64,000 nucleotides of DNA from Haloarcula sp. CBA1129 (lineage in GTDB: Archaea; Halobacteriota; Halobacteria; Halobacteriales; Haloarculaceae): the NCBI RefSeq assembly GCF_008729015.1, contig NZ_RKSM01000001.1, positions 496,001 to 560,000 of the forward strand. Reading direction: 5' to 3'. Positions 1 through 64,000 of the stretch are shown piece after piece. Both the position numbers and the translations under genes were made by a program. The number at the start of each line of letters is the position of its first letter. The first letter of the stretch is position 1. The notes beneath the pieces were generated by a model. The model had not been told where the DNA came from. It did not search any database and saw only the letters and a list, made by a program, of their open reading frames with translations.

Positions 1-109
1 CAGCCGGCTCCTCTATGTGGACGACCGGTGAGATTGACTCGTAATCCTGAATGAGCCGTGGCTCCCCGTTCCGGCGTTGTCGACGTTTGATTCTCGCTTC
101 GATGTCCAT
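1..109 (-). CDS. Hypothetical protein, 5' part only
   Basis: An open frame runs leftward from an ATG at 107-109 to the window edge, giving 36 residues that begin MDIEARIKRRQRRNGEP and continue with an acidic stretch. I do not recognise the family. An A/T-rich stretch at 143-157, read on the minus strand as a TATA-like element, lies about 40 bases upstream of the ATG. The gene may therefore have its own promoter, although it also lies 59 bases downstream of the glpK-linked membrane protein on the same strand. It may belong to the glycerol region, but nothing in the visible residues shows this. Confidence 0.5.
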   Translation of the reverse strand, partial: MDIEARIKRRQRRNGEPRLIQDYESISPVVHIEEPA

Positions 110-168
110 GCTTGGAAATTAAATCGTTAGTATGTCTGATTGGACGAGTAAATAAAAAGGCGTGTGGC

Positions 169-1260
169 TTACGGCAGGGGGACAGCTGCAGATGTCGTGA
201 ATACTCCAGCCAGTGCCAGAATGCCAAGGATGAGGGTCGTCGTGATGATGGAGGCGGCTGGCGGGTCGAAGTGCGTGTCGGAGTGCGCATAGAAGATGCG
301 CTGGTACACTTCACCGAGCAGTGCACCTAGGATGCCGAAGAACGCACCCAGACCGAGCGCGACCAGCACACTCGCTCCGTCTGTCATCGCCATACTAGCG
401 ACGAACGTGGCTGGGAGCGTCATGTGGTGTGTGACCGGGAACTTCTCCACGCCGAGGTTCAGGAACAGCAGACTCGCTGCTGAGATACCGAACGGCAGGA
501 AGAGACTCCCGGTTTTGGCGAAGATGTACGCGCCAAGGATGCCGGTGATGAGTCCGAGCATTGCGACGTGTGTCCACTTGTACTGGTGTGGCAGCCACGG
601 CTCGACAGCCGGTCGCTCGGCAGCCATGGCTCCGCCATCCGTTGCGACTTCTTCACTGCTGCTCGACCGCATTTTTCCGCTCTCGAACGGCGACATATCG
701 AGCAGACCGCTTCCGCGGGCACGGCCGATGACCGGGTACCCAAAGACCAGACGGGCGATAACGGCCGTCAGGATGACGCCTGCTGCAGGCGGATCAATGG
801 GAACACCGAGTCCACCGGACGTCTGCCGGATTGCCATACCTAGGACACCGAATACCCCACCGACTGCAAGGACGTCCGGTCGGGTACCAAGGGCGTAGGC
901 GATGTCCTTTGCCGGGTGGTAGTCACCGTCGTCCGGCTCGTACATCCCGTCGTACTTCGCAGCGTACGCGGCTGCTGCCACACCACCAGCGAAGGCGACG
1001 TGTGGCCCGAACACGGGACCGAAGGCCAGTGGGCCGACAATTCCGGCACCGTACCCACCGGCGGCACCCGAGATAACGTCAGGAGAACCACCGACGAACG
1101 ACTCCGAGACGACGTTGCCAGCCTCTCCGATAAGGACCATGAAGCCGGTGAAACAGAACGCTGGGAGTGCACCGATAGAGGCCCCGAATGCTCCGCCTGC
1201 AAACGCCGCGATAGCGAGGACGAGCATATCGACCGCCGTGAGTCCGAATGCGATCGCCAT
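169..1260 (-). CDS. Polytopic membrane protein linked to glpK, possible glycerol facilitator
   Basis: This 363-aa protein has many hydrophobic Gly/Ala-rich segments separated by short acidic loops, consistent with a multi-pass membrane protein. A hydrophilic Ser/Glu-rich insertion sits near residues 195-225. Its ATG at 1258-1260 lies 3 bases after the glpK stop codon, so the two are almost certainly one operon. Haloarchaeal glpK genes are commonly followed by a membrane protein of this kind, which has been proposed to help glycerol entry. That role is inferred from linkage: I see no MIP/aquaporin NPA motifs, so it is not a classical GlpF. Transport of another C3 compound is equally possible. 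Confidence 0.75.
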   Translation of the reverse strand: MAIAFGLTAVDMLVLAIAAFAGGAFGASIGALPAFCFTGFMVLIGEAGNVVSESFVGGSPDVISGAAGGYGAGIVGPLAFGPVFGPHVAFAGGVAAAAYAAKYDGMYEPDDGDYHPAKDIAYALGTRPDVLAVGGVFGVLGMAIRQTSGGLGVPIDPPAAGVILTAVIARLVFGYPVIGRARGSGLLDMSPFESGKMRSSSSEEVATDGGAMAAERPAVEPWLPHQYKWTHVAMLGLITGILGAYIFAKTGSLFLPFGISAASLLFLNLGVEKFPVTHHMTLPATFVASMAMTDGASVLVALGLGAFFGILGALLGEVYQRIFYAHSDTHFDPPAASIITTTLILGILALAGVFTTSAAVPLP

Positions 1261-1263
1261 CTG

Positions 1264-2796
1264 TTATTCCTCCTGTGCCCAGTCGCGGGACCGGTCGACG
1301 GCGTCGTCCCAGCGGGCGTACATCTTGTCTGCATCCTCGGCGTCCATCTCCGGCGAGAACTCCTTGTCGACTTGCCAGTTGTCCCGGAGTTCGTCGACAG
1401 TATCCCAGTACCCGACGGCGAGACCGGCCGCGTAGGCCGACCCAAGGGCGGTGGTCTCGTCGACCTGTGGGCGGGCGATGTCCGTCTGGATGATGTCCGA
1501 CTGGAGCTGACAGAGGAAGTTGTTCTTGACGGCACCGCCGTCGACTCGTAGCGTCGTCATCTCGACACCGGAGTCTTCCTCCATCGCTTCCGCGAGGTCG
1601 CGGGTCTGGTACGCGATGGATTCCAGAGTCGCACGGACGATGTGTTCTTTTCGCGTTCCGCGAGTCATCCCGACAATCGTCCCGCGGGCACGGCCGTCCC
1701 AGTGCGGAGCGCCGAGGCCCGTGAAGGCCGGCACCATATAGACACCGTCGGTCGATTCGACCGAGCGGGCCAGTTCCGCCGTCTGGGCGGCGTTGTTGAT
1801 GAGGTCGACGTCTTCGAGCCATTCGATGGCCGCGCCGGCGATGAAGATGGAACCTTCGAGCGCGTACTGGACTGGCTCGCCGGACATCTGGAAGCCGACG
1901 GTCGTCAGGAGGCCGTTATCCGAGGCGACTGCTTCGGAACCGGTGTTCATCAGGTAGAACGCGCCGGTGCCGTAGGTGTTTTTCGCGTCGCCCTTGTCGA
2001 AGCAGGTCTGACCGAACAGCGCAGCCTGCTGGTCGCCCAGCGCGCCCGCAACGGGGACTTCCTCTTCGAGGAAGCCGTCCGCGTCGGTGTGGCCGTACAG
2101 GCTCTCGTCGGAGGACGGACGGACTTCCGGAACCATGGATTCCGGGACGCCGAACTCGTCGAGGAGTTCATCGTCCCACTCCATGTCGTGGATGTTGTAC
2201 AGCATCGTCCGCGATGCGTTCGAGACATCCGTAATGTGGTTGCCGGTGAGCTTGTAGATGAGCCACGCGTCGATGGTTCCCATCAGGAGTTCGCCATCCT
2301 CGGCTCGGTCGCGGAGATCAGCGCCGCGCGAGCTCTGCATCTTGAGCGGCTCCGCGTTGTCGAGAATCCACTCGGTCTTTGTCGCCGAGAAGTAGGCGTC
2401 ACATTCCAGCCCGGTCTTCCCCCGAATCCATTCGACCTTGTCCTCTTCTTGGATTTCCTCGACGCGGTCGGTGGTTCGGCGGTCCTGCCAGACCAGCGCG
2501 TTGTGGACCGGTTTGCCGGTCTCCTTATCCCAGACAATCGTCGTCTCACGCTGGTTCGTGATGCCGAGTGCTTCCAGCTGTTCGGCACCGACACCTGCAT
2601 CGGCAAGCCCCTTGGTCACGACTTCCTGCGTGTTTTCCCAGATTTCGACGGGGTCGTGTTCGACCCAGCCGGGCTCCGGATAGATCTGTTCGTGTTTCTC
2701 GTAAGCGTTCGCAACGACCTGGCCGCTATGGTCGAATACCATGAAGCGAGTGCCAGTCGTTCCCTGGTCGATTGCGCCAACGTATGTGTCTGCCAT
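1264..2796 (-). CDS. glpK: Glycerol kinase
   Basis: GlpK phosphorylates glycerol with ATP to sn-glycerol 3-phosphate in the cytoplasm, the first step of glycerol use in haloarchaea. The 510-aa length is normal for the family. The N-terminal FGGY phosphate-binding loop reads GAIDQGTTGTRFMVFD. The second actin-like domain carries GDQQAALFGQ around residue 255 and the signature VDGGAVKNNFLCQLQSD near residue 415. The ATG start is preceded by GGAG nine bases upstream. The leader holds a strong inverted repeat and there is a TATA-like box further up, so it heads the transcript with the membrane protein behind it. Its product feeds GlpABC encoded on the other side of the transducer gene. Confidence 0.97.
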   Translation of the reverse strand: MADTYVGAIDQGTTGTRFMVFDHSGQVVANAYEKHEQIYPEPGWVEHDPVEIWENTQEVVTKGLADAGVGAEQLEALGITNQRETTIVWDKETGKPVHNALVWQDRRTTDRVEEIQEEDKVEWIRGKTGLECDAYFSATKTEWILDNAEPLKMQSSRGADLRDRAEDGELLMGTIDAWLIYKLTGNHITDVSNASRTMLYNIHDMEWDDELLDEFGVPESMVPEVRPSSDESLYGHTDADGFLEEEVPVAGALGDQQAALFGQTCFDKGDAKNTYGTGAFYLMNTGSEAVASDNGLLTTVGFQMSGEPVQYALEGSIFIAGAAIEWLEDVDLINNAAQTAELARSVESTDGVYMVPAFTGLGAPHWDGRARGTIVGMTRGTRKEHIVRATLESIAYQTRDLAEAMEEDSGVEMTTLRVDGGAVKNNFLCQLQSDIIQTDIARPQVDETTALGSAYAAGLAVGYWDTVDELRDNWQVDKEFSPEMDAEDADKMYARWDDAVDRSRDWAQEE

Positions 2797-2817
2797 TGTT
2801 GTTTTCTCCGTGGTGGA

Positions 2818-2841
2818 GGTAGCTTATTTATGAAAGCTACC
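2818..2841. promoter_or_regulatory. 8-8-8 inverted repeat in the glpK leader
   Basis: Perfect arms GGTAGCTT (2818-2825) and AAGCTACC (2834-2841) flank an 8-base spacer, 22-45 bases before the glpK start. With a TATA-like box at 2871-2878, transcription would start near 2848, so the repeat would lie just inside the transcript. It could be a repressor operator or an RNA hairpin next to the ribosome binding site. Which of these applies is inference. Confidence 0.5.
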
Positions 2842-2870
2842 ACCTTGCCAGTAAACAACATAGTGAACCA

Positions 2871-2878
2871 TTATAAAG
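2871..2878 (-). promoter_or_regulatory. TATA-like box for glpK
   Basis: On the minus strand this reads CTTTATAA, about 77 bases upstream of the glpK ATG in an A/T-rich patch of otherwise GC-rich DNA. It is the best TATA candidate for the operon. Archaeal spacing of about 26 bases predicts a leader of roughly 50 nucleotides. Confidence 0.45.
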
Positions 2879-2924
2879 ATTACTAATGGTGATGTTTGGC
2901 TAGTAAAGAAAGGGTGCGGCGGCG

Positions 2925-5468
2925 TTACCGGTCAGAATCGTACCGCTCAAGCTGTTTTGTGACCTGTGTGTCGAGTCGGTCGAGCACGCCCGGGACTGAA
3001 TCGGGCCCCTCCATACTATCGACGGCGTCTTCGATGATCGTTCGAACCGTATCGAACGGGCCGATCTGTGCGCCTCGTGTCGCCGTTGTGTCACGTGTGT
3101 CTATGAGCTGGTCAAACGCTGTTCGGTAGTGAGGGTTCTGCTCGAACCAGTCTGCCGACCGGAGCTGTGGAATCGCGTCAGCGTGAACCGGGAAGTACCC
3201 GGTTTCCTGATGCCACCGGCGCTGCTGGGCCGGTTCAGTGAGCCACGTCAGGAATTCGCCGACAGCGTCATGTACGGCCCCGGAAACTGCCTCGCCGACC
3301 CAGAGAGATGCGCCGCCGACGAGCACGCCAGTCCGGTCGTCAAGTACGGGGAATCGGCCGGTTCCAACATCGAAGTCAGCGTTGCTTTCGATGCTGTTCA
3401 GGGACGATGTCGAGCCGATCAGCATCGCGGCGTTCCCCTCGGCGAAGTGAGTTCGGGCGGCACCTCTGGCTTCGATGCCGGGATCGTGGTACAGTCCGTC
3501 CGCTTCGAGGCCCTGCCACCACTCGAACAAGTCGTGGGCGAACTCCCCGTCGAGATAGCTCTCCGTCGGCGACCCGGCGCGACCGTTGCGCTGGTCCACA
3601 AGAAGCTGGTCAGCCTCGGCGAACCACTGCTCGACGAACCACGAGTAGTTCGCAAACGTGATACCGGCATCTACGCCACTCTCGTCGACGAGCTGTTCAG
3701 CCGCGCTCCGAACGTCAGCGAGGGTTTCCGGCGGCGAATCGGGATCGAGTCCAGCACGTCTGAACGCATCGCGGTTGTACGCCATCACCGGGTTCGACGC
3801 GTTGAACGGCAGCGAGTGGAGGGTTCCGTCGAAACGATAGTAGTTCGTCACCGGGTCGAGCAGCGAGTCGATATGGGCTGTCGGGAGGAGTTCCTCAACG
3901 GGCGTAAAGTATCCACTGTCGCGCGCACGCGTAGTGCCGATCTCGAATATCTGTGCGATTGCCGGTGGATCGCCGTTTTCGGCGGCATTCAGCGTCGCAT
4001 CGAGAGTTCCGCGGTAGCTCCCTTTCGACCGCAGTGCGAGACTGATCCCCTCCGTCTGTGATTCGAACTCACGAACCAGCTCTTCAAGCAGTAACGCTTT
4101 CTCACCGCCCATCGCGTGCCAGAACTCGACGACGGTTCCGTCTGTGTTCGCCGCCACCGACCCAGTCGCCAGCTCGAAGGAATCAAGCGATGCTTCCAGC
4201 GATTCGGCCCGTTCAGTGAGTGTCGAAACCCGCGTCGAAACCTCCGCGAGCTCCGTCGTCTGGTCCGCTGCGGCGTCGGCAGCGACAGCTGCTTCTTCGG
4301 CTGTCCGAGCGCTGATATCCTCGACATCGTCGACCATCGACACGACTTCCTGTGTGGAATCAGCCTGCGTATCTGTCGCGTCATCGATTTCTTGGACGCT
4401 CGTATCGACCTCCTCGACCATCGAGACGACGGAATCCAGCTCATCGAGTGCGCTGGCGACTGACGACCGGGTGTCTTCGACACTCTCTCGGGTGTCGTAC
4501 ATCTCCGAAACCGTCGCGTCGGCCTGTTCGTGGACCTCCTGAATGGAGGCCGCAATCTCGTCAGTCGCCTCTTTCGTCTCGGTTGCGAGCGATTTGACTT
4601 CTTCGGCCACGACGGCGAACCCGTCGCCGGATTCTCCCGCACGGGCCGCTTCGATGTTGGCGTTCAGCGCCAGCATATTGGTCTGGTCCGCGACATCCGT
4701 GATGAAGCCGACAATCTCTTCGATGTCCGACAGCAGGTCGTTCAGTTGTTCGACCTTGTCGACGGTCGCTTCAGCGTTGTCGGTCAGTCGGTCGAGCGTC
4801 GTCATCGCCGAGGACGCCGACTCCAGTGCGGATTCGCCTCGAACGCTGGCTTCGCTGGAGGTGTCTGCGACCTCGTTTGCGGCGCTCGCTATCTCCTCTA
4901 TCGTCGCCGAGAGGTTCCGCATCTCGTCGGAGATTGACTGTATCTCATCGCGTTGCTCGTCCGACCCGGTCGAAATCTCCCCGACAGCACCGCTCACATC
5001 CCGGCTGGCGGACTTGACCGACCCGAGACGGGTGTCGACCTGTTCCGTTGCGGCGGTCACCTGTTCGCTGAACGACGCCATCCGGTCGACGGTGTCTGTC
5101 CACTCACGAAGCAGTTCGTCGTATGCGTCGTACAGCGGTTCCGCCGCCTCAGCCGGTGGCTGTCCCGGCTTCGCCGTGAGATCACCATCAGCGTTTTCCC
5201 TGGCCACAGCGGTGAGACGGTCGACAGCGGTTTCGAGCGCGCGACGCTCCGCCCGCTCCTGTTCGAGTTCCGCCGCCAGTTGCTCACATTGTGCTTTCAG
5301 TTCCGCCCGTTCAGGGCCGCTTTCCGTCTCTGGTTCTTTCTGGAGGGATTCTGCCGACGGCGATTCATCTTCCGACTCGTTTCCATCCCGCCCCTCTGTG
5401 ACGCCGCCGTCGGTACGTTCCTCGTCAGGCGGGCCGTCTTCTGAATCAAGTGGGTTCCATTTACTCAT
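2925..5468 (-). CDS. Soluble chemotaxis transducer fused to a UgpB-like glycerol-3-phosphate binding domain
   Basis: From the ATG at 5468 this is an 847-aa protein with no transmembrane segment and no signal peptide. It has an acidic N-terminus, a coiled coil (about 45-95), a HAMP-like stretch, then an MCP signalling region (about 140-435) with the conserved hairpin tip [20 protein letters not shown] near 260-280. After a short linker, residues 445-847 match extracellular solute-binding proteins of the UgpB type. Shared elements are [48 protein letters not shown] and [10 protein letters not shown]. UgpB binds glycerol 3-phosphate, and the flanking genes make and oxidise it, so a cytosolic G3P chemosensor is inferred. 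An upstream in-frame GTG at 5498 would add 10 residues and has a TATA-like box about 30 bases before it. The ATG has GGGAG upstream and is preferred. Confidence 0.9.
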
Positions 5469-5817
5469 TGTCGCTCCCGTTGGCCGAACGGCCAACACGC
5501 TCTCGGGAATAGTCCACTATCAAAATATATAATAGTTACTGTCGAAACGGTATGAGTGATAACTACTGTTTGGGCAGAGATTCAGTGCCAAGATGGCAGT
5601 CCTCACCCCATATAAATTGAAATAATTAAGTCATTATTCGAAAATGTGTTTATACTTCTAACAATGCCTCTCAGAACCTACTGAGAAGTGTGTGCCAATA
5701 GTCCACAATCACCAGTGTAGGGTGACGCTATTCCTCATGATTACATAGAAAATTTACTACCCAAACACCAGCAACGGTAAAGTGAAGTGTATGCGCTCCA
5801 AACCCACGGAAAGATAG
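5469..5817. promoter_or_regulatory. Divergent regulatory region between the transducer gene and glpA
   Basis: This 349-bp stretch has no convincing gene and is A/T-rich. For the transducer gene it contains a TATA-like run at 5523-5533 (minus strand TATATATT) and a near-palindrome TTGGCCG-AA-CGGCCAA at 5480-5495, 12-27 bases upstream of the ATG. For glpA it has several A/T-rich candidates, including CATATAAATTG near 5609-5619 and TTTACTAC near 5753. A purine-rich GGAAAG lies just before the glpA ATG. A short inverted repeat at 5669-5686 is listed separately. Shared control of sensing and G3P oxidation is possible. Confidence 0.5.
5669..5686. promoter_or_regulatory. Inverted repeat upstream of glpA
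   Basis: Perfect 6-base arms TCTCAG and CTGAGA are separated by 6 bases (AACCTA), about 132 bases before the glpA start. It could be an operator for the glpABC operon or the divergent transducer gene. Arms this short also occur by chance. Confidence 0.3.
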
Positions 5818-7548
5818 ATGGGACCGACACCACACATCGCCGTCATCGGTGGCGGCTCGACTGGGGCGGGCATCGCGCGGGACCTCGCGATGCGCGGGCT
5901 CGACGTGACCCTCGTAGAACAGGGGAATCTGACCCACGGGACCACCGGTCGGATGCACGGGCTGCTCCACAGCGGCGGGCGATACGCCGTTTCGGATCAG
6001 GCCAGCGCGACCGAGTGTATCGAGGAGAACCGTGTGCTTCGGGATATCGCAAGCCACTGTGTCGAGATGACCGGTGGTCTGTTCGTCAAGCGACCGGAGG
6101 ACTCTGAAGAGTACTTCCAGAAGAAGCTCAGCGGCTGTGAGGAGTGCGGTATCCCCGCCGAAGTCGTCTCGGGGGAAGAAGCCCGCGCAATGGAGCCGCA
6201 CCTTGCGAAGGACATCGACAAGGCAATCAGCGTTCCTGACGGGGCTATCGACCCGTTCCGGCTGGTCGTCGCGAACGCCGCGAGCGCACAGGAACACGGC
6301 GCACGCATCGAGACACACAGCAAAGTGACCGACCTCCTCGTCGAGAGCGGTGAAGTCGTCGGGCTCGAGGTCGAGCACGACTCCGGCCCCGGGAAACGCG
6401 TCCACGGGACCGAGGGCGGGACCGAGGAAATCCGCGCCGATTACGTTGTGAACGCGACTGGGGCTTGGGCCGGTCGCATCGGCGACATGGCCGGGCTGGA
6501 CATCGAGGTCCGCCCCTCCAAGGGCGTCATGACCATCATGAACATCCGGCAGGTCGACACCGTCATCAACCGCTGTCGGCCGAAAGGCGACGCCGACATC
6601 GTCGTGCCCCACGAGACGACCGCGATTCTGGGCACGACAGACGAGGAGGTCGAGGACCCCGAGGACTACCCAGAGGAGCAGTGGGAAGTCGATATGATGA
6701 TCGACACCCTCTCGGAACTGATTCCGATGCTTGACGAGGCACGGACCATCCGCTCGTTCTGGGGCGTCCGTCCGCTGTATGAACCGCCGGATGTGGGCAG
6801 CGACGACCCGACGGACATCACGCGGGACTTCTTCTTGCTCGACCACGACGAGCGCGACGACCTGCCCGGCATGACCAGCATCGTCGGTGGGAAGTTCACC
6901 ACCTACCGGATGATGGGCGAGCAGATATCCGACCACGTCTGCGAGAAGTTCGGCATCGACGCCGACTGCCGGACGGCTGACGAGCCGCTCCCCGGCAGCG
7001 AGGACTTCTCGGTGCTGCGGGACTACATGGACGAGTTCGGGCTTCGCTCGCCCATCGGCCGCCGGAGCGTCGAGCGGCTGGGCTCCCGAGCCGACGACGT
7101 GCTCACAACCGACGGTCCCAATCCAACGGTCTGCGAGTGCGAGGGCGTCACCCGCGCCGAGATTCAGGACGCAATCAAGGGGTCCGGCTCTGACCTCAAT
7201 GCCGTCCGCATCCGCACCCGTGCGTCGATGGGCAACTGTCAGGGCGGCTTCTGCTCGCATCGGATGGCGAGTGAACTCCACTCGGAGTACGACGAACCGG
7301 TCGTCCGCGAGGCTTGGGACGAACTGCTACAGGAGCGCTGGAAGGGCCAACGCCACGCTCTCTGGGGCGAACAGCTCTCACAGGCCGCGCTGAACTACGC
7401 GCTGCACGCTACTACGCAGAACCGCGATCAGGACCCTGCCGACGGCGACCCGCTCGACTTCTCGGCGTTCGACTCGGGCCGCGGGCAGGCAGGCAGTAGT
7501 GTCGACAGTGCTGATGTCGCTGCCGACGGAGGGACAGATGGCTATTGA
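5818..7548 (+). CDS. glpA: Glycerol-3-phosphate dehydrogenase subunit A (anaerobic type)
   Basis: GlpA is the catalytic FAD subunit of the membrane-associated GlpABC complex, oxidising sn-glycerol 3-phosphate to dihydroxyacetone phosphate and passing electrons to the quinone pool. The 576-aa protein starts with the FAD-binding Rossmann motif [20 protein letters not shown] family-typical [17 protein letters not shown] follows at about 40-60. The C-terminal region carries a BFD-like [2Fe-2S] domain with CECEG near residue 438 and NCQGGFC near 470. The acidic Asp/Gly-rich tail is typical of haloarchaeal proteins. It is the first gene of glpABC, and its last codons overlap the start of glpB by 11 bases. 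Haloarchaea use this anaerobic-type enzyme under aerobic conditions too. Confidence 0.97.
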
Positions 7549-8812
7549 GTCGGAGGTGCTCGTCATCGGCGGCGGTCTCGGTGGGCTGACCAGCGCGCTG
7601 GCTGCTGCTCGCGAGGGGGCCGACGTGCGGTTGGTCTCCTACAAACAGAGCACGCTCAGGCAGGCGTCGGGGCTCGTCGACGTACTGGGCTACACGCCCG
7701 ATGGCGACGGCCCGCTAACTGACCCATACGAGGCCATCCCGTCCCTGCCCGACTCCCACCCGTACCGGAAAGTCGGCGTCGGGACGGTCCGGGACGCGCT
7801 GTCGCTGTTCGACGACGCGGTCCCGACCTACGAGGGAGAGCACACGGACACGAACGCGCTGCTGCCGACCCACGGCGGGAGCATCAAGCCGACCGCCCGC
7901 TATCCGGCCGGGGCCAGCGCCGGCCTCGCCAGCGACACCCGTGACACGCTGCTCGTCGGCATCGAGGAGATGGTCGACTTCGACGCGCCCCACATCGCCG
8001 CCCATCTCGACGCGACGGGGGTCCCGTTCGACGTGCGCGGCGAGACAATTCGGTTCCCGGGCGACCTGCGTGCGGACGCGAAGGTCACGCGCTACGCCAA
8101 ACTGCTCGATACCAACAGCGAGGTGGCGGTCCGCGGGCGCATGGTTCCGGCCCGCGAGGCCCTCGCCCAGCGTGTGAATCCGCTGTTGGAGGACGAACAG
8201 CGGGTCGGCTTCCCCGCGATTCTGGGCGACGACAACCCCGGCGCGATCCGCGACGCGCTGGGTGAGCACCTCGGCGTCGACGTGTTCGAGGTGCCGATGG
8301 GGCCACCGTCGCTGCCCGGTCTCCGGCTGGAAGACGCCCTGTTCGCGGCGCTGGACGAGGCCGGGGCCAGCATCGAGACCGGCAACCCGGTAGTCGACTT
8401 CGATGGCGAGGACCGTATCGAACAGGTGTACATCGAGAAGAACGGCGCGAAGATACCCAACAGCGCCGACGAGTACGTTCTCGCGACCGGCGGCTTCGTC
8501 GGCAAGGGCGTCGAGTCCGACCGCGATGGGGTGTACGAGCCCGTCTTCGACTGCCATGTCCCCCACGCAACGGACCGCTACGACTGGTTCGAGGGCGAGT
8601 TGTTCGGCGACCACGAGTTCGCCCGCTACGGCGTGGCGACCGACGACGACCTGCGACCACTCGATGCGAGCGACAACCACGAGTTCGAGAACCTTCGGGC
8701 CGCCGGCTCGGTGCTGGGCGGCTACGACTTCGCCGCCGAGAAATCCGGCAGCGGCGTCTCGATTGCAACAGGCTACGCGGCGGGCCAGCGCGCCGCAGAG
8801 GAGGCACGATGA
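7538..8812 (+). CDS. glpB: Glycerol-3-phosphate dehydrogenase subunit B
   Basis: GlpB is the second flavin-binding subunit of the GlpABC complex and links GlpA to the iron-sulfur subunit GlpC. The 424-aa protein begins [27 protein letters not shown], a dinucleotide-binding fold at the very N-terminus. The C-terminus contains the second FAD contact region, ending [15 protein letters not shown]. An in-frame start at 7499 would put 13 non-conserved residues before the fold, so the ATG at 7538 is preferred. It overlaps the glpA stop by 11 bases and shares ATGA with glpC, which implies coupled translation. Confidence 0.95.
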
Positions 8813-10185
8813 GTGACGCTGAAACCCCACCAGAGACAGATTTTGACCCGGTAGCACCGAATACAGGCGAGGAGTTCGAACCAGTCGACGTCTTCCCCGA
8901 CAGCGACGACTTCGACCTCCGCCCCGGCGCGGACTCCTGTTACAAATGCTCGACCTGCGACACGAACTGCCCCGTCGCGGAGGTCGACGACGACTTCCCC
9001 GGTCCGAAGTTTCAGGGCCCCGAACAGTGGCGGCTCAAGCAGTCCGACGACGACCACGAGATCGACGATTCGGTGATGGACTGCTCGAACTGCATGCGCT
9101 GTGACAACGCCTGTCCCTCGGGCGTCCCCCTCAGCCAGATGCACAACACCGCCCGCGGGGAGTACGTCAGCGAGCAGATGGACAAGCTCTCCGTCGAGTA
9201 CATCCGTAACCGCATCCTCGCGAACTACCGCACCTCCGCGTTCTTCGCCAGCAAGGTCCCGCGACTCGCGAACTTCGCGATGAACTTCGGGCCGGCCCGC
9301 TGGGTGATGGAGAAGACGCTCGGCGTCACCAGCGAGCGTGATTTCCCGGCCTTCGCCCGGCAGACCTTCCGCGACTGGTGGGCCGACCGAGGCGGTCAGG
9401 TCCAGTCACGCGAAAACGCCCGCGAAGCCCGCAAGCGCCGCGGACTCCCCGAAGACGCCGACAAGAAGGTGGCGTACTTCCATGGCTGTTACTCCAACTA
9501 CAACACGCCGGAGGTCGGCAAGGCGATGGTCCGGGTGTACGAGGAGTTCGGCTACGAGGTCGTCGCGCCCGAGCAGAAGTGTTCGGGGACGCCGATGTTC
9601 GCCAACGGCATGCTCGACGACGCCCGCCGCCACGCCGAGACGAACGTCTCGTCGATGTCCGAACTCGTCGACGAGGGGTACCACGCAATCGCCTCCTGTA
9701 CCTCGTGCTCGATGGCGCTCCGGCAGGAGTACCCCGAGCTATTCGACATCGATGGCATCGACAAGGTCGCCGAAAACACCTTCGAGGCCGTCGAGTACCT
9801 CCGCATCCACGAGGACCTCAAAGGCGAAGTGCAGGCGGCCGACGTGGACGGCGAGCTCGCGGAGGAGTTCGCATACCATGCCCCGTGCCACTCGCGCAAT
9901 CAGGGGCTTGACCGTCAGGCCGTCGAGCTGTTCCGCGACCTCGACGGCGCTGAAGTCGAAGACGTGGGCGACTCCTGTTCCGGGATCTCAGGGACTTACG
10001 GCTGGAAAGAAGAGAAATACGAGAAGTCGATGGAAATCGGCGAGGAGATGTTCGAGCACATGGAACACGCCGAGGGCGAGACCGGCATGACCGAGTGCCC
10101 GACCTGCGCGATGCAGATGGAACACGGGAGCGGCTACGAGATCCGGCATCCGCTCGAACTCCTCGAAGCCGCGCTGGTAGAGTAA
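8809..10185 (+). CDS. glpC: Glycerol-3-phosphate dehydrogenase subunit C, iron-sulfur and CCG domains
   Basis: GlpC anchors the GlpAB dimer to the membrane and relays electrons toward the quinone pool. In this 458-aa protein two 4Fe-4S binding sites are clear: CYKCSTCDTNCPVAE near residue 44 and CSNCMRCDNACPSG near 93. Two CCG (heterodisulfide-reductase-like) domains follow, with cysteine clusters at HGCYSN, KCSGTP and CTSCS, then APCHSRNQG, CSGISGTYG and CPTCAMQ. The N-terminal extension of about 30 residues is acidic and unconserved. It overlaps glpB by ATGA and is the last gene of the operon, ending 21 bases from the convergent universal stress protein gene. Confidence 0.95.
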   Translation: MSDAETPPETDFDPVAPNTGEEFEPVDVFPDSDDFDLRPGADSCYKCSTCDTNCPVAEVDDDFPGPKFQGPEQWRLKQSDDDHEIDDSVMDCSNCMRCDNACPSGVPLSQMHNTARGEYVSEQMDKLSVEYIRNRILANYRTSAFFASKVPRLANFAMNFGPARWVMEKTLGVTSERDFPAFARQTFRDWWADRGGQVQSRENAREARKRRGLPEDADKKVAYFHGCYSNYNTPEVGKAMVRVYEEFGYEVVAPEQKCSGTPMFANGMLDDARRHAETNVSSMSELVDEGYHAIASCTSCSMALRQEYPELFDIDGIDKVAENTFEAVEYLRIHEDLKGEVQAADVDGELAEEFAYHAPCHSRNQGLDRQAVELFRDLDGAEVEDVGDSCSGISGTYGWKEEKYEKSMEIGEEMFEHMEHAEGETGMTECPTCAMQMEHGSGYEIRHPLELLEAALVE

Positions 10186-10206
10186 GTAAAATCCGCGTTT
10201 CGCCGC

Positions 10207-10659
10207 CTACTCTGCGCCGCGGACGAAGGTGACCGGACACGCCGCGTTCAGCATGACTTCCTGAGCAGTGGAGCCGAAGACGGCCTTTCCGGTCGGCGAG
10301 CGCTTGCGGCCGCCGACGACGACGAGGTCCGAGCCCGTCACTTCAGCGAGGCTGACGATCTGCTCGCCGTGGTTGCCCACGGCACCGCGGACCTGTGTCG
10401 TCAGCCCGGCGTCGTTGAACCGCGAGACGAGTTCCCGGACGGTTGTGTGGCGGTCCGCGACTTCGTCGGGGTCGGCTTCGCCGGTCGATTCGAATTCGAG
10501 CCTGTCGACGACGCCGTCGTACTGGTCGTCGGTGAATACGTGTGCAACGATGACCGTCGCGCCGGCCGGACTCGCGATATCGAGCACGGCATCTGCGAGT
10601 TCGTCGATTCGGTCGGCGTCGTTCGGTCCAACTGCGAGAAGAACTGTTTCGAGTGCCAT
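10207..10659 (-). CDS. Universal stress protein (UspA family)
   Basis: This 150-aa single-domain Usp protein begins [12 protein letters not shown], as in the family's first beta strand. It ends with the nucleotide-binding signature [20 protein letters not shown], matching the G-2x-G-9x-G-S/T pattern of ATP-binding members. Haloarchaea carry many paralogues and the physiological role of any single one is usually unknown. It is convergent with glpC and has no obvious operon partner. Confidence 0.92.
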
Positions 10660-10734
10660 ACCGGCTACTCCGAGGGAAGACGCCTAAATCCTTCGATGGG
10701 TACTACTTTCGTAGTAATTCGGTTGTGTGACGTC

Positions 10735-13431
10735 TTATCCGGTGTTTTTCATCCCGGCTGCGATACCTTGAACGGTCAGTCGCAGCGTCCGGCGCTCGGT
10801 TTCCGTCCGGTGGGACTGCTTGAGCAAGCGGACCTGCAACAGGTTCAGCGGATCGACGTACGGGTTCCGGCGCTCAAGGTTCTCCTGCAGCCACTCACGC
10901 GAGAGGAGGCCGTCCTGCCCGGTGATTTCGAGGACCTTCTCGACGGTCTCTTCGTACTCCTCGACGATCCGCGGGTAGATGCGCTCGCGGAGGTCGGGGT
11001 CGGCAAGGTCGGCGTACTCCTCGGCGATTCCGAGGTCGGTACGGGCGAGCGCCAGCGACGCGTTGTCGAGTTTCGTCCGGAAGAACGGCCAGTTCTCGTA
11101 CATCTCCTGCAGCGTTTCCATGTCGCCGCCGTTCTCGAGATAGGCGTCCAGCCCCGTCGAGATGGAGTACCAGCCGGGGATGATACAGCGGGCCTGCGTC
11201 CAAGAGAACACCCACGGGATGGCCCGGAGGTCTTCGACGCTTCGGTCCTCGCTTCGGGAGGCCGGTCGCGAGCCCATGTTGAGGTTCTCGATGACGGTTA
11301 TCGGCGTCGCCTGCTCGAAGAACTCGACGAAGCCGTCGGTCTCAAGCAGGTCTTGGTACTCGTTCCGGGCGGCGTCGGCCGCCGTCTCCATGGCTTCCTC
11401 CCACTCCTCGGGGATCTCCTCGACGGGCTCCTCGATAGCGTTTTTGCGCGCCCGAATCTGGGCGTTGAGCATCTGTTCGAGGTTGCGCTCGGCGATGTCG
11501 TGGTTGGCGTACTTCTCGGCGATGGCCTCGCCCTGCTCGGTGAACTTGATCTGGCCGGTTACCGTCTCGTTTGGCAGGGCCAGCATCGCGTCGTTCATCG
11601 GACCGCCACCGCGGGAGATGGAGCCACCGCGGCCGTGGAACAGGCGCATCTCCACGTCGTAGTCGTCGGTGATGTCTGCCAGTCGCTTCTGGTTGTTGTA
11701 CAGCGACCAGTTGGCGGCGAGGAAGCCGTTCTCCTTGTTCGAGTCGGAGTACCCCAGCATGATCTCCTGAATGTTGTCTCGGGCCTCGAGTGCCTGAGAG
11801 TAGGCTTCGTTCTCGAACAGCGTGCCCATGATGCGGCGAGCCCCGGAGAGTGCGTACTCCGATTCCAGCAGCGGCACCACGTCGAATCCACAGTAGCCGG
11901 GCAGGTCGACGATATCGACTTGGTCAGCGAGGAACAGCACTTCGAGCGCGTGGCTGGGCTCCTCACACCACGAAATAGCGTATGTATCGATGGCGTCGAT
12001 GCCGAACTCGTTTTGCCAGTCGGCGGCCGCACGGAAGCGGTCGAGGACGCGGATGGCGTCCTCCGAAAGGCCCTCGGTGTCTTCCATGTCGATGACAGTG
12101 TTGTCCTGCAGGATCGCTTCGGTCAGGAACTCGACGCGCTCGTCTTCGTCCATCGACGCGTAGTCGATACCCTGCCGGTCGACGGCCTCGGCGATGGCGT
12201 CGGTGTGCATCTTCCGGTGGTCGCGCAGGTCGAGGCTGGCGAGGTTGAAGCCGAAGGTCTCGACCTTGCGGATCAGCGGATCGACGTGGGCCTCGGCGAT
12301 TACCTCGGCGTCGTTTTCTCGGAGACTGTCGGCGATGACACGGAGGTCGGTCAACAGTTCCTCCTCGTTCTCGTAGCCGCCCTGTCGGACGTCACTAACT
12401 CGAATGACGGATTCGCGCATCAGCCGGAGCTTCTGGCGGTACGGTTCGTCCGGATACCGTTCCTCGGCCTCCGTGGCGATGCCGGGGAGTCTGGACTTGT
12501 GACGGTCGAGTCGTTCGTTGAACAGCGCGTCGGTTGCGATGTTCGAGGCGTCCTGACTCAACACGCCGGAGAGTTCCTTGAGCTTGTTTCGGTACAGCGG
12601 CAGCACGGTTTCGCGCTGGCGCTCAAGCGTTTCCTCAGTCACCTCGGTCGTGACGAACGGGTTGCCGTCGCGGTCGGAGCCGGCCCACGAGCGGAATTCG
12701 TAGAGGGTATCGATATCGATGTCCTCGTCGTAGATGTCGTCGAGAGTCGCTTCGAGTTCGTCGTACACCTCGTCGATGACATCGAACAGGACGTTCTCAA
12801 GGTACCACTGGACGTTCAGCGCCTCGTCGGTGACCTCTGGACGGCGGTCCCGGACCTGCGGGGTCTGCCAGAGGCTCGTCACTTCGGCGTCGAGGTCGCG
12901 CTCGATGCGCTTCTGTTCGCGGTCAGTGAGCCGTCGCTCGTCGAGTCGCTCGATGTCACGGGCAACCGACCGGAGCTTCGCCTTCACGGTTTTCCGGCGG
13001 GCTTCGGTGGGATGGGCCGTGAACGTCGGCTGGATGAGCACGTCTTCGAGTACCTGCTCGAACTCCGCGGGGTCTGCGCCACGCTCGGCCAGATCCCGGA
13101 CGGCCTCTTCGACGCTGTCGGCCAGAACACCCTCCTGACTCCCCTCTCGGATTTCTCGGACCCGTTCGCGTTCCTCGGCGAGATTGATGAGTTCGAAATA
13201 CGTGGTAAACGCTCGTGCGACAATATCCTGCGTCTCCGGGTTCAGTCGGTTCAGTGCCCGGTGGACCTCGTCCCGTGTCTCGGTGTCTCCGCGTCGGTAG
13301 TCGATACACGAGTTCCGGATAGTTTCTACTGTTTCGAACGCCTCGGTTGAGGTTTGTGCCTCCAGCACTTCGCCTAGAAGCGCACCCAGCTCCCGTACGT
13401 CTTGGTTTATCTCTCTGGCGTGCAAAGTCAT
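10735..13431 (-). CDS. ppc: Phosphoenolpyruvate carboxylase
   Basis: PPC adds bicarbonate to phosphoenolpyruvate to make oxaloacetate, refilling the citric acid cycle. From the ATG at 13431 (MTLHAREINQDVRELG) the protein has 898 residues, the usual length of the bacterial-type enzyme found in haloarchaea. Catalytic regions are present: TAHPTEARRKTVK near residue 150, LGYSDSNKENG near 570, FHGRGGSISRGGG near 610, and the C-terminal NTG. The normal GYSDSGKDAG is altered here to GYSDSNKENG. The frame stays open upstream to 13527 but those residues are unlike the family. The position beside the glp genes suits growth on glycerol, where anaplerotic carboxylation is needed. Confidence 0.96.
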   Translation of the reverse strand: MTLHAREINQDVRELGALLGEVLEAQTSTEAFETVETIRNSCIDYRRGDTETRDEVHRALNRLNPETQDIVARAFTTYFELINLAEERERVREIREGSQEGVLADSVEEAVRDLAERGADPAEFEQVLEDVLIQPTFTAHPTEARRKTVKAKLRSVARDIERLDERRLTDREQKRIERDLDAEVTSLWQTPQVRDRRPEVTDEALNVQWYLENVLFDVIDEVYDELEATLDDIYDEDIDIDTLYEFRSWAGSDRDGNPFVTTEVTEETLERQRETVLPLYRNKLKELSGVLSQDASNIATDALFNERLDRHKSRLPGIATEAEERYPDEPYRQKLRLMRESVIRVSDVRQGGYENEEELLTDLRVIADSLRENDAEVIAEAHVDPLIRKVETFGFNLASLDLRDHRKMHTDAIAEAVDRQGIDYASMDEDERVEFLTEAILQDNTVIDMEDTEGLSEDAIRVLDRFRAAADWQNEFGIDAIDTYAISWCEEPSHALEVLFLADQVDIVDLPGYCGFDVVPLLESEYALSGARRIMGTLFENEAYSQALEARDNIQEIMLGYSDSNKENGFLAANWSLYNNQKRLADITDDYDVEMRLFHGRGGSISRGGGPMNDAMLALPNETVTGQIKFTEQGEAIAEKYANHDIAERNLEQMLNAQIRARKNAIEEPVEEIPEEWEEAMETAADAARNEYQDLLETDGFVEFFEQATPITVIENLNMGSRPASRSEDRSVEDLRAIPWVFSWTQARCIIPGWYSISTGLDAYLENGGDMETLQEMYENWPFFRTKLDNASLALARTDLGIAEEYADLADPDLRERIYPRIVEEYEETVEKVLEITGQDGLLSREWLQENLERRNPYVDPLNLLQVRLLKQSHRTETERRTLRLTVQGIAAGMKNTG

Positions 13432-13584
13432 ACCACTTCTTCCAGAACCGAGCCCTAAAACACTATTGAAACGGTGTATCAGGGATAGACGTTCGTGAAG
13501 AATCCGGTTGCGAGTATTACGCGTCATTAATCGTGGGGTTCTTTACCATGTCACACGAACGTCATCTGAGACAGTGGACTGCCA

Positions 13585-14289
13585 ATGATAGATATCGCAC
13601 TGGACATGGAGCAGTACGACTGCCCCTTCATCGACACGACGGCAGACCACGATGTCGCCTTTGCAGCGGTACACTGGGACTTCGACCAGCGTGCGAGAGA
13701 GCTTGAGACGCGGATGGTTGTCGAAGCCGAGGACGCAGGGGTACTCGATACGGGGCTTGAGAGCCTGCAGGCCCACGGGAACATGAACGATTGCGCGCTG
13801 TTGCGCCGCGAGGACAACGCCGCTCACATCCGAACGACCATCGAGGAGACGGCAGCGATGCAGACCATTAGGGACAACGGCGGGTACATCACCGGGCCGT
13901 TCCACATCGAGGCAGGCAGCGAGACTTGGCACGTCGGCTTCGACCGCGGCCGGGACGCCGACACGACGCTCTCGGAACTCGACCGCGCCAACGAGTACGA
14001 CGTGATCGAGCGCACGTCGACGACGCTCCCGCAGCTACAGGACCTCGTGCAGAACGCCGGCGCGGCGATGACGCTCGTCGACGGCTGTCGTGACCTCTCG
14101 GACACCGAACGCGAGACGCTGGAAACCGCCGTCTCCGAGGGGTACTTCGAGTCGCCACGGGACGCGACGCTGGGGTCACTGGCCGAGGACTTCGGCGTGT
14201 CAAAGCCCGCCGTCTCGAAGAACCTCCGGCGCGGCGAGCGGAAGATGATCGAGCGCGTCGTTGACGCGCTGGACGACATCGACGATTGA
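13585..14289 (+). CDS. Bat-type HTH transcriptional regulator
   Basis: This 234-aa protein has an N-terminal BAT-associated sensory region (about 1-150) and a C-terminal HTH_10 domain, as in bacterio-opsin activator relatives. The helix-turn-helix lies in DATLGSLAEDFGVSKPAVSK near residues 190-210. It is closely similar over its whole length to the protein at 45765-46469: both share QYDCP-IDTT near residue 10 and GYITGPF-I near 93. Each is next to a Liv-type ABC transporter operon, so control of the adjacent transporter is inferred. Here the gene lies 107 bases upstream of the substrate-binding protein gene on the same strand. No ligand is known to me. Confidence 0.9.
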   Translation: MIDIALDMEQYDCPFIDTTADHDVAFAAVHWDFDQRARELETRMVVEAEDAGVLDTGLESLQAHGNMNDCALLRREDNAAHIRTTIEETAAMQTIRDNGGYITGPFHIEAGSETWHVGFDRGRDADTTLSELDRANEYDVIERTSTTLPQLQDLVQNAGAAMTLVDGCRDLSDTERETLETAVSEGYFESPRDATLGSLAEDFGVSKPAVSKNLRRGERKMIERVVDALDDIDD

Positions 14290-14342
14290 TTCTAGCCGTA
14301 GCCGTCAGCTCGGTTGCCTTAGCGCACGAGATATCCTCTCGC

Positions 14343-14356
14343 GTTAACATGTTAAC
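14343..14356. promoter_or_regulatory. 14-bp perfect palindrome upstream of the ABC transporter operon
   Basis: The sequence GTTAACATGTTAAC is fully self-complementary and lies 41 bases before the start of the substrate-binding protein gene and 54 bases after the regulator stop. It is a good operator candidate. A similar palindrome (GGTTTACACGTAAACC) lies upstream of the second transporter operon. Confidence 0.5.
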
Positions 14357-14396
14357 TCAGTACACTATGTGGCCGGCAAGTCTACAGTAATTTGTT

Positions 14397-15809
14397 ATGC
14401 AGAACACGGCTACACGGCGGCGCGTTCTCGGCGCGCTCGGTGCCGGCGTTGTCGGGCTCAGCGGCTGTGTCAGTGACGACTCATCCATGACTGAACAGGA
14501 CGGTTCGGACGGCGGTACGACGGACAGCGGTACGAACGGCGAATCGGGCGGCGGTGGCTCGACACAGACTGTCAGCATCGGCGTCCTGCAGCCCCGCGCC
14601 GGCGACCTGAAGTACTACGGCGACCAGTCGCTGTGGGGCTTTCTCTCCGGGCTGGCGTACAAGGGCGATACAGACCCGCCGACCGACGCTGGCACCGGTG
14701 AGATAACGATCACCGCTGGCGACACGGAGTACCGGCTGCTCGTCCGGGACACGGAGTTCTCGGCGGATACGGCCCAGACAGCGGCGACGAACCTCGTCGA
14801 GAACGAGGACGTGGACCTGCTCGCCGGCTGTGCGTCCTCGGCGGTCGCCAGCCGGGTCGTCACGACGGTCGTCAATCAGGCGCAGGTCCCCATCATGCTC
14901 GGCCCGGCAGCGTCGGCTGATATCACGTCCAACTCCGAAACCTGTAGCGACCTCGTCTACCGGGCGAGCGAGAATACCGCGATGGACGCCCGCTCGGGCG
15001 GGAAGTACGTCGCCAGAGAGACGGACGTCTCCAGCGTCTACCTGTTCGGCGCGGACTACAGCTTCGGCCGCGCTGTCGTCAACAACTACCGGGACGTGCT
15101 GGAGGCCGAGGGCGTCGACATCGTCGGCGAGCGCTTCGTCGAGCAGGGCTATGCCGAGTGGGAGGGGCTGCTGGACAACGCCGAGGAGGCCGGAGCCGAA
15201 GGCGTCGTCGGCGGGTTCACTGTCGCGACACTCCCCGCAATGTTCAACGCCTTCCTCTCGGGCGACTACTCCTACCGCGTGTTCGGCGGGTTCGCGACCC
15301 GCATCACGAACAGCGTCGTCGGCGGGACAATGCAGAGTGTCCTCGGTGAACCACTGACCGAGGACAAAATCAGGGATTCCCGGCTCGGCCCGTTCACGAC
15401 CCGCTACCACTGGAACCAGTACGACAACCCGATCAACGACGCCTTCGTCGAGAGCTACACCAGCGCGTACGGCGTCGTCCCGGACCTCTTTACAGCGGGG
15501 ACGTTCACAGGTGCGTCGGCGATTCACCAAGCGGTTCAGGAGAGCGGGTCGACCGAGGGCGCGGACATCGCCGACGCCCTGAAGGGGATGACCGTCACCG
15601 ACACGCCGAAAGGCGAGAACGGCTACACCTTCCAAGAGTACAACAACCAGGCGCGGTCGGCGATGACCGTCGCGAACCCGATTCCGACGACCGACGAGTG
15701 GGCCGCCAACTGGGGGGCGGCCATCATGCCCGGCGAGCCGCTGGCCCGCATCAGCGCCGACGAGACGACCATCCCACAGGACAGCGACCAGATGGGCTGT
15801 TCACTGTAG
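14397..15809 (+). CDS. ABC transporter substrate-binding lipoprotein, Leu/amide type
   Basis: This is a periplasmic-binding protein of the branched-chain amino acid/amide family (HAAT, type I fold), 470 aa. The N-terminus TRRRVLGALGAGVVGLSGC combines a twin-arginine motif with a lipobox cysteine, so it is probably exported folded by Tat and lipid-anchored. An acidic Ser/Gly linker follows, then the ligand domain beginning TVSIGVLQPRAGDLKYYG. Conserved features include LLAGCASSAVASRVVTTVVNQAQVP and VYLFGADYSFGR. The operon's ATPases start 2 bases downstream. The substrate cannot be read from sequence; the hydrolase and acyl-CoA ligase in the operon suggest an organic acid or ester rather than an amino acid. 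Confidence 0.9.
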   Translation: MQNTATRRRVLGALGAGVVGLSGCVSDDSSMTEQDGSDGGTTDSGTNGESGGGGSTQTVSIGVLQPRAGDLKYYGDQSLWGFLSGLAYKGDTDPPTDAGTGEITITAGDTEYRLLVRDTEFSADTAQTAATNLVENEDVDLLAGCASSAVASRVVTTVVNQAQVPIMLGPAASADITSNSETCSDLVYRASENTAMDARSGGKYVARETDVSSVYLFGADYSFGRAVVNNYRDVLEAEGVDIVGERFVEQGYAEWEGLLDNAEEAGAEGVVGGFTVATLPAMFNAFLSGDYSYRVFGGFATRITNSVVGGTMQSVLGEPLTEDKIRDSRLGPFTTRYHWNQYDNPINDAFVESYTSAYGVVPDLFTAGTFTGASAIHQAVQESGSTEGADIADALKGMTVTDTPKGENGYTFQEYNNQARSAMTVANPIPTTDEWAANWGAAIMPGEPLARISADETTIPQDSDQMGCSL

Positions 15810-15811
15810 GC

Positions 15812-16624
15812 ATGCTCAGAACACAGGGACTGACCAAGCAGTTCGGCGGGCTCAAAGCCGTCGACAGCGTCGACTTCGAACTCGACGCCGAACTCTGCTC
15901 GCTCATCGGCCCGAACGGGGCCGGCAAGACGACGTTCTTCAATCTGCTGACCGGAGCCCTCTCGCCCACCGAAGGCACGGTCGAACTCCGGCGGAACAGG
16001 ACTTGGGAGGATATCACCGACGCCTCGCCACACGAGACGGCCAGCAAGGGAATCCACCGCTCGTACCAAGTGACGAACGTCTTCCCCGACAGCACAGTAC
16101 TGGAGAACGTCCGGGTCGCGGAGCAGGCCCACAGCGACGACGCCACGACGTTCTGGCGCAACGTCGACCACTACGAGGAGTTCACCGAGCGCGCACACGA
16201 GATTCTGGCCCGGGTCGGGCTCTCCCACCGGGCCGACGACCTCGCAAGCACACTCAGCCACGGGGCGAAGCGGAAACTGGAAGTCGCCATCGCGCTGGCG
16301 GGCGACCCCGCAGCCCTCCTGCTCGACGAGCCAAACGCCGGCGTCTCCTCGGAAAGCGTCGACGAAATCCGGGACCTCATCGAGGCGGTCGCAGAGGACT
16401 ACCCCGTCCTGTTGGTCGAACACAACATGGACATCGTGATGGGCGTCTCCGACCGCGTGGTCGTCCTGCATCAGGGCGCTGTTATCGCCGACGGCCCACC
16501 GGCGGAGGTCCGGGCCAACCCCGACGTGCAGTCGGCGTATCTCGGCGGCTACGAACCGGGCAGTCTGGACGATGAGACGACAGCAACCGGGTCCGAACCG
16601 GACTCTGAGGGGGGAACAGCGTGA
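15812..16624 (+). CDS. livG: ABC transporter ATP-binding protein, LivG type
   Basis: This 270-aa cytoplasmic ATPase drives the Liv-type importer. It starts MLRTQGLTKQFGGLKAVDSV, with Walker A GPNGAGKTT near residue 33 and a LivG-style signature region reading LSHGAKRKLEVAIALAGDP. Walker B is LLLDEPNAG, and VEHNMD holds the switch histidine. The family-typical NVFPDSTVLENV is present. The frame remains open upstream inside the binding-protein gene, but those residues are a reading-frame shadow. The gene ends in GTGA, overlapping the GTG start of the second ATPase. An Asp/Glu-rich tail of about 25 residues is typical of haloarchaea. Confidence 0.94.
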   Translation: MLRTQGLTKQFGGLKAVDSVDFELDAELCSLIGPNGAGKTTFFNLLTGALSPTEGTVELRRNRTWEDITDASPHETASKGIHRSYQVTNVFPDSTVLENVRVAEQAHSDDATTFWRNVDHYEEFTERAHEILARVGLSHRADDLASTLSHGAKRKLEVAIALAGDPAALLLDEPNAGVSSESVDEIRDLIEAVAEDYPVLLVEHNMDIVMGVSDRVVVLHQGAVIADGPPAEVRANPDVQSAYLGGYEPGSLDDETTATGSEPDSEGGTA

Positions 16625-17319
16625 GCCTGCTTGAACTCGCCGGTGTCCACACGTACTACGGCGATAGCCACATCCTCGAAGGCGTCGACCTCTCGGTTGA
16701 GGAGGGGGAAGTGGTCGCGCTGGCCGGCCGCAACGGCGTCGGCAAGACGACCACACTCCGGACGATTCTCCAGCTGACGCCACCCCGCGAGGGGACGATT
16801 ACGTTCCGCGACGAGTCACTGGTCGGCCTGGAGACACACGATGTCGCGTCGCGGGGGCTGGGCTGGATTCCGGAAGACCGCCGGATATTCGGCCAGCTCA
16901 CGGTCGAAGAAAACCTCCGGGCGGCGATTCCGGACCCCGACGAGGTGAGCGACGGGCTCGGACTGGCTTTTGAGTCCTTCCCCATTCTCGAAGAGCGACG
17001 GGGACAGGACGCCGGCACGCTGTCGGGCGGCCAACAGCAGATGCTCGCCATCGCCCGCGGGCTGGTCGGCGACAACGACCTCCTGCTGGTCGACGAACCG
17101 AGCGAGGGACTGGCTCCCCAGATCGTCGCCGACGTGGCCGAGGCGCTGTCAAAAGCCAGCGAAGACGTGACGATGCTGTTGGTCGAGCAGAACCTCCCGC
17201 TGGCGCTGGACCTCGCCGACCGGTTCTACATCCTCGATAAGGGCCGCGTCGTCGACGACGGCGAAACGGCAGCGGTGACGGCCGACGACGAGCGGTTCCG
17301 GAGGTATCTTTCGGCATGA
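16621..17319 (+). CDS. livF: ABC transporter ATP-binding protein, LivF type
   Basis: This is the second ATPase of the importer (232 aa), with a GTG start overlapping the livG stop as GTGA. Walker A is GRNGVGKTTT. The family motif LGWIPEDRRIFGQLTVEENL follows, then the signature LSGGQQQMLAIARGLV and Walker B LLLVDEPSEGLAP. The switch region reads LLVEQNLPLALDLADRFY, typical of LivF. It overlaps the first permease gene by ATGA, so livG-livF-livH-livM are translated as a coupled set. Confidence 0.94.
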   Translation: MSLLELAGVHTYYGDSHILEGVDLSVEEGEVVALAGRNGVGKTTTLRTILQLTPPREGTITFRDESLVGLETHDVASRGLGWIPEDRRIFGQLTVEENLRAAIPDPDEVSDGLGLAFESFPILEERRGQDAGTLSGGQQQMLAIARGLVGDNDLLLVDEPSEGLAPQIVADVAEALSKASEDVTMLLVEQNLPLALDLADRFYILDKGRVVDDGETAAVTADDERFRRYLSA

Positions 17320-18305
17320 TCCTGGAAGCGCTCGCGGAGTTCCTGACGCTCGGGGAACTCGGCGGGGTCATCGTCAACGGGCTCGCCAAGTCGGCGCTGT
17401 ACGTGATGATAGCAAGCGGCTTGACGTTGATTTTCGGGCTGATGGGCGTGTTGAATTTCGCTCACGGGTCGCTGACGATGGTCGGGGCGTACCTGGGCGG
17501 CCTCCTGATGGTCGTCACGGTAACGGGCGGGACAGCGCCCCTGGCCCGTCTCGGCCTTTTCTTCGTCGCCATCGTCGTCGTGTTCGCGCTGTTGACGGTG
17601 CTTGGCGGCGCCATCGAGACGACCATCATCCGGCCGCTGTACGACCGGCCGCCGATATACCAGATTCTGTTGACGTTCGGGCTGACGCTGGTCATCGAAG
17701 AACTCGTCCGCATCGTACTGGGTATCTACGACCTTCAGCCGCTGTCTGACTGGCAGGCCGCGCTGGCGACCAAACCGCAGTTCCTGCGGGAGTCGGTGAT
17801 GCTCGGCCCGGTCAGCGCCGGCTGGATGTCGCTGTTCCAGATACTGCTGGGCGTCGTCACCGTCGTCGGCATCTGGACGTTTCTCACGAAGACCCGGTAC
17901 GGGCTGTACATCCGCGCAGGGAGCGAGGACGCGGAGATGGCGTCGGCGCTCGGCATCGACGTTCGGCAGGTGTTCACCGTCGTGTTCGCGCTGGGTATCG
18001 GCCTCGCGGGAGCGGCCGGAACGTTGCTGATGTGGGACCCGACATGGGGCGCGAGCGTCCCGCTGGCGGCCGAGACACTGCTGCCGGCGTTCATCGTCGT
18101 CATCGTCGGCGGCCTCGGGACGTTCCGTGGCACCGTCGTCGCCGCCCTAGTCGTCGGCATGGCCGACGCGGTGACGACTTGGTGGTTCCAGAACGCCATT
18201 CAGTTCACGGGCCTGCCGGAACTGGTCCTGTTTCTCGTGCTCGTGGTGACGCTCATCGTCCGCCCGCAGGGGCTGTTCGGCGTCGAGGAGGTGGGGGGCC
18301 ATTAG
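17316..18305 (+). CDS. livH: ABC transporter permease, LivH type
   Basis: This 329-aa integral membrane permease of the HAAT family has about eight hydrophobic helices. The N-terminal family block ASGLTLIFGLMGVLNFAHGS is conserved near residues 33-52. Near 190-240 the cytoplasmic ATPase-contacting region reads TRYGLYIRAGSEDAEMASALGI. It ends VTLIVRPQGLFG, characteristic of LivH. Its start overlaps livF by ATGA, and its TAG stop lies over the probable start of the next permease. Confidence 0.94.
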   Translation: MILEALAEFLTLGELGGVIVNGLAKSALYVMIASGLTLIFGLMGVLNFAHGSLTMVGAYLGGLLMVVTVTGGTAPLARLGLFFVAIVVVFALLTVLGGAIETTIIRPLYDRPPIYQILLTFGLTLVIEELVRIVLGIYDLQPLSDWQAALATKPQFLRESVMLGPVSAGWMSLFQILLGVVTVVGIWTFLTKTRYGLYIRAGSEDAEMASALGIDVRQVFTVVFALGIGLAGAAGTLLMWDPTWGASVPLAAETLLPAFIVVIVGGLGTFRGTVVAALVVGMADAVTTWWFQNAIQFTGLPELVLFLVLVVTLIVRPQGLFGVEEVGGH

Positions 18306-19614
18306 CACCGAGACCGAGGCCGACGCCGACGCCGAGACGGCGTCCGAGCCACAGGCCGCCACGACCGTCGAGACGGAATGGCCCCGAGAGTACCTCCGGG
18401 ACCACACCGCCCACATCCTCGTCATCGCCCTGCTGGCGCTGTACCCGTCGGTGTATCACACGCTGTTGAACTCGCCGGTCAGTGCCGAGACACAGATGCT
18501 CCTACCGACAGTGGAGACGATGGTCGGTGTGCTGTACTTCGGGCTCTTTGCCATCTCGTTTGACTTCATCAGCGGCTACACCGGCTACCTCTCGTTCGGC
18601 CACGCGGTGTTCTACGGCACCGGCGCGTACACGGTCATCCTCATCGCCAACGGAAAGCTGCCGCTGCTGGGGCCCGGCACGCCGTTCATGCTGTCGCTCG
18701 TGGTCGGCGGCCTCGTCGCTGTCGTACTGGCGATACTGGTCGGACTGGTGTCGTTCCGGCTGTCGGGCGTCTATTTCGCGATGATCACGCTCGGCTTCGC
18801 GCAGGTGCTGTACGTGTTCGTCCGCGGCTGGGATTACGTGGCGACCAACCCCCGCGACGGCCCTGCGGTCGGGCCGAGCCACGCCGAAGGGTTCCAGATC
18901 GGCGTCCCCGGTATCGACCAGTTGTCGCTGTCAATCGGCGTGCTGACCGGCGATGAAGTGGCCCTCCTTGGGTCGGTACTGTCCGGGACGGAGGTGTCCT
19001 ACTACATGATCGGCCTCGTCGTTCTCGCCTGCTATTTCGCCATGCAGCGCGTCATCCACTCTCCGTTTGGCAGAGTGCTGATTGCCATTCGGGAGAACGA
19101 AGAGCGCGCCATCGCTATCGGCTACAACACCTACCTCTACAAGCTCGGTGCCTTCGCCATCAGCGGCTTCTTCGCGGCCGTCGCCGGCGGCCTGTTCGCC
19201 GGATTCAAGCGTTCGGCCAGTCCGGAGAACGCCTTTTACTTTCTGGTGACCGGCGACGCTCTGCTGGCGAGCATTATCGGTGGGTTCGGCACGCTCGCCG
19301 GCTCACTGTACGGCCATCTGTTCGACGAGACAGTGCGAGAATTCCTCTCGAAGGCCGGACAGGGGGGCGGCCTGTTGCCGTACCTTCGCGCGTTGCTGGG
19401 CCAGAAAACGCTGGACGCCACGCTGGTCGGAGACACGACCATCGGCGGGCTCATCGACCTGCTGTTGAACGGGCACGCGAGCCTGTACGTCGGTCTCGTG
19501 TTCGTGCTGTTCGTCCTCTACGTCCCCGACGGACTGCTGGGGACGCTCCGGGCGCGCGTCGGCGGGACGTTCGCCGAGGCACTGCCGGAGAGGCTCTGGG
19601 GTGAGTCGGAATGA
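18301..19614 (+). CDS. livM: ABC transporter permease, LivM type (probable non-standard start)
   Basis: This is the second permease of the importer. Clear homology runs through FISGYTGYLSFGHAVFYGTGAY, the cytoplasmic loop SPFGRVLIAIRENEERAIAIG and a GGFGTLAGSLYGHL helix. The first standard in-frame start is the GTG at 18451, but that would delete a hydrophobic first helix (HILVIALLALYPSVYHTLL) encoded just upstream. The only near-cognate codon that keeps it is ATT at 18301, which overlaps the livH stop (ATTAG), giving an acidic N-terminus STETEADADAETASEP. I therefore extend the gene to 18301 (437 aa). The end is certain, the start is not. Confidence 0.85.
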   Translation: MSTETEADADAETASEPQAATTVETEWPREYLRDHTAHILVIALLALYPSVYHTLLNSPVSAETQMLLPTVETMVGVLYFGLFAISFDFISGYTGYLSFGHAVFYGTGAYTVILIANGKLPLLGPGTPFMLSLVVGGLVAVVLAILVGLVSFRLSGVYFAMITLGFAQVLYVFVRGWDYVATNPRDGPAVGPSHAEGFQIGVPGIDQLSLSIGVLTGDEVALLGSVLSGTEVSYYMIGLVVLACYFAMQRVIHSPFGRVLIAIRENEERAIAIGYNTYLYKLGAFAISGFFAAVAGGLFAGFKRSASPENAFYFLVTGDALLASIIGGFGTLAGSLYGHLFDETVREFLSKAGQGGGLLPYLRALLGQKTLDATLVGDTTIGGLIDLLLNGHASLYVGLVFVLFVLYVPDGLLGTLRARVGGTFAEALPERLWGESE

Positions 19615-19766
19615 CGAACACAGTGACAACGACCGTCGAACCGCCCGACAGAACGATGACTTGGGCATGGGGTGGCCGCGCACCGCGTGGCTCCTCAACA
19701 GAGATGTATCGACAACTGGACGACCTGCCGTGTGACCACCTGCAGACGGAATCAGGAGAGCAATGA
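19611..19766 (+). CDS. 51-aa small protein of unknown function inside the transporter operon
   Basis: An ATG at 19611 overlaps the livM stop as ATGA, and the TGA at 19764-19766 overlaps the ATG of the hydrolase gene in the same way. The 51-residue frame has one region rich in Trp/Gly/Arg (TMTWAWGGRAPRGSSTEMYR) and a single cysteine near residue 41. The exact double overlap is the pattern of translationally coupled genes in this operon and is the main evidence that it is real. I do not recognise the family, and there is no transmembrane segment. A regulatory or accessory subunit is possible. Confidence 0.6.
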   Translation: MTNTVTTTVEPPDRTMTWAWGGRAPRGSSTEMYRQLDDLPCDHLQTESGEQ

Positions 19767-20617
19767 GTACGGAACCGGACCACTTGAAGGATATCCAACC
19801 AGAAACAGCTAGTATGCACTACGCGACCAACGACGGCGTCGACATCGCCTACGAGCGTGATGGACCGTCGGACGCCGAGACCGTTGTCTTCGTCGAAGGC
19901 ATCGGCTACGGCCGCTGGATGTGGCTGTGGCAACAGGAGGCGCTCGTCGACGAGTACGAGACCATCGTGTGGGACAACCGCGGCACCGGTAACTCGGACG
20001 AGCCCGAGGGGCCGTACACGATGAGCCAGATGGCCGGCGATTTAGAGGCCGTTCTCGATGATGCCGGCGTCGAGCAGGCCCACGTCGTCGGGGCCAGCAT
20101 GGGCGGAATGGTCGCCCAGCAGTACGCGCTGGAGTACGACCGGGCACAGTCGCTGACGCTCATGTGTACGTCGCCGGGCGGCCCCGAAGCCAGACCGGTC
20201 CCCGAGGGGACACAGCAGCGGATGTTCGACGTGCCCGACGACCTCGACGAGCGTGAACTCCGGCGATACAAGATGCAGCCGGCGCTCTCGAAGCGATTCA
20301 TGGCGGCCCACGAGGACCTCATCGAGCGCATCATCGACTGGCGCATCGACAGCGACGCCAGCGACCGGGCCCTCGAATGGCAAGGGGCGGCAGTGCAGGC
20401 GTTCGACGCGTCGGACCGCCTCGGGGAACTTACGGAGCCGTGCCTGATCATCCACGGGACCGCCGACGAGGTAGTACCCTACGAGAACGGGAAACTGCTG
20501 GCCCGGCGCTTGCCCAGCCCCGACTTCATCACCGTCCACGGCGGCCCGCATCTGTTTTTCATCGAGGAGTACGAGCGCGTCAACACACAGATACGGGAGT
20601 TCATCGACGATGTCTGA
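19763..20617 (+). CDS. Alpha/beta hydrolase
   Basis: This 284-aa serine hydrolase has an alpha/beta fold resembling 3-oxoadipate enol-lactonases and esterases. The nucleophile elbow is GASMGGM near residue 112, the acid is probably the Asp in IHGTADEVVP near 234, and the histidine lies in VHGGPHLFF near 260. The oxyanion-hole region reads VFVEGIGYGRWMW. A second ATG at 19815 would drop a 17-residue acidic N-terminus; the first is chosen for its ATGA overlap with the preceding small gene. It overlaps the ligase gene by 8 bases. It may release an acid from an imported ester or lactone for CoA activation (inference). Confidence 0.9.
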   Translation: MSTEPDHLKDIQPETASMHYATNDGVDIAYERDGPSDAETVVFVEGIGYGRWMWLWQQEALVDEYETIVWDNRGTGNSDEPEGPYTMSQMAGDLEAVLDDAGVEQAHVVGASMGGMVAQQYALEYDRAQSLTLMCTSPGGPEARPVPEGTQQRMFDVPDDLDERELRRYKMQPALSKRFMAAHEDLIERIIDWRIDSDASDRALEWQGAAVQAFDASDRLGELTEPCLIIHGTADEVVPYENGKLLARRLPSPDFITVHGGPHLFFIEEYERVNTQIREFIDDV

Positions 20618-22268
20618 GTTCGGTCCCGGCACCCCACAAGAGTGGGTCGGTGCGTGGAGCGAGCGCCGGGCCGCGCTCACGCCGACCCGCGAGGGACTGG
20701 TGGACGCGACGACCGGTGAGCGGTTCACCTATGCCGAACTGGACCGCCGCGCGAACCGGACCGCTCGCTTGCTCCGGCAGTACGGCGTCGGCACGGACAG
20801 TGATACCGCCAGAACTGACACAGCCGGGAGCGTCGCCGTCGTCTCGCGGAACCGGCCCGCCGTCGTCGACCTGTTCTTCGCCACCGGCAAGACCGGGAGC
20901 CGGCTGGCTCCGCTGTCCCACCGACTCGCGCCCCCCGAACTCGCCGCGCTTCTCGACCGCGTGAACCCGGAGATACTCGTCGTCGAGGCCCCCTTCGCCG
21001 ACGCTGTCTCGACCGCCCTGGAGACAGCCGACGCGACTGCGCCCCAACTCATCCATCTCGAAACCGCGGCAGACGGCGCGTCCTCGGTCGCCGAACTCGA
21101 TAGCACGCCCTACGCTTCGGCCCTCCCCGAGGACGGCTCGTCCGTCGAGACAGCGACTCCGGCTCCCGGCGACACGCACCTCCTCCTGCACACCGGCGGG
21201 TCGACGGGGACGCCCAAAGAGACGGAAATCACCCACCGCGGTATCGTCTGGAACTCCCTGAACACGATTACGGCTTGGGGGCTGCGGGCCGACGACGTGA
21301 CGCCGATGGTGTTTCCGCTGTTCCACACCGGCGGCTGGAACGTCCTCACCGTCCCGCTGTGGCATATGGGCGGGACGGTCGTCATCGCCCGCGAGTTCGA
21401 CCCCGGCGACGTACTGGAGACCATCGATGCCGAGGGCGGGACCGTTCTCGTCGCCGTCCCCGCAGTGCTTCGGATGATGACCCAGCACGACCGCTGGGAC
21501 AGCACGGACCTCTCGACGCTCCGCTTCGCCAAGTCCGGCGGCGGCCCCTGTCGCAAGAGCGTGATGGAGACGTGGTGGGACCGCGGCGTCGACCTCTCGC
21601 AGGGGTACGGCCTCACCGAATGCGGCCCGAACAACTTCGCGATGCCGGAGGGATGGCCCCGCGAGAAGGCCGATTCGGTCGGCAAGCCGGCGATGCACGT
21701 CGACGCCAGAGTCGTCGAACCAGCGGACGCGGCCGACGGGGACAGCGCCACCGGCCAACGAAAGACCGTCGACCCCGACACCGTCGGCGAACTCCAGTTG
21801 CGCTCACCCCACGCTGCGACGGGCTATCTCGACAACCCCGAGGCCACGGCTGAGACGTTCAGCGACAACTGGGTGTCGACTGGCGACCTCGCCCGTGTCG
21901 ACGCGGACGGCTACTACTACATCGAGGGCCGCACCAAACATATGTTCGTCAGCGGCGGCGAGAACGTCTATCCCGCGGAGGTCGAGGACGCTATCGCCGC
22001 CCATCCTTCGGTCGCTGACGTCGTCGTGATTCCAGTCCCAGATGACAGGTGGGGACATGTCGGGAAGGCTATCATCGAACCTGCGCCCGATGTCACGACG
22101 GAGGGAGCCGGCGACAGACCGCTCACGCTCGACGACCTCCGGGCGTTCCTCGATGACCGCCTAGCCCGGTACAAACACCCCTGCGAAATCGCGTTCGTCG
22201 AGGCGATGCCGACCAGCGGCCCGGACAAGATTGACCGGGGTGCAATCTCGGATCGATTCGGGACATAA
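20610..22268 (+). CDS. Acyl-CoA synthetase, AMP-forming
   Basis: This 552-aa enzyme of the ANL superfamily activates a carboxylic acid with ATP to an acyl-AMP and then to the CoA thioester. The phosphate-binding motif LLHTGGSTGTPKETEITHRG lies near residue 190, SQGYGLTECGPNNF near 330, and the adenylate-binding DLARVDADGYYYIEGRTKHM near 430. The catalytic lysine is probably in GPDKIDRGAI at the C-terminus. The overall pattern is like long- or medium-chain and aromatic acid ligases, and the substrate is not predictable. Overlap with the hydrolase gene places it at the end of the transport operon, suggesting uptake, hydrolysis and activation of one compound. Confidence 0.92.
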   Translation: MSEFGPGTPQEWVGAWSERRAALTPTREGLVDATTGERFTYAELDRRANRTARLLRQYGVGTDSDTARTDTAGSVAVVSRNRPAVVDLFFATGKTGSRLAPLSHRLAPPELAALLDRVNPEILVVEAPFADAVSTALETADATAPQLIHLETAADGASSVAELDSTPYASALPEDGSSVETATPAPGDTHLLLHTGGSTGTPKETEITHRGIVWNSLNTITAWGLRADDVTPMVFPLFHTGGWNVLTVPLWHMGGTVVIAREFDPGDVLETIDAEGGTVLVAVPAVLRMMTQHDRWDSTDLSTLRFAKSGGGPCRKSVMETWWDRGVDLSQGYGLTECGPNNFAMPEGWPREKADSVGKPAMHVDARVVEPADAADGDSATGQRKTVDPDTVGELQLRSPHAATGYLDNPEATAETFSDNWVSTGDLARVDADGYYYIEGRTKHMFVSGGENVYPAEVEDAIAAHPSVADVVVIPVPDDRWGHVGKAIIEPAPDVTTEGAGDRPLTLDDLRAFLDDRLARYKHPCEIAFVEAMPTSGPDKIDRGAISDRFGT

Positions 22269-22301
22269 TCCAGCAATGCAGGTGTATCTTCAAGAGGGGG
22301 G

Positions 22302-24194
22302 ATGCAGTTCTATTTACACAAGATGGCTGACACATATGCGACGGCGGACTCGATACACGTGTTGCAGGTCGACGACACCCCGCTACTCGACGAACCCGTC
22401 GAGTTCCCGGACGGGGAGAGTCCGGACTCGCTGACACTGACCACGACTGACCGGGCTGACAGTGCGCTTGCACGCCTCGAAGACAACACTATCGATGGTA
22501 TCGTCGCCGCGGACGACCTCCCGGACCGGTCCGGCTGTGCGTTTGTCGACGCGGTCCGCGAACGGGACAGCAATGTTCCGGTACTGTTGCTGACCGAGTC
22601 GGAATCCGTTGCCAGTGACGCAGTCTCGAACGGAGTCACTGACGTTTTCAGCAGAGACACGGCTGTCGGGTGTGGCGACCTCCTCGCCAATCGGATTCGA
22701 TTGCTCGTCGAACATCACCAGTCGACAGAAACCGCCAGCCGGACCAGACAGCGGCTCACAGAGCTAACCGAACAGTCCAACGAACTGCTGTGGGTGTTCT
22801 CCGGGGACTGGACCGAGATACAGTTCGTCAACTCGGCATACGAAACCATCTACGGCCGCTCCGTCGAGTCCTTGCAGGCCAACCCCGCGGAGTTCATGAC
22901 GGCGATTCATCCGACAGATCAGGACAGGGTCGTCCAAGCGATGCAGCGCGTGTCGGCGGGCGAGTCCGTCGAGCTCGAATTCCGCATCACCCGGCCCGAC
23001 GACGACCAGCGCTGGGTACGGGCCGAGGCGCAACCGATTGTCGAGGACGGCACAGTCACCAGAATCGTCGGTGCCTCACGTGACATCACCGAGCGGAAGC
23101 GACGCGAATCCGAGCGTGTCGCGAAACGAGAGAGCCCCGACGCGCCGGTTGATGCAGTACCGGATCTGTTCTATGAACTCGACGAGAACGGCGGTCTGGC
23201 TCGTTGGAATGATGCACTGGCGGCAGCCACCGGCTACGCAGACGCTGATTTGGCACAGATGGAGCTGGCAGCGCTCTTTGCTCCATCTGATCGTGAGAAC
23301 ATTCGCAACCGTATCGAAACGGCTTTCGAGACCGGTGAAACATCGTTCGAAGCCGACCTGCTGACCGCCGGTGGATCGACCGTTCGGTACGAATTCACCG
23401 GCAGCCGGGTACCGGCTGCTGACGGCTCGACTCCCGGCGTGGCCGGTATCGGGCGGGATATCTCCGACCGCGACAGCCGCCAGCAGGCGCTTGAACGGCA
23501 AAACGAGCGCCTCGAAGAGTTCGCCAGCGTCGTCAGTCACGATCTCCGGAATCCTCTAGACGTTGCCCGGGGCCAGCTAGAACTCGCACAGAGAGACCAC
23601 GATAGCGAGCATCTCGATGCGATCAAGCGATCTCACGACCGCATCGGACAGCTAATCGAAGACCTCCTGACGCTGGCCCAGAACGGCGAGGCAGCGCTCG
23701 ACAACGAGCCGGTGCCGCTCCAGACAATCATCGAACAGTGCTGGCAAACCGTCGAAACCGGCGGCGCAACGCTGGAGCTACGGACCGCCGCCGTGATCCG
23801 AGCAGACCCGAGCCGGCTCCGGCAACTGTTTGAGAACCTCATCCGGAACAGTGTGGAACATGGACAGACGCCACACACCGAGAGACAGGAAGACACTGGG
23901 GAGCAGCGTGCGGCAACCTCGACAGTACAGTCACAGGGAGCGGCGGCCGACCTGACGCTAACTGTCGGCGAACTGGACGACGGCTTCTACGTGGCCGACG
24001 ACGGCGTTGGGATACCGTCGGACGAGCGCGAGACGGTGTTCGAGGGTGGCTACTCGCTGGCTTCGGGCTCCGGATTCGGGCTCCGGATTGTCGACGAAAT
24101 CGTCGATACCCACGGCTGGTCGGTAGCGGCCACAGAAAGCGACGACGGCGGTGCTCGCTTCGAGATCACCGGCGTCGAGTTCGAAACGGTGTAA
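22302..24194 (+). CDS. PAS-domain sensor histidine kinase with a degenerate receiver
   Basis: This soluble 630-aa kinase lacks transmembrane segments. Residues 15-130 resemble a haloarchaeal receiver domain, but the usual phospho-acceptor motif (SD-x-D-M-P) reads AADDLPD, with Ala at the Asp position. Two PAS domains follow (about 145-270, ending RIVGASRDITERKRRE, and 285-395, ending GVAGIGRDISDRDSRQ). HisKA contains FASVVSHDLRNPLDVARGQL with the phospho-histidine. The ATPase domain has LFENLIRNSVEHG, VADDGVGIP and GSGFGLRIVDEI. A second ATG at 22323 begins MADTYATADSIHVLQ and could be the true start. It is transcribed downstream of the ligase gene, but the 33-base gap and unrelated function suggest a separate unit. 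Confidence 0.93.
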   Translation: MQFYLHKMADTYATADSIHVLQVDDTPLLDEPVEFPDGESPDSLTLTTTDRADSALARLEDNTIDGIVAADDLPDRSGCAFVDAVRERDSNVPVLLLTESESVASDAVSNGVTDVFSRDTAVGCGDLLANRIRLLVEHHQSTETASRTRQRLTELTEQSNELLWVFSGDWTEIQFVNSAYETIYGRSVESLQANPAEFMTAIHPTDQDRVVQAMQRVSAGESVELEFRITRPDDDQRWVRAEAQPIVEDGTVTRIVGASRDITERKRRESERVAKRESPDAPVDAVPDLFYELDENGGLARWNDALAAATGYADADLAQMELAALFAPSDRENIRNRIETAFETGETSFEADLLTAGGSTVRYEFTGSRVPAADGSTPGVAGIGRDISDRDSRQQALERQNERLEEFASVVSHDLRNPLDVARGQLELAQRDHDSEHLDAIKRSHDRIGQLIEDLLTLAQNGEAALDNEPVPLQTIIEQCWQTVETGGATLELRTAAVIRADPSRLRQLFENLIRNSVEHGQTPHTERQEDTGEQRAATSTVQSQGAAADLTLTVGELDDGFYVADDGVGIPSDERETVFEGGYSLASGSGFGLRIVDEIVDTHGWSVAATESDDGGARFEITGVEFETV

Positions 24195-24273
24195 CCGTGT
24201 CGCCGTTCCGGTATCGGGTGACCACCACGTCACCCGGTGCCGCCCCAGTCAACACCAAATGGGTGGTCGGACG

Positions 24274-25524
24274 TTACGCTTCGTCGAAGACGGTGTCGCC
24301 CTCGACGACGTGTTCTTCGACGGCGTCGAGATCGAGGGTGAGGCCGAGGCCCGGTTCTTCGGGAATCTCGATGTAGCCGTCCTCGATGACAGTCTCCTCG
24401 ACGAGGTCATCCCACCAGCCGAGCTCGTAGGAGTGGTACTCCACGGCCAGTGAGTTCGGGACCGAGGCCCCGACGTGTGCGCTCGCCATCGTCGCAATCG
24501 GCGAGGAGACGTTGTGCATCGCGACCGGGATGTAGTACTGGTTCGCCACATCGGCGACCTTGCGCGTCTCGCGCATCCCGCCGACTTTCGGCATATCCGG
24601 CGCGATCATGTCGACGGCCTGATTCTCGATGAGCCGTCGCTCCTCGGTGACACGGTAGCGGTTCTCGCCGACAGTGATCGGCGTGGTTGTGGACTTGGTG
24701 ACTTCCTCCTGCACTTCGAGGTTCTCCGGTGGGACGGGGTCTTCGAGCCACCAGACGTCGTACTCCTCGATGGCATCAGCGAGGCGCTTGCCAGAGCTCC
24801 CCGAGAACGTCCAGTGACAGTCGAAGGCCACGTCGGCCTCGTCTTTGACCTCCTCGGTGACTTTCTCGACGATCTCGGCCTTGTGGCGGATTTCGCCCGG
24901 GCGGAGGTGGCGGTTCGCGCGGTCCTTCTCCAGCCCGCTCGGCACGTCGAGGTCGAACTTCAGCGCGTCGTAACCCAGCTCGTCGACGACGCGGCGGGCC
25001 TCATCGGCACAGGCCTCGGGGTCGGCCTCCTCCTCGGTGTGGCAGTCACAGTACACGCGCATCTCGTCGCGGTACTTGCCACCGAGCAGCTGGTAGGCCG
25101 GGACTTCGAGGATTTTGCCCGCGAGATCGTGCAGCGCGACCTCGATGCCAGCGATAGCGGTGACGGTGACGCCCTCGACACTGCCCTCGCCGCTCATCTT
25201 CTGGATGAGGTGCTCGTAGAGGCGGTCGATGTCCAGCGGGTTCTCGCCGACGACGAACGGCTTCATCCGTTCGATGAGTTCCGGGACGCCAGCGCCCCAG
25301 TAGGCCTCGCCCGTGCCGACGATGCCTGCGTCAGTGTATATTCGGACGAGCGTCCACGGGAAGTTCCCGTCGACCATCGTCGTCTGCACGTCGGTAATCT
25401 CCACGTCGCGGCCGCCGCCGCGTTTGGCGGTAACGCCCATCGTCTCCGCGGAGAGCTCCCGCATCGTGTACTCTGCGTTCGGGTCGTGCAGGTCAGCGTA
25501 GTCTACGTCGTTTGCCTTTCCCAT
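24274..25524 (-). CDS. gnaD: Sugar-acid dehydratase of the enolase superfamily, probably D-gluconate dehydratase
   Basis: This 416-aa member of the mandelate racemase/muconate lactonising subgroup starts at the ATG MGKANDVDYADLHD. Metal ligands and catalytic residues expected of the fold are visible: LKFDLDVPS near residue 190, DVAFDCHWTFSG, WLEDPVPPEN, TVGENRYR and VAMHNVSSPIATM. Haloarchaeal gluconate dehydratase catalyses D-gluconate to 2-keto-3-deoxygluconate in the semi-phosphorylative Entner-Doudoroff pathway. The conserved N-terminal run (YTMRELSAETMG) fits my memory of that group, but xylonate or other aldonate dehydratases are close relatives. An upstream in-frame codon at 25548 is less likely. 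There are no pathway neighbours. Confidence 0.85.
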   Translation of the reverse strand: MGKANDVDYADLHDPNAEYTMRELSAETMGVTAKRGGGRDVEITDVQTTMVDGNFPWTLVRIYTDAGIVGTGEAYWGAGVPELIERMKPFVVGENPLDIDRLYEHLIQKMSGEGSVEGVTVTAIAGIEVALHDLAGKILEVPAYQLLGGKYRDEMRVYCDCHTEEEADPEACADEARRVVDELGYDALKFDLDVPSGLEKDRANRHLRPGEIRHKAEIVEKVTEEVKDEADVAFDCHWTFSGSSGKRLADAIEEYDVWWLEDPVPPENLEVQEEVTKSTTTPITVGENRYRVTEERRLIENQAVDMIAPDMPKVGGMRETRKVADVANQYYIPVAMHNVSSPIATMASAHVGASVPNSLAVEYHSYELGWWDDLVEETVIEDGYIEIPEEPGLGLTLDLDAVEEHVVEGDTVFDEA

Positions 25525-25731
25525 ACCCCCGCTTGCTATCGGCGTCACAAAAGTGTAGAGGAAATCGGTTTCACACCGTTACGGCTACGCGACACTTGTT
25601 TCCACTTCCAGCCCCGGCTATAGTCCCCTCTCGCTGTAGTCTATTCGCGTCCGCCTCGGTTCGCTTGACCTAGCACCCAGTCCAGCGAAGGAATGCCGTC
25701 GCTGTCTGATCAGGTTTTACAGAAGTTGAAG

Positions 25732-25802
25732 TGGGACCGCCGAGATTCGAACTCAGGTCCGACGGACCCCATCCGCCGAGGATACCGCTACCCCACGGTC
25801 CC
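25732..25802 (-). tRNA. tRNA-Pro (anticodon GGG)
   Basis: Read on the minus strand, a 7-bp acceptor stem GGGACCG/CGGTCCC closes the molecule, followed by an unpaired A and no encoded CCA. The T arm has CTGAG, loop TTCGAAT, CTCGG. The anticodon stem GGCGG/CCGTC (one G-U pair) encloses the loop ATGGGGT with U33 and anticodon GGG, which reads CCC and CCU proline codons. No intron is seen. The D arm fits archaeal tRNA-Pro (GGGGTAGCGGTAT). Confidence 0.93.
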
Positions 25803-25896
25803 GTACTCCGTCAGAAGAGGGTGTTTTAATTAAGGGCTTCGCTTTGGTGACGAAGTGACATCCCGTGACGGGGAACGCGATGCCAGCGCGTCACCA

Positions 25897-26982
25897 TTAC
25901 TCGGCGACTTCGATACCGGCGCTGTCGATGGTCACTTCGTCAAGCGACCACCCCTCGCTCGCTGACCGGACATCGACACCGATAGCATTCTGCTCGGCGG
26001 TCACGGAGATAGTCGAATCAGAAACAGTCCACGACGCGTTGGTCTTGACCGCGTGGATTCCCTGTTGCCGGCTTTCGATGGTCGTATTCTGGATAGTCCA
26101 TTCCCCGGTTGTGCGAGCGGTGAAAACCCCGATATCTCGGGTTTCGAGAGTGGAATCTTCTAGTGTCCATGTCCCGCTCGAGAAGGCAGTCACGAGACCG
26201 GTGTCGCTCCGGTGGACTGTCAGATCGGTCACTGTCCAGTTGCCACCGCTATCGATAGCTTTGACGCCAGTATCACTACGGCGGACCTCCGTGTTCTGGA
26301 CCGTCCAGTCGCCGGTTGTCCCGGAGGCGTCGACGCCGTCAGCGCCGGATCGGTCGACGACCACCGCTTCGACCGTCCAGTCGCCCGTAGACCCACGGAC
26401 ATCAGCGCCGTCGCCACCGACATCGACGAAGCGGGTGTCGCGAATCGTCCAGTCACCGCTGGTCTCGCGGGCGAACACGCCGCTGTAGGTCGTACTGGCG
26501 ACGGCGGTGTCCTCAATAGTCCAGTTCCCAGTCGTATTCGGCGCGTAGATACCGACGCTGGCAGCGATAACCGTCGTGTCGGTGAGCGTCCAGTCGCCGC
26601 TGGTTCCGTTCGCCGCGAGGCCGAAGCGGTAGTTCCGCACGGTGAATCCGGTGACGTTCGGTTCGGCTGTGCCGGCCACCGTGACGCCGGTCCCGTTGAC
26701 GAACCGCGAGCCGTCAAGGATCGCCCGGTCGGGTGCGACGATGGTGATGCTCTCGTTGATTCGGACTTCTTCGTAGTAGGTGCCCGGACGGACCTCGATG
26801 GTAGCGCCGCTATTGGCGGCGTCCACGGCAGCCTGTATCGACCGGTAGTCAGCACTCCCGTCTTTGCCGACGGTCAATGTGTCCTGTCCCGTCTGTGTCC
26901 CTGCCACGCCCGCCGGCAACACGGCGAGGGTCAGCACTACCGACAGCAGGAAGGCAAGCAGTGTCGTGCGCGCATCGTCCAT
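25897..26982 (-). CDS. Secreted right-handed beta-helix protein with Trp-ladder repeats
   Basis: This 361-aa protein has a hydrophobic N-terminal export signal ending near residue 30 (VLPAGVAGTQ). Residues 35-110 contain a pectin-lyase-like start, DYRSIQAAVDAANSGATIEV and GTYYEEVRI. The rest consists of ten imperfect coils centred on a G-x-W-T motif (Trp at 131, 154, 178, 202, 226, 249, 272, 295, 318, 345), mostly 23-24 residues apart, the length of one beta-helix turn. No catalytic residues of polysaccharide lyases are evident, so a structural or carbohydrate-binding surface role is as likely as an enzyme. Many N-x-S/T sequons suggest glycosylation at the cell surface. It stands alone. Confidence 0.85.
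   Translation of the reverse strand: MDDARTTLLAFLLSVVLTLAVLPAGVAGTQTGQDTLTVGKDGSADYRSIQAAVDAANSGATIEVRPGTYYEEVRINESITIVAPDRAILDGSRFVNGTGVTVAGTAEPNVTGFTVRNYRFGLAANGTSGDWTLTDTTVIAASVGIYAPNTTGNWTIEDTAVASTTYSGVFARETSGDWTIRDTRFVDVGGDGADVRGSTGDWTVEAVVVDRSGADGVDASGTTGDWTVQNTEVRRSDTGVKAIDSGGNWTVTDLTVHRSDTGLVTAFSSGTWTLEDSTLETRDIGVFTARTTGEWTIQNTTIESRQQGIHAVKTNASWTVSDSTISVTAEQNAIGVDVRSASEGWSLDEVTIDSAGIEVAE
25933..26610 (-). repeat. Ten tandem 23-24 codon repeats in the beta-helix gene
   Basis: The coding repeats correspond to residues 125-350 and share G-[DNE]-W-T-[ILV]-x-[DN]-T/S-x-[VFIL] followed by a variable turn and G-[IV]. Spacing between Trp codons is 23, 24, 24, 24, 23, 23, 23, 23 and 27 codons. 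DNA identity between units is low apart from the Gly-Asp-Trp-Thr codons, so the array is old rather than recently expanded. Confidence 0.75.
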
Positions 26983-27094
26983 AGTCCAATACTAGGTGCG
27001 AGTAGATGTAAACAGTACTGCTAGTTCACCACATAATACCCGCAGCGGTACGGCCCGCGAAAGCGTTATCGGCCGGACCGGCAAACCTCGGGGT

Positions 27095-28429
27095 GTGCTG
27101 GAGTTGACGTACGAATCGGGGACGATCCGCGTGTCGGGAGACCCGCCGTCGGATCTGCCCGGCATCGAGTACGACCGGCGCTCCCAGACCGGACGAGCGC
27201 CGGCCTATCGGTACGCCGACCTCCGGGCCGCCCTTGCGGAGCGCGGGCTGGCGTACGAAGACCACGTCAGTTCGCTCCCGTCACTGTCACTCTCGACGAC
27301 GTACGACCTCCGGGAGTACCAGCAGTCGGCCCTCGATGCGTGGCGCGAGGCCGATGACAGGGGCTGTCTGGAGTTGCCGACGGGGAGCGGCAAGACCGTC
27401 ATCGGCATCGCGGCGATGGTCGCGCTGGGGACGCCGACGCTGGTCGTGGTCCCGACCATCGATCTGCTGGAGCAGTGGCAGCGCGAGCTACAGCGGGAGT
27501 TCGACCAGCCGGTCGGCCGCATGGGCGGGGGCGAACAGCGCGTCAAGGACATCACGGTGTCGACGTACGACTCGGCGTATCTGCGGGCCGACGAACTCGG
27601 CGACCGATTCGGACTTGTGGTCTTTGACGAAGTCCATCACCTCGGTGGCGAAGGGTATCAGGACATTGCTCGGCTACTCGCTGCCCCGGCACGGCTCGGG
27701 CTGACGGCGACGTTCGAGCGGCCGGACGGAGCCCACGAGGCCATCGAAGGCCTCGTCGGGCCACTCGTCCAGCGAGTCAGCGTCGACGACTTGGCCGGCG
27801 AGCACCTCGCGGACTACGACATCAAGCGCATCGAGGTATCACTTACGCCGGACGAGCGGGACCGCTACGAGGAGCACCAAGGGACCTTCACCGACTACCT
27901 CAAGCAGTCGAACATCCAGCTCCGCTCGGGCAGCGACTATCAAGAACTCGTGAAACGCTCGGGCAACGACCCGGCGGCTCGCGAGGCGCTGCTGGCGAAA
28001 CAGCGGGCTCGCGAGGTGATGATGAACGCCCAGCGGAAGGTCGACCGGCTGGCGACGATTCTGGACCGCCACCGCGAGGACCGGATTATCGTCTTCACCG
28101 CACACACCGACCTCGTGTACCGTCTCTCCGAGCAATTCCTCATCCCGGCGATAACACATGAAACCGGAGCGAGCGAGCGCCGGGAGATTCTAGAGCGGTT
28201 CCGCGACGGGACCTACTCCCGGGTCGTGACGGCAAACGTCCTCGATGAAGGAGTAGACGTGCCCGACGCGAACGTCGCCGTCGTCCTCTCGGGCAGCGGC
28301 TCAGAGCGGGAGTTCACGCAGCGACTTGGCCGAATTCTCCGGCCGAAAGCCGACGGTGGGCGAGCACTGCTGTACGAACTCGTGACCGAGGAGACTGCCG
28401 AAGAGCGGGTCGCTAGGCGTCGCAGATAG
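27095..28429 (+). CDS. rad25: XPB/Rad25-type DNA helicase
   Basis: This superfamily 2 helicase is related to eukaryotic XPB and archaeal XPB. From the GTG at 27095 it has 444 residues. It starts with a damage-recognition-like region (about 1-65), then the Q-like YDLREYQQSALDAW, Walker A ELPTGSGKTVIG near 95, DEVHH (DEAH box) near 175, and LTATFERPDG. Motifs IV-VI follow (IIVFTAHTD, ANVLDEGVDVP, QRLGRILRPK). The RED motif of XPB (R-E-D) may correspond to HREDRI. Upstream codons in the same frame are not conserved. It is followed 94 bases later by the DUF790 gene, the usual archaeal XPB partner. Confidence 0.93.
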   Translation: MLELTYESGTIRVSGDPPSDLPGIEYDRRSQTGRAPAYRYADLRAALAERGLAYEDHVSSLPSLSLSTTYDLREYQQSALDAWREADDRGCLELPTGSGKTVIGIAAMVALGTPTLVVVPTIDLLEQWQRELQREFDQPVGRMGGGEQRVKDITVSTYDSAYLRADELGDRFGLVVFDEVHHLGGEGYQDIARLLAAPARLGLTATFERPDGAHEAIEGLVGPLVQRVSVDDLAGEHLADYDIKRIEVSLTPDERDRYEEHQGTFTDYLKQSNIQLRSGSDYQELVKRSGNDPAAREALLAKQRAREVMMNAQRKVDRLATILDRHREDRIIVFTAHTDLVYRLSEQFLIPAITHETGASERREILERFRDGTYSRVVTANVLDEGVDVPDANVAVVLSGSGSEREFTQRLGRILRPKADGGRALLYELVTEETAEERVARRRR

Positions 28430-28523
28430 CGGACAGTAAATCGTTGAGGGACCATCTCAGCGTGTCGAGTCAGGATCGCCCTGACTCCCCGTGTTTTTGT
28501 CGCTCCGTGACCGAAATACGCGC

Positions 28524-30089
28524 GTGCTGACGAAAGACCTGCTGCGGGTGTCCCGCGCCGGCGGCGGGTATCACCTGCAGTTCGCCGACGCCAGCGCAGA
28601 GCGACTAGCGGCTCGTGTGCTCGGCGTCTATCAGGGCCATGTCGGCGAATCCCGCGAGACGCTGGAGACAGCACTCGCGAACGTCGAACGGGAAGCCGAC
28701 GATTTCAAGCTCGTCCGCGGGCTGGCGAAACTCGTCGAGCGGGAGGCTACATTCGAGACACAAGCTTCGGTCGACCCCGTTCGCGCCCGTCGTCGGGTGT
28801 TCGAAGCCGCCGCGGACATCGGCGTCGTGACCGAGGCCGAGCGCGAGCGGACACTCGCCCGGGCGGCCGACCACTTCGGTACGGACGCTGCGGCGCTGGC
28901 CGACGCGCTGTACGCCGACCGGGACTCGCGCCAGATTCTCACCGATGTCGACTCGCGATGGGGGCCGGCCGTGCTACGGACCCAGTACAACCTCTCGCTG
29001 GCACAAACAGCGTTGTTCGACGCGACCGAGGTACGGGTCCGCTCCTCGGACCCGAAGGCGCTCGTCTCGGCGGTCAAGCGTCTCAGGCTGATGTACGAGA
29101 TTCGCCGGACGGAGGCCGGTCGGGAGGTAGTCGTCACGGGCCCGGACACACTGTTTTCGAACACGCGACGGTACGGCACCCGCTTCGCTCGACTTCTGCG
29201 AACGGTCGCAACTGCAGATGAGTGGGAGCTAACGGCGACCATCGACGACCGGGGCACCGAGCAGGAACTCACGCTCTCGGACGCGGATATCTCCGTTCCC
29301 GGCGTCGAGCCCGTAACCGAGGTCAGCTACGATAGCAGCGTCGAAGCCGACTTCGCTGGCCGGTTCGGTGCGCTGGATCTCGACTGGGACCTCATCCGCG
29401 AGCCGGAGCCCCTAGCGGCGGGCGAACACGTCGTCATCCCGGACTTCGCCTTCGAGTGGCGACCCGGCGCTGATACCGGCGTTCGGGAGACGGGACGTGG
29501 GGAACGTTCAGACGGGACCGACGGCGACGCACCTTTCCGAATATTCTTCGAGATTATGGGGTTCTGGACGCCGGAGTACGTCGAGAAGAAACTCGCCCGC
29601 CTCGACGCGCTGGAGGCTGTCGAGATGTTGGTCGCCGTCGACGAGTCGCTCGGTGTCGGCGAGGAAATCGAAGCGACGGGTACCCGTGCGATTCCGTACT
29701 CTGGCACGGTCAGAGTGAAAGATGTCCGGGACGCGTTGCGGCCCTACGAGGAGCGACTGGTGCGCGAGAGCGCTGCGGTGATCCCCGATGAACTCCGACC
29801 GGACGCCCCGGTTGTCTCGCTCGCCGACCTCGCCGCGGAGTACGGCGTCAGTGAGGATGCACTGGACGAGGTGGTCTTTCCGGACCACGAGTGCGTAGGC
29901 CGAACGTTAGTTGCCCCTACCGTGCTGGACGAACTGGCCGAGCAAATCGAACCCGGAATGGCCTACGAGACGGCGACCGACCGACTGTCGTCGCACGGTA
30001 TCGCTGACGACAGCGCCGCACTCGCTCGACTGGGATATCGGGTCGCTTGGGAAGGACTGGGCGAGGGGACAATCCAGCTACGGGAGTGA
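28524..30089 (+). CDS. DUF790 protein, Bax1-like nuclease partner of XPB
   Basis: This 521-aa protein starts at a GTG (MLTKDLLRVSRAGGG). DUF790 proteins include archaeal Bax1, a nuclease that binds XPB and cuts 3' of DNA bubbles. Visible features are the N-terminal helical region, and a restriction-endonuclease-like core with EHVVIPDFAFEWRPG (probable metal-binding Asp) near residue 310 and FFEIMGFWTPEYVEKKLARL, where Glu and Lys would complete a PD-(D/E)xK site. The C-terminus ends in a winged-helix-like region. Immediate linkage to the helicase gene supports a helicase-nuclease repair unit. The nuclease assignment rests on family knowledge plus these motifs. Confidence 0.88.
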   Translation: MLTKDLLRVSRAGGGYHLQFADASAERLAARVLGVYQGHVGESRETLETALANVEREADDFKLVRGLAKLVEREATFETQASVDPVRARRRVFEAAADIGVVTEAERERTLARAADHFGTDAAALADALYADRDSRQILTDVDSRWGPAVLRTQYNLSLAQTALFDATEVRVRSSDPKALVSAVKRLRLMYEIRRTEAGREVVVTGPDTLFSNTRRYGTRFARLLRTVATADEWELTATIDDRGTEQELTLSDADISVPGVEPVTEVSYDSSVEADFAGRFGALDLDWDLIREPEPLAAGEHVVIPDFAFEWRPGADTGVRETGRGERSDGTDGDAPFRIFFEIMGFWTPEYVEKKLARLDALEAVEMLVAVDESLGVGEEIEATGTRAIPYSGTVRVKDVRDALRPYEERLVRESAAVIPDELRPDAPVVSLADLAAEYGVSEDALDEVVFPDHECVGRTLVAPTVLDELAEQIEPGMAYETATDRLSSHGIADDSAALARLGYRVAWEGLGEGTIQLRE

Positions 30090-30167
30090 GCCGCCTGTGG
30101 GAAACAGTGGTGGAATCCGATTCTAGATACTGCAGAGTACCGCCGCAATGAATGGAGCGACCGTCGT

Positions 30168-31391
30168 TCAGGTCGGTTCATCACGTTGCTCCTCGGAGCG
30201 CGGTCCCGGCCACTGTGGTGTTTCGAGGAGGAGGCGGAACGGCCAGATGACGTAGTACAGCGGATGCATTGGACCGGGGAGCGGGCAAAACTGGTACTCC
30301 GAGTAAGTCGGGTGAAGTGAGGAATGTAACAGCAGGAGCGGCACCAGCGCAGTGGCCGAATCGCTGGCAGCCAAGTAAAACCGAGCGGCCTCGAACTGCG
30401 TCGGCGGCTGTGGCGTCCCAGCAGCTAGCGACTCGACGACGGAATCGGCTAATTCGGAGGCGCGGTCGTCCGTGCGAAGGCGGTCCAGTATCGGCGCTGG
30501 GAGAGCATACCCAAAGACAACACGGGCGAGCGCAGCCCCCAGCAGTAGGTTCCGTTCGACGCCAGCTTCACGCGCCCGAGCGAGGACGTGTGACCAGTCC
30601 GTTTCCGTCGACTCAAGCGCCGCAACGAAATCACAGAGCCATTTCAGGAGATACCAGCGGTGCTTGGTTCCGTGAAAGGCCAGCACGAGCAGCCGGTCTG
30701 TTTGTGCAAGCGCCGGAAGCGGTTGGCCACCGACCGAGGCTCTGTCGCGGCGGTCCCAGAGTTCACTGAAGGATGTGGAGAACGGTCGTTCGGCGTCGCC
30801 TACGCGCCAGCGAAGTTCCACATCGAACTCCGGCCCCCGCATCTCGTACTCGTGGACGATGGCTTTCGTCACGGGACCGCCCAGCAGCGCAGCGTCGTCC
30901 AACCGCGGCGTCCCCCCGCGCCACTCGTATCCTCGTTCTTCCAGAACGTCCGCAGCAACGGGGATATCTTCTGGATGAACGAGCAGGTCTAGATCGTTGT
31001 ACTCACGCAGCGTTGCGTCGTCGTAGGCGGCGGCGGACAGCGCTGGTCCTTTGAACGGAATCGCGCGCACCCCGCGTGTCTCGAACCCCTCGACTATTTC
31101 GTGTAGCTCGGTCGTGAACGCGAGATTCCGCATCCGCCTTCCCTGTACTGTGTTGCTAAGTCGTGTCAATACGGCCTCTGGCACGGTAAACTCAGCACCG
31201 CTCTCGCGTGCCATCGCTTCCAGTCCCTCATAGAGGAGTTGTACGACGCCGTGATACCGGGCGAGTTCAACGACGCGGTCCCAGTTTAGCGTGGTATCCA
31301 GTGGGGGAGGGTCAGGGGAAGCGTTGGCGACGGTCGCGGTATGAGCACAGCTGGCCACCACCTGAAGTTCGGGTTCGACCTTTGTCAACAT
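30168..31391 (-). CDS. Nucleotidyltransferase-family protein of the RiPP cluster
   Basis: This 407-aa protein resembles the uncharacterised nucleotidyltransferase family (NTP_transf_5) that travels with lasso-peptide genes. The core reads IPFKGPALSAAAYDDATLRE at about 111-130, followed by YNDLDLLVHPEDIPVAADVL, with paired acidic residues for metal binding. A longer helical region follows and an Arg/Pro-rich tail. Its ATG overlaps the end of the kinase gene by 7 bases, so the two are coupled. In related bacterial clusters such a protein is thought to modify the peptide or act with the kinase. The specific reaction here is unknown. Confidence 0.82.
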   Translation of the reverse strand: MLTKVEPELQVVASCAHTATVANASPDPPPLDTTLNWDRVVELARYHGVVQLLYEGLEAMARESGAEFTVPEAVLTRLSNTVQGRRMRNLAFTTELHEIVEGFETRGVRAIPFKGPALSAAAYDDATLREYNDLDLLVHPEDIPVAADVLEERGYEWRGGTPRLDDAALLGGPVTKAIVHEYEMRGPEFDVELRWRVGDAERPFSTSFSELWDRRDRASVGGQPLPALAQTDRLLVLAFHGTKHRWYLLKWLCDFVAALESTETDWSHVLARAREAGVERNLLLGAALARVVFGYALPAPILDRLRTDDRASELADSVVESLAAGTPQPPTQFEAARFYLAASDSATALVPLLLLHSSLHPTYSEYQFCPLPGPMHPLYYVIWPFRLLLETPQWPGPRSEEQRDEPT

Positions 31392-32299
31392 GAGTCACTA
31401 TCGAGATCAGCCTGAATGCTGGCTGCGACAGCCGGAAGCGTATCGAGATTTCGCGGCCGGCGGAGTCGTCTTATATCTGTCATCTCAACGATCTTCCCGC
31501 AGGCATTGAAATTGGACACAGCTTGGCCGTCGGCTTCTAACGCGCCCAGCGTGTACGTGTTATCGACGAGCGCCATGACCTGCTCGTCCGGTCTGACTGG
31601 TTCCATTGCGATAGATTCGCCGTCTTCGAGCAGGTAGATGCGTTCTAGCGGCACTGGGGTCGCGGGCTGGTCGTGCCTGAGTCCGTAGAAGTGCCGAGGA
31701 CGCCCGCCATGGACCTGTTCTGGTGGTTCGACAGGGGGGTCAAACGCTTCAACCGCCTCCGGATCGAGTTTCATCGAGGGGTAGCCGCTCCGGACGACCG
31801 GCCCCGAATCGCCCAGCGTTATCGCAGCTACGTCGTCGCTCAGGACACGATGTCCGTTGAGCAGGCAGGCCATCGCAGTTGTCGTTTTTCCGACCCCTGA
31901 CTCCCCGACAAACGCCACAGCGCGCCCGTCGATGCTGACGGTACTGGCGTGCAGCACGAAGTAGCCTCGCTGATCCAGCAAGTGGTTCAACGCCGGGCCG
32001 ACCAGTACGTGTCGGAGGACTTCGCTTGGCACGTCCGAGGCCGGGTCTACCGCGATGGACTTCCCGTCGAGAATCCGGACCGTTGCGGCGTCGTATAACA
32101 GGTAGTATTCGCGCTCAGTTACCGCGTGAAAGGTCGAACTGGAGTCAGCCGACAGTGGACAAGGAATCCGCTCCTCAGTGATAGTGATGTCGGCCCGCCC
32201 GTCGGGCTCTGGCTCCGCGAGCGGAAGTTCCGGTACGTCGAAGGCAGAGCGGACCGTCAGCCCGAAGGCTTCATACGTAGCTGTGTTTGCCGTCGCCAT
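31385..32299 (-). CDS. HPr-kinase-like protein, candidate precursor-peptide kinase
   Basis: This protein (304 aa from the ATG at 32299) has a C-terminal P-loop domain of the HPr kinase/phosphorylase type: VGESGVGKTTT at 131-141, preceded by YFVLHAST and followed by HRVLSDDVAAI near 150-160 with an Asp pair. The N-terminal 110 residues, starting TYEAFGLTVRSAFDVPELP, resemble the extension found in lasso-cluster kinases rather than in true HprK. Homologues in paeninodin-type clusters phosphorylate the C-terminal Ser of the precursor, and the precursor encoded just upstream ends in Ser. In-frame starts at 32344 (ATG) and 32356 (GTG) are possible. No HPr gene lies nearby. Confidence 0.82.
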   Translation of the reverse strand: MATANTATYEAFGLTVRSAFDVPELPLAEPEPDGRADITITEERIPCPLSADSSSTFHAVTEREYYLLYDAATVRILDGKSIAVDPASDVPSEVLRHVLVGPALNHLLDQRGYFVLHASTVSIDGRAVAFVGESGVGKTTTAMACLLNGHRVLSDDVAAITLGDSGPVVRSGYPSMKLDPEAVEAFDPPVEPPEQVHGGRPRHFYGLRHDQPATPVPLERIYLLEDGESIAMEPVRPDEQVMALVDNTYTLGALEADGQAVSNFNACGKIVEMTDIRRLRRPRNLDTLPAVAASIQADLDSDSC

Positions 32300-32490
32300 C
32301 CTGCTAGAGTCCACCCTTTGTAGCTGTCCATTGATTCCATCCATGCTGAGACACACCCCGTCGACGACACCCCTGATTCATACCAGACCGCTTGACTGCT
32401 GTGGTGGATAAGAATGCACTCTCTACTCCAACACGCAGGCACGAAACCGGTGCGATGTCTCCACCGAACAGGGAGACTATCGAGTGTCGA

Positions 32491-32504
32491 TAAAAAGAGA
32501 AAGC
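32491..32504 (-). terminator. Possible oligo-T terminator after the precursor gene
   Basis: On the minus strand the sequence reads CTTTCTCTTTTTA, 29-42 bases beyond the precursor stop. Haloarchaeal terminators are often simple T tracts, so part of the transcript may end here, giving more precursor than downstream kinase message. Confidence 0.35.
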
Positions 32505-32532
32505 AGCTAGATGTATGGACCGTCAGCGGATA

Positions 32533-32631
32533 TTAGCTCCACTTCCCGTATCCGTCGTCGTGGTCCCACCAGTTCGTCTTTTCTTCGACAGTTCCGTACG
32601 TTTCGACCGACGGCGTTTCGTATTCCTTCAT
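32533..32631 (-). CDS. Lasso-type RiPP precursor peptide, 32 aa
   Basis: A 33-codon frame begins at the ATG 32629-32631 and ends with TAA at 32533-32535. GAGGTG, matching the anti-Shine-Dalgarno, lies about 9 bases upstream of the ATG. The leader has the lasso-leader pattern: Tyr4, Pro7 (Y-x2-P), Ser8, Val9, Gly13, Val15 and Thr19. If Thr19 is at the usual -2 position, cleavage after Asn20 gives the core WWDHDDGYGKWS. In that frame Asp falls at 3, 5 and 6, not at the ring positions 7-9. A cut one residue earlier puts Asp26 at position 7. The C-terminal residue is Ser, the phosphate acceptor in paeninodin-type systems. The gene sits between the B2 peptidase and the kinase, on the same strand. 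Confidence 0.75.
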   Translation of the reverse strand: MKEYETPSVETYGTVEEKTNWWDHDDGYGKWS

Positions 32632-32670
32632 GGGTTACCCCCACCTCTGGTTTCAGACATCAGTGTATTT

Positions 32671-32677
32671 GTTATAG
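32671..32677 (-). promoter_or_regulatory. TATA-like box for the precursor gene
   Basis: The minus strand reads ACTATAAC in an A/T-rich island 40-46 bases upstream of the precursor ATG. Archaeal spacing predicts a start near 32648 and a leader of about 17 bases that would contain GAGGTG. The precursor could thus be expressed above the level of the B1-B2 genes. Confidence 0.4.
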
Positions 32678-32723
32678 TATGTATTACTGTGGAGATTCTG
32701 TAGAATAGGGCGTTTACTATCCG

Positions 32724-33161
32724 TTACCCACGTTCTTCTCGTTCCGTGAGTGTTCGAAACCGTTCAAAGTCGGCGACATCCCCAATAAGGACATCACCGT
32801 TCGACTCGATCCAAGCGTGAGCCTCGAAGGTATCGGATTGCGTATCCACGCCGAAGCGAAGACAATGTGGCAGATCGTTGGCCACCAGCAGTGTGCTACC
32901 AGCGAGTGCTCGGTCGAGACAATCGTAGGTGCCCGGAAGGCGCGATCCCGCTGTCAGAACTGCCCAGCGTACTGACTCTGGTGACCCAGACTGACGATGA
33001 CACGGGAGAGCCTGAGAAATTGTGCCGACATATCGCTCTGCGTCCTCCAGCCCAGCGACTGCAAGCAGTACTTTGCTCGTAGCCATCAGTACCACTGCTT
33101 CACAGAGCAACAGTTTCTGCGCCCGTGACAACGCCCTGAACTCACGGAGTCGAGCTCGCAT
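32724..33161 (-). CDS. Lasso-type leader peptidase B2 (transglutaminase-like)
   Basis: This 145-aa protein of the Transglut_core3 family removes the leader from lasso precursors. The papain-like site is visible: Cys81 in YDCLDRALAGSTLL, His115 in FEAHAWIES and a candidate Asp at 128. The N-terminal helix LREFRALSRAQKLLLCEAVV is the typical start of B2 proteins. The ATG at 33161 overlaps the end of the B1 gene by 20 bases, and an earlier in-frame codon at 33188 is less likely. Length is normal for stand-alone B2 proteins. Together with B1 it forms the usual split protease, where B1 binds the leader and B2 cuts. Confidence 0.88.
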   Translation of the reverse strand: MRARLREFRALSRAQKLLLCEAVVLMATSKVLLAVAGLEDAERYVGTISQALPCHRQSGSPESVRWAVLTAGSRLPGTYDCLDRALAGSTLLVANDLPHCLRFGVDTQSDTFEAHAWIESNGDVLIGDVADFERFRTLTEREERG

Positions 33162-33438
33162 CAACCTTGATGAGTTGCTCCGCGGCAAGCGTGTCCAGAA
33201 ATCGCTTCACGTCAGTCGCCGCTCGGTCGCTGTCGACATCGTACTCTTCGACCAGCGCCGAGACGATGTCGGCTGGCTCCGTCGGTTCCTGAATCCGGTC
33301 CCAGATATCCGGGCCGGCCCCCAACAATCCTTGGTACCGTCCCGTCTTGTTGTTGAGCAGCACGACCTCGCCGTCGATTGTCGTTGTGACACAGTCGTCA
33401 GTTGCGACGACAGCCGATCCGGAATCTATCGCTACCAT
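33142..33438 (-). CDS. PqqD-like leader-recognition protein (lasso B1)
   Basis: This 98-aa PqqD/RRE-type protein should bind the leader of the precursor and present it to B2. It reads SAVVATDDCVTTTIDGEVVLLNNKTGRYQ..., the beta strands of an RRE, then IWDRIQEPTEPADIVSALVEEYDV and a helix, then FLDTLAAEQLIKVD. These are typical of PqqD family proteins in lasso and PqqD-kinase clusters. The ATG at 33438 gives the usual length; an open frame continues to 33495 and a GTG at 33465 is possible. It is the first gene of the minus-strand operon and diverges from the ABC exporter gene. Confidence 0.87.
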   Translation of the reverse strand: MVAIDSGSAVVATDDCVTTTIDGEVVLLNNKTGRYQGLLGAGPDIWDRIQEPTEPADIVSALVEEYDVDSDRAATDVKRFLDTLAAEQLIKVDASSTP

Positions 33439-33586
33439 GCAGATATCGGCGATACTCACATGGTTTGTTATGTCCTCTTTTCGTCGCCGCCACAAGCGTT
33501 ACTGCCGGTAAACGTTCCCTTCGGCCCTGTACTGCCCGACCGTAGTGAGTCGGTAACTATGATTCATAGAACCCGCATCCGGAACA

Positions 33587-35395
33587 ATGACTGATACTCC
33601 CTCCGTTAGTGAGAGATACGCATCATTGCGCCGCGTTGCGCTGTATCGTCCGGGTCTGACGGGGAGTATCGTTGCCGCTAGCCTCTTTGTCATGCTACTG
33701 GAAGGCGTTGGCCTCTCGTTCCTGTTTCCGATACTCGACGCCGCACAGGCGGGGCAAGGTCTCCCGCTTCAGGCGGACGGCGTCACTGGCCAGTTCCTTT
33801 CCGCGTACGCTGCTGCCGGACTGCCGCTCACACTCGAATTCCTGTTGCTCGGCCTCGCCTTTGTGATGGTCGTCCGATTCACGGCGTCGTTTACCGTGAA
33901 ATGGCTCGCAGCGAAGCTCACACAGACATACGAACGCGACCTCAAAAACCGGGCCTACCAACTGGCGATGGGCGCATCGGTCGCCTACTACGACGACAAG
34001 GGGTCTGACGACATCATGAATACGATTCTGACACAGACCCGGTACGCCGGCCGTGTTATCGGCCGTATCATCCAGTTCTTCCAGCAGGGCATCCTCTGTC
34101 TGGTGTACATCGGAATCGCGCTGGCTATCGCACCGATGCTGGCAGTCGGTGCGGCTGTCGCCCTCGGCGGCGTCACGGCGCTCATCAGATACGGCATCGA
34201 ACCCGGGTACGCTGTTGGCGACCGTGTGGCGACGGCAAACGAACAACTGCAGGAGACAACACAAGCTGGGACGCAGGGTATCCGTGAGGTGAAACTGTTC
34301 GGCATGCGCGACGGACTGCGTGCCGAGTTCCGGACCATACTCGACCGCTACACCTCGACCAGTGTCGCTGTTCGCCGGAATCAGGTCGCAATCGGAAGCC
34401 TCTATCGACTCTTCGTCTCGCTACTCTTGTTTGGGCTCGTCTACGTTGCAATCAGTTTCCGAGCGCTGTCCATCGCAGAGTTCGGCGTATTCCTGTTCGC
34501 GATGCTCCGACTCGCGCCCCGACTGAGTTCGCTCAACTCCACCGTTTACGCTATCGAGGGGGAGCTACCACATCTGGTTCGAACCCACCAGTTCATCGAC
34601 CGCCTCGAAACCCAGCAGGAGCCTACTGGCGGGCAGCCAGTCTCCGACCGAATCGAGGAAATCGTGTTTGAGGATGTCTCGTTCGCCTACGAGGACGAGC
34701 CAGTGCTTGCGGACTTCTCGATGACTGCCGAGCGAGGCGAGTTCGTCGGCATTGTCGGTGAGTCCGGTGGTGGTAAATCGACAGTCGTTTCGCTGCTCAC
34801 TCGACTGTATGTGCCAGACAGCGGTGATATTCTGGCGAACGGGACGCCGATTTCGACCTATGCCCTCGACGAGTGGCGTGACGCTGTCGCGATGGTTCGA
34901 CAGGACCCACATATCTTCAACGACACGTTACGGTACAACCTCACAGTCGGTCGGGATATCTCCGAGGAAACGCTCTATGAAGTCGCTAAAAAGGCCCTCG
35001 TCCTCGAATTCCTCGATGACCTCCCACAAGGGCTCGGCACGGTGCTGGGCGATGACGGCGTGAAACTGTCCGGCGGACAGCGCCAGCGGGTCGCACTGGC
35101 CCGCGCACTGCTGATGGATGCAGACATACTCGTGCTCGATGAAGCCACCAGCGACCTCGACTCGAACTTGGAACGGCAAATCCATCGAACAGTCGAGACG
35201 CTTGATGGGGACCAGACTGTGATCGCAATCGCCCACCGACTCTCGACCGTCTCTAACGCCGACCGCATCTACACCGTTGAGGACGGGCAGGTCACAGAAC
35301 AGGGAAGCCACGACGAACTACTCGACAGCGAGGGGACATACGCGGAGTTGTACGCGATGCAGGGAACGGTGGCCACACAGTCTTCCAGTGGCTGA
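33587..35395 (+). CDS. ABC exporter (transmembrane and ATPase domains fused), RiPP export
   Basis: This 602-aa half-transporter of the MsbA/McjD type has about six transmembrane helices in residues 20-310. The nucleotide-binding domain has Walker A GESGGGKST near 392, signature LSGGQRQRVALARAL near 494, Walker B ILVLDEATSDLD and the switch IAHRLST. There is no N-terminal C39 peptidase domain, so leader removal must come from B1/B2. It diverges from the B1 gene with a 148-bp gap. Location and type suggest export of, or immunity to, the peptide product. Similar exporters also occur in polysaccharide clusters, so the substrate is inferred from context. Confidence 0.9.
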   Translation: MTDTPSVSERYASLRRVALYRPGLTGSIVAASLFVMLLEGVGLSFLFPILDAAQAGQGLPLQADGVTGQFLSAYAAAGLPLTLEFLLLGLAFVMVVRFTASFTVKWLAAKLTQTYERDLKNRAYQLAMGASVAYYDDKGSDDIMNTILTQTRYAGRVIGRIIQFFQQGILCLVYIGIALAIAPMLAVGAAVALGGVTALIRYGIEPGYAVGDRVATANEQLQETTQAGTQGIREVKLFGMRDGLRAEFRTILDRYTSTSVAVRRNQVAIGSLYRLFVSLLLFGLVYVAISFRALSIAEFGVFLFAMLRLAPRLSSLNSTVYAIEGELPHLVRTHQFIDRLETQQEPTGGQPVSDRIEEIVFEDVSFAYEDEPVLADFSMTAERGEFVGIVGESGGGKSTVVSLLTRLYVPDSGDILANGTPISTYALDEWRDAVAMVRQDPHIFNDTLRYNLTVGRDISEETLYEVAKKALVLEFLDDLPQGLGTVLGDDGVKLSGGQRQRVALARALLMDADILVLDEATSDLDSNLERQIHRTVETLDGDQTVIAIAHRLSTVSNADRIYTVEDGQVTEQGSHDELLDSEGTYAELYAMQGTVATQSSSG

Positions 35396-35427
35396 GCGCT
35401 TCTCGCCGGGATGGGTGTCCCGCCGAA

Positions 35428-35928
35428 TCAAACGTCTCGACGCCGGCCCTTCGGCACCTGTGACCGGAGTTCGCCATAGACGTACAGACCAACGCCGACC
35501 GGTTCAGCCTCACCAGCAAGGTCGTGGGTGACGACCAGATACCCCCAGTCGCCGTCCCAGTCGAGTTCCCGGTCCTCGCCGGCCACAAACGCTCGGGCAG
35601 CGTCCTCATCGAGGTGGATGACGTTCTGGCTGGCGTGCTCGCCGAACCGCTGGACAGCCTCCAGCGTCGGCTTCCAGTGTTCTTGGCGCGTCCGGAGGAA
35701 CGTCATTCCTAGGCCCTCGATGTCAACTGGCGATGGCGGGCTGCCCTGATACAGCCACAGTTTGCCAGCGCCGCGTTCCCAGAAGGTGTACCCCTCGAAG
35801 GTCTCCGGCGGGACACCGAAGCGTTCGGCCCAGAAATCGAGGACTTCCGCACGGGTCGCTCGTTCGGGGTCTTCGCGCTCGTCGTCCGTTTCGGGGAGCC
35901 GCGTGAACTCCGTGCTCTGGTCACTCAT
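35428..35928 (-). CDS. PUA-like domain protein, split partner of the RNA methyltransferase
   Basis: This 166-aa acidic protein starts at the ATG at 35928. Its second half resembles the C-terminal PUA-like domain of bacterial RsmF-type methyltransferases: GYLVVTHDLAGEAEPVG, then VGLYVYGELRSQVPKGRRR matches the pattern where a Gly-rich strand is followed by LKN-x-PK-x-R. The ATG overlaps the methyltransferase stop as ATGA, so both proteins are probably made together and bind as a complex. The RNA-binding role is inferred from that similarity. Family members annotated as a domain of unknown function occur in haloarchaea. A longer frame to 36036 is a shadow. Confidence 0.75.
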   Translation of the reverse strand: MSDQSTEFTRLPETDDEREDPERATRAEVLDFWAERFGVPPETFEGYTFWERGAGKLWLYQGSPPSPVDIEGLGMTFLRTRQEHWKPTLEAVQRFGEHASQNVIHLDEDAARAFVAGEDRELDWDGDWGYLVVTHDLAGEAEPVGVGLYVYGELRSQVPKGRRRDV

Positions 35929-36836
35929 TTTGCGGGGACCTCCAGTTTCGCACAGAAGAACCCGCCCGTGTCGTTGTGGTGCGGGTAGATGCGCTTGGCG
36001 TTGGTCACGCTCGGGTCGTAGGTCTCGTCTCGCCACTCGGTGATACCGGGCGCGTGGTTGAGCGGCAGGTCGTAGTCCACGATTTCACACGCCGCCTCGT
36101 CGAGCACGTAGTCCAGTACGGCTTCGTTCTCCTCCGGGGCGAACGTGCAGGTGGAGTACACGACAGTGCCGCCGGGCTCGGTCACTTCGACGGCCCGCTT
36201 GAGGATGCCTTTCTGCACGCCCGAGATCCCTTCGACGTGAGAGAGCGTCCAGTCCTCCAGCGTATCCGGGTTCTTGCGGATGGTCCCCTCACAGGAACAG
36301 GGGACATCGACGAGCGCGCGGTCGTACCCCTCACCGCCGAAGGGCTTGAGCGAGTGATTGCGGCCGTCCTCGTGAGTGACGGCGACCGTCGTTGCGCCCA
36401 ACCGCTCGGTGTTAGTCCGCAGCGCCGAGATACGCCCGAGGTTGTTGTCCGTCGCGACGACCTCGCCAGTATCGTCCATCAGCGCGGCGAGCTGGGTCGT
36501 CTTGCTGCCCGGTGCTGCACAGGCGTCCCAGACTCGCTCGCCGGGCTGTGGATCGAGTACGGTCGCCGGAATAACCGAGACCTCTTCCTGACCGTGAATC
36601 CAGCCGTGGAAGTACGGCCAGTTCGCGCCGGGAGAGTCTTCGGGCAGGACAAACAGGCCGTCGTGCCAGTCGACAGGGTCGTAGGCGATGTCCGCCTCCG
36701 CAAGCGCCGTCCGGACCCGCTGAACGGTGGCTTTGATGGTATTGACCCGCACAGCCGACGGCAGCGGGCGTTCACACGCGTCGATGAACGCCTCGTAGTC
36801 GTCGATGATGGGCCGGTAGCGGTCGAGTGGTTCCAT
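35925..36836 (-). CDS. RNA (cytosine-5)-methyltransferase, NOL1/NOP2/Sun family
   Basis: This 303-aa SAM-dependent methyltransferase forms m5C in rRNA or tRNA. The SAM site reads DACAAPGSKTTQLAALM near residue 120. The two catalytic cysteines are in VDVPCSCEGT (near 190) and VYSTCTFAPEENE (near 240), with Asp of the VDVPC motif. The N-terminal RNA-binding region LPSAVRVNTIKATVQRV is short. The C-terminus stops at FFCAKLEVPAK, where RsmF proteins would continue into a PUA-like domain; here that part is a separate overlapping gene. The start at 36836 (MEPLDRYRP) is preferred. The target base is unknown. Confidence 0.93.
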   Translation of the reverse strand: MEPLDRYRPIIDDYEAFIDACERPLPSAVRVNTIKATVQRVRTALAEADIAYDPVDWHDGLFVLPEDSPGANWPYFHGWIHGQEEVSVIPATVLDPQPGERVWDACAAPGSKTTQLAALMDDTGEVVATDNNLGRISALRTNTERLGATTVAVTHEDGRNHSLKPFGGEGYDRALVDVPCSCEGTIRKNPDTLEDWTLSHVEGISGVQKGILKRAVEVTEPGGTVVYSTCTFAPEENEAVLDYVLDEAACEIVDYDLPLNHAPGITEWRDETYDPSVTNAKRIYPHHNDTGGFFCAKLEVPAK

Positions 36837-36923
36837 TATCCGGCGTTCGCTGGCGGTCGGTTTGTGGGTTTCGAACAGCACCGGCCCATGGCTTTCAAGC
36901 CGCCGGCGGCCGATACCTGAGGT

Positions 36924-37661
36924 ATGGCACACATACAGGTCCACCGCGACGACATTTCTCTCGATTCGCCAACACTGGTCGAGGGGCTACCGGGCGTCGG
37001 ACTCGTCGGCAAGATAGCTGCAGACCATCTTGTCGACGTCTACGACATGGAGTACTACGCGTCGGCCCACTGCGAGGGACTGCCAGAAATCGCCGTGTAC
37101 GGAACGGACGACCCGGAGGTTCGCCCACCGGTCCGGCTGTACGCGGACGAAGAGCGTGATCTGCTCGTCCTCCAGAGTGATGCGCCAATTTCACCCTCCG
37201 GCGCAAAAGAGTTCGCCGGCTGTATGGTCAGCTGGTTCGAGGCCAACGACGCGACGCCCATCTACCTCAGCGGTCGCCCTGCCGAGAAAGACGGCGTTCC
37301 GAACGTGTACGGCGTCTCGACCGGCGACGGGGCGGCAATGCTGACGGACGCGAACGTGGACCCGCCCTCGGAAAACGGCGCGATCACCGGGCCGACCGGC
37401 GCGCTGATCCACGAATCACAGCGGGTCGGGCTGACGGGCATCGGACTCATCGTCGAAGCCGACCAGCGATTCCCCGACCCGGAAGCGGCTCGAGCCCTTC
37501 TGCAGACGGCAATCAGCCCGTTGGCCGACTTCGAGGTCGACACTGAGGCGCTGGTCGAGCAAGCCGAAGAAATCGGCCGAGCAAAAGCACAGCTCGCACG
37601 GCAACTCCAAGAGAATCAGGAGGAGAGCACGAGCGCACAGCCGCTCGGGATGTATCAGTAA
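36924..37661 (+). CDS. PAC2-family protein (proteasome assembly chaperone-like)
   Basis: This 245-aa member of the PAC2/ATP-grasp-like family is related to proteasome assembling chaperones. The characteristic start LDSPTLVEGLPGVGLVGKIA (residues 12-32) is present, along with GPTGALIHESQRVGLTGIGLIVEA around 155-180. A C-terminal coiled coil (about 205-235, VEQAEEIGRAKAQLARQLQENQ) is Gln/Glu-rich. Archaeal members are widespread and poorly characterised. The ORF overlaps the sppA start by one base (TAATG), so the two are coupled. Confidence 0.88.
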   Translation: MAHIQVHRDDISLDSPTLVEGLPGVGLVGKIAADHLVDVYDMEYYASAHCEGLPEIAVYGTDDPEVRPPVRLYADEERDLLVLQSDAPISPSGAKEFAGCMVSWFEANDATPIYLSGRPAEKDGVPNVYGVSTGDGAAMLTDANVDPPSENGAITGPTGALIHESQRVGLTGIGLIVEADQRFPDPEAARALLQTAISPLADFEVDTEALVEQAEEIGRAKAQLARQLQENQEESTSAQPLGMYQ

Positions 37662-38656
37662 TGACGGACGCAGACGACATCCTTCGTGGGTTACTGGTCG
37701 TAATCGTCGGCATCGTCGCGGCAATAGCGGCGTGGTACCTGTTCGTTGCGGTCCCGAACAGCTTGGCGGAACTGCTTGGCATCCTGTTACTGCTGGCCGT
37801 CGTCGTCGGTGCGGTACGTATCGGTGGCAACATCGCCGGGTCGCTGCTGCCGGCACACAACGTCGCGGAGGTCGCCGTCGAAGGACCGATCAGTCGAGAC
37901 GGCGGGGGCGGCATCACCAGTCCGCCAGTCGGTGCATCGGCCGACAACATCGTTGAACAGATCGAACGGGCCGATAGCGACCGCGGCTCGGAAGCACTCA
38001 TGCTGAAGCTGAACACGCCGGGGGGCGAAATCGTTCCCAGCGAGGATATCCGCATCGCCGCCGAGCAGTTCGACGGCCCGACCATCGCCTACGCGACGGA
38101 CGTCTGTGCCAGCGGCGGCTACGACATCGCCGCCGGCTGTGACGAACTGTGGGCGCGTGAGGGCTCTATCGTCGGCTCTATCGGCGTCGTCGGCTCCCGG
38201 GTCAACGCCAAGGAGCTGGCCGACCGGCTCGGCCTCTCCTACGAGCAATTCACCGCCGGCGAGTACAAGGACGCCGGCGTCCCGCTGAAGGAAATGACCG
38301 AGGACGAGCGCGAGTACCTCCAGGGCATCGTCGACGACTACTACGACCAGTTCGTCGACACCGTGGCCGAAGGCCGCGAGATGGACGCCGAGACGCTCAA
38401 GGATACTGAAGCGCGAATCTTCCTCGGTGACGAGGCGGAAGAACGCGGGCTCGTCGACCGGCTCGGAACGCGGGACGACGTTGAGGCAAGTCTGGAGCAA
38501 CGGCTGGGTGAGGCTGTGACAATCAAGGAGTACGAGCCTGAACGCGGACTGACGAACAAGCTCCGCGGGGGCGCACAGCAGGTCGCGTTCGCGCTGGGTG
38601 CGGGCATCGCTGGCGTCGCCGATGGCGACATTGAGGGCCTCTCCTTCCGGCGATAG
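37661..38656 (+). CDS. sppA: Signal peptide peptidase SppA, S49 family
   Basis: This 331-aa membrane serine protease cleaves leftover signal peptides within the membrane. Two N-terminal hydrophobic helices (about 8-30 and 38-60) anchor it. The catalytic serine is in DVCASGGYDIA near residue 149 and the lysine is in FTAGEYKDAG near residue 203, the S49 Ser-Lys dyad. GSIVGSIGVVGSRVNAKEL is the conserved segment between them. The C-terminus is helical with GLTNKLRGGAQQVAFALGAGIAG. Only one S49 domain is present, as in archaeal SppA. It follows the PAC2 gene and precedes the DUF373 gene. Confidence 0.93.
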   Translation: MTDADDILRGLLVVIVGIVAAIAAWYLFVAVPNSLAELLGILLLLAVVVGAVRIGGNIAGSLLPAHNVAEVAVEGPISRDGGGGITSPPVGASADNIVEQIERADSDRGSEALMLKLNTPGGEIVPSEDIRIAAEQFDGPTIAYATDVCASGGYDIAAGCDELWAREGSIVGSIGVVGSRVNAKELADRLGLSYEQFTAGEYKDAGVPLKEMTEDEREYLQGIVDDYYDQFVDTVAEGREMDAETLKDTEARIFLGDEAEERGLVDRLGTRDDVEASLEQRLGEAVTIKEYEPERGLTNKLRGGAQQVAFALGAGIAGVADGDIEGLSFRR

Positions 38657-38696
38657 CTCGGGAGGTTTTTTATTCGGGGACCGCCTTCGCGGTAGT

Positions 38697-39818
38697 GTGA
38701 CCACGCTGGTGGTGTGTATCGACAGGGACAGTCCGGCCGCAGCGACGTGTCCCGTCGTCGGCCGCGACGCCGTCGAGGCCCTCATCACGCAGACGGGAGT
38801 CGTTGACCCGGAAGACAGCCGGGTCAACTGCCTGCTCGAAGGGCTCGCAGTCGCGGACGAACTCGAAGCTGAGGGGTCCTCGCCGGTGCTTGCCGTCGTC
38901 GGTGGCGGGAGCGACAGCGTCGGCTCGGACCGGGAGATCGCCAGCCAGATCGACAATCTAGTCGCCGAGCACGACCCCGATTCCGCGGTCGTCGTCGTCG
39001 ACAGCGCCGACGACGAGCGGCTGGTCCCCATCATCGAGAGCCGCGTTCAGGTCGACGCCGTCGACCGCGTCGTCGTCCGCCAAGCTCGTGACATCGAATC
39101 GACATACTACCTGCTCAAGCAGTTCTTGGCCGACGAGGAACTGCGCAAGACAGTGCTAGTTCCTGTCGGGATCATCATGCTCGCGTTCCCGCTGTTGCTC
39201 GTCGTCACCAGCCCGACCATCGCTGTCGGCGCTATCGCGGCCGCTATCGGCGTGTTCCTCATCTACAAGGGGCTCGGTATCGACACGTACCTTTCGCGAC
39301 TCCCCGGCCAGACCCGCGAAGCCCTGTATTCGGGGCAGGTGTCGCTCGTGACCTACGTCGTCGCCGGTGGCCTCTCGCTCGTCGGTATCTTCGCCGGCGT
39401 TTTGGGCGTTTCTGCGGTCGGCGATATCAGTCCCTTCCTGCTTGCGAACCGCTTTGCTTTCGCGTCCGTCCCGTGGCTGACCGGCGCGGCGCTGGCCGCC
39501 TCGCTCGGTCGTCTACTGGACGAACTCATCCAGCAAGAAGGGGTCCGGGGCGCGTACGTGAACCTTCCCTTCGGTGCGGTCGCCGTCGGCCTCGTCGTTC
39601 GTGGCTTTTCTGCGTACTTCCTCGAACGCGGCGGCGTGTTCGAGCCGTTTCAGGTGCCGGAGACGAACCTCAGTATCGTCCAAGTGCAGGGCTTCACGCT
39701 GGAGGCCGGGACCCGCCTCGCGCTGTTCATCCTCGCAGGGATCCTCATCAGCCTCATCGGCGTCCGGGTAGCGACCTATGTCAGCCACACCGATATCGAA
39801 GACGAACTGGTAGAATAG
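38697..39818 (+). CDS. DUF373 membrane protein
   Basis: This 373-aa protein starts at a GTG (MTTLVVCIDRD). Residues 1-130 form a soluble acidic domain with CPVVGRDAVEAL and AVVGGGSDSVGSDREIA. Several transmembrane helices follow from about residue 140 (LVPVGIIMLAFPLLLVV, AIGVFLIYKGLGID, VTYVVAGGLSLVGIFAG, and others). DUF373 proteins are nearly confined to archaea and have no assigned function. The open frame upstream of 38697 is not conserved. It lies 40 bases after sppA and shares its strand with PAC2 and sppA. Confidence 0.88.
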   Translation: MTTLVVCIDRDSPAAATCPVVGRDAVEALITQTGVVDPEDSRVNCLLEGLAVADELEAEGSSPVLAVVGGGSDSVGSDREIASQIDNLVAEHDPDSAVVVVDSADDERLVPIIESRVQVDAVDRVVVRQARDIESTYYLLKQFLADEELRKTVLVPVGIIMLAFPLLLVVTSPTIAVGAIAAAIGVFLIYKGLGIDTYLSRLPGQTREALYSGQVSLVTYVVAGGLSLVGIFAGVLGVSAVGDISPFLLANRFAFASVPWLTGAALAASLGRLLDELIQQEGVRGAYVNLPFGAVAVGLVVRGFSAYFLERGGVFEPFQVPETNLSIVQVQGFTLEAGTRLALFILAGILISLIGVRVATYVSHTDIEDELVE

Positions 39819-39853
39819 ACAGCGATTTACGCCGTCGATGGCTACCGGCGGCT

Positions 39854-40573
39854 ATGACTGACGGTGCGTGGGTTTCGCTGTTCTCCGGCGGCAAAGACTC
39901 TTCGTGGGCGCTGTACCGGGCACTGGAACGAGGCCACCCTGTCGAACACTTGGTGACGGTCCACCCGGAGGGCGACTCATATATGTACCACGTTCCGGCG
40001 ACTCGACTGGCTCGACTGGCCGCCGAGAGCATCGGTATTCCACTAGTCGAAGTCGAGCCCGACGATTTCGAGGCCGATGACGTGCTTGATTCCGGCGCAC
40101 AGGGCGACACCGAACTCGAACCGCTTGAGGCCGCGCTCCGCGACCTCGACGCCGAACTAGACGGCGGCATCACCGGCGTCACTGCCGGCGCGGTCGAAAG
40201 CGAGTACCAGACGACTCGCATCGAATCGATGGCCGACCGCCTTGAAGCGAACGTGTTCGCGCCCCTGTGGCAGGAGAACCCACGCGACCTCGCCGACGCG
40301 ATGCTCGACGCTGGCTTCGAGATACGGATTATCCGGGTGGCCGCGTACGGACTCGACGAGTCGTGGCTGGGCCGGACGCTCGATGCCGACGCGCTCGACG
40401 AACTGGAAGCGCTCAACGAGGAGTACGGCGTCCACATCCTCGGAGAGGGCGGCGAGTTCGAGACGCTCGTCACCGACGGGCCACACATGGACCGCCGGAT
40501 CGAACTGGAGTACGAGACGGAGTGGGACGGCAGCCGTGGAACGGTGCAGGTCGAGGACGCATGGCTGGCGTAA
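39854..40573 (+). CDS. dph6: Diphthine--ammonia ligase
   Basis: This 239-aa PP-loop ATPase catalyses the final amidation step of diphthamide synthesis on elongation factor 2. The N-terminal adenylation motif WVSLFSGGKDSSWALYRALE carries the PP-loop SGGKDS. The family signature EYGVHILGEGGEFETLVTDGP is at 200-220, and the internal GGITGVTAGAVESEYQTTR is conserved. Length matches archaeal Dph6. It follows DUF373 by 35 bases on the same strand. The start is the ATG MTDGAWVSL; the longer frame upstream lies inside the preceding gene. Confidence 0.95.
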   Translation: MTDGAWVSLFSGGKDSSWALYRALERGHPVEHLVTVHPEGDSYMYHVPATRLARLAAESIGIPLVEVEPDDFEADDVLDSGAQGDTELEPLEAALRDLDAELDGGITGVTAGAVESEYQTTRIESMADRLEANVFAPLWQENPRDLADAMLDAGFEIRIIRVAAYGLDESWLGRTLDADALDELEALNEEYGVHILGEGGEFETLVTDGPHMDRRIELEYETEWDGSRGTVQVEDAWLA

Positions 40574-40601
40574 TCAGGAGAGACAAAACGGCTAAGCGGG
40601 G

Positions 40602-41570
40602 TTAATCGCCGTCGGTCAACTGCGTATGTGCACCGATGAGCGCACCGGCTAGGTCCAGACCCTCGACCTGCGTGTCGCGGTCGATTATCGACTCGCGGAC
40701 ATCCGAATCACGGATGGTCGTGTCCGGGAACACAATGGTCCGGTCGAGGCTGGAGTTGACGATCTCAGCCCCCGAGAGGACGTGGACGTTCTCGCCGAGC
40801 GTGGTGTTCTCGATGGTGGCGTCCTCTGCGACGACGTTGTCGCCGTCGAGTTCCCACGCGACGGCCTCCAGATAGCTTCCGGGCGTTCCGATGTCGTACC
40901 AAGCGTCGTCGAACGTGAACGCGCGGACCGACCCGTCGTCGACGAGCCACTGGATGAACCAGCCGGGTTCGTCGGGGTTGTTCCCGTCTTCGAGGTACTC
41001 GTCGAAGCGAATCGAGTCGGCCGGGAACGCGTAGCAGGCAATCGAGACGAGCGTGCTGTTGGGGTCGTCGGGCTTCTCTTGGAAGTCTGTGACTTCTTCA
41101 CCGTCCAGTTCAATGAGGCCGTAGGAGCTTGCTTTCTCGCGGGACCCGACGTCGTAGGCGGCTAGCGTGGGGTCGCCGTACTGCTCGAAGTAGTCGATGA
41201 ACTCGTCGATGCCGTAACTGATGAGGTTGTCACCAGCGATGACGAGCAGGTCCTCGTCGCCGAGCCCTTCCCGGTCGACCAGTTGGGCGAGCGCGCCGAC
41301 GACGCCGAACTTCTCGTCCTCCTCGGCAGTTTCCTCGACGGTCAGGGACGGCTTCTCGAAGCTACTCGCGGCGATGTGGTCCCGGAAGTCGTCGGCAAAG
41401 CGCTGGTTCGTGCTGACAAACACGTCCGTAATGCGACTGTCCTCCTCTAATTCGCCGAGAATCCGATCGATGACAGTTGTCTCACCAACGGGGAGCAGCA
41501 TTTTGGGCCGGTGCTTGGTGACTGGCCAGAGCCGGGTGGCGTACCCGCCTGCGAGGACAATTGCTTTCAT
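40602..41570 (-). CDS. Sugar-1-phosphate nucleotidyltransferase with a short beta-helix tail
   Basis: This 322-aa enzyme activates a hexose-1-phosphate to an NDP-sugar. The N-terminal signature is MKAIVLAGGYATRLWPVTKHRPKML, with substrate residues in LLVIAGDNLISYG and VTDFQEKPDDP. The last 70 residues have hexapeptide-like repeats (EDATIENTTLGENVHVLSGA) of a left-handed beta-helix. The sugar is not predictable: glucose-1-phosphate thymidylyl- or uridylyltransferases are closest. It starts at 41570, diverging from the Nudix gene with 84 bases between. Likely roles include surface glycan or N-glycan precursor supply. Confidence 0.92.
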   Translation of the reverse strand: MKAIVLAGGYATRLWPVTKHRPKMLLPVGETTVIDRILGELEEDSRITDVFVSTNQRFADDFRDHIAASSFEKPSLTVEETAEEDEKFGVVGALAQLVDREGLGDEDLLVIAGDNLISYGIDEFIDYFEQYGDPTLAAYDVGSREKASSYGLIELDGEEVTDFQEKPDDPNSTLVSIACYAFPADSIRFDEYLEDGNNPDEPGWFIQWLVDDGSVRAFTFDDAWYDIGTPGSYLEAVAWELDGDNVVAEDATIENTTLGENVHVLSGAEIVNSSLDRTIVFPDTTIRDSDVRESIIDRDTQVEGLDLAGALIGAHTQLTDGD

Positions 41571-41654
41571 GTCCGAAAAGAGACAACCAGAATACAAGTT
41601 CTTTTTCATCGACTGGACCACCGGACTTATCGGTGCCCCGGAGTACAACCCCGT

Positions 41655-42296
41655 ATGACTGACGACGCCAGTGGTCAGGGGACTGGGGACGCGAACCTCA
41701 CGGAGAAGATCAACCAGACGAACGTCGACGAGCGTATTTCGAGTCTGGAAGCGGCCTACGACGAGGTTCCAGTCACCCGGGAAACCTTCGAGCTAACCCC
41801 CGAGGAGTACGCCGACGTGTTCGCTGCGACGCGTGGGACCGGCTACTCGGGGAACAGCGTCGTGTTCGTCACCCGTGACGGCTCTGATTTCCCGGAGCTG
41901 AGCGACCAGATACCCGAGCAGGCCGCCGGGGACACCCGCGACCGCGTTCTGCTGGTGTTGGGCCGTGGCGCTGACATGTGGGCGCTGCCGGGTGGCGGCA
42001 AAGGGGACGAGTACGAGTCGGTGCAAGGGACCGCCGTCCGCCGTGTCAACGAACAGACCGGCATCCGCTGTACGGTCACCGGCGTCGCGGAGGTCGTTCA
42101 CTCGAAGTACTATCCGGACACCGACGCACAGGGATCGGTCCACACGCTAGATATCTACCTCGAAGCGGAGTACAAGAAAGGGACCCTCGACGTTGACGAG
42201 TCTGAACTCATGGGCGCAGGGTGGTTCGCAGACCCGCCAGAGCGCCTGACACCGGGAGCAGAGGAACGGTTTGCGGCCTTCCTTGACGACGAGTGA
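41655..42296 (+). CDS. Nudix-fold hydrolase with a degenerate box
   Basis: This 213-aa protein has an N-terminal extension of about 85 residues (acidic, helical, ITEKINQTNVDERISSLE-like) followed by a Nudix fold. The box reads GGGKGDEYESVQGTAVRRVNEQTGI. Gly, Glu, Arg and the final Glu-x2-Gly positions align, but the canonical R-E-U-x-E-E is R-R-V-N-E-Q, so metal binding may be weak. VHTLDIYLEAEYKKG follows. The substrate is unknown. It could be a catalytic Nudix with altered specificity or a sensor domain without activity. Confidence 0.85.
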   Translation: MTDDASGQGTGDANLTEKINQTNVDERISSLEAAYDEVPVTRETFELTPEEYADVFAATRGTGYSGNSVVFVTRDGSDFPELSDQIPEQAAGDTRDRVLLVLGRGADMWALPGGGKGDEYESVQGTAVRRVNEQTGIRCTVTGVAEVVHSKYYPDTDAQGSVHTLDIYLEAEYKKGTLDVDESELMGAGWFADPPERLTPGAEERFAAFLDDE

Positions 42297-42315
42297 CTCC
42301 GAGGCGGGATGTCGA

Positions 42316-42705
42316 TTAGTGTTCGACTAATTCCACGAGTATGCCACCGGTCGTCTTCGGATGGAGAAAGGCCACGTCGTGGCCCCACGCGCCCGGCCGC
42401 GGGTCCTCGTCTATGCGGTCGATGCCACAGGCACTGACTGTCTCTAGTGCGGCGGAGATGTCGTCGGTTTCTAGCGCGACGTGATGGATGCCCGGCCCGT
42501 TGCTGTCGAGGTAGCTCGGAATCGCGCCGTCGGCGTCTGGCAGCGGTTCTAGCAGTTCGAAGTAGCCGTTGCCCATATCTAGAAACGTCACCTGCAGGCC
42601 ATCGAACGTCTCCTCGTGAACGACTGGTGTCTCGAAGGCGTCGGCGAACAGTTCCGCGAGCGGGTCGGCGTCGTCGGTTGCGATGCCAGCGTGGTCGAAT
42701 TGCAT
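42316..42705 (-). CDS. mce: Methylmalonyl-CoA epimerase
   Basis: This 129-aa glyoxalase/bleomycin-resistance-fold enzyme interconverts (S)- and (R)-methylmalonyl-CoA. Metal-binding His/Glu residues occur at MQFDHAGIAT (His4), YFELLEPLPD, GIHHVALETDD and VELVEH. The start at 42705 is typical; upstream codons to 42759 are not conserved. It lies 83 bases downstream of the mutase large-subunit gene on the same strand, so the propionyl-CoA to succinyl-CoA route is partly encoded here. Confidence 0.93.
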   Translation of the reverse strand: MQFDHAGIATDDADPLAELFADAFETPVVHEETFDGLQVTFLDMGNGYFELLEPLPDADGAIPSYLDSNGPGIHHVALETDDISAALETVSACGIDRIDEDPRPGAWGHDVAFLHPKTTGGILVELVEH

Positions 42706-42788
42706 GAACGGCCGTACTCCGGGGTGGCTTATAATTCTGGGAGCATAGTTAGCTGGCAAGCAGGACGCTCCTCGCGTTTCACCCGACC

Positions 42789-44471
42789 TTACATCGACGA
42801 GCCGGGCTGATACTCACCGAACACGTCCCGGAGCACGTCACACACTTCGCCGGTCGTGGCGTACACCTTCACGGCGTCGATGATGTAGGGCATGACGTTC
42901 TCGTCGCCCTCGGCGGCCCTCCGGAGGGCGTCGAGTTTCGCCTCGACTGCCTCGTCGTCACGCTCCTCCCGGACCGTGGCGACGTTGTCTTTCTGTGCCT
43001 GCTCGACCGCCTCATCGACCTCTTCGATGTCCTGTTCCCCCTCTTCTTCGACCTGATACTCGTTGACGCCGACGATGACCCGCTCGCCGGCCTCCTGTTC
43101 GCGTTGGCGCTCGAAGGCCACGTCCTGAATCTGGCGCTGGACCCACTGCTCCTCGATGGAGCGGCGCATCCCGCCGCGTTCGTCGACCTCCTCGATGAGT
43201 TCGCGGGCTTCGGCTTCGAGTTCGTCGGTCAGTGATTCGACGTAGTAGCTGCCGGCCAGCGGGTCGATGGTGTCCGCGGCTCCCGACTCGTGGGCGAGAA
43301 TCTGCTGGGTCCGCAGCGCCGTCCTGACGGACTGCTCGGTCGGCAGGCCGATGGCCTCGTCTTTGCCGTTCGTGTGGAGGCTCTGGGTTCCGCCGAGGAC
43401 CGCCGCAAGTGCCTGATAGGACACGCGAACGACGTTGTTCTCGATCTGCTGGGCGGTCAGCGTCGAGCCGGCGGTCTGGGTGTGGAACTTCAACTGCTTT
43501 GACTTGGGGTTCTGGGCGTCGAAGCGTTCGTCCATGATTTTCGCCCAGAGTCGGCGTGCGGCCCGGAACTTCGCGACCTCCTCGAAGATGTTGTTGTAGG
43601 AGGCGAAAAAGAAGGAGAGCTGTGGGGCGAACTCGTCCACATCAAGCCCGGCCTCGATGGCGGCCTCGACGTACTCGATGCCGTCCCCGAGCGTGAACGC
43701 GATCTCCTGAGCGGCCGTCGAACCGGCCTCGCGGATGTGATACCCAGATATCGAGATGGTGTTGAAACTCGGCGTCTCGGCGGCACAGAACTCGAAGATA
43801 TCGGTGATGAGCCGCATCGACGGCTCCGGCGGGTAGATGAACGTGTTCCGGGCGATGTACTCTTTCAGCACGTCGTTCTGGATGGTCCCGCGCAGTTCCT
43901 CGCGGTCGACGCCCTGCTTGTCGCCGACGGCGATGTACATCGCCAAAAGCACCGACGCGGGGGCGTTGATCGTCATGCTCGTCGACACCTCGTCCAGCGG
44001 GATGCCGTCGAACACGGTCTCCATGTCGTCCAGCGAGTCGATGGCGACGCCGGTTTTACCGACCTCGCCGGCAGCCATCGCGTGGTCGGAGTCATAGCCC
44101 ATCTGTGTGGGCAGGTCAAACGCCATCGAGAGCCCGGTCTGACCTTGGTCGAGCAGGTAATTGAACCGTTCGTTGGTCTCCGTTGCCGTCCCCATCCCGG
44201 CGTATTGGCGCATTGTCCAGAGTCGGCCCCGATAGCCAGTCGGATAGACGCCGCGGGTGTACGGTTCTTGGCCGGGGAGACCTAGATCCACCTCGTAGTC
44301 GAGATCGGAGATATCTTCGGGGGTGTACAGACGGTCTACCTCGTGTCCTTCAGTGTCCGTGGTGAACGTTTCCTTGCGTTCGCCAAAGCGGTCGACGGTG
44401 GGCTGGACATCGTCTTCCTCCCACTGAGCCTTCGACTCCCGTATCTCCTCCAGCTCGTCGGGGTCAAACAT
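42789..44471 (-). CDS. mcmA: Methylmalonyl-CoA mutase, large (catalytic) subunit
   Basis: The 560-aa TIM-barrel subunit isomerises (R)-methylmalonyl-CoA to succinyl-CoA. Family landmarks are [21 protein letters not shown] near residue 80, [18 protein letters not shown], and [21 protein letters not shown] near 345. The B12-binding domain (DxHxxG) is absent; in archaea it is a separate small protein, not seen in this window. The start at 44471 ([14 protein letters not shown]) gives the normal length. The C-terminal tail ends GEYQPGSSM. It precedes the epimerase gene and probably shares its transcript. Confidence 0.95.
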
Positions 44472-44599
44472 GGACGGACTGTCGGACGGCGGAGGCTTAA
44501 GGGTTCTTAAATCCTTCACGGTTTGTAATGCGTCGCGTCGCCACATGGCGGCGCACTGTTCCGAGGTGCGTTTATATCGTCGGTATCTATCGAGGATGT

Positions 44600-45073
44600 A
44601 TGCCAATCGAACCGGGAGACGGCGTTACCATCGAGTACGTCGGCCGCTTCGAGGACGGCGGCGTCTTCGATACGTCACGTCCCGAAGTCGCCAGAGAGCA
44701 CGGACTCATCGAGGCACAGGGCGTCGAGGCGAGCGAGTACGCACCGCTCTCCTTCACTGTCGGTTCTGGGGAGATAATCGAGGGTCTCGACGAGGCCCTC
44801 GTCGGAATGGCCGCTGGCGAGGAAGCCACCGTCACGGTGCCACCGGCGAAGGCCTACGGGGAGTTCCAGCCCGACCGCGTCCGCGAGTACGACCCCGAAA
44901 CGTTCGAGGGCATGGTCGGAAAAGAACCGGAAGTCGGACTCCACGTCGAAGCTGAAAACGGACTTCACGGAGATGTCACTGCGGTCCGGGACGACGCCGT
45001 TGAAGTCGATTTCAACCACGAACTGTCCGGTAAGACGCTCGTGTTCGATGTCGAAGTCGTCGATGTCCGATAG
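44600..45073 (+). CDS. FKBP-type peptidyl-prolyl cis-trans isomerase, SlyD-like
   Basis: This 157-aa protein begins [20 protein letters not shown] and has the FKBP core plus an inserted flap, as in archaeal short-type FKBPs: [30 protein letters not shown]. The second half contains the IF domain and strand [16 protein letters not shown]. The ATG is preceded by GAGGAT. It diverges from the mutase gene. The histidine-rich tail of SlyD is missing. It probably folds proteins as a chaperone-isomerase. Confidence 0.94.
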
Positions 45074-45076
45074 CGG

Positions 45077-45661
45077 TCAGTCGCCCGTGTCGTACTTGTA
45101 GGTCGCTTCGTCGGGGTCGATGCCGAAGTCCTCGGGCCCCTCTTCTGGCTCGGTGTCCTCGGATTCGCCGGCACTGGCCTGCTTGAACCGCTTCCGGAGC
45201 GGCCCCGGTACCTCGAAGCGGTCGACGGCCACCCGGAGCGGAACCGCGTCCGGCTGGATGTTCTCCTGTTTGGTGGCCAGTCGGCCCCGGAGCGAGTCGG
45301 GCAACTGCGTCGGTTCGATGCGCTCGAAGCCGAACTGTGCGAGATACTCCGAAGCGTTCGTCAGCGAGTAGACGGTGTCGAACCCTTCGTCGCCCGCGTA
45401 CTCGACCAGTCGCTCGATGACGTGCGCGCCAACGCCCTGATTGCGCCACTCCGGCAGAACGCCGATGCTGGTGAGTTCACAGACGGACACCTCCTCGCTC
45501 TTGTGGATTCGGATCCGACCGAAGCCCGCCTTCTCGTGGCTCTCCTCGTCGATAGCGACGACGTAGTCCCGGGATCTGAAAGCCGTCTCGTCCAGCCCCA
45601 TTTCTTCGATACGGTCGAGCAACCAGACTTCCTCTCGGTTTTTCGCATCCCGGACGTACAT
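45077..45661 (-). CDS. GNAT family N-acetyltransferase
   Basis: This 194-aa protein has the acetyl-CoA binding motif GVLPEWRNQGVGAHVIERLVEYA (Q/R-x-x-G-x-G/A) near residue 85. Its best resemblance is to the N-acetylglutamate synthase-like group, where SLTNASEYLAQFGFE precedes a C-terminal segment. The tail is very acidic and ends KYDTGD. The start at 45661 (MYVRDAKNREEVW) is preferred over 45712. It is convergent with the FKBP gene, 3 bases apart. The substrate is not predictable. Confidence 0.88.
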   Translation of the reverse strand: MYVRDAKNREEVWLLDRIEEMGLDETAFRSRDYVVAIDEESHEKAGFGRIRIHKSEEVSVCELTSIGVLPEWRNQGVGAHVIERLVEYAGDEGFDTVYSLTNASEYLAQFGFERIEPTQLPDSLRGRLATKQENIQPDAVPLRVAVDRFEVPGPLRKRFKQASAGESEDTEPEEGPEDFGIDPDEATYKYDTGD

Positions 45662-45764
45662 AGCTCGAAAATTAACTGCCGCAGTCAAAAGGGTTTGCGG
45701 CGTGATTGACATGGTTGGTCACGGAGAGGCAATCACTAAGACAGACCAACATGATTGATTACCC

Positions 45765-46469
45765 ATGATATCGCTCGAGATGGACATGGTCCAGTACGAC
45801 TGTCCGTACATCGACACCACCCGGGACTACGAGGTGTCGTTCCTCGCCAAGCAGTGGGATTTCCATCCCGTCGAGCGGGAGCTGGAGACGCGGATCATGG
45901 TCAACGGCACGGACCGGGAAGAACTGGACCGCGGGCTGGACGCGCTGGAGGCACACGACCACATGGAGTCCTATCAGCTCCTCCGCCGGAAGGGCGATCT
46001 GGCACTCATCCGCTCACGCATCGACGAGACGAACGCGATGAGCGTCATCCGCGACCACAGCGGGTACATCACCGGGCCGTTCCGCATCCGGGACGGCTCT
46101 GAAATCTGGCACGTCGGCTTCGACACCGAACGCGTCGCGGAGGGGACACTATCGGAACTGGAGCGTGATAACGACTACACGATCCGGTCACGAGAGTCGG
46201 TTGATCTGGAGGACTACTACGACCTCCTGCAGAACATCGACTCGGCGAAGCGACTCGTCGACGGGTGTCGAGAACTCTCTGCGGTGGAACGGGACACGCT
46301 GGAGAAAGCCGTCGAGGGCGGCTACTTCGACACGCCCCGGGACGCGACCCTGTCGTCGCTCGCCGAGGAGTTCGACGTGTCGAAAATGGCCATCTCGAAG
46401 AACCTCCGGCGCAGCCAGCGGAAGATACTCGACCGTGTCACGACGGCGATGAACGACGTGACCGAGTGA
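45765..46469 (+). CDS. Bat-type HTH regulator, paralogue of 13585-14289
   Basis: This 234-aa protein has the same length and layout as the regulator in region 2. The N-terminal sensory half keeps QYDCPYIDTTRDYE and SGYITGPFRIRDGSEIWHVG. The HTH_10 segment DATLSSLAEEFDVSKMAISK is at 190-210. Clear residue differences in the sensory half (about 30-90) suggest a different ligand. It is convergent with the livF gene of the second transporter, 30 bases apart, and divergent from the GNAT gene. Across the gap to the GNAT gene, GGTTGGTC at 45713 and GACCAAC at 45743 form a spaced inverted repeat. Control of the linked transporter is inferred. Confidence 0.9.
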   Translation: MISLEMDMVQYDCPYIDTTRDYEVSFLAKQWDFHPVERELETRIMVNGTDREELDRGLDALEAHDHMESYQLLRRKGDLALIRSRIDETNAMSVIRDHSGYITGPFRIRDGSEIWHVGFDTERVAEGTLSELERDNDYTIRSRESVDLEDYYDLLQNIDSAKRLVDGCRELSAVERDTLEKAVEGGYFDTPRDATLSSLAEEFDVSKMAISKNLRRSQRKILDRVTTAMNDVTE

Positions 46470-46499
46470 GGGGCTGGTCCGATACTCCGTCTGTGGGAA

Positions 46500-47237
46500 C
46501 TATTCCGCTCCGCTGCCCTGCATCAGCTTCTGGATGTCCTCGTCGGCCGCCAGTTCTTCGGGGTCGCCGCTGGCGACGATATCCCCGCGCTCGATGACGT
46601 AGAGCCGGTCCACGACCTCTGGGACGTGCGTGACGTTCGATTCGGCGATGAGGACCGCGATGTCGCGATCGTTGATCGCCCGGATGTAGCGCTTGAGGCT
46701 CTCGACGACGACCGGAGCCAGTCCCTCCAGCGGTTCGTCGAGGATGAGCAGGTCGGGCTGGAGCGCCAGCGCCCGGCCGATGGCAACCATCTTCGCTTGG
46801 CCGCCACTGAGGTTCTGGACCTTCGCGTTCCGTCGGTCGTCAAGTTCGGTGAGCACGTCGTAAACGCTCTCGATGACCGCGTCCTCGTCGTCGATACCGC
46901 GGGCCTTCCCGCTGGTCCAGATCGGGAGCCGGAAGTTCTCGTCGACGGTCATCCCGGTGAACAGTTTCCGGTCCTCCGGTTGATAGCCGATGCCACGCTT
47001 GGGGATCAGCTCCGAGCGGATGCTCGTCAGTTCCTCGCCGCGGAACCGGACCGACCCGCTCCAGACCGGCGTCAGACCCATGATGCCGCGGAAGGTGCTG
47101 GTCTTGCCGGCCCCGTTTCGGCCGACGAGACCGACCGCCTCCCCGGCGTTCACGTCGAGGTCGATGTCCTCGGTCACCTGAAACCCCTCAACGGCGGCGT
47201 TGAGGCCACGAACCGACAGCAGAGAATCACTACTCAT
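46500..47237 (-). CDS. livF: ABC transporter ATP-binding protein, LivF type (second system)
   Basis: This 245-aa ATPase starts MSSDSLLSVRGLNAAVEGFQ. It has Walker A GRNGAGKTSTFRG, GYQPEDRKLFTGMTVDEN, signature LSGGQAKMVAIGRALALQP and Walker B LLILDEPLEGLAP. The Ala-Glu-Ser-Asn switch (IAESNVTH) replaces the usual VEQN. It is the last gene of the operon, overlapping the preceding livG by 8 bases. The cognate system is distinct in gene order from the one at 14397-19614. Confidence 0.93.
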   Translation of the reverse strand: MSSDSLLSVRGLNAAVEGFQVTEDIDLDVNAGEAVGLVGRNGAGKTSTFRGIMGLTPVWSGSVRFRGEELTSIRSELIPKRGIGYQPEDRKLFTGMTVDENFRLPIWTSGKARGIDDEDAVIESVYDVLTELDDRRNAKVQNLSGGQAKMVAIGRALALQPDLLILDEPLEGLAPVVVESLKRYIRAINDRDIAVLIAESNVTHVPEVVDRLYVIERGDIVASGDPEELAADEDIQKLMQGSGAE

Positions 47238-47985
47238 CGTCGCCCACCCCCAAGAGGAGCCGCCGGAGTTCGTCGTCCGTTTCAAGCATCGTCGGCGGGC
47301 CGACCCCGTGGACTGCGCCCTGATGCAGGGCGACGACGCGGTCCGCGTACTCCGTGACGATGTCCATGTCGTGTTCGATGGTGACCGTCGTGACGCCCTC
47401 GGCCCGGCCGACCTCGACAATCGTCTCGATGACGTACTCCTTCTCGCGGGTCGACACCCCAGAGGTCGGCTCGTCGAGCAGGAGATAATCCGGGTCGAGG
47501 CCAAAGGACATCGCCACGTCGAGCAGTTTCCGGTCGCCGTGGGGGAGTTCCTCGGCGACGGTGTCGGCCGCGTCTTCGAGCCGGAACTTCTCTATTAGTT
47601 CGTCGACCTGCGCCTCCACGTCCTCGTGGCCGTCAGCCATCGAGAAGAGGCTCCAAGTCTTGCCTTGCTCGGTTAGTACGACCGTCCGGAGGTTCTCTCG
47701 GACCGTCATCTCCTCGAACACCTTGACGACCTGAAAGCTCCGGGCGATACCGGCGTCGACGCGCCCGTTTGCCGACATTCCGGTGATGTCGTCGCCATCA
47801 AGGACGATGGAGCCCTCGTCCGGCGAGAGAAAGCCGGTCAAGAGGTTGATGAACGTCGTCTTCCCGGCCCCGTTCGGGCCGACGATGAAGACGAGTTCGC
47901 CCTCGTCTTTGCCGAACTCGAGCGTGATGTCGTCAGTTGCGACCAGTTCACCGAAGGACTTCTGCAGATTGCGTGCTTCGAGCAT
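47230..47985 (-). CDS. livG: ABC transporter ATP-binding protein, LivG type (second system)
   Basis: This 251-aa ATPase starts at the ATG MLEARNLQKSFGELV; an upstream TTG at 48000 is less likely. It carries Walker A GPNGAGKTTFINLLTG, the LivG-type signature ELPHGDRKLLDVAMSFGLDP, Walker B LLLDEPTSGVS and the switch TIEHDMDIVTEYADRV. Its start lies 1 base after the livM stop. Confidence 0.93.
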   Translation of the reverse strand: MLEARNLQKSFGELVATDDITLEFGKDEGELVFIVGPNGAGKTTFINLLTGFLSPDEGSIVLDGDDITGMSANGRVDAGIARSFQVVKVFEEMTVRENLRTVVLTEQGKTWSLFSMADGHEDVEAQVDELIEKFRLEDAADTVAEELPHGDRKLLDVAMSFGLDPDYLLLDEPTSGVSTREKEYVIETIVEVGRAEGVTTVTIEHDMDIVTEYADRVVALHQGAVHGVGPPTMLETDDELRRLLLGVGDDE

Positions 47986-47986
47986 A

Positions 47987-49138
47987 TCAGTCGACTCCAA
48001 AGAGGATTATCCGCAGGCTGGTCAGTGCCTCTGTCACCTTCCGTTCTATCGATTGCACGGCGGTCCGGCCCCACGTCGACAGGACCGACGGTTCCCGGCG
48101 GAGTTCACCGAGCCGCGTGTTGACGATGCCGCCGGACCGGAGCGACCCGACGATGCCCCGCGGGAAGCCATACACCAGTATCAGGAGTATCGTACCCGTC
48201 AGGAACTCGTAGTACTGGGTCACGTCCTGACCCACGTCCTGCAGGAACACGAGGACGACACCGCCGATGAGCGGACCGACCAGCGTCCGGAACCCGCCCA
48301 ATATTGCCATGAACAGGATGTCGCCCGACCGGAGGAAAAACAGCGTCCCCTCCGGACGGACGTACTGGCGAACGACGGCGTACAGCCCGCCCGCGACGCC
48401 GCCGTAGATGCCGGAGATGACGAACGCGGCCCAGACGTAGCGGCGAACCGGCAGGCCGATGAACCGCGCCCGGGTCCGCTCCTGCCCGATAGCATCAAGC
48501 GCGTTGCGGAACGGCGACTGCGTGATGCGGTACATCACGAACAGGCCGATGAGGATGACGACCACCGTCAGGTAGTAGGTGAGCACTTGATACACGTCGG
48601 GGCTGAACGAGGCCCCGAACAGAAGCGGCTGATTCGCCGGCCCCGGCCTGACGGGGAGCCCGTCGCTCCCGCCGAGAGCGCTCTGCCCGAGCGCGATGGC
48701 GTACAGGAGCTGACCAAAGGCCAGCGTCAGAAGGGCGAAGTACAGCCCGGTGTGTCGTAGCGACAGCACCCCGATGATGGCCGCCATCACCGTCGCGGCG
48801 GCGATAGCCCCGAGCAACAGCAGGCCGACGCTCTGGACCCCGGCGTACCGAGCCAGCACTGCGGTCGCGTACGCGCCGGTGCCGAAGAATGCCGCGTGGC
48901 CAAAGGAGGTGAGCTTCGTATGCCGAAGCAGGAGGTTCAGCCCGACCGCCGCGAAGCCGAACAACAGGCCTTGGTGGATGACACCGAGCTGGAGGCTGTC
49001 GGAGAGGCCCGCGATGTCGGGAATGACGAACAGGAACACGACCCCGAGGACGAGGAAGGCTGCCTCCCGGCGAGTCAGTTCGACCCCGAGGAAGCGATAG
49101 GCCGGCGTCCCGTCGCGGTCGACGCGCTCCGGCATCAT
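47987..49138 (-). CDS. livM: ABC transporter permease, LivM type (second system)
   Basis: This 383-aa permease has about 9-10 hydrophobic helices and an acidic start (MMPERVDRDG). The family blocks LTSFGHAAFFGTGAY, RFIGLPVRRYVWAAFVISG and ILGGFRTLVGPLIGG are present. The C-terminus is about 30 residues longer than usual and rich in Arg/Thr/Ser (RREPSVLSTWGRTAVQSIER), so a cytosolic tail is likely. It overlaps livH (ATGA) and adjoins livG. Confidence 0.92.
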   Translation of the reverse strand: MMPERVDRDGTPAYRFLGVELTRREAAFLVLGVVFLFVIPDIAGLSDSLQLGVIHQGLLFGFAAVGLNLLLRHTKLTSFGHAAFFGTGAYATAVLARYAGVQSVGLLLLGAIAAATVMAAIIGVLSLRHTGLYFALLTLAFGQLLYAIALGQSALGGSDGLPVRPGPANQPLLFGASFSPDVYQVLTYYLTVVVILIGLFVMYRITQSPFRNALDAIGQERTRARFIGLPVRRYVWAAFVISGIYGGVAGGLYAVVRQYVRPEGTLFFLRSGDILFMAILGGFRTLVGPLIGGVVLVFLQDVGQDVTQYYEFLTGTILLILVYGFPRGIVGSLRSGGIVNTRLGELRREPSVLSTWGRTAVQSIERKVTEALTSLRIILFGVD

Positions 49139-50079
49139 GCTGTCTCACCCCACGTCCCGAACAGCCCCTCTGGCTTGACCAGCAGGATGAGCGCCATGAT
49201 GGCAAACGGCGCAGCGATTTCACCCGGCGGGTACAGCGTAATCATCCAGCTCCGGATGACACCGACCAGCAGTGCGCCGACGAATGCGCCCCGGAGGCTA
49301 CCGAGGCCGCCGATGACGATGACGACGAAGGAAAGCACCAGCGGATTGGTGCCCATCTCCAGCGTCGCCGAGGTCGGCGGCACCGCCATCGCTCCCGCAA
49401 AGCCGGCGAGGAAGGCTCCGAGTGCGAACACGAGCGTGAACACGCGGTCGGTACTGACGCCGATGGCGGTCGCCATCTCGCGGTCGATGGCCGTCGCACG
49501 GATGATGCGGCCGGTCTTTGTCCGCTCGAAGAACCAGAACAGGCCGGCGACGACGGCCGAGCCGACCAGAATGACGAACACGTTGTAGGTCGGGTAGTTC
49601 AGCCCGACGAGTTCGCTCGTCGGAATCGTGTTGATGGCGCTGTAGACGGCATCGGTCCGTATCGAGCTGTCCCCCCAGATGAACTTCTTCACGTCCAGCA
49701 GTATGAGCAGGAGCGCGAAGGTCAGCACCAGCTGGTACACCTGATCGCGGTCGTAAATCTGGCGCAGGAACACTGCTTCGAAGAGGGTCCCAACGGGAAG
49801 GAGAATCGCCGCTGTCACTAGAACGGCGGCGAGGACCGCGAAGAGGAACACGGCGGTCCCGGCAACGCCGCCCCCCGGCGGGCCGACGATGCCGATAATA
49901 AATCCGAACACGCCGATGGCGGTGTACGCACCGATCGAGAACAGTTCCCCGTGGGCGAGGTTCAACACGTCCAGAATGCCGAGGATGACGGTCAATCCCG
50001 AGGCAATCATGAACAGGATGAACCCGAACTGGATGCCGTTGAGCGTCTGGACGAGCGCGGCTGTGGGTGTTACGGCCAT
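49135..50079 (-). CDS. livH: ABC transporter permease, LivH type (second system)
   Basis: This 314-aa permease has the LivH N-terminal block IASGLTVILGILDVLNLAHGE, the cytosolic loop ERTKTGRIIRATAIDREMATAIG and the end ALILLVKPEGLFG. Two hydrophobic helices rich in Ala/Val (VAGTAVFLFAVLAAVLVTAA) are in the middle. It starts 9 bases after the substrate-binding protein gene. Confidence 0.93.
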   Translation of the reverse strand: MAVTPTAALVQTLNGIQFGFILFMIASGLTVILGILDVLNLAHGELFSIGAYTAIGVFGFIIGIVGPPGGGVAGTAVFLFAVLAAVLVTAAILLPVGTLFEAVFLRQIYDRDQVYQLVLTFALLLILLDVKKFIWGDSSIRTDAVYSAINTIPTSELVGLNYPTYNVFVILVGSAVVAGLFWFFERTKTGRIIRATAIDREMATAIGVSTDRVFTLVFALGAFLAGFAGAMAVPPTSATLEMGTNPLVLSFVVIVIGGLGSLRGAFVGALLVGVIRSWMITLYPPGEIAAPFAIMALILLVKPEGLFGTWGETA

Positions 50080-50088
50080 GGCTCGGTA

Positions 50089-51438
50089 TCAGGCACTCCA
50101 GCTGTCCAGCCAGTCGCTGCCGGTGACGCCCGGCGGCGGGGCGGTCTCGGTCGCCGCGTAGGTGTTCACGTCCTCGAGTCTGGCCGCGCCGAGGTCGTCG
50201 TCGTACACCATCTTGCCGGCGAAGGAGTTCGACGCTCCCTGATGGTCCTCGGCGATGTTATGGTAGCCAGCCGGCGTAAAGAAGCCGTGTCCCTCCAGCA
50301 TTTGGGCAATCTGCTCTTGGCTGGGGTAGGTTCCCAACAGGTCGATGGCCTTCTCGACGGCCGTCGCCCAAGCGGTGACCGCCCCGTACCCGCTCATGTA
50401 GTGCGCCGTCGGCACGGTCACGCCGTCCTGCTGGGTCGCGGCGTCGAACAGCTCACGGCCGGGCTGCCAGTTCCCCAGCGCCGGCTTCCCCCAGTAGTAG
50501 TTGCGCGATCCGGAGTAGATGTCTGTCCCGGCCAGCGCGTCGCCGGGCACGTCGCCGGCCGCGCTGTACAGCGTCGTGCCGAACACCGTCGTGTTCTCGA
50601 ACATGTTGTTGGCGTTCGCCTGTCGGACGAATGTCGTCACGTCGCCGCCCCACAGACTGGAGAAGGTCACGTCCGGCTCCTCGTTGTTGATCGAAGTGAT
50701 GTGGTTCGACATGTCACTGGCCCCCAGTTCCGGGAACCCCTCGTAGACGATCTCGGCGTCGGTGAGCTTCTGGATGGCCTGCGTGAACACCCGCATCTCG
50801 TCCTCGCCAAAGGAGTAGCCGGGGTTGACGCCGGCGACGGTCGAGATGTTGTCCGCGCCGATGCGCTCGACGGCCTCCCGGGCCATCGTCACCACTTCCA
50901 TGATGTCGTAGTTCTGGAAACGGAAAGAGTAGGTCGGGTCGGGGACGGTCTCCTCGTACAGCGTTGTCACCGTTCCGTCGGTACTGACGTTGATGACCTC
51001 GTTTTTCTCGACCTCGGGGGCGATCTGGCTGTGCGTGCCACTGGAGATCGGGCCGAACGTGACCTCCTTTCCTTCCTCGATGAACTGGTTGTAGCTGTCG
51101 AGCGGGTTCGACCCCTCGTTGACCACGTCCAGTTCGATTTCGCGCTGCCCGCCGATACCGCCGGCCTCGTTGATTCGCTGGACCGCGAGTTCGGCCCCGC
51201 GCTGGGCTTGGATACCGAGCACGCCCGGTGCGCCGCGGGTGAAGGTCAACAGCCCGGCCTGTATGGGTTCGTCGGAGATGCCGCCGCTGGACTGCCCGCC
51301 CTGCTCCGCTGACTCGCCGTCGCTCAGCAACGTCGAGCAGCCAGCGAGTGCTGCGGCGACGGCCGAGCCGCCGACCGCGGAGAGCAGTTTTCGCCTGCCG
51401 ATGCCACCAGTGTCATGGTCCGTTGTCGTTCGTTCCAT
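50089..51438 (-). CDS. ABC transporter substrate-binding lipoprotein, Leu/amide type (second system)
   Basis: This 449-aa protein starts with GIGRRKLLSAVGGSAVAAALAGC, a twin-arginine motif and lipobox Cys, followed by an acidic linker. The mature part begins IQAGLLTFTRGAPGVLGIQAQRGAELA, as in urea/amide and branched-chain amino acid binding proteins, with VAGVNPGYSFGEDE and HYMSGYGAVTAWATAVEKA. It differs from the first system's binding protein at nearly every ligand-region position, so different substrates are likely. It is the first gene of the operon and diverges from the SDR gene. Confidence 0.9.
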   Translation of the reverse strand: MERTTTDHDTGGIGRRKLLSAVGGSAVAAALAGCSTLLSDGESAEQGGQSSGGISDEPIQAGLLTFTRGAPGVLGIQAQRGAELAVQRINEAGGIGGQREIELDVVNEGSNPLDSYNQFIEEGKEVTFGPISSGTHSQIAPEVEKNEVINVSTDGTVTTLYEETVPDPTYSFRFQNYDIMEVVTMAREAVERIGADNISTVAGVNPGYSFGEDEMRVFTQAIQKLTDAEIVYEGFPELGASDMSNHITSINNEEPDVTFSSLWGGDVTTFVRQANANNMFENTTVFGTTLYSAAGDVPGDALAGTDIYSGSRNYYWGKPALGNWQPGRELFDAATQQDGVTVPTAHYMSGYGAVTAWATAVEKAIDLLGTYPSQEQIAQMLEGHGFFTPAGYHNIAEDHQGASNSFAGKMVYDDDLGAARLEDVNTYAATETAPPPGVTGSDWLDSWSA

Positions 51439-51546
51439 AGGTGTGTCCCAATAAGCCCCGGACGAATCCGGGCCGTCTGGTCACGCGGTGTGTGCCACGC
51501 TCACAGGGATGGCTGGTTCTTCCGACGTAACCCCCGAATAACGAGA

Positions 51547-51562
51547 GGTTTACACGTAAACC
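51547..51562. promoter_or_regulatory. 16-bp palindrome between divergent transporter and SDR genes
   Basis: GGTTTACACGTAAACC has perfect 7-base arms around AC. It lies 109 bases from the binding-protein start and 124 bases from the SDR start. A shared operator for the divergent genes is plausible. Its core resembles the palindrome upstream of the first transporter (GTTAAC-AT-GTTAAC). Confidence 0.5.
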
Positions 51563-51685
51563 ACGGGAGCCGGTGAGACAGCGGAACGGCAGTCTCTCGC
51601 CGCCCTGTAGCAGTTCCACAGCAGCAGACCGGGTATACATGTCAACCCACCCCTATTCAGACGTGTCTGAAGAACGTGTGACTGA

Positions 51686-52555
51686 ATGGCATCCAACGCA
51701 TCCCACGAACGGCTCGACGTCGAGCCAATCGACGAGTCCTCGGTCCTGTTCGTCGACGACGACCACTTCACCACCGACACTGTCTGTCTGGTGACCGGCG
51801 GCGGGTCGGGCATTGGACGGGCGACGGCGCTGGCGATGGCCGCAAACGGGGTGACTGCCGTCGCCACAGATATCGACGAGGACGGCCTCGCCGAGGTTGC
51901 GGCGACAGCAGCGGACCTCGACCTCGATGGAACTGTCGAGACCGTCGCCGGCGATCTCGCGGATGACGCATACATCGAAACCATCGTCGAGACGGCCGCG
52001 TCCCACGGCACGGTCCGCTATCTCGCGAACATCGCCGGTCTCCAGCACATCGACGCCATCGAGGACTTCCCGATGGCGAAGTACGACCAGATGCACGACG
52101 TAATGCTTCGCGCCCCGCTGGCGCTCTCGAAGCGAGTCATCCCCCACATTCGCGGGACCGACGACGGCGTGGGTGCCATCGGCAACATGGCGTCGGTTCA
52201 CGGCCACTATGTCACCTCGGACAAGGTGGCCTACAACGTCTCGAAGTTCGGCCTGCGGGGGCTGACACAGTCTATCGCCGCAGAGGGTGGCGACGGCCTT
52301 CGGGGCTTTTCCATCAGCACGGGCTACGTCAAGACACCGCTCGTCGTCGATCAGATTCCCGACACTGCCGAGCAGCGAGGAATCAGCGTTGATGAAGTCA
52401 TCGACGACGTGATGCTGGGTCAGTCCCGAGTCAAAGAGATGATGGACCCCATCGACGTGGCGAACCTCTTCGTGTTCGGCTTCTCGACCCACGCCGACCA
52501 TCTCAACGGCGGGGACCTGCTGTTCGACGGCGGCATGACAAAGACCTACGAGTGA
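51686..52555 (+). CDS. Short-chain dehydrogenase, 3-hydroxybutyrate dehydrogenase-like
   Basis: This 289-aa NAD(P)-dependent SDR has the dinucleotide motif VCLVTGGGSGIGRATA near residue 32. The catalytic triad is Ser in GNMASVHGHY and Tyr-Lys in VAYNVSKFGL. Residues IAGLQHIDAIEDFPMAKYDQM closely follow D-3-hydroxybutyrate dehydrogenases (NAG-Q-H-x-x-x-I-E-D-F-P). It would oxidise D-3-hydroxybutyrate to acetoacetate. An N-terminal 30-residue acidic extension precedes the Rossmann fold. It diverges from the second Liv transporter and precedes an acyl-CoA synthetase, consistent with uptake and breakdown of a short hydroxy-acid. Confidence 0.88.
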   Translation: MASNASHERLDVEPIDESSVLFVDDDHFTTDTVCLVTGGGSGIGRATALAMAANGVTAVATDIDEDGLAEVAATAADLDLDGTVETVAGDLADDAYIETIVETAASHGTVRYLANIAGLQHIDAIEDFPMAKYDQMHDVMLRAPLALSKRVIPHIRGTDDGVGAIGNMASVHGHYVTSDKVAYNVSKFGLRGLTQSIAAEGGDGLRGFSISTGYVKTPLVVDQIPDTAEQRGISVDEVIDDVMLGQSRVKEMMDPIDVANLFVFGFSTHADHLNGGDLLFDGGMTKTYE

Positions 52556-52660
52556 GATATGCGCGTGCGCACGAGCCTCTGCCTTATCCCACGAAGGCTG
52601 TACGGGGTTCCACTCCCCAGTCGATAGACGGGTGCATCGCATACCAACCGGCGGTACGAG

Positions 52661-52670
52661 TTTATACCAG
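52661..52670 (+). promoter_or_regulatory. TATA-like box for the acyl-CoA synthetase
   Basis: TTTATACCAG lies 30-39 bases before the ATG, giving a predicted start about 10 bases upstream of it. This fits a short or nearly absent leader as in many haloarchaeal genes. Confidence 0.45.
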
Positions 52671-52699
52671 ACGGCCAAACACTACAGAACACTGACGCT

Positions 52700-54721
52700 A
52701 TGAGCGAGCAAACCCACGTAGACTCCATCGTCCACGAACCGAGCCACGCGTTCGTCGAGTCGACGAACGTCTGGGAGTTCATGCAGGAATACGACATCGA
52801 CGACTACGACGAACTCATCGAGCGAACGACCACGAATCGGCCGAACGAACCCGACTCGGGCATCGAATGGTTCTGGGACCTGCTCCCGGAGTACCTCGAC
52901 ATCGAGTTCTTCGAAGCGTACGACGAAGTCCGAGACAATAGCGAGGGACCGCAGTTTACCGACTGGTACCCCGGCGGGACCATCAACGCTGCCCACAACG
53001 TGCTGGACCGCCACGCGGCGCGGGACAGTCCCACTCGAAACACGGTCGCGCTCATCTGGGAGGGCGAACCCGGCGACGTGCGAGAGATCACGTATCACGA
53101 ACTGAACCGACAGGCCAGCAAGGTAGCGAACTACTTGGAATCCGTCGGCGTCGGCGTCGGTGACACTGTCGGCCTGTATATGCCGATGGTGCCGGAGGTC
53201 GCGTCGATCCTGTACGGCTGTCTCAAGGTCGGCGCAATAGCCGTCCCCATCTTCTCCGGGTTCGGCGTCGACGCGACGGCGACCCGCATCGCCGACGCCG
53301 AGTGTTCCGTGCTGTTCACCGGCGACGGTTTCTACCGCCGGGGCTCCGAGGTCCACCTCAAGGGGAGCGCCGACGAGGCCATCGAACAGGCCGGCGACGA
53401 ACTCGGGACGACACCGGTCGAGCACACTGTGGTCTACGACCGCCTCGGCGTGGCCGACGACCCCGATGAGACGATTCGCTGGACCCGCCGCGATGAGTGG
53501 TGGGACGAAGCGATAGAGGCCGCTGACGACGAGTACGCCGCCAAAGAACTCCCGAGCAATCAGGAGTCGATGCTGCTGTACTCCTCTGGGACGACCGGGA
53601 AACCGAAGGGAATCGTCCACACCCACGCCGGCGCGCTCATGCAGGCGGCCAAGGAAATCCACTTCGGCTTCGACCACAAGCCGAGCGACCGGTTTTTCTG
53701 GGTCAGCGACATCGGCTGGATGATGGGGCCGTGGACGCTGCTCGGGAACCACGCCTTCGGCGGGACCGTGTTCATGTACGAGGGTGCACCTGATCATCCT
53801 GAACCGGACCGCTTCTGGGAGATGATCGACCGTCACGATATCACCACCTTCGGCGTCTCGCCGACGGCAGTTCGCGCGCTCCGAAAGAAGGGCGACGAGT
53901 GGCTAGACGGCCACGATCTCTCAAGCCTGCGGCTGCTGGGGTCGACCGGTGAGCCTTGGGATCCCGAGAGCTGGCTGTGGTTCTACGAGCACGTCGGCAG
54001 CGAGGACTGTCCCATCATCAACATTTCCGGCGGGACCGAAATCATGGGCTGCTTTCTCATGCCGATGCCGATCCAGTCGCTCAAGCCCTGCACGCTCGGC
54101 GGTCCGGGGCTAGGGATGGACATCGACATCGTCGATTCCGACGGCGAATCAATCGTCGACACCCACGAGCGCGGGTATCTGGTCGCACGAGACTCCTGTC
54201 CCTCGATGACCCGGTCGCTTTGGTCGGGCGACGAGCGATACTTGAACGAGTACTGGTCGGCTTGGGACGACGTGTGGGACCACGGCGACTGGGCCCAGAA
54301 AGACGAGGACGGCCTCTGGTTCCTCCACGGTCGGGCCGACGACGTACTCAACGTTGCCGGGCGGAAGGTCGGACCAGCGGAGGTCGAGGGTGCGGCGATG
54401 GAACACGACGCCGTCAATCAGGCCGCCGCCGTCGGTGCGCCGGACGATACCACCGGAACCGCGGTCGTCCTCTACACCGTCCTCGAACCCGGTTACGAGC
54501 CCTCTGATGACCTCCGGGACGACATCCGCGCCGCCGTCGGCGAGGAACTCGGCAAGCCGTTCCGGCCCCGCGAGGTGCTGTTCGTCGACGAGTTCCCCAA
54601 GACCCAGAGCGGGAAGATCATCCGCCGGGCCATCGCCGGCGTCTATCGCGGCGAGGACTTGGGTGATATGTCCAGCATCGAGAATCCCGAGGCGCTCGAG
54701 GAAGTGCGCGAAGCGTCGTAG
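52700..54721 (+). CDS. Acyl-CoA synthetase, AMP-forming, acetyl/propionyl-CoA synthetase-like
   Basis: This 673-aa enzyme is of the acetyl-CoA synthetase type. The N-terminal cap ends SGIEWFWDLLPEYLD. The P-loop-like motif MLLYSSGTTGKPKGIVHTHAGAL is near residue 290, INISGGTEIMGCF near 440, and ALWFLHGRADDVLNVAGRKVGPAE-type residues at the hinge near 545. The catalytic Lys lies in PKTQSGKIIRRAIAG at the C-terminus. The substrate may be acetate, propionate or acetoacetate. It follows the SDR gene by 144 bases with its own TATA-like box. Confidence 0.93.
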   Translation: MSEQTHVDSIVHEPSHAFVESTNVWEFMQEYDIDDYDELIERTTTNRPNEPDSGIEWFWDLLPEYLDIEFFEAYDEVRDNSEGPQFTDWYPGGTINAAHNVLDRHAARDSPTRNTVALIWEGEPGDVREITYHELNRQASKVANYLESVGVGVGDTVGLYMPMVPEVASILYGCLKVGAIAVPIFSGFGVDATATRIADAECSVLFTGDGFYRRGSEVHLKGSADEAIEQAGDELGTTPVEHTVVYDRLGVADDPDETIRWTRRDEWWDEAIEAADDEYAAKELPSNQESMLLYSSGTTGKPKGIVHTHAGALMQAAKEIHFGFDHKPSDRFFWVSDIGWMMGPWTLLGNHAFGGTVFMYEGAPDHPEPDRFWEMIDRHDITTFGVSPTAVRALRKKGDEWLDGHDLSSLRLLGSTGEPWDPESWLWFYEHVGSEDCPIINISGGTEIMGCFLMPMPIQSLKPCTLGGPGLGMDIDIVDSDGESIVDTHERGYLVARDSCPSMTRSLWSGDERYLNEYWSAWDDVWDHGDWAQKDEDGLWFLHGRADDVLNVAGRKVGPAEVEGAAMEHDAVNQAAAVGAPDDTTGTAVVLYTVLEPGYEPSDDLRDDIRAAVGEELGKPFRPREVLFVDEFPKTQSGKIIRRAIAGVYRGEDLGDMSSIENPEALEEVREAS

Positions 54722-55912
54722 TCAGCTCCCGACGGCTTCATCTGTCGGCTTTTCGAGCCGTAGCAGCTCGGGGAGCGCGAGTACTGCGAGGACGATCTCC
54801 GTCCCGCCGGCGACGAAGAACGCCGTCGGGTAGCCGAAGGCTCCTGCGACGGTGCCGCCAACGAGGATACCGGCGAGGAAGCCGACGCTGCCGAAGATGT
54901 TGAACCCGGCCATGGCGGTCCCTCGCTCCGTCTCACTGGCGAGATCGGTAACGAGCGCCATTGTCGCCGGAGCCATCAGCGCACCGATGACGCCGGTCAG
55001 TACCATCCCTGCACCGGCGGTGGTGACCGACGGAGCCTGCCCGACGCCGATAACGGTGAGACCGTACAGCACCGATCCGGCGGCGATGGGTGCGGTGCGA
55101 CCGATACGGTCAGAGAGCACGCCGAAGGGGTACTGCAGCAGGGCGAACGGCGCGAAAAACAGCGCCAGCATGACGCCGGTTTCGCCGGGCCCAAGCTCGA
55201 ACGTCTCCCTGAAATACAGGGTTCCGACGAGCGCGAAAAAGCCCGCGGTAAGCCGGTCGATGAATCCGAAGGCATAGGGCACGCCGAGTGCCGGCCGCTG
55301 TTTGAGCCCGGACACGGTCGCAGCCAAGCCTGCCCGCCCGTCCGACGGTGCGCGGTCGGTCACCAGAAGGGCGGCCACTGCGACGACGAGCGACAACGCG
55401 CTTGCCACGTACAGCGGCAGCGTCGTCCCGATCTCGTACAGTTGGCCGCCGAGTGGCGCGCCAAGCGCCGTGCCGCCGCCGATTGCGATGCCCGCCGCCC
55501 CCATGTTCTTGCCGTGGCCGCCGCCGAGGTCCATCAGCATCGTCATCGCCAGCGAGAACGACGCGATGGTGGCCCCGCCTTGGAGCGCTCGCAGGACCAG
55601 CACACCAGCAAACGGGAGCGAGACAGCCCCGGGGAGCCACGCGATGAGGGCGTACAGCACTGCGCCTGCGCCCGCCCCACCGATGATGAACGGCGTGCGC
55701 CGTCCGGTAGCGTCGCTGAGTACCCCCCACACGCCCGCAAAAACGACGAAGGCCCCGAACTCAGCGGCTAGAAACCACATACTCGCGTTCAGGTCCGTCG
55801 TTGCACCCAGCGACCGGACGAGCCTGTCGATACCCGGATACAGTAAGACCTGCGCGAGCAGGACAGCGAAAATAACGCCCGCGAGAACGCCCCGGTCTGT
55901 GCGATCCGTCAC
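54722..55912 (-). CDS. Major facilitator superfamily transporter
   Basis: This protein of about 396 aa has 12 predicted hydrophobic helices. The cytoplasmic loop 2-3 motif GVLSDATGRRTPFIIGG matches the MFS G-x-L-a-D-r-x-G-r-k pattern, and it recurs as GVLSDRIGRTAPIAAGS in the second half. The TTG at 55918 and GTG at 55912 are alternative starts, and no ATG is nearby. It is convergent with the synthetase gene, 0 bases apart. The substrate is unknown; drug or metabolite efflux types are closest. Confidence 0.87.
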   Translation of the reverse strand: MTDRTDRGVLAGVIFAVLLAQVLLYPGIDRLVRSLGATTDLNASMWFLAAEFGAFVVFAGVWGVLSDATGRRTPFIIGGAGAGAVLYALIAWLPGAVSLPFAGVLVLRALQGGATIASFSLAMTMLMDLGGGHGKNMGAAGIAIGGGTALGAPLGGQLYEIGTTLPLYVASALSLVVAVAALLVTDRAPSDGRAGLAATVSGLKQRPALGVPYAFGFIDRLTAGFFALVGTLYFRETFELGPGETGVMLALFFAPFALLQYPFGVLSDRIGRTAPIAAGSVLYGLTVIGVGQAPSVTTAGAGMVLTGVIGALMAPATMALVTDLASETERGTAMAGFNIFGSVGFLAGILVGGTVAGAFGYPTAFFVAGGTEIVLAVLALPELLRLEKPTDEAVGS

Positions 55913-56032
55913 AGACAACGATACAGCTAGCTGAGAAAAATAGATGTCGGACCCGAATACGAGGCCCTCCTCGCAGAACGCTGCAGCTACCGATTACAGA
56001 ACAGAGCGTCCGCTAACTCGGACCAATCCGTC

Positions 56033-56146
56033 TTACTCAGCGCTGTGTGGCGGAACGAAACCGCAGTTCGAACAGCCGTTGTGCTTCGTCGTCTGGTAGC
56101 TCAATTCCGCCCCGCAGTTCGGACAGTTGTACTGGTCTGAACTCAT
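56033..56146 (-). CDS. Small zinc-ribbon protein, 37 aa
   Basis: A 38-codon frame from the ATG at 56144-56146 to TAA encodes MSSDQYNCPNCGAEL, then a short linker and GCSNCGFVPPHSAE. Two CxxC pairs (C8/C11 and C25/C28) form a zinc ribbon of the CPxCG type, a class of tiny haloarchaeal proteins often missed in annotation. Some have been shown to matter for growth and stress. An A/T-rich promoter-like region lies upstream near 56200. No partner gene is evident. Confidence 0.78.
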   Translation of the reverse strand: MSSDQYNCPNCGAELSYQTTKHNGCSNCGFVPPHSAE

Positions 56147-56611
56147 TCACCTACTGGTACCATTCGACAGTACCTAAACCTTTCCTCGACAGTTGTCTAT
56201 ACTAATTAGTAGTCGTTTTTCGGGCAGTAGCGTGGCTTAGATTGGTGTCGGTAGTCGTCAGGCCTGATGATTGCACCGTTCAGGAAGGGTACACAAGGAT
56301 CTAAAAGGGGTGTGGTCGACGCTAGCCGCTGCCGCGTAGACAACAGCAGACGTGTCCACTCTGTGTACTCGACCGTACTGGACCCGGGATTGCTGCCGGT
56401 GCAGTCTACATCGACTCCTGTCGAAGTGTTAGAGTGATAATACACAGCACCGCTAGAGCGTTTTGAGTTCCCCGGCCGGGCAGCGACCGGAGATCGCTCG
56501 TCTCGTTCGACAGGCGGATTCGGCCGTGTGTTTCCTGTCAGTTTCGGCGACCGTCGCTACTGAGACAGCAAAAGAAATGACGATACGGAAACGGTGCGGT
56601 TCCGCGTCGGC
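56147..56611. other. 465-bp intergenic region without a supported gene
   Basis: This stretch lies between the zinc-ribbon gene and the PAPS-reductase-like gene. It holds an A/T-rich segment (TATACTAATTAGTAGTC near 56197-56213) suited to promote the zinc-ribbon gene. A minus-strand 79-codon frame at 56206-56445 has no recognisable motifs and unremarkable composition. I see no repeats or RNA structure. Confidence 0.5.
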
Positions 56612-57589
56612 TTACATGTAACCGAGGTCGCGCAGGCGCTCCATCAGGTCTTCCTTGTCTTGGGCGCGGCCGGCGCGTTCGGTCGTGTTCGCCATGTCCT
56701 GCAGCCAAGCGGGCTCTTCAGCGGACTTGTCGGTGCTGACCTCGCTACCGAGCGAGCGGAACCCGGCGAAGTACTTCGGCGAGACCGGCACGTCCTCTTT
56801 CTCGATCCCTTCGGGCAGGTCGTCTTGGCCCTGCGGGACATAGCCGTCGTCGGGGTAGCCCTCGACGGTGTCCGGGACGACGAAGTTCCAGAAGGCTTCC
56901 CACACGTCAGCTTCCGCGAACTGGAGAATCGACTGGATGCGGTCGTGCGGCGGGTAGATGTCCGGGTCGTGACGCGGCGAGAAGAACGTCTCGTCTGCAC
57001 GGGACTCCTGCTCGTCCCAGCGGATGCCGGACAGGATACCGTCGACGTCGTGTTCCTCGATGGTGTCGTTGAGCGCCACCGTTTTCAGGAGGTGGTTACC
57101 GACGTAGGTGTCGAGCAGGAACGGGAACGTGTCCTCCTCGTATTCGAGGATGTTCCGGATGTGGTGCTGGTTGTGCTCGGAGAGTTCGTCGACCGGGATG
57201 TCGTCGCCCGGTTCGAGATCGTTCTCGTCGACGTAGTTGCCCACGTCTTCGTTGCGGGCCCAGATGACATCGAGGTCCCACTCGTCAGCCCAGTGCTCGA
57301 CGAAGTCGATGAGTTCGTCGAAGTGCTGATAGTGGTCGATGAAAACGACCGGGGGTACCTCGAGGTCGAAGCGGTCAGCGACCTCTTTGACGAAGTACAG
57401 CGTCAGCGTGGAGTCCTTGCCGCCGGTCCACATCACGACAGGGTTCTCGTACTGTTCGAGGCCGGTCTTCGTGACCTCGATAGCCTTCTCGATCTTGTGG
57501 TTGACAGTCGGGTACTCTTCGGGGTCTTCGCCTTCCCCGTCAGTGTAATCAACGTCCAGATAGTCCGGGAACTCTGCTGATTCGGACAT
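56612..57589 (-). CDS. PAPS-reductase/CysD-family PP-loop protein
   Basis: This 325-aa protein has the PP-loop PVVMWTGGKDSTLTLYFVKE near residue 50, an FIDHYQHFDELIDFVE helix and the SGIRWDEQESRADETFFSPR motif that aligns with CysD/CysH arginine-rich loops. Those enzymes bind adenylylsulfate or PAPS. The 75-residue stretch from EDVGNYVDEND to DNDTIEEHD is acidic and probably a haloarchaeal insertion. The start at 57589 gives a short acidic N-terminus. No sulfate-reduction partners lie nearby, so a thiolation role on tRNA or another substrate is possible. Confidence 0.85.
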   Translation of the reverse strand: MSESAEFPDYLDVDYTDGEGEDPEEYPTVNHKIEKAIEVTKTGLEQYENPVVMWTGGKDSTLTLYFVKEVADRFDLEVPPVVFIDHYQHFDELIDFVEHWADEWDLDVIWARNEDVGNYVDENDLEPGDDIPVDELSEHNQHHIRNILEYEEDTFPFLLDTYVGNHLLKTVALNDTIEEHDVDGILSGIRWDEQESRADETFFSPRHDPDIYPPHDRIQSILQFAEADVWEAFWNFVVPDTVEGYPDDGYVPQGQDDLPEGIEKEDVPVSPKYFAGFRSLGSEVSTDKSAEEPAWLQDMANTTERAGRAQDKEDLMERLRDLGYM

Positions 57590-57725
57590 AGTGTAATGAG
57601 ATATAATTACGAATGCCAAGTACTTTTTGGATTTTCGACAGGTGTGTGAGGCGGTGGCAAATATACTCGTGGCCACACCCTGTCAGGTCACTCGGGTTTT
57701 TTGCGGCTGGCGCGAAAGGCACAGT

Positions 57726-58343
57726 ATGGACGACCGCCCACCCCTCCCAGCCCGTCTCTTGCACCGCTGGCTGTTGCACTATGTCCCTGTAGCCGCGCTG
57801 ATACTGCTTGCCAGCGCACTCGCTGGGTACGGACTCGGCAGCCAGATACCCGCCGAATGGCTTCAAAACCCCGGAACGACCGGCGAGAATCCCTTTCTGC
57901 CGGCTGAGCTAACGACACTCTCACTGACGGTTAACAACCTCGGCGCATTGCTCGTGATGGCGTTGGGCGCTATCTCGCTCGGTTCGATGACGGTTCTGTC
58001 GCTCGTCTTGAACGGACTGCTCATCGGGGTCGTCGTCGGTATCGCACTCAAGCAGGTCTCGCCCGTCGTCGTCGCCGCACTCATCGTCCCCCACGGCCTT
58101 ATCGAAATCCCCGCACTGCTTATTGTCGCCGCTGTCGGGCTCCGGTTCGGGTGGCGCACGATACAGTACATCCGCGGCCGCACGAACGAACTGGTCACTG
58201 GACAGGATATCCGGGAAGCCGGGTGGCTGCTTGCGACGGCCGCCGTGCTGATCGTGATTGCGGCCTACATCGAAGCGAACCTTACCATCGAAATTGCGTC
58301 ACGGTTTACAGACGCCGATCTTTCAGGTATCACGCCGGCGTAG
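57726..58343 (+). CDS. SpoIIM-like (DUF95) membrane protein
   Basis: This 205-aa membrane protein has about five hydrophobic helices. The core NNLGALLVMALGAISLGSMTVLSLVLNG and ALIVPHGLIEIPALLIVAAVGLRFG is typical of the SpoIIM/DUF95 family, which includes stage II sporulation protein M. Archaea do not sporulate, and the role is unknown. The start is the ATG MDDRPPLPARLLHRW. It diverges from the PAPS-reductase-like gene. Confidence 0.87.
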   Translation: MDDRPPLPARLLHRWLLHYVPVAALILLASALAGYGLGSQIPAEWLQNPGTTGENPFLPAELTTLSLTVNNLGALLVMALGAISLGSMTVLSLVLNGLLIGVVVGIALKQVSPVVVAALIVPHGLIEIPALLIVAAVGLRFGWRTIQYIRGRTNELVTGQDIREAGWLLATAAVLIVIAAYIEANLTIEIASRFTDADLSGITPA

Positions 58344-58420
58344 CGGCTCGGAACGTCCGTTACACGGCGTTGAGCTACGGCTCGACAAAATGGAATCCGT
58401 GACCGGACTACGCGGCCGCG

Positions 58421-59023
58421 TTACGAGATGAACTCGTTGTCGCGCCAGTTGACGCCCTCTTCTTCCTCACCGTCGCGGGGTTCCTCTGCAACGTTGATCG
58501 CAGCGGGTCGCTCTTCCCCGTCGACGATACGGACAGCCCGGAGTTCCTCATCGACCGCTGCAATCGCCGTTAGCGTTCCCTTCTCGGCGACTTTCGCGAC
58601 CTCACACAGGACCTCGAACATCGCGTACTGGAGCGCGGTGTTCTGGAGCACGGTCTCGCGGTCGCCCTTGAAACAGGCGTACTCGACGAGTTCGGACTCG
58701 ATCTCTTCCTCTTCCTCTTCGAGCGCCCCCCACTGGGGGCCACCGCCGGAGCTCCCGGTACTCGCAGCTCCGGGCGGTCCCATCTCGTCGGGGTCCTCCT
58801 CGTACACCCGGTTCTCCGTGACGCTGGCCTTGAGTTGGGCCGTCGGGGTGTACTTGCTCATGGAGTCGTCCTTGGCGACGGCGCTGACGATTAGCGTATT
58901 ATTTCGACGGGTAATGTCGATGTCAGCGATTTCAGGTGGAAGGTCCGGATCCTCGAAGAAATCGTATGCGTCTTCCAGTGGCAGTTCAAGTGTCGAGTGA
59001 AGTCTGTATACGCGGCTGGTCAT
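58421..59023 (-). CDS. Haloarchaeal conserved protein of unknown function
   Basis: This 200-aa protein has no recognisable domain. Residues 1-70 form a compact region (MTSRVYRLHSTLELPLEDAYDFFEDPDLPPE), followed by a variable Gly/Ser/Glu-rich linker at 75-110 and a helical region at 110-170 (DRETVLQNTALQYAMFEVL). The end is acidic with REDGEE-like runs. The FFEDPDLPPEIADIDI opening recalls START/SRPBCC-type proteins, but that is not certain. The start at 59023 is preferred; the 5' region to 59077 is not conserved. Confidence 0.7.
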   Translation of the reverse strand: MTSRVYRLHSTLELPLEDAYDFFEDPDLPPEIADIDITRRNNTLIVSAVAKDDSMSKYTPTAQLKASVTENRVYEEDPDEMGPPGAASTGSSGGGPQWGALEEEEEEIESELVEYACFKGDRETVLQNTALQYAMFEVLCEVAKVAEKGTLTAIAAVDEELRAVRIVDGEERPAAINVAEEPRDGEEEEGVNWRDNEFIS

Positions 59024-59218
59024 GGTTGGGGAAGCGTGTATCAGTCGTCGAAGGCCGTCCGCTGACGCTGTAGTCACTACTCCATAGGGGCCACTTGCTT
59101 ATATGACCTGTCCTTCATTCGCGGTTTCACCGCTCTATATCAGGCAATATGTCAGGTGCATGTTAAAGGTATTTACAGACCTTCTAGCAGGCCATATGCC
59201 AGCAGTATCCAGTGCCTA

Positions 59219-59551
59219 CTAGTCGTCCGCAGGTGTGGGGTCGCCGTCTTCTGGAGTGGCATCCGCTTCAATGCTGGGTGGGTACTTCCCACGGTCGAGT
59301 TTCAGGTCTGACTGCGGCCGCGCCATGCAGGTCAGCGCGTAGTTTTCCCGTTCCCGGTCGGTCAGTCCACGGGCGGCAGGCTGGGTGACCGAGCCCTCGA
59401 CGATTTCCGCCGAACAGGCCAGACACATCCCCACGCGACAGGAATACTCCTGTGCGATTCCTTCCTCGATACACCGCGAGAGAATCGTCTCCTTCTCGGA
59501 GACGGTGATCTCCTCGCCCGTCCCGACAAATGTCACCGTATGCTCTGTCAT
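59219..59551 (-). CDS. [2Fe-2S] ferredoxin, plant type
   Basis: This 110-aa electron carrier has four cluster Cys: YSCRVGMCLACSAEI (C-x4-C-x2-C) around residues 38-46 and TCMARP near 75. The beta-grasp start is HTVTFVGTGEEITVSEKETIL. The C-terminal tail is acidic. The ATG is at 59551. It diverges from the geranylgeranyl-reductase-family gene and may supply electrons to FAD enzymes, but no direct partner is evident. Confidence 0.92.
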   Translation of the reverse strand: MTEHTVTFVGTGEEITVSEKETILSRCIEEGIAQEYSCRVGMCLACSAEIVEGSVTQPAARGLTDRERENYALTCMARPQSDLKLDRGKYPPSIEADATPEDGDPTPADD

Positions 59552-59737
59552 GCTCGGCCATTTGATACCCCCCAGCAAAACTCTTTATCACCGCTGTCCC
59601 GGAGTGAGACGGACTGCTCTCCGTCAATGCCGCATGAAGCACTCTTGGTCGGCCGTTCATCGCAAGAACCAGTTACAGCAGTCCGGCTAAAACCCATAGT
59701 CGGAATAATTTTCTCTCTCCGGGCAGGACGGAAGTGC

Positions 59738-61156
59738 ATGACCACACACCAGGACGGCAACGCCGGCGGGGAGTCGGCGAGCGCACGGACCGTTTCCGTG
59801 GACGTTGTCGTCGTCGGGGCCGGGACATCCGGCTGTTACGCCGCCGCGACTGTCGCGGATGCGGGCTACGACGTCGTCGTCGTGGAGCGTAAAGACGAGA
59901 CTGAGGCCGGCCACATCGCCTGCGGGGACGCGCTGAAGGGAGCCAGTGACTTCCCCGACGCGATTCCGAAGTCCCAGCTCGAACCGGCGTTTACGAACAC
60001 GGATGTCGACCACGGCCGGTTCGAAATCCCACAGGAGGACACCGTCCTCGAAATCCCTGTCCCGGGCGAACTTGCCGTCATCGACCGCTGGGAGTACGGT
60101 CGCTGTCTCATCGAAGGCGCAACCGATAGCGGCGTGGAGTTCCATTACGACACCGTCGTTCAGGACGTGCTGCAGGATGATAGCGGCCGCGTCACCGGCG
60201 TGAAAGCCATGCGGAAGGGCGACCCCGTCACCTACGAGGGAGACATGGTTATCGACGGTGCCGGCGCGCTGTCTATCCTCCAAGACAAGACCGACCTCGA
60301 AGACGCGACCTTCGACACGAACGTCCAGTACTCGCAGTTTTGCTCTGCCTACCGGGAGATCATCGAAGTTGATGAACCGGTCGAGTGGGACGACGCACTC
60401 GTGTTCAAGCCGACCGAGCGTTCCGCCGGCTACCTCTGGTACTTCCCGCGCACGGACACGGAGATCAACGCCGGCTTGGGCTTCCAGATGAACGAGGAGC
60501 CGATGGAACTGGTCGACGACCTCAAGCGCGATCTTCAGGGCCGAAGCGAGTTCGAGGGCGCGGAGGTACAGGACAAACTCGGGGCTGCGTTGCCGACGCG
60601 TCGGCCGTACGACTCCGCCGTTGCACCCGGATTCATGGCTGTCGGTGACGCTGCTGGACACGTCAATCCGACGACTGGCGGCGGTATCGCCGGTGCGGCC
60701 TACGCCGGTACCTACGCCGCAGAACAGGCCATCGAGGCTATTGAATCCGGCCGTACGGACGACGAAGCCGCGCTCTGGGAGTACAACGAGCGCGTGATGG
60801 ACCACTTCGGGGCCCGGTATGCGGCGCTTGACGTGTACAATATCTTCACCACCGCCTACGACGTTGACGATCTGATGGCGCTACTGGCCGCACTGCCCGG
60901 CGAAAAGCTCGCAGAGGCACTGTACGGCGGCTCGACCAGTATCGGGCTCGGACTCAAACTCAAGATGGCCGTCAAGAGCATCGGTCACTTGGGGACTATC
61001 CGGGACCTCTACCAGACGAAGAAGGCCGCCGACCGACTGCTGGACCATTACGAATCCTACCCCAGCGACCGCAGCGGCTTCGAGGCTTGGCAACGCGAGC
61101 GTGACGCAATCATGGACGATATCTACGACGTCACTGGCGCAGAGCCAAAGTACTAA
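59738..61156 (+). CDS. Geranylgeranyl reductase family FAD enzyme
   Basis: This 472-aa flavoprotein of the GGR family reduces isoprenoid chains such as those of archaeal ether lipids. The FAD motif VVVVGAGTSGCYAAATVADAG is near residue 23, followed by GHIACGDALKG. The motif SAGYLWYFPRTDTEINAGLG matches the YxWxFP family signature. The FAD-binding MAVGDAAGHVNPTTGGGIAGAA is near residue 305. The start at 59738 gives an acidic N-terminus. It diverges from the ferredoxin gene, which could be its electron donor (inference). Archaeal lipid saturation by digeranylgeranylglycerophospholipid reductase is the expected role. Confidence 0.9.
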   Translation: MTTHQDGNAGGESASARTVSVDVVVVGAGTSGCYAAATVADAGYDVVVVERKDETEAGHIACGDALKGASDFPDAIPKSQLEPAFTNTDVDHGRFEIPQEDTVLEIPVPGELAVIDRWEYGRCLIEGATDSGVEFHYDTVVQDVLQDDSGRVTGVKAMRKGDPVTYEGDMVIDGAGALSILQDKTDLEDATFDTNVQYSQFCSAYREIIEVDEPVEWDDALVFKPTERSAGYLWYFPRTDTEINAGLGFQMNEEPMELVDDLKRDLQGRSEFEGAEVQDKLGAALPTRRPYDSAVAPGFMAVGDAAGHVNPTTGGGIAGAAYAGTYAAEQAIEAIESGRTDDEAALWEYNERVMDHFGARYAALDVYNIFTTAYDVDDLMALLAALPGEKLAEALYGGSTSIGLGLKLKMAVKSIGHLGTIRDLYQTKKAADRLLDHYESYPSDRSGFEAWQRERDAIMDDIYDVTGAEPKY

Positions 61157-61315
61157 TTCGGCAGATCGTTGCGTTTTCCGGTGGTATTGACACTCTGGCA
61201 TCGGTTTGCTAGCGGTAGATGTAGCGCTTTGAACAGCTATCTGGATAGTAGTTGGCTAAGATATAAACTATAGTTTTGAACGACAAGTTTTATTATCTAA
61301 TAACATGATATCAAA

Positions 61316-61399
61316 ATGAAGTCACTCTGGGGTCGGTCGACCGGGGGGTCACCGAGACGGAGACAGCGTGTCGGCCGTCGCCCGAGTGGGGGTCAATAA
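61316..61399 (+). CDS. Possible 27-aa leader peptide before the pilin gene
   Basis: An ATG at 61316 opens a 28-codon frame ending in TAA at 61397-61399, with its last base shared with the pilin ATG. It is very basic (Arg/Gly-rich, MKSLWGRSTGG then several Arg). Unlike its neighbours it is not acidic. An A/T-rich TATA-like stretch (GATATAAACTATAG near 61260) lies about 55 bases upstream. It may be a coupling leader or a chance frame. Confidence 0.35.
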   Translation: MKSLWGRSTGGSPRRRQRVGRRPSGGQ

Positions 61400-61854
61400 T
61401 GCTAGCATGGGGATTCCAATCCGACGATAGTGCAGTCTCACCAGTTGTTGGTGTCATTCTAATGGTTGCAATAACAGTGCTGTTGGCGGCGACAGCAGCG
61501 ACGTTCTTCCTCGATTTCGGCTCTGGGAACCTCGGCCAGAGCGCGCCGCAGGCGGCGTTCACCTTCGAGTACGAGTCCGGGAGTCCCGACAGCCTCACCA
61601 TCGAACACCGGAGCGGTGACTCGGTTCAGGCCGGGAACCTGTACATCACCGTTAGCGGGGCTTCAACCGCTAACGGACAGCACGAGTTCACGAGTATCGG
61701 GAGTGCACCGGCGGCTGGGTCGGACATCACAGCCGGATCGCGGGTGACGTTTTCGAGGACCTCGCTTGACCTCTCGGAGGCGACGGTCACGCTGAACTGG
61801 AAACCGTCGGACAGCGACAAATCTATTCAGCTTGCCAGTTGGGAAGCGCCGTAG
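61399..61854 (+). CDS. Type IV pilin-like protein
   Basis: This 151-aa protein has the archaeal pilin N-terminus DDSAVSPVVGVILMVAITVL, a class III signal in which cleavage follows a short charged leader and leaves a hydrophobic helix for assembly. The remainder is a beta-rich acidic/Ser/Gly head (LTIEHRSGDSVQAGNLYI, with HEFTSIGS). The family is the DUF1628/PilA type used for adhesion in haloarchaea. It stands alone; the assembly ATPase and membrane genes are elsewhere. Confidence 0.86.
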   Translation: MLAWGFQSDDSAVSPVVGVILMVAITVLLAATAATFFLDFGSGNLGQSAPQAAFTFEYESGSPDSLTIEHRSGDSVQAGNLYITVSGASTANGQHEFTSIGSAPAAGSDITAGSRVTFSRTSLDLSEATVTLNWKPSDSDKSIQLASWEAP

Positions 61855-61859
61855 CAGAT

Positions 61860-63131
61860 TCACTCGCTCAGTTGGCTAATCGCCTCGCTGACGACATCGA
61901 CGCCGATGGCCAGCGAGTCCTCGTCGACGTCGAACGTGGGTGTATGGTGGCCGCCGGGGTGGTCGGTACCGATACCGACGAACGTCGCCGTTCCGCCGTG
62001 GTCTTGCACGCGGTCCATCAGATAGGTCGCGTCCTCGCTTCCGCCGAGATCATCAGTCCGGAGACGGCTAGTGACGCCGGGAACTGCTGCTGCCGCGTCG
62101 TACACCACACCCGCAAGCGTATCGTCGCTCACAGCACTCGGCGCTTCCGCTGTCGTCTCGATAGCGATTTCGCAGTCGTGCATCTCGGCCGCGGACGACA
62201 TGACGGTGTCCGCCCGCTCGCTCATGTATTCCTTGAGCGGGGTCGTTTCGCCGCGGACTTCCCCTTCCAGCGTCGCTGCCTCGGGGACGATGTTCGTGGC
62301 CGTGCCACCCTCGACAACCCCGGCGTTGACTCGGGTCGCGCCGTCGCCGTGCCGCCGAATCGCGTGGAGGTTCTGTACGGCGGTCGCCAGCGCCTGAACG
62401 GCGTCCCGTCCCTGTGCCGGATGGCCCCCAGCGTGGGCCGTTTCGCCGGCGAACGTCGCCTTGAACTGCCGCACCGCTAGGAAGCCGCCGACGCCCGCGA
62501 CGATTTCGCCGGTCGGATGGTCGAGGCCGATATGGATGGCCAGCAGGTGGTCTACGTCGTCGAGGTGGCCGCTTTCGGCGACGGCTTTTCCGCCGCCGAT
62601 GACCTCTTCAGCGGGCTGGAAGACGACTTTGAACGTCCCTCCGAAGTCGCTCTCCTTCACTGCTTCCAGCACGCCGAGACCGATTGTCGCGTGGGCGTCG
62701 TGCCCGCAAGCGTGCATGTACCCCTCGTTCGTTGAACGGAACTCCGCCGTCGCCGGGGTGTGTGCTACGCTGTCAGACTCCGTTATCGGAAGCGCGTCGA
62801 TGTCGACCCGGAGCGCGACGGTCGGTCCCTTGCCCTGTTCAAGTACGGCCAGCGCGCCAGTGAACCCCCCGGCTGCAGCCTCCAGCACGTCCTCGCGAGC
62901 ACTGGCTTCGCGGGCCTGCATCCGCCAGTCTTCGAGTTCATCATCGTCGGGGACAGCCATCCGCGCGTCGCCATCGAGCACGTCCCGACCGAGATGCAAC
63001 TGGTCGACACCGATTCGCTCTATTTCGTCGACGATGCGACTTGTGGTGTAGAACTCTCGCCACGCCGGTTCGGGGTAGCTGTGCAGGTCGCGTCGGACAG
63101 ATCTGAGTCGCTCCTGCCGAGCCTCGTTCAT
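61860..63131 (-). CDS. M20 family amidohydrolase/peptidase
   Basis: This 423-aa zinc metalloenzyme is of the N-acyl-amino acid amidohydrolase/carboxypeptidase type. The motif YMHACGHDAHATIGLGVLEA near residue 130 binds the first metal and KVVFQPAEEVIGGGKA near 160 provides the catalytic Glu pair. GHPAQGRDAVQALATAVQNL is at the dimer domain. A TATA box (63156-63161) lies 27 bases upstream of the ATG at 63131, so a leaderless transcript is likely; an upstream GTG at 63155 would be inside the promoter. The substrate is unknown. Confidence 0.92.
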   Translation of the reverse strand: MNEARQERLRSVRRDLHSYPEPAWREFYTTSRIVDEIERIGVDQLHLGRDVLDGDARMAVPDDDELEDWRMQAREASAREDVLEAAAGGFTGALAVLEQGKGPTVALRVDIDALPITESDSVAHTPATAEFRSTNEGYMHACGHDAHATIGLGVLEAVKESDFGGTFKVVFQPAEEVIGGGKAVAESGHLDDVDHLLAIHIGLDHPTGEIVAGVGGFLAVRQFKATFAGETAHAGGHPAQGRDAVQALATAVQNLHAIRRHGDGATRVNAGVVEGGTATNIVPEAATLEGEVRGETTPLKEYMSERADTVMSSAAEMHDCEIAIETTAEAPSAVSDDTLAGVVYDAAAAVPGVTSRLRTDDLGGSEDATYLMDRVQDHGGTATFVGIGTDHPGGHHTPTFDVDEDSLAIGVDVVSEAISQLSE

Positions 63132-63155
63132 GCCGGCGAAACGAGGCACAGTCAC

Positions 63156-63161
63156 TTATAA
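63156..63161 (-). promoter_or_regulatory. TATA box for the M20 gene
   Basis: The minus strand reads GTTATAAGTG. Its centre is 27 bases before the ATG at 63131, the archaeal TATA-to-start spacing, which predicts a leaderless message and helps decide the start codon. Confidence 0.6.
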
Positions 63162-63186
63162 CAATCTCCGGGCGCGGACGGCGGCC

Positions 63187-63519
63187 CTACGACCCGCTGC
63201 CGATCTGTGTCCGCTGTTCGACGCCGGCTTCGACGTGGATGGCGTCCGGGAAGGTCCGCTGGGTAACGTTCCGGGCGAACTCCTCGTACCCGACGATCTC
63301 TATTGTTCGCGTGTAAACAGAGTGGTTCCAAGACTCGAAGCGGCCGCCGCTTGGTCCCAGTGACTTCGACTGTGGAATCTGTAGCTCCTGTGGTTGTTTT
63401 GGATGCGGGCCTTTCAGTTCGACTCCCTTCTGCTCAGCGCTCTCCTTGATTTCTGTGACGATGTCCTCGAGGCGGTGTCGGTCCCCACTGGTGAAAGTCA
63501 GTGTCGTGACGAAGGGCAT
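63187..63519 (-). CDS. uS10-like (S10/mL48) family protein
   Basis: This 110-aa protein of the ribosomal S10-like fold starts MPFVTTLTFTSGDRHRLEDI and has GVELKGPHPKQPQELQIPQS and YTRTIEIVGYEEFARNV, which fit the S10 beta-alpha-beta layout and its loop. It differs from a standard uS10 by a longer C-terminal tail (VEAGVEQRTQIGSGS) and by lying outside the ribosomal operons. It may be a uS10/mL48-type paralogue with another role. The start at 63519 is preferred. It diverges from the Nudix gene. Confidence 0.82.
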   Translation of the reverse strand: MPFVTTLTFTSGDRHRLEDIVTEIKESAEQKGVELKGPHPKQPQELQIPQSKSLGPSGGRFESWNHSVYTRTIEIVGYEEFARNVTQRTFPDAIHVEAGVEQRTQIGSGS

Positions 63520-63614
63520 CTGTAGACGAACACTCAGCCGCGAGTGACAAAAGGCCATCTGTTTCCGTTGTGTCTCCGATATTCTCTTAAGTAGCGGTGT
63601 CATAAAATCCGATA

Positions 63615-64000
63615 ATGATAGAGGCCACGAGCGCGGGAGCCATCCTCTTTCGCGATACGCGTGGCCGGCGGGAGTACCTCCTGCTCAAGAGCCGACCCGG
63701 CGATTGGGAGTTCCCCAAGGGCGGCGTCGAGGGCGAGGAAGAACTCCAGCAGACCGCCATACGCGAAGTGAAAGAGGAGGCCGGAATCGGTGATTTCCGG
63801 CTTTTAGACGGGTTCCGCAAAGACTACGACTATGTGTTCGAGGCGAACGGCAACACCATCCACAAGACGGTCCACCTGTTCGTCGCGAAATCGTTCGAAG
63901 CGTCAGCCGAACTGTCCACAGAACACCGCGACCTGCAGTGGCGCGACTACGAACAGGCTATCAACACGGTCACGCAGGACGGCCCCCGTGAGATACTCGA
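63615..64000 (+). CDS. Nudix hydrolase, Ap4A-hydrolase type (3' end cut by the window)
   Basis: The frame starts at the ATG 63615 and runs to the window end, 128 residues. The full Nudix box is present: PKGGVEGEEELQQTAIREVK then EEAGIGD, with Gly, Glu, Arg and the E-E pair. DWEFPKGG is the Ap4A-hydrolase type, and KDYDYVFEANG, NTIHKTVHLFVA and ELSTEHRDLQWRDY follow the asymmetric bis(5'-nucleosyl)-tetraphosphatase pattern. It diverges from the S10-like gene. The C-terminus is outside the window. Confidence 0.92.
   Translation, partial: MIEATSAGAILFRDTRGRREYLLLKSRPGDWEFPKGGVEGEEELQQTAIREVKEEAGIGDFRLLDGFRKDYDYVFEANGNTIHKTVHLFVAKSFEASAELSTEHRDLQWRDYEQAINTVTQDGPREIL

Follow-up and report, generated by a model that had tools for sequence, protein, structure and literature searches.

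A haloarchaeal chemotaxis transducer fused to a UgpB-type binding domain, a candidate cytosolic sensor of glycerol phosphate

What would a transport binding protein sense when it is joined to a soluble chemotaxis transducer and encoded among the genes of glycerol catabolism? The question is raised by a gene of Haloarcula sp. CBA1129, at positions 2925-5468 (minus strand) of the 64,000-nucleotide stretch of DNA that was analysed as a whole (the window). We read its product as a cytosolic chemotaxis transducer whose input would be a UgpB-type domain sensing glycerol phosphate between GlpK and GlpABC, and give this reading a probability of about two in three.

Domain anatomy and topology

The open reading frame begins with ATG, occupies exactly 2925-5468 and encodes 847 aa; the fusion is present in many independent genomes, which rules out a chance reading frame or an assembly artefact. 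On the minus strand, residues 1-50 (5319-5468) form an acidic tail, judged disordered from its composition and a pLDDT of about 33, which has no signal peptide. There follows a coiled coil with a HAMP-like stub (residues 51-140; 5049-5318; helices taken from the model), and in its motif DGDLTAK the GDL is nearly invariant in the alignment of the fused proteins. The MCP antiparallel coiled coil covers residues 141-430 (4179-5048), with a full and conserved hairpin tip that begins at residue 258; Pfam places MCPsignal at residues 224-385 (E 4e-41), and residues 137-425 match the cytoplasmic (soluble) chemoreceptor of T. maritima, 2ch7, in a search of the PDB. A short linker (residues 431-443; 4140-4178; pLDDT <50 at 432-442) connects the C-terminal MCP helix to a UgpB-type solute-binding domain, residues 444-847 (2928-4139), which is recognised by Pfam (SBP_bac_8 at residues 463-782, E 1e-35; SBP_bac_1 also matched), by PDB match and by its modelled fold.

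The NCBIfam model of UgpB matches the fused protein over nearly the full model length (E 1e-59); at 202 bits it misses the equivalog cut-off of 411, so the protein is not filed as UgpB itself. E. coli UgpB is the top PDB match of the whole protein (E 9e-51), and the modelled fold points to the same relative. An AlphaFold model that drew on 34 sequences from the window and the loci has a mean pLDDT of 74.9, with most of the binding domain at 80-95; its closest folds are 6x84 (E. coli UgpB; Z 51.8), 4aq4 (with G3P; 46.1) and 9lff (with G1P; 45.2), after which come M. tuberculosis UgpB (Z 40.5) and others lower. The entry 6x84 is the W169S, W172S mutant of E. coli UgpB, and the better fit to it (rmsd 1.6 A, vs 3.0-3.2 A for the ligand-bound entries) suggests that the binding domain was modelled in an open state.

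No membrane helix was found by a 19-residue hydropathy scan of all 847 aa: the peak Kyte-Doolittle mean, 1.37, is located within the binding domain, and the means for the first 140 residues are <0. Nor does the N terminus carry a lipobox or Tat motif, the sole Cys being residue 61. The stop-to-stop frame lengthens the protein upstream by only 16 residues, so an overlooked upstream helix is ruled out. The first-pass annotation had described an MCP signalling region followed by a complete solute-binding domain resembling UgpB, cytosolic and free of membrane helix and export signal, and had named a missed upstream helix as what might overturn it; the order of domains, the relationship to UgpB and the missing helix and signal are all confirmed, and they support a cytosolic binding domain.

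Tat/lipobox leaders, read by eye, are present in all 27 free homologues that we compared, and nearly all of these adjoin UgpA/UgpE-like ABC permease genes; leaders and adjacent permease genes alike are absent from all fused proteins examined. Having neither an export signal nor partner permeases, the fused protein is not a transporter component. In one clade, four of the fused proteins (f4; L129-L132) begin with a hydrophobic hairpin, two short helices joined by a short loop; from hydropathy, they are possibly membrane-anchored versions of the same cytosolic sensor.

Conservation of the binding pocket

Nine contacts are listed for the G1P and G3P complexes of Phaeobacter UgpB, which binds G3P with a Kd of 0.80 uM and G1P with a Kd of 2.36 uM in the same pocket (PMC12718374). 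By alignment with that protein, its four phosphate contacts, Tyr64, Ser143, Ser266 and Tyr342, correspond to Tyr485 (4014-4016, minus strand, as are the codons that follow), Ser558 (3795-3797), Ser686 (3411-3413) and Tyr758 (3195-3197), and its three contacts to glycerol hydroxyls, Glu88, Gly303 and Arg393, to Glu509 (3942-3944), Gly719 (3312-3314) and Arg809 (3042-3044). The clamp residue Trp191 is kept as Trp610 (3639-3641); the other clamp residue, Trp188, is replaced by Asn607 (3648-3650) and is the sole contact changed. These two Trp residues have been tied to the binding of G1P/G3P as against larger diesters (PMC12718374).

The same pattern extends to the fused family. In a MAFFT alignment of 47 distinct fused sequences, which diverge to about 52% identity in the binding domain, all contacts to the phosphate (four) and to glycerol hydroxyls (three), as well as the second Trp, are invariant (8 of the 9 contacts), and the Trp188 position is Asn or Thr throughout; E. 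coli and Phaeobacter UgpB thus read YESWWSGYR across the contacts, the fused proteins YESNWSGYR or YESTWSGYR. Since only 72 of 402 columns (18%) are invariant overall, the chance of finding at least 8 of the 9 contacts among them is about 6e-6, a figure that treats columns as independent and ignores shared ancestry. The contacts are conserved well beyond the domain background, which speaks for a functional pocket. Most free haloarchaeal homologues read YESNWSGYR, with one subgroup, to which the exported paralogue of the window genome belongs, lacking the Glu and the Arg; with Trp188 being Asn or Thr in the fused and Asn in the free haloarchaeal proteins, specificity may differ from that of bacterial UgpB.

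The first-pass annotation took intracellular G3P to be the ligand and suggested a comparison with the UgpB pocket. That comparison is compatible with a glycerol phosphate, with eight of the nine contacts kept; the narrower choice of G3P is weakened by the changed Trp and by the poor discrimination of UgpB itself, which binds G1P nearly as well, so that the ligand may instead be G1P or some other small glycerol phosphate. The only other close homologue in the window genome is an exported UgpB-like lipoprotein (L135:9211-10407) that adjoins ABC permeases and has no equivalents of Glu88 and Arg393; its pocket, YSSNWSGYQ, indicates that it probably binds another ligand.

Gene neighbourhood

The flanking glpK and glpABC on which the first-pass annotation relied were identified at NCBIfam curated cut-offs: glpK, glycerol kinase, at 1264-2796 on the minus strand (TIGR01311, 723 bits against a cut-off of 590), and glpA, encoding subunit A of the anaerobic G3P dehydrogenase (5818-7548), glpB (7541-8812) and glpC (8809-10185) on the plus strand. 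Directly behind glpK a polytopic membrane protein is encoded (169-1260, minus strand), with no family match in Pfam or NCBIfam; its linkage to glpK makes it a candidate glycerol uptake protein, and the pairing is kept in distant haloarchaea.

Every locus of the Haloarcula clade that reaches far enough has the order glpC-glpB-glpA, the divergent fusion, glpK and, usually, the membrane protein. In the clade L129-L132 the fusion is beside glpK/glpAB; the genes ahead of it are glpK, that of the membrane protein and an AAA/Cdc6-like one, and after it comes ptsH, joined in most loci by ptsI; three of the four loci also have dhaK, dhaL and dhaM nearby. The same pts/dha side is found in Halalkalirubrum (L031); glpABC and glpK lie within reach of the fusion in G265 (L120), and in L108 glpK is about 2.3 kb away. 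Two clades (L102-L105, L112-L114, L121, L127 and L128; and L122-L125) have no glycerol gene adjoining the fusion, and their neighbours are housekeeping or glycogen genes.

Distribution and phylogeny

An intact fusion, counted as an open frame of about 800 aa or more, is present in 40 of the 293 genomes of the order, and two further genomes, G230 and G236, have broken or frame-split copies. In a scan of named genomes, the fusion was returned for Haloarcula amylolytica, japonica, vallismortis, mannanilytica, sebkhae, argentinensis and pellucida, together with Halomicroarcula rubra, Halomicrobium katesii, Halalkalirubrum salinum and three MAGs. When 392 genomes of the phylum were searched with this query alone, all matches with E 1e-40 or better lay within the order; other binding proteins may be fused in this way elsewhere.

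All 40 fused genomes carry glpK, vs 246 of 293 overall (p 5e-4, shared ancestry ignored), and 39 of the 40 have a CheA, vs 214 of 293; the exception, G173, may be a threshold case, with several hits just under the cut-off. The same-genus genomes G227 and G289 are without the fusion and G230 has its broken copy, while glpK and MCPs are kept in all three. In a genome of the genus other than the window genome (L106:8010-9547) a broken fusion gene adjoins intact glpK and glpABC, a recent loss.

The phylogeny was built from haloarchaeal domains, 30 of them fused and 27 free, with two bacterial UgpB sequences as outgroup. A branch with support 92/99 has all the free domains on the same side, a tree that is compatible with a single origin of the fusion and does not prove it.

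Comparison with known systems

The nearest relatives of the binding domain, UgpB of E. coli (4aq4) and of Phaeobacter (9lff), share its whole-domain fold, 28-31% identity and 8 of 9 contact residues. UgpB, however, is the binding protein of the Ugp ABC importer, whereas the fused protein is inside the cell, joined to an MCP, has no adjacent permease genes and has Asn in place of Trp188.

Halobacterium salinarum has both chemotaxis that relies on binding proteins (BasT/CosT) and a metabolite transducer located in the cytosol, Car (PMC3579733). In BasT/BasB and CosT/CosB (Kokoeva 2002, as cited in PMC3579733) the transducer obtains its ligand recognition from a binding protein, as the fused protein would, but in those systems a separate, external binding protein acts on a transducer in the membrane, whereas here both are one soluble cytosolic polypeptide. 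Car (Htr11), the cytosolic arginine transducer, is likewise a soluble haloarchaeal MCP and reports an internal metabolite; its ligand differs from the one proposed here. To our knowledge Car is not an SBP fusion. The protein is best read as a cytosolic metabolite transducer, comparable to Car, with a built-in binding protein, comparable to BasT/BasB.

The architecture is not wholly unseen, since the survey of Cha et al. (2022) lists SBP_bac among the sensor-domain families of archaeal MCPs and notes C-terminal cytosolic sensor domains (class V); its main text gives SBP_bac without a protein, ligand, pocket or gene context (PMC9680633). In the open-access literature we found no paper on the fused transducer, or on its combination with this pocket and gene context.

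Proposed mechanism and alternatives

From these observations we infer the ligand, the passage of the signal and the sign of the response. A UgpB-type domain would have lost its export signal and joined the C-terminal end of an MCP coiled coil. Glycerol entering the cell would be phosphorylated by GlpK and removed by GlpABC, and the level of glycerol phosphate between these steps would drive closure of the binding domain. Such a movement beside the C-terminal MCP helix would change helix packing, and thereby CheA activity and archaellum switching, such that the cell would swim according to its internal glycerol flux. With one CheA match and 14 MCPs in the window genome, the simplest output would be a change in swimming. 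Against the scheme stand the replaced clamp residue, the two clades in which the fusion has no glycerol gene beside it, and the same-genus genomes that lack the fusion or have it broken and yet keep glpK and MCPs. The interpretation given in the first-pass annotation is supported in large part, while its taxis toward glycerol and its link to Dunaliella are inferences.

Several other explanations were weighed. Haloarchaea make sn-glycerol 1-phosphate for their lipids, and the signal might be this precursor, or both enantiomers summed, in which case lipid-precursor or triose-phosphate status rather than glycerol catabolism would be reported. The shared pocket of Phaeobacter UgpB (PMC12718374) and the fusions that sit away from glp genes speak for this, yet glycerol catabolism genes are linked in several lineages and glpK is carried by every fused genome, and we think it unlikely. 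Slightly less probable again is another small phosphate compound, such as a glycerophosphodiester or dihydroxyacetone phosphate; the loss of one of the Trp pair that is linked to G1P/G3P vs larger diesters (PMC12718374) speaks for it, as does dhaKLM adjoining the fusion in L129-L131 and L031, but the remaining eight contacts are all invariant. That the binding domain is a ligandless relic, a structural cap only, might be argued from the one changed contact and the broken copy in G230; against 18% of columns overall, eight invariant contacts of nine make this very improbable.

The output, too, could be a different one. In H. salinarum, CheW2 but not CheA fished the cytosolic Htrs 11, 13 and 15 (PMC3579733), and the fused protein might act by way of a separate array on something other than swimming, for example glp gene expression; its full MCP hairpin tip, the single CheA match of the window genome and the presence of CheA in nearly all fused genomes make this improbable. 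A binding domain outside the cell, as in classical transducers, would accord with the export leader of every free homologue compared and with the hydrophobic hairpin of the four f4 fusions, but the MCP hairpin can meet CheA only in the cytosol, no membrane helix separates it from the binding domain, and the f4 hairpin, being two helices with a short loop, should leave both protein ends inside; with neither helix, signal nor leader on the window protein, we regard an external domain as ruled out.

Metabolism-dependent taxis is usually put down to the sensing of redox state or proton-motive force. If the glycerol phosphate reading is true, a soluble receptor whose metabolite pocket can be recognised makes such taxis directly testable, is a clear example of the fold of an exported binding protein put to new use as an internal sensor, and connects chemotaxis with glycerol, which is a major source of carbon in brines. 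On balance we favour the view that a transport binding protein has been turned inward as the sensor of a soluble chemoreceptor, and that haloarchaea would navigate by how much of an intermediate of glycerol catabolism (or of a lipid precursor) the cell contains, a metabolic-flux taxis that has a defined sensor.

Upstream regions and an associated ATPase gene

Comparison of the loci revealed a conserved CAGTAACTATTATATA block ahead of the fusion, in the divergent intergenic region (5469-5817), and a TATA-like AGTAATCTTTATAATG block in the gap before glpK (2797-2924, minus strand). The two are similar, of the form AGTAAY...TATA, and may represent either core promoter elements of the archaeal type or a control site common to both genes; co-regulation of the fusion and glpK is possible on this likeness. 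Because glpK has a conserved block of its own it probably also has its own promoter, which weakens the idea of the fusion as a mere first gene of a glpK operon. In many loci an AAA/Cdc6-like ATPase gene (L019:15363-16538) is conserved behind the glpK-linked membrane protein.

What the first reader, a model, noticed from the sequence alone, without database searches (positions are those of the whole stretch)
30168..35395. Archaeal RiPP gene cluster of the lasso-peptide type
Five minus-strand genes and a divergent exporter form one locus: PqqD-like B1 (33142-33438), transglutaminase-like B2 (32724-33161), a precursor (32533-32631), an HPr-kinase-like protein (31385-32299), a nucleotidyltransferase (30168-31391) and an ABC exporter (33587-35395). 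B1, B2, kinase, nucleotidyltransferase and exporter are all known companions of bacterial lasso peptides such as paeninodin. I know of no characterised haloarchaeal product from such a cluster. The function of the locus is inference; the domain identities are seen in the sequence.
Basis: partly seen in the sequence, partly recalled or inferred. Interest (0 to 1): 0.88.

Follow-up and report, generated by a model that had tools for sequence, protein, structure and literature searches.

The report
Lasso-type peptide cluster lacking its cyclase
A salt-loving archaeon carries a highly conserved gene set that looks like the machinery for knotted 'lasso' peptides, but the enzyme that ties the knot is missing and the peptide looks too short to knot, so it probably makes a small, unknotted, chemically tagged peptide found in about a third of Haloarcula species.

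Summary
The ORF MKEYETPSVETYGTVEEKTN|WWDHDDGYGKWS has an exactly spaced lasso leader (Y-17, P-14, V-12, T-2). It is identical in nine of ten close Haloarcula genomes (one Ser-to-Asp change in the tenth), with pN/pS 0.04 against 0.2 for the enzymes.

The 'lasso' conclusion fails on the family's defining step. The locus has no lasso cyclase, and three relatives carrying it have no full-length asparagine-synthetase-like protein at all. The 12-residue core has no Asp/Glu at positions 7-9.

Cyclase-less loci form a coherent haloarchaeal lineage in the kinase and B2 trees. Their cores are short (median 12 against 26 aa); all 20 distinct ones contain Tyr, only 9 have Ser/Thr. Paeninodin-like C-terminal Ser phosphorylation therefore cannot be the general chemistry. 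Most Haloarcula without the locus have an empty site.

Best explanation: a lasso-derived RiPP pathway without cyclisation, exporting a short linear peptide tagged by kinase and nucleotidyltransferase. The tag site is unproven. An H. hispanica cluster of this kind was flagged before (PMC10093198) without the precursor or the missing cyclase. New variant of a known kind.

The parts
30168..31391 (-). Nucleotidyltransferase-like protein (407 aa), PsmN-type family NTP_transf_5
   Evidence: PF14907 219.5 bits; DLD active-site motif invariant in ten relatives
31385..32299 (-). HPr-kinase-like precursor kinase (304 aa)
   Evidence: PF07475 28.3 bits, below cut-off; fold match to PEPCK/HprK; His117, Lys138, Asp155, Asp156 invariant
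32533..32631 (-). Precursor peptide gene, MKEYETPSVETYGTVEEKTNWWDHDDGYGKWS
   Evidence: Identical protein in nine of ten close Haloarcula, pN/pS 0.041
32572..32631 (-). Leader region (residues 1-20), Y-17, P-14, V-12, T-2
   Evidence: Spacing read against the motif in PMC10368454
32536..32571 (-). Predicted core WWDHDDGYGKWS (residues 21-32); cleavage site inferred
   Evidence: Follows from T(-2) spacing; no Asp/Glu at 7-9
32724..33161 (-). B2 leader peptidase (145 aa)
   Evidence: NF033537 82.9 bits, cut-off 33; Cys81 and His115 invariant
33142..33438 (-). B1 RiPP recognition protein (98 aa)
   Evidence: PF05402 64 bits; TbiB1 5v1u E=4e-13
33587..35395 (+). ABC exporter, divergent to the operon (602 aa)
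   Evidence: ABC_tran 106 bits, ABC_membrane 41 bits
32664..32676 (-). Conserved TATAACAAATACA upstream of the precursor, candidate promoter element
   Evidence: Conserved in the alignment of eleven Haloarcula; function is a guess
30090..35427 (.). Whole cassette between DUF790 (ends 30089) and DUF7122 (stop at 35428)
   Evidence: Most Haloarcula without the cassette have DUF790 and DUF7122 adjacent

Best explanation
The locus is a lasso-derived RiPP pathway that works without cyclisation. B1 binds the leader (YxxPxV) of the 32-residue precursor. The HPr-kinase-like enzyme phosphorylates the peptide, and the nucleotidyltransferase-like enzyme may extend that phosphate with a hexose (as PsmN does) or a nucleotide. 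B2 cuts one residue after Thr19, i.e. after Asn20, releasing WWDHDDGYGKWS, and the ABC exporter sends out the short linear tagged peptide. Shown by computation: gene identities, intact catalytic motifs, leader spacing, strong constraint on the peptide, absence of a cyclase, coherence of the cyclase-less lineage. Inferred from characterised bacterial homologues: leader binding, cleavage, phosphorylation, hexose transfer, export. Open: the modified residue. Tyr is the only hydroxyl residue present in all 20 cyclase-less cores and is my preferred general site; the C-terminal Ser remains possible where it exists. The near invariance of the peptide fits a genus-wide signal or metal-binding peptide better than a diversifying bacteriocin, but the biological role is a guess.
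For: No PF00733 gene in or beside the cassette. Carriers G020, G027 and G036 have no full-length asparagine-synthetase-like protein. The window genome's three full-length ones keep the glutaminase Cys (MCGI), sit far from the locus and, judged by eye, lie among glycan-type genes. The remaining 390-aa PF00733 protein is in 32 of 32 Haloarcula, with or without the locus. Cyclase-less loci group apart from the main cyclase-bearing loci in the kinase tree, also with bacterial outgroups, and in the B2 tree, except L082. Cyclase-less cores are 8-26 aa (median 12) with Tyr in 20/20; cyclase-bearing cores are 22-32 aa, median 26. Precursor pN/pS 0.041 against 0.215 (B2) and 0.194 (kinase). Catalytic motifs intact. 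Kinase and nucleotidyltransferase homologues phosphorylate and hexosylate lasso peptides (PMC9266682, PMC10368454, PMC8498205).
Against: No product, transcript or enzyme activity was observed. The cleavage site is inferred from leader spacing. Asp/Glu at 7-9 does not separate the two haloarchaeal classes (8/20 against 13/30); core length does, but the rows are not independent. L043 has an asparagine synthetase B-like gene beside its precursors. No HPr-kinase-like enzyme acting on Tyr is known to me, and BsfK did not accept Tyr in place of Ser3 (PMC10368454). Tree support for the cyclase-less group is moderate (SH-aLRT about 84-92, quick searches).
Confidence: 0.72

Rival explanations
1. A true lasso (or macrolactam) peptide is made, with the ring closed by a PF00733 protein encoded elsewhere in the genome, for example one of the MCGI asparagine synthetases or the 390-aa protein.
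For: All other parts of the lasso pathway are present; the window genome has three full-length PF00733 proteins; Natronococcus pandeyae has a cyclase-bearing locus besides its cyclase-less one.
Against: G020, G027 and G036 carry the locus without any full-length PF00733 protein; the 390-aa protein is universal in the genus; the full-length ones keep the glutaminase Cys; the core lacks Asp/Glu at 7-9 and is 12 residues long.
Confidence: 0.1
2. Paeninodin-like tailoring without the ring: the kinase phosphorylates the C-terminal Ser32 and the nucleotidyltransferase decorates that phosphate.
For: The window precursor ends in Ser, as do nine of eleven Haloarcula precursors; PadeK, ThcoK and SyanK act on a C-terminal Ser and PsmN adds hexose to it (PMC9266682, PMC8498205).
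Against: G027 and G036 end in Asp yet keep kinase and nucleotidyltransferase; only 9 of 20 cyclase-less cores contain any Ser or Thr.
Confidence: 0.35
3. A decayed lasso cluster that lost its cyclase and is on its way out.
For: G010 shows a deletion scar, and locus L074 has a stop in the kinase match and a split exporter.
Against: In Haloarcula all genes are intact, catalytic residues are kept and the precursor is under stronger constraint (pN/pS 0.041) than the enzymes; the cyclase-less state is shared by a deep lineage over several genera.
Confidence: 0.05
4. The leader-processing enzymes act on a different, unrecognised substrate and the 32-codon ORF is regulatory or incidental.
For: The ORF scores below cut-off on all family models; its synonymous sites are also unusually conserved (pS 0.124 against 0.30).
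Against: The exact lasso leader motif, its position inside the operon, and homologous leaders in nearly every related locus where one could be read.
Confidence: 0.05

Closest known systems
Paeninodin / pseudomycoidin-type phosphorylated lasso peptide clusters
   Same: Precursor with YxxPx(L/V) and T(-2) leader, split B1 and B2, HPr-kinase-like kinase, nucleotidyltransferase, ABC exporter; C-terminal Ser in the window precursor
   Different: No lasso cyclase, 12-residue core without a ring acceptor at 7-9, C-terminal Ser not conserved in relatives
Cyclase-bearing haloarchaeal lasso-type loci (e.g. L037, L077, L089; second precursors in L076, L081, L203 have G1...D8 cores)
   Same: Homologous B1, B2, kinase, exporter and often nucleotidyltransferase, about 25-50% identical
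   Different: They carry a cyclase of about 630 aa and cores of 22-32 aa; their kinases and B2 form a separate group in the trees
RRE-dependent RiPP cluster reported in Haloarcula hispanica Boch-4 (PMC10093198)
   Same: antiSMASH cluster with B1, B2 and kinase in the same genus, very likely the orthologous locus
   Different: Precursor, nucleotidyltransferase, missing cyclase and evolutionary pattern were not described there
bsf cluster of Bradymonas sediminis (PMC10368454)
   Same: B1, B2, kinase and nucleotidyltransferase together; a kinase acting on a residue other than the C-terminus (Ser3)
   Different: It has a cyclase and an Asp8 ring acceptor; penultimate leader residue is Ile
HPr-rel-A system (NCBIfam TIGR04352 / TIGR04353)
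   Same: HPr-kinase-related kinase together with a PqqD-like protein
   Different: Kinase 38 bits against a cut-off of 200, PqqD_rel_X 18.7 against 35; not a member

Membership tests
Lasso peptide biosynthetic cluster | Lasso cyclase (C protein, PF00733 asparagine-synthetase-like) | tested here: not met
   None in or beside the cassette; three relatives carry the locus without any full-length PF00733 protein; other candidates are MCGI-type or universal in the genus
Lasso peptide biosynthetic cluster | Asp/Glu ring acceptor at core position 7-9 | tested here: not met
   Core WWDHDDGYGKWS has G, Y, G at 7-9, assuming cleavage one residue after Thr(-2)
Lasso peptide biosynthetic cluster | Leader with Y(-17), P(-14), L/V(-12), T(-2) | tested here: met
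   Exact spacing (motif from PMC10368454)
Lasso peptide biosynthetic cluster | B1 recognition protein | tested here: met
   PF05402 64 bits; TbiB1 is the closest solved chain
Lasso peptide biosynthetic cluster | B2 leader peptidase | tested here: met
   NF033537 82.9 bits, cut-off 33; Cys and His invariant
Lasso peptide biosynthetic cluster | Threaded macrolactam product | not testable with these tools
   Needs mass spectrometry or NMR
Phosphorylated (paeninodin-type) lasso subgroup | HPr-kinase-like kinase with His-Lys-Asp-Asp motif | tested here: met
   His117, Lys138, Asp155, Asp156 invariant in alignment A3
Phosphorylated (paeninodin-type) lasso subgroup | Conserved C-terminal Ser on the precursor | tested here: inconclusive
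   Ser in 9 of 11 Haloarcula, Asp in 2; not conserved in other cyclase-less loci
Pseudomycoidin-type glycosylation | PsmN-like enzyme adding hexose to the phosphorylated residue | not testable with these tools
   PF14907 family membership met; the activity needs an assay
HPr-rel-A system | TIGR04352 kinase and TIGR04353 PqqD above cut-off | tested here: not met
   38.4 of 200 and 18.7 of 35 bits

The most novel reading that the evidence does not exclude
A distinct class of archaeal RiPP: short linear peptides made by lasso-pathway enzymes without a cyclase, in which the HPr-kinase-like enzyme phosphorylates Tyr and the nucleotidyltransferase adds a sugar or nucleotide to the phosphotyrosine, used in Haloarcula as a nearly invariant genus-wide signal or metal-binding peptide.
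Probability: 0.22. Interest if true: 0.82.

Novelty: new variant of a known kind. Interest (0 to 1): 0.62.

Why it matters
No characterised lasso-type product from an archaeon turned up in the papers searched here. This locus suggests that lasso leader recognition and cleavage have been uncoupled from knot formation in a coherent archaeal lineage, which would let the roles of B1/B2, kinase and nucleotidyltransferase be tested without a cyclase. Genome-mining rules that require the cyclase would miss or mislabel such clusters.

Tried and rejected
Cyclase in the flanks: neighbours are an XPB-like helicase, DUF790, DUF7122 and an RsmB/F-like methyltransferase. Cyclase elsewhere in the window genome: candidates rejected by MCGI start and position. 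The 390-aa PF00733 protein: universal in the genus. The L043 asparagine-synthetase gene as a lasso cyclase: 136 and 89 bits on the haloarchaeal cyclase profile, where most intact cyclases of other haloarchaeal loci score about 600-1080, and it begins MCGIAG. Asp/Glu at 7-9 as a class separator: it does not separate. HPr-rel-A membership: far below cut-off. The B2 fold search gave no significant match, with weak transglutaminase-like hits on top. Solved-structure searches for B2 and the nucleotidyltransferase found nothing. Two primary papers (Zhu 2016, Zyubko 2019) were not held; reviews were used instead. A text search for cyclase-less lasso clusters found no paper. Four further B2 loci added three cyclase-bearing ones with long cores and one already seen.
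Full report
OBSERVATION. The six genes lie at the stated places. B2 scores 82.9 bits on the curated lasso B2 model (cut-off 33), B1 64 bits on PqqD, the nucleotidyltransferase 219.5 bits on PF14907. The kinase reaches only 28 bits on the HPr-kinase domain, below cut-off, but its AlphaFold model (pLDDT 90) matches PEPCK and HPr kinases, and the lasso-kinase motif His-Lys-Asp-Asp described in PMC9266682 and PMC10368454 is invariant in an alignment of eleven relatives. B1's closest solved relatives are lasso recognition proteins.

PRECURSOR. The 32-codon ORF encodes MKEYETPSVETYGTVEEKTNWWDHDDGYGKWS. Tyr4, Pro7, Val9 and Thr19 sit at exactly -17, -14, -12 and -2 of a lasso leader, so cleavage is expected after Asn20. 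Family models score below cut-off, but the protein is identical in nine of ten close Haloarcula genomes, the tenth (G036) ending in Asp. In H. salina (G027) the core is WWHDDGYGKWD. Pairwise pN/pS is 0.041, against 0.215 for B2 and 0.194 for the kinase. It is a real, strongly constrained coding sequence.

MISSING CYCLASE. No PF00733 protein is in the cassette or next to it. The window genome has three full-length PF00733 proteins, all starting MCGI (glutaminase Cys present) and far from this locus; their neighbourhoods look like glycan clusters by eye. A 390-aa PF00733 protein is present in all 32 Haloarcula searched, with or without the locus. G020, G027 and G036 carry the locus and have only that protein plus short partial matches.

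RELATIVES. B2 occurs in 23 of 146 genomes of the family and 33 of 391 sampled in the class. Most other haloarchaeal loci have a cyclase of about 630 aa within a few kilobases. Cyclase-less loci include the window, ten other Haloarcula, G123, G396, G400 (two), G451 and one of two loci in Natronococcus pandeyae; G129, L096 and L097 lie on short contigs; G119 has an asparagine-synthetase-like gene instead. In the kinase and B2 trees the cyclase-less loci, except L082, group apart from the main cyclase-bearing group (two label changes, 0 of 500 shuffles as low). Bacterial outgroups do not break the kinase grouping. Most bacterial kinase relatives sit beside a cyclase; Dyadobacter and an Opitutia MAG do not within the DNA held. 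Named records identify H. amylolytica, H. vallismortis, H. argentinensis, H. sebkhae and H. salina among carriers.

CORE PEPTIDES. Twenty distinct cyclase-less cores are 8-26 residues long (median 12); all contain Tyr and 9 contain Ser or Thr. Thirty cyclase-bearing cores are 22-32 residues (median 26); all contain Ser or Thr (sequences). The rows are related, so the p-value for length (2e-8) overstates the evidence. Asp/Glu at 7-9 is found in 8 of 20 and 13 of 30, so it does not separate the classes; it is absent from all three Haloarcula cores. Core boundaries rest on leader spacing.

GENOMIC SETTING. The cassette lies between DUF790 and DUF7122. Most Haloarcula lacking it have these two genes adjacent; G014, G018 and G026 show short intergenic empty sites, and G010 keeps a nucleotidyltransferase fragment joined to an exporter remnant, a deletion scar. 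The cassette is a discrete unit that has been lost at least once.

MECHANISM. B1 binds the leader, the kinase modifies the peptide, the nucleotidyltransferase extends the phosphate, B2 removes the leader, and the exporter releases a short linear peptide. The enzymology is inferred from bacterial homologues: PadeK and ThcoK phosphorylate a C-terminal Ser, BsfK a Ser3, PsmN adds hexose. The C-terminal Ser cannot be the general site, because it is Asp in two Haloarcula and absent in many relatives. Tyr is the only hydroxyl residue in all cores, which makes it my preferred general site, but BsfK rejected Tyr and no precedent is known to me.

PRIOR WORK. An RRE-dependent RiPP cluster with B1, B2 and kinase was reported in H. 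hispanica Boch-4 (PMC10093198). RRE-Finder noted that about half of discrete lasso-type recognition proteins do not co-occur with peptidase and cyclase (PMC7470986). A survey of archaeal RiPPs mentions lassopeptide clusters but characterised lanthipeptides (PMC12144867). None of these describes a cyclase-less kinase/nucleotidyltransferase lineage or this precursor. Only open-licence papers were searchable.

VERDICT. The locus is best read as a new, cyclase-less variant of the lasso pathway.

Noticed in passing
L182 (G010) 311-1471: Haloarcula genome with a deletion scar: a nucleotidyltransferase fragment joined to the end of the exporter gene, with B1, B2, precursor and kinase gone.
   Followed up: partly
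L043 11228-13201 (G119): Asparagine synthetase B-like gene (MCGIAG start, apparently frameshifted) between three tandem precursors and the exporter of a cyclase-less-type locus.
   Followed up: partly
L076 15329, L081 6621, L203 5037: Haloarchaeal precursors with canonical G1...D8 cores (HFS(R/A)VDGNSGTTGNRG) beside a second, divergent cyclase in addition to the usual one.
   Followed up: no
L073 15009-17023 (G400): Five precursors with nearly identical leaders and very short divergent cores (8-13 aa) in one cyclase-less locus.
   Followed up: partly
L074 8049-12444 (G400): Second cyclase-less locus in G400 with an internal stop in the kinase match and an exporter split over two frames, probably decaying.
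   Followed up: no
L082 11747 (G451): Precursor whose core is a long run of glycines followed by PIGYGQ, in a cyclase-less locus that branches apart from the others.
   Followed up: no
32376-32425: Noncoding stretch between precursor and kinase conserved in ten close Haloarcula but not in H. salina; perhaps the kinase promoter.
   Followed up: no
L034 and L196 (G029): A Haloarcula species with a conventional cyclase-bearing lasso-type locus elsewhere in its genome; its DUF790-DUF7122 junction shows no match to this cassette.
   Followed up: partly

Follow-up and report, generated by a model that had tools for sequence, protein, structure and literature searches.

A conserved 32-codon gene of Haloarcula probably encodes the precursor of a short secreted peptide, a cyclase-less RiPP that derives from lasso-peptide machinery

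We analysed a stretch of 64,000 nucleotides from Haloarcula sp. CBA1129 (the window) and found that a small open reading frame, lying between the genes for a lasso-type leader peptidase (B2) and an HprK-like peptide kinase, is a real, conserved gene tied to this gene set. In our judgement the frame probably encodes the precursor of a short, secreted RiPP that derives from lasso-peptide machinery and is made without a macrolactam cyclase. As far as can be read from sequence, the product is probably a short linear peptide, modified by the kinase and secreted, and not a lasso. If this is true, the module by which lasso leaders are recognised and cut operates in archaea in the absence of the ring-forming enzyme, and the presence of B1 and B2 would thus be no proof of a lasso peptide. 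A concrete precursor of 32 residues is now available from a culturable genus.

Results

The initial annotation had proposed a RiPP precursor with a lasso-type leader in the gap between B2 and kinase, and the frame is found exactly there (Table 1). Its product consists of a leader, MKEYETPSVETYGTVEEKTN, and a predicted core of 12 residues, WWDHDDGYGKWS; Tyr4, Pro7, Gly13, Thr19 and the terminal Ser are all present. Eleven of the 32 genomes of the genus carry the precursor, each time with the same cluster. The peptide is 100% identical in nine of them (the window and eight further genomes), the variants being an S32D form in G027 and a 30-residue form, MNYEEPSVETYGTVEEKTNWWHDDGYGKWD, in Haloarcula salina (G004). 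The spacing of Tyr, Pro, Gly and Thr to which attention had been drawn is borne out, in that Y-x2-P, the Gly and the Thr at -2 are conserved across the genus. Frameshifts or loss of the ATG were sought in relatives that keep B1 and B2, and none was found. The C-terminal Ser fared less well: it is present in the window, but as a conserved feature it gives way to Asp in two of the eleven.

Table 1. Features of the cluster in the window (positions counted from the first letter of the stretch)
Feature	Position	Strand	Evidence
NTP_transf_5 nucleotidyltransferase	30168..31391	-	PF14907 E 7e-65
HprK-like peptide kinase	31385..32356	-	HPr kinase profiles below their cutoffs; HPr kinase structures E 3.5e-8
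Conserved non-coding block, precursor-kinase gap	32364..32417	-	Alignment of orthologous loci
Precursor gene, 32 aa, ATG...TAA	32533..32631	-	Orthologues in 10 further genomes, purifying selection, leader profile, cluster co-occurrence
Shine-Dalgarno-like stretch of precursor, GAGGTGGGGGTA region	32637..32648	-	Sequence; GG(G/A)GGT kept in most orthologues
TATA-like box TATAACAAATACAC, putative promoter of the precursor's own	32663..32676	-	TATAACAAATAC invariant in 11 loci, flanks vary
B2 leader peptidase, transglutaminase-like	32724..33188	-	NF033537 E 2.8e-23, PF13471; CLDRAL and AHAWIE motifs
B1, discrete RiPP recognition element (PqqD-like)	33142..33495	-	PF05402; NF033536 below its cutoff
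ABC exporter (permease-ATPase, MsbA-like)	33587..35395	+	Divergent; kept in 11/11 genus clusters

Variation within the frame follows a codon pattern. Between the ten close sequences, eight codons differ only at synonymous positions, and a single codon differs by an amino acid replacement, which takes two nucleotide changes. This ratio of eight changes to two gives p about 1e-4 for a neutral synonymous fraction of 0.21, by a simple count that assumes one event per codon variant. In H. salina the reading frame is kept through in-frame length changes. A degenerate pattern for TVEEKTNWW had one match each in exactly those 11 of 146 family genomes that carry the cluster; the reversed pattern, used as a control on the same 146 genomes, had zero. 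When a profile of 32 leaders from other haloarchaeal clusters (precursors of other genomes only) was run against the 357 small ORFs of the window, the precursor came first, at E 9e-5, the runner-up having E 1, and this match, together with the orthologues, supports the call of a lasso-type leader. The NCBI lasso-leader model gives it 15.4 bits for a cutoff of 19, which is presumably why annotation missed the gene. One could still take the frame for a chance ORF whose conservation is that of a regulatory RNA or promoter, given that its DNA is very conserved in the alignment of orthologous loci, many synonymous sites included. The codon pattern, the in-frame changes in H. salina and the leader match all argue against such an explanation, as does an Rfam search, which returned no match, and we consider it improbable to the point of being negligible.

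The order nucleotidyltransferase-kinase-precursor-B2-B1-ABC is common to all eleven genomes, whose sources include H. amylolytica, H. argentinensis, H. sebkhae, H. vallismortis and H. salina. In each, the block lies in the same place, between an RsmB/RsmF-like methyltransferase gene and a DUF790 gene; because these flanks are constant in all eleven, we count six genes in the cluster. The partner enzymes of the window share 77-93% identity with their counterparts in the other close genomes. B2 conserves the Cys and His of its family in the two motifs listed in Table 1, and the kinase retains its P-loop and SDD motif. The closest relatives of B1 in sequence are TbiB1 (5v1u, E 7e-13) and a lasso PqqD family chaperone (9x90, E 3e-9); the kinase and the RRE are assigned to their families by similarity of sequence to HPr kinases and RREs of solved structure. 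The kinase likely starts at Met20 (32299), because homologues align from about this residue and G009 has a stop upstream. The likely starts of B2 and B1 are the ATGs at 33161 and 33438. A search of the plasmid collection with B2 gave no match.

The other genomes of the genus lack the cluster as a block. In four congeners (L080-L082 and L084), the site between the two flanking genes is empty, and G016 (L083) has a relic at about 11163-12323, where the nucleotidyltransferase is truncated and continues into the final ~57 codons of the ABC gene. Patchy presence in the genus (11 of 32) and this real relic are what one would expect of a lasso cluster in decay, its cyclase lost and no product made any longer. 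However, amino acids are conserved near-perfectly in the face of synonymous drift, the promoter box is invariant, the partner proteins are full length in all eleven genomes and cyclase-less relatives exist in other genera; decay thus appears extremely unlikely.

The TATA-like box that the initial annotation had noted for the precursor holds in every locus compared. The GAGGTG that it had taken for a ribosome binding site does occur at 32643-32648, but the element kept across most orthologues is GG(G/A)GGT, which lies closer to the ATG. Between precursor and kinase, a block of 54 nucleotides is strongly conserved in ten genomes and is a possible kinase promoter or regulatory element; it has no match in Rfam.

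The sequences give no support to the lasso pathway implied by the initial annotation. The macrolactam cyclase C, an Asn-synthase homologue, is absent: none is encoded in the window, and in all eleven genomes the surroundings of the cluster are free of it. In three genomes that carry the cluster (G018, G027 and G004, all 99% complete), a genome-wide search with haloarchaeal lasso C, which does detect true C where it is present (G094, G008), gave no match at E 1e-5. Only short or partial Asn_synthase matches were seen in these three, and behind some of them stands a 390-residue Asn-synthase protein that occurs in all 32 genomes of the genus, with or without the cluster.

A canonical lasso peptide would call for a cyclase encoded elsewhere in the genome and acting in trans. 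In its favour, B1, B2 and the leader all belong to the lasso type, and full-length Asn-synthase proteins are encoded on C1 and C3 of the window's genome. These proteins, however, start with MCGI like ordinary glutamine-dependent AsnB, and one adjoins a glycosyltransferase. G018, G027 and G004 keep the cluster without any full-length homologue, and on these grounds C acting in trans was rejected. Furthermore, if the cut falls at T-N|W, the 12-residue core has Asp at 3, 5 and 6 only and no Asp/Glu at 7-9, the positions of the ring acid (PMC9266682); by itself this is a weak test, since under the same cut rule an acid stands at 7-9 in only 15 of 32 cores from clusters having C. Taken together, these data make a canonical lasso very unlikely. 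A non-homologous cyclase may be encoded elsewhere in the genome. We also considered a lasso cut after T14-V15, which would leave a core, EEKTNWWDHDDGYGKWS, with an acid at 8. This was rejected because the leaders of haloarchaeal C clusters keep their -2 Thr at Tyr+15, that is T19, and because here, too, there is no C.

Clusters without C and with the same leader were found in G039, in G143 (a Halobacteriales MAG), in G386 and, twice, in G390; lasso C searches of these four genomes gave weak partial matches or none. The predicted cores include SMDDGGYGDNNYNEQS, DHHYDNAV, DEHYGHDEEY and WGRRRRWGGGWKYNRS, in addition to array cores built around GSEP. The array lies in G390 (L049, 8700-12450), where eight precursor units, six intact and two decayed, combine a constant leader with diversified cores of 8-12 residues; it adjoins a cyclase-less B2-B1-ABC-NTP-kinase cluster. 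Haloarchaeal clusters with C (L043, L051 and L059, for example) have homologous B1, B2 and kinase, usually with NTP transferase and ABC genes, and their leader and -2 Thr spacing is the same. They differ in having one or two C genes, in their cores, mostly of 22-32 residues, and in standing apart from the cyclase-less group in the kinase and B2 trees. Core length has a median of 12 residues in the cyclase-less clusters (8-16 in the related ones) versus 26 in clusters with C. Of the eleven cyclase-less rows, ten fall into one group in both trees, with moderate support (86/53 for the kinase, 94/87 for B2); the B1 tree is less resolved. A single origin of the cyclase-less group is likely. G441 (L064) has a cyclase-less cluster outside the main group, with odd Gly-rich cores, and is possibly a separate case.

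The distribution of acceptor residues bears on the role of the kinase, which is kept in both genomes whose precursor ends in Asp. Altogether, the predicted core lacks both Ser and Thr in four members that keep the kinase: G027, H. salina, L040 (DHHYDNAV) and L047 (DEHYGHDEEY). Ser phosphorylation therefore cannot be the whole story, and, on the sequences compared, the terminal Ser is not essential. The most widespread hydroxyl is that of Tyr, found in 15 of the 16 cyclase-less cores listed, the exception being the array core VKIIGSEPF. A tree drawn for the ancestral C-terminal residue gives no order between Asp and Ser. These natural Ser-to-Asp variants make the real target of the kinase directly testable.

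Discussion

By analogy with related systems, we infer the cleavage site, modification, export and linearity of the product as follows. The B1 RRE would bind the YxxPxV part of the leader, and B2, through its Cys/His pair, would cleave between Asn20 and Trp21, placing Thr19 at -2. The kinase may then put one or more phosphates on a hydroxyl of the peptide, the candidate acceptor being the C-terminal Ser in most species and another residue or group where this Ser is missing. Homology further suggests that the NTP_transf_5 enzyme decorates the phosphate and that the ABC protein exports the product, which would stay linear because there is no macrolactam cyclase.

Some of these steps have precedents. 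The C-terminal Ser of paeninodin is a substrate of HprK kinases, and in pseudomycoidin the phosphate receives a hexose from a nucleotidyltransferase (PMC8498205). Like these phosphorylated lassos, the archaeal cluster has B1, B2, an HprK-like kinase, a nucleotidyltransferase, an ABC exporter and, in most species, a precursor ending in Ser; recognition of its YxxP leader by B1 is predicted from motif and spacing. Unlike them, it has no C, its core is short and without a ring acceptor, its terminal Ser is not conserved, and its leader motif is YxxP where paeninodin leaders have WxxP.

The nearest described system is that of the Linear Polyphosphorylated Peptides (LPP) of Bacillota, reported in 2026, in which cyclase-less clusters yield phosphorylated linear peptides (PMC13381572). 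A discrete RRE, an HprK-like kinase, an NTP transferase, an MsbA-like exporter, a YxxP leader and the absence of a macrolactam cyclase are common to both. The differences lie in leader removal, core and leader. LPP leaders are removed by a SipW-like signal peptidase; the archaeal six-gene cluster lacks a SipW-like SpI and has the lasso protease B2 instead. The core is of 45 residues in the LPP case studied, as against 8-16 in the archaeal cyclase-less clusters. The LPP leader motif, YxxPxVLxHQxIxFETxxS, is missing from the archaeal precursor, which has YETPSVETYGTVEEKTN, of lasso type with a Thr at -2.

A 2023 genome report on Haloarcula hispanica Boch-26 lists, from antiSMASH, an RRE-containing biosynthetic gene cluster with B1, B2 and kinase (PMC10093198), very likely of the same kind as the one described here. 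That report does not seem to name a precursor or to discuss the missing cyclase. Our literature search, which left preprints and most subscription journals outside its coverage, turned up no description of a B2-dependent cyclase-less group in archaea.

One could also envision that the peptide is the source of a small molecule or of some otherwise modified product, in the manner of PQQ, and that the kinase targets not Ser but a Tyr, the C-terminal carboxylate or the side chain of an Asp. Retention of the kinase where the predicted core has no Ser or Thr, the prevalence of Tyr and a core as invariant in nine genomes as befits a fixed functional molecule would all fit. However, no radical-SAM or redox enzyme is present in the six-gene cluster, one array core is devoid of Tyr, and Ser is the target of known HprK-type peptide kinases (PMC8498205, PMC13381572). 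We regard a PQQ-like product as unlikely. Returning to the kinase-modified linear peptide, the unchanged core suggests a fixed, conserved role and not an arms race. It is tempting to go further and speculate that these clusters form an archaeal class of their own, of linear RiPPs processed by B2 and with a kinase target other than Ser, in which the invariant Haloarcula core is a shared extracellular signal or a metal/cofactor peptide and not an antibiotic. This extension is, in our estimate, rather doubtful.

Kinases of the same type occur in other settings. In G226 (L060, 7287-8423), an HprK-like kinase directly follows an ORF that has a lasso leader and a tail rich in W, D, G and H (WDDDGWDWGWGDDDHDDWDWGWG...), and no B1, B2 or C was found within the 16-kb stretch. 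Three haloarchaeal clusters that contain C (L050, L052 and L062) encode several HprK-like kinases, two or three each, and precursors of more than one kind, examples from L050 being GNHFSAVDGNSG... and QNKIGSGEDEY...
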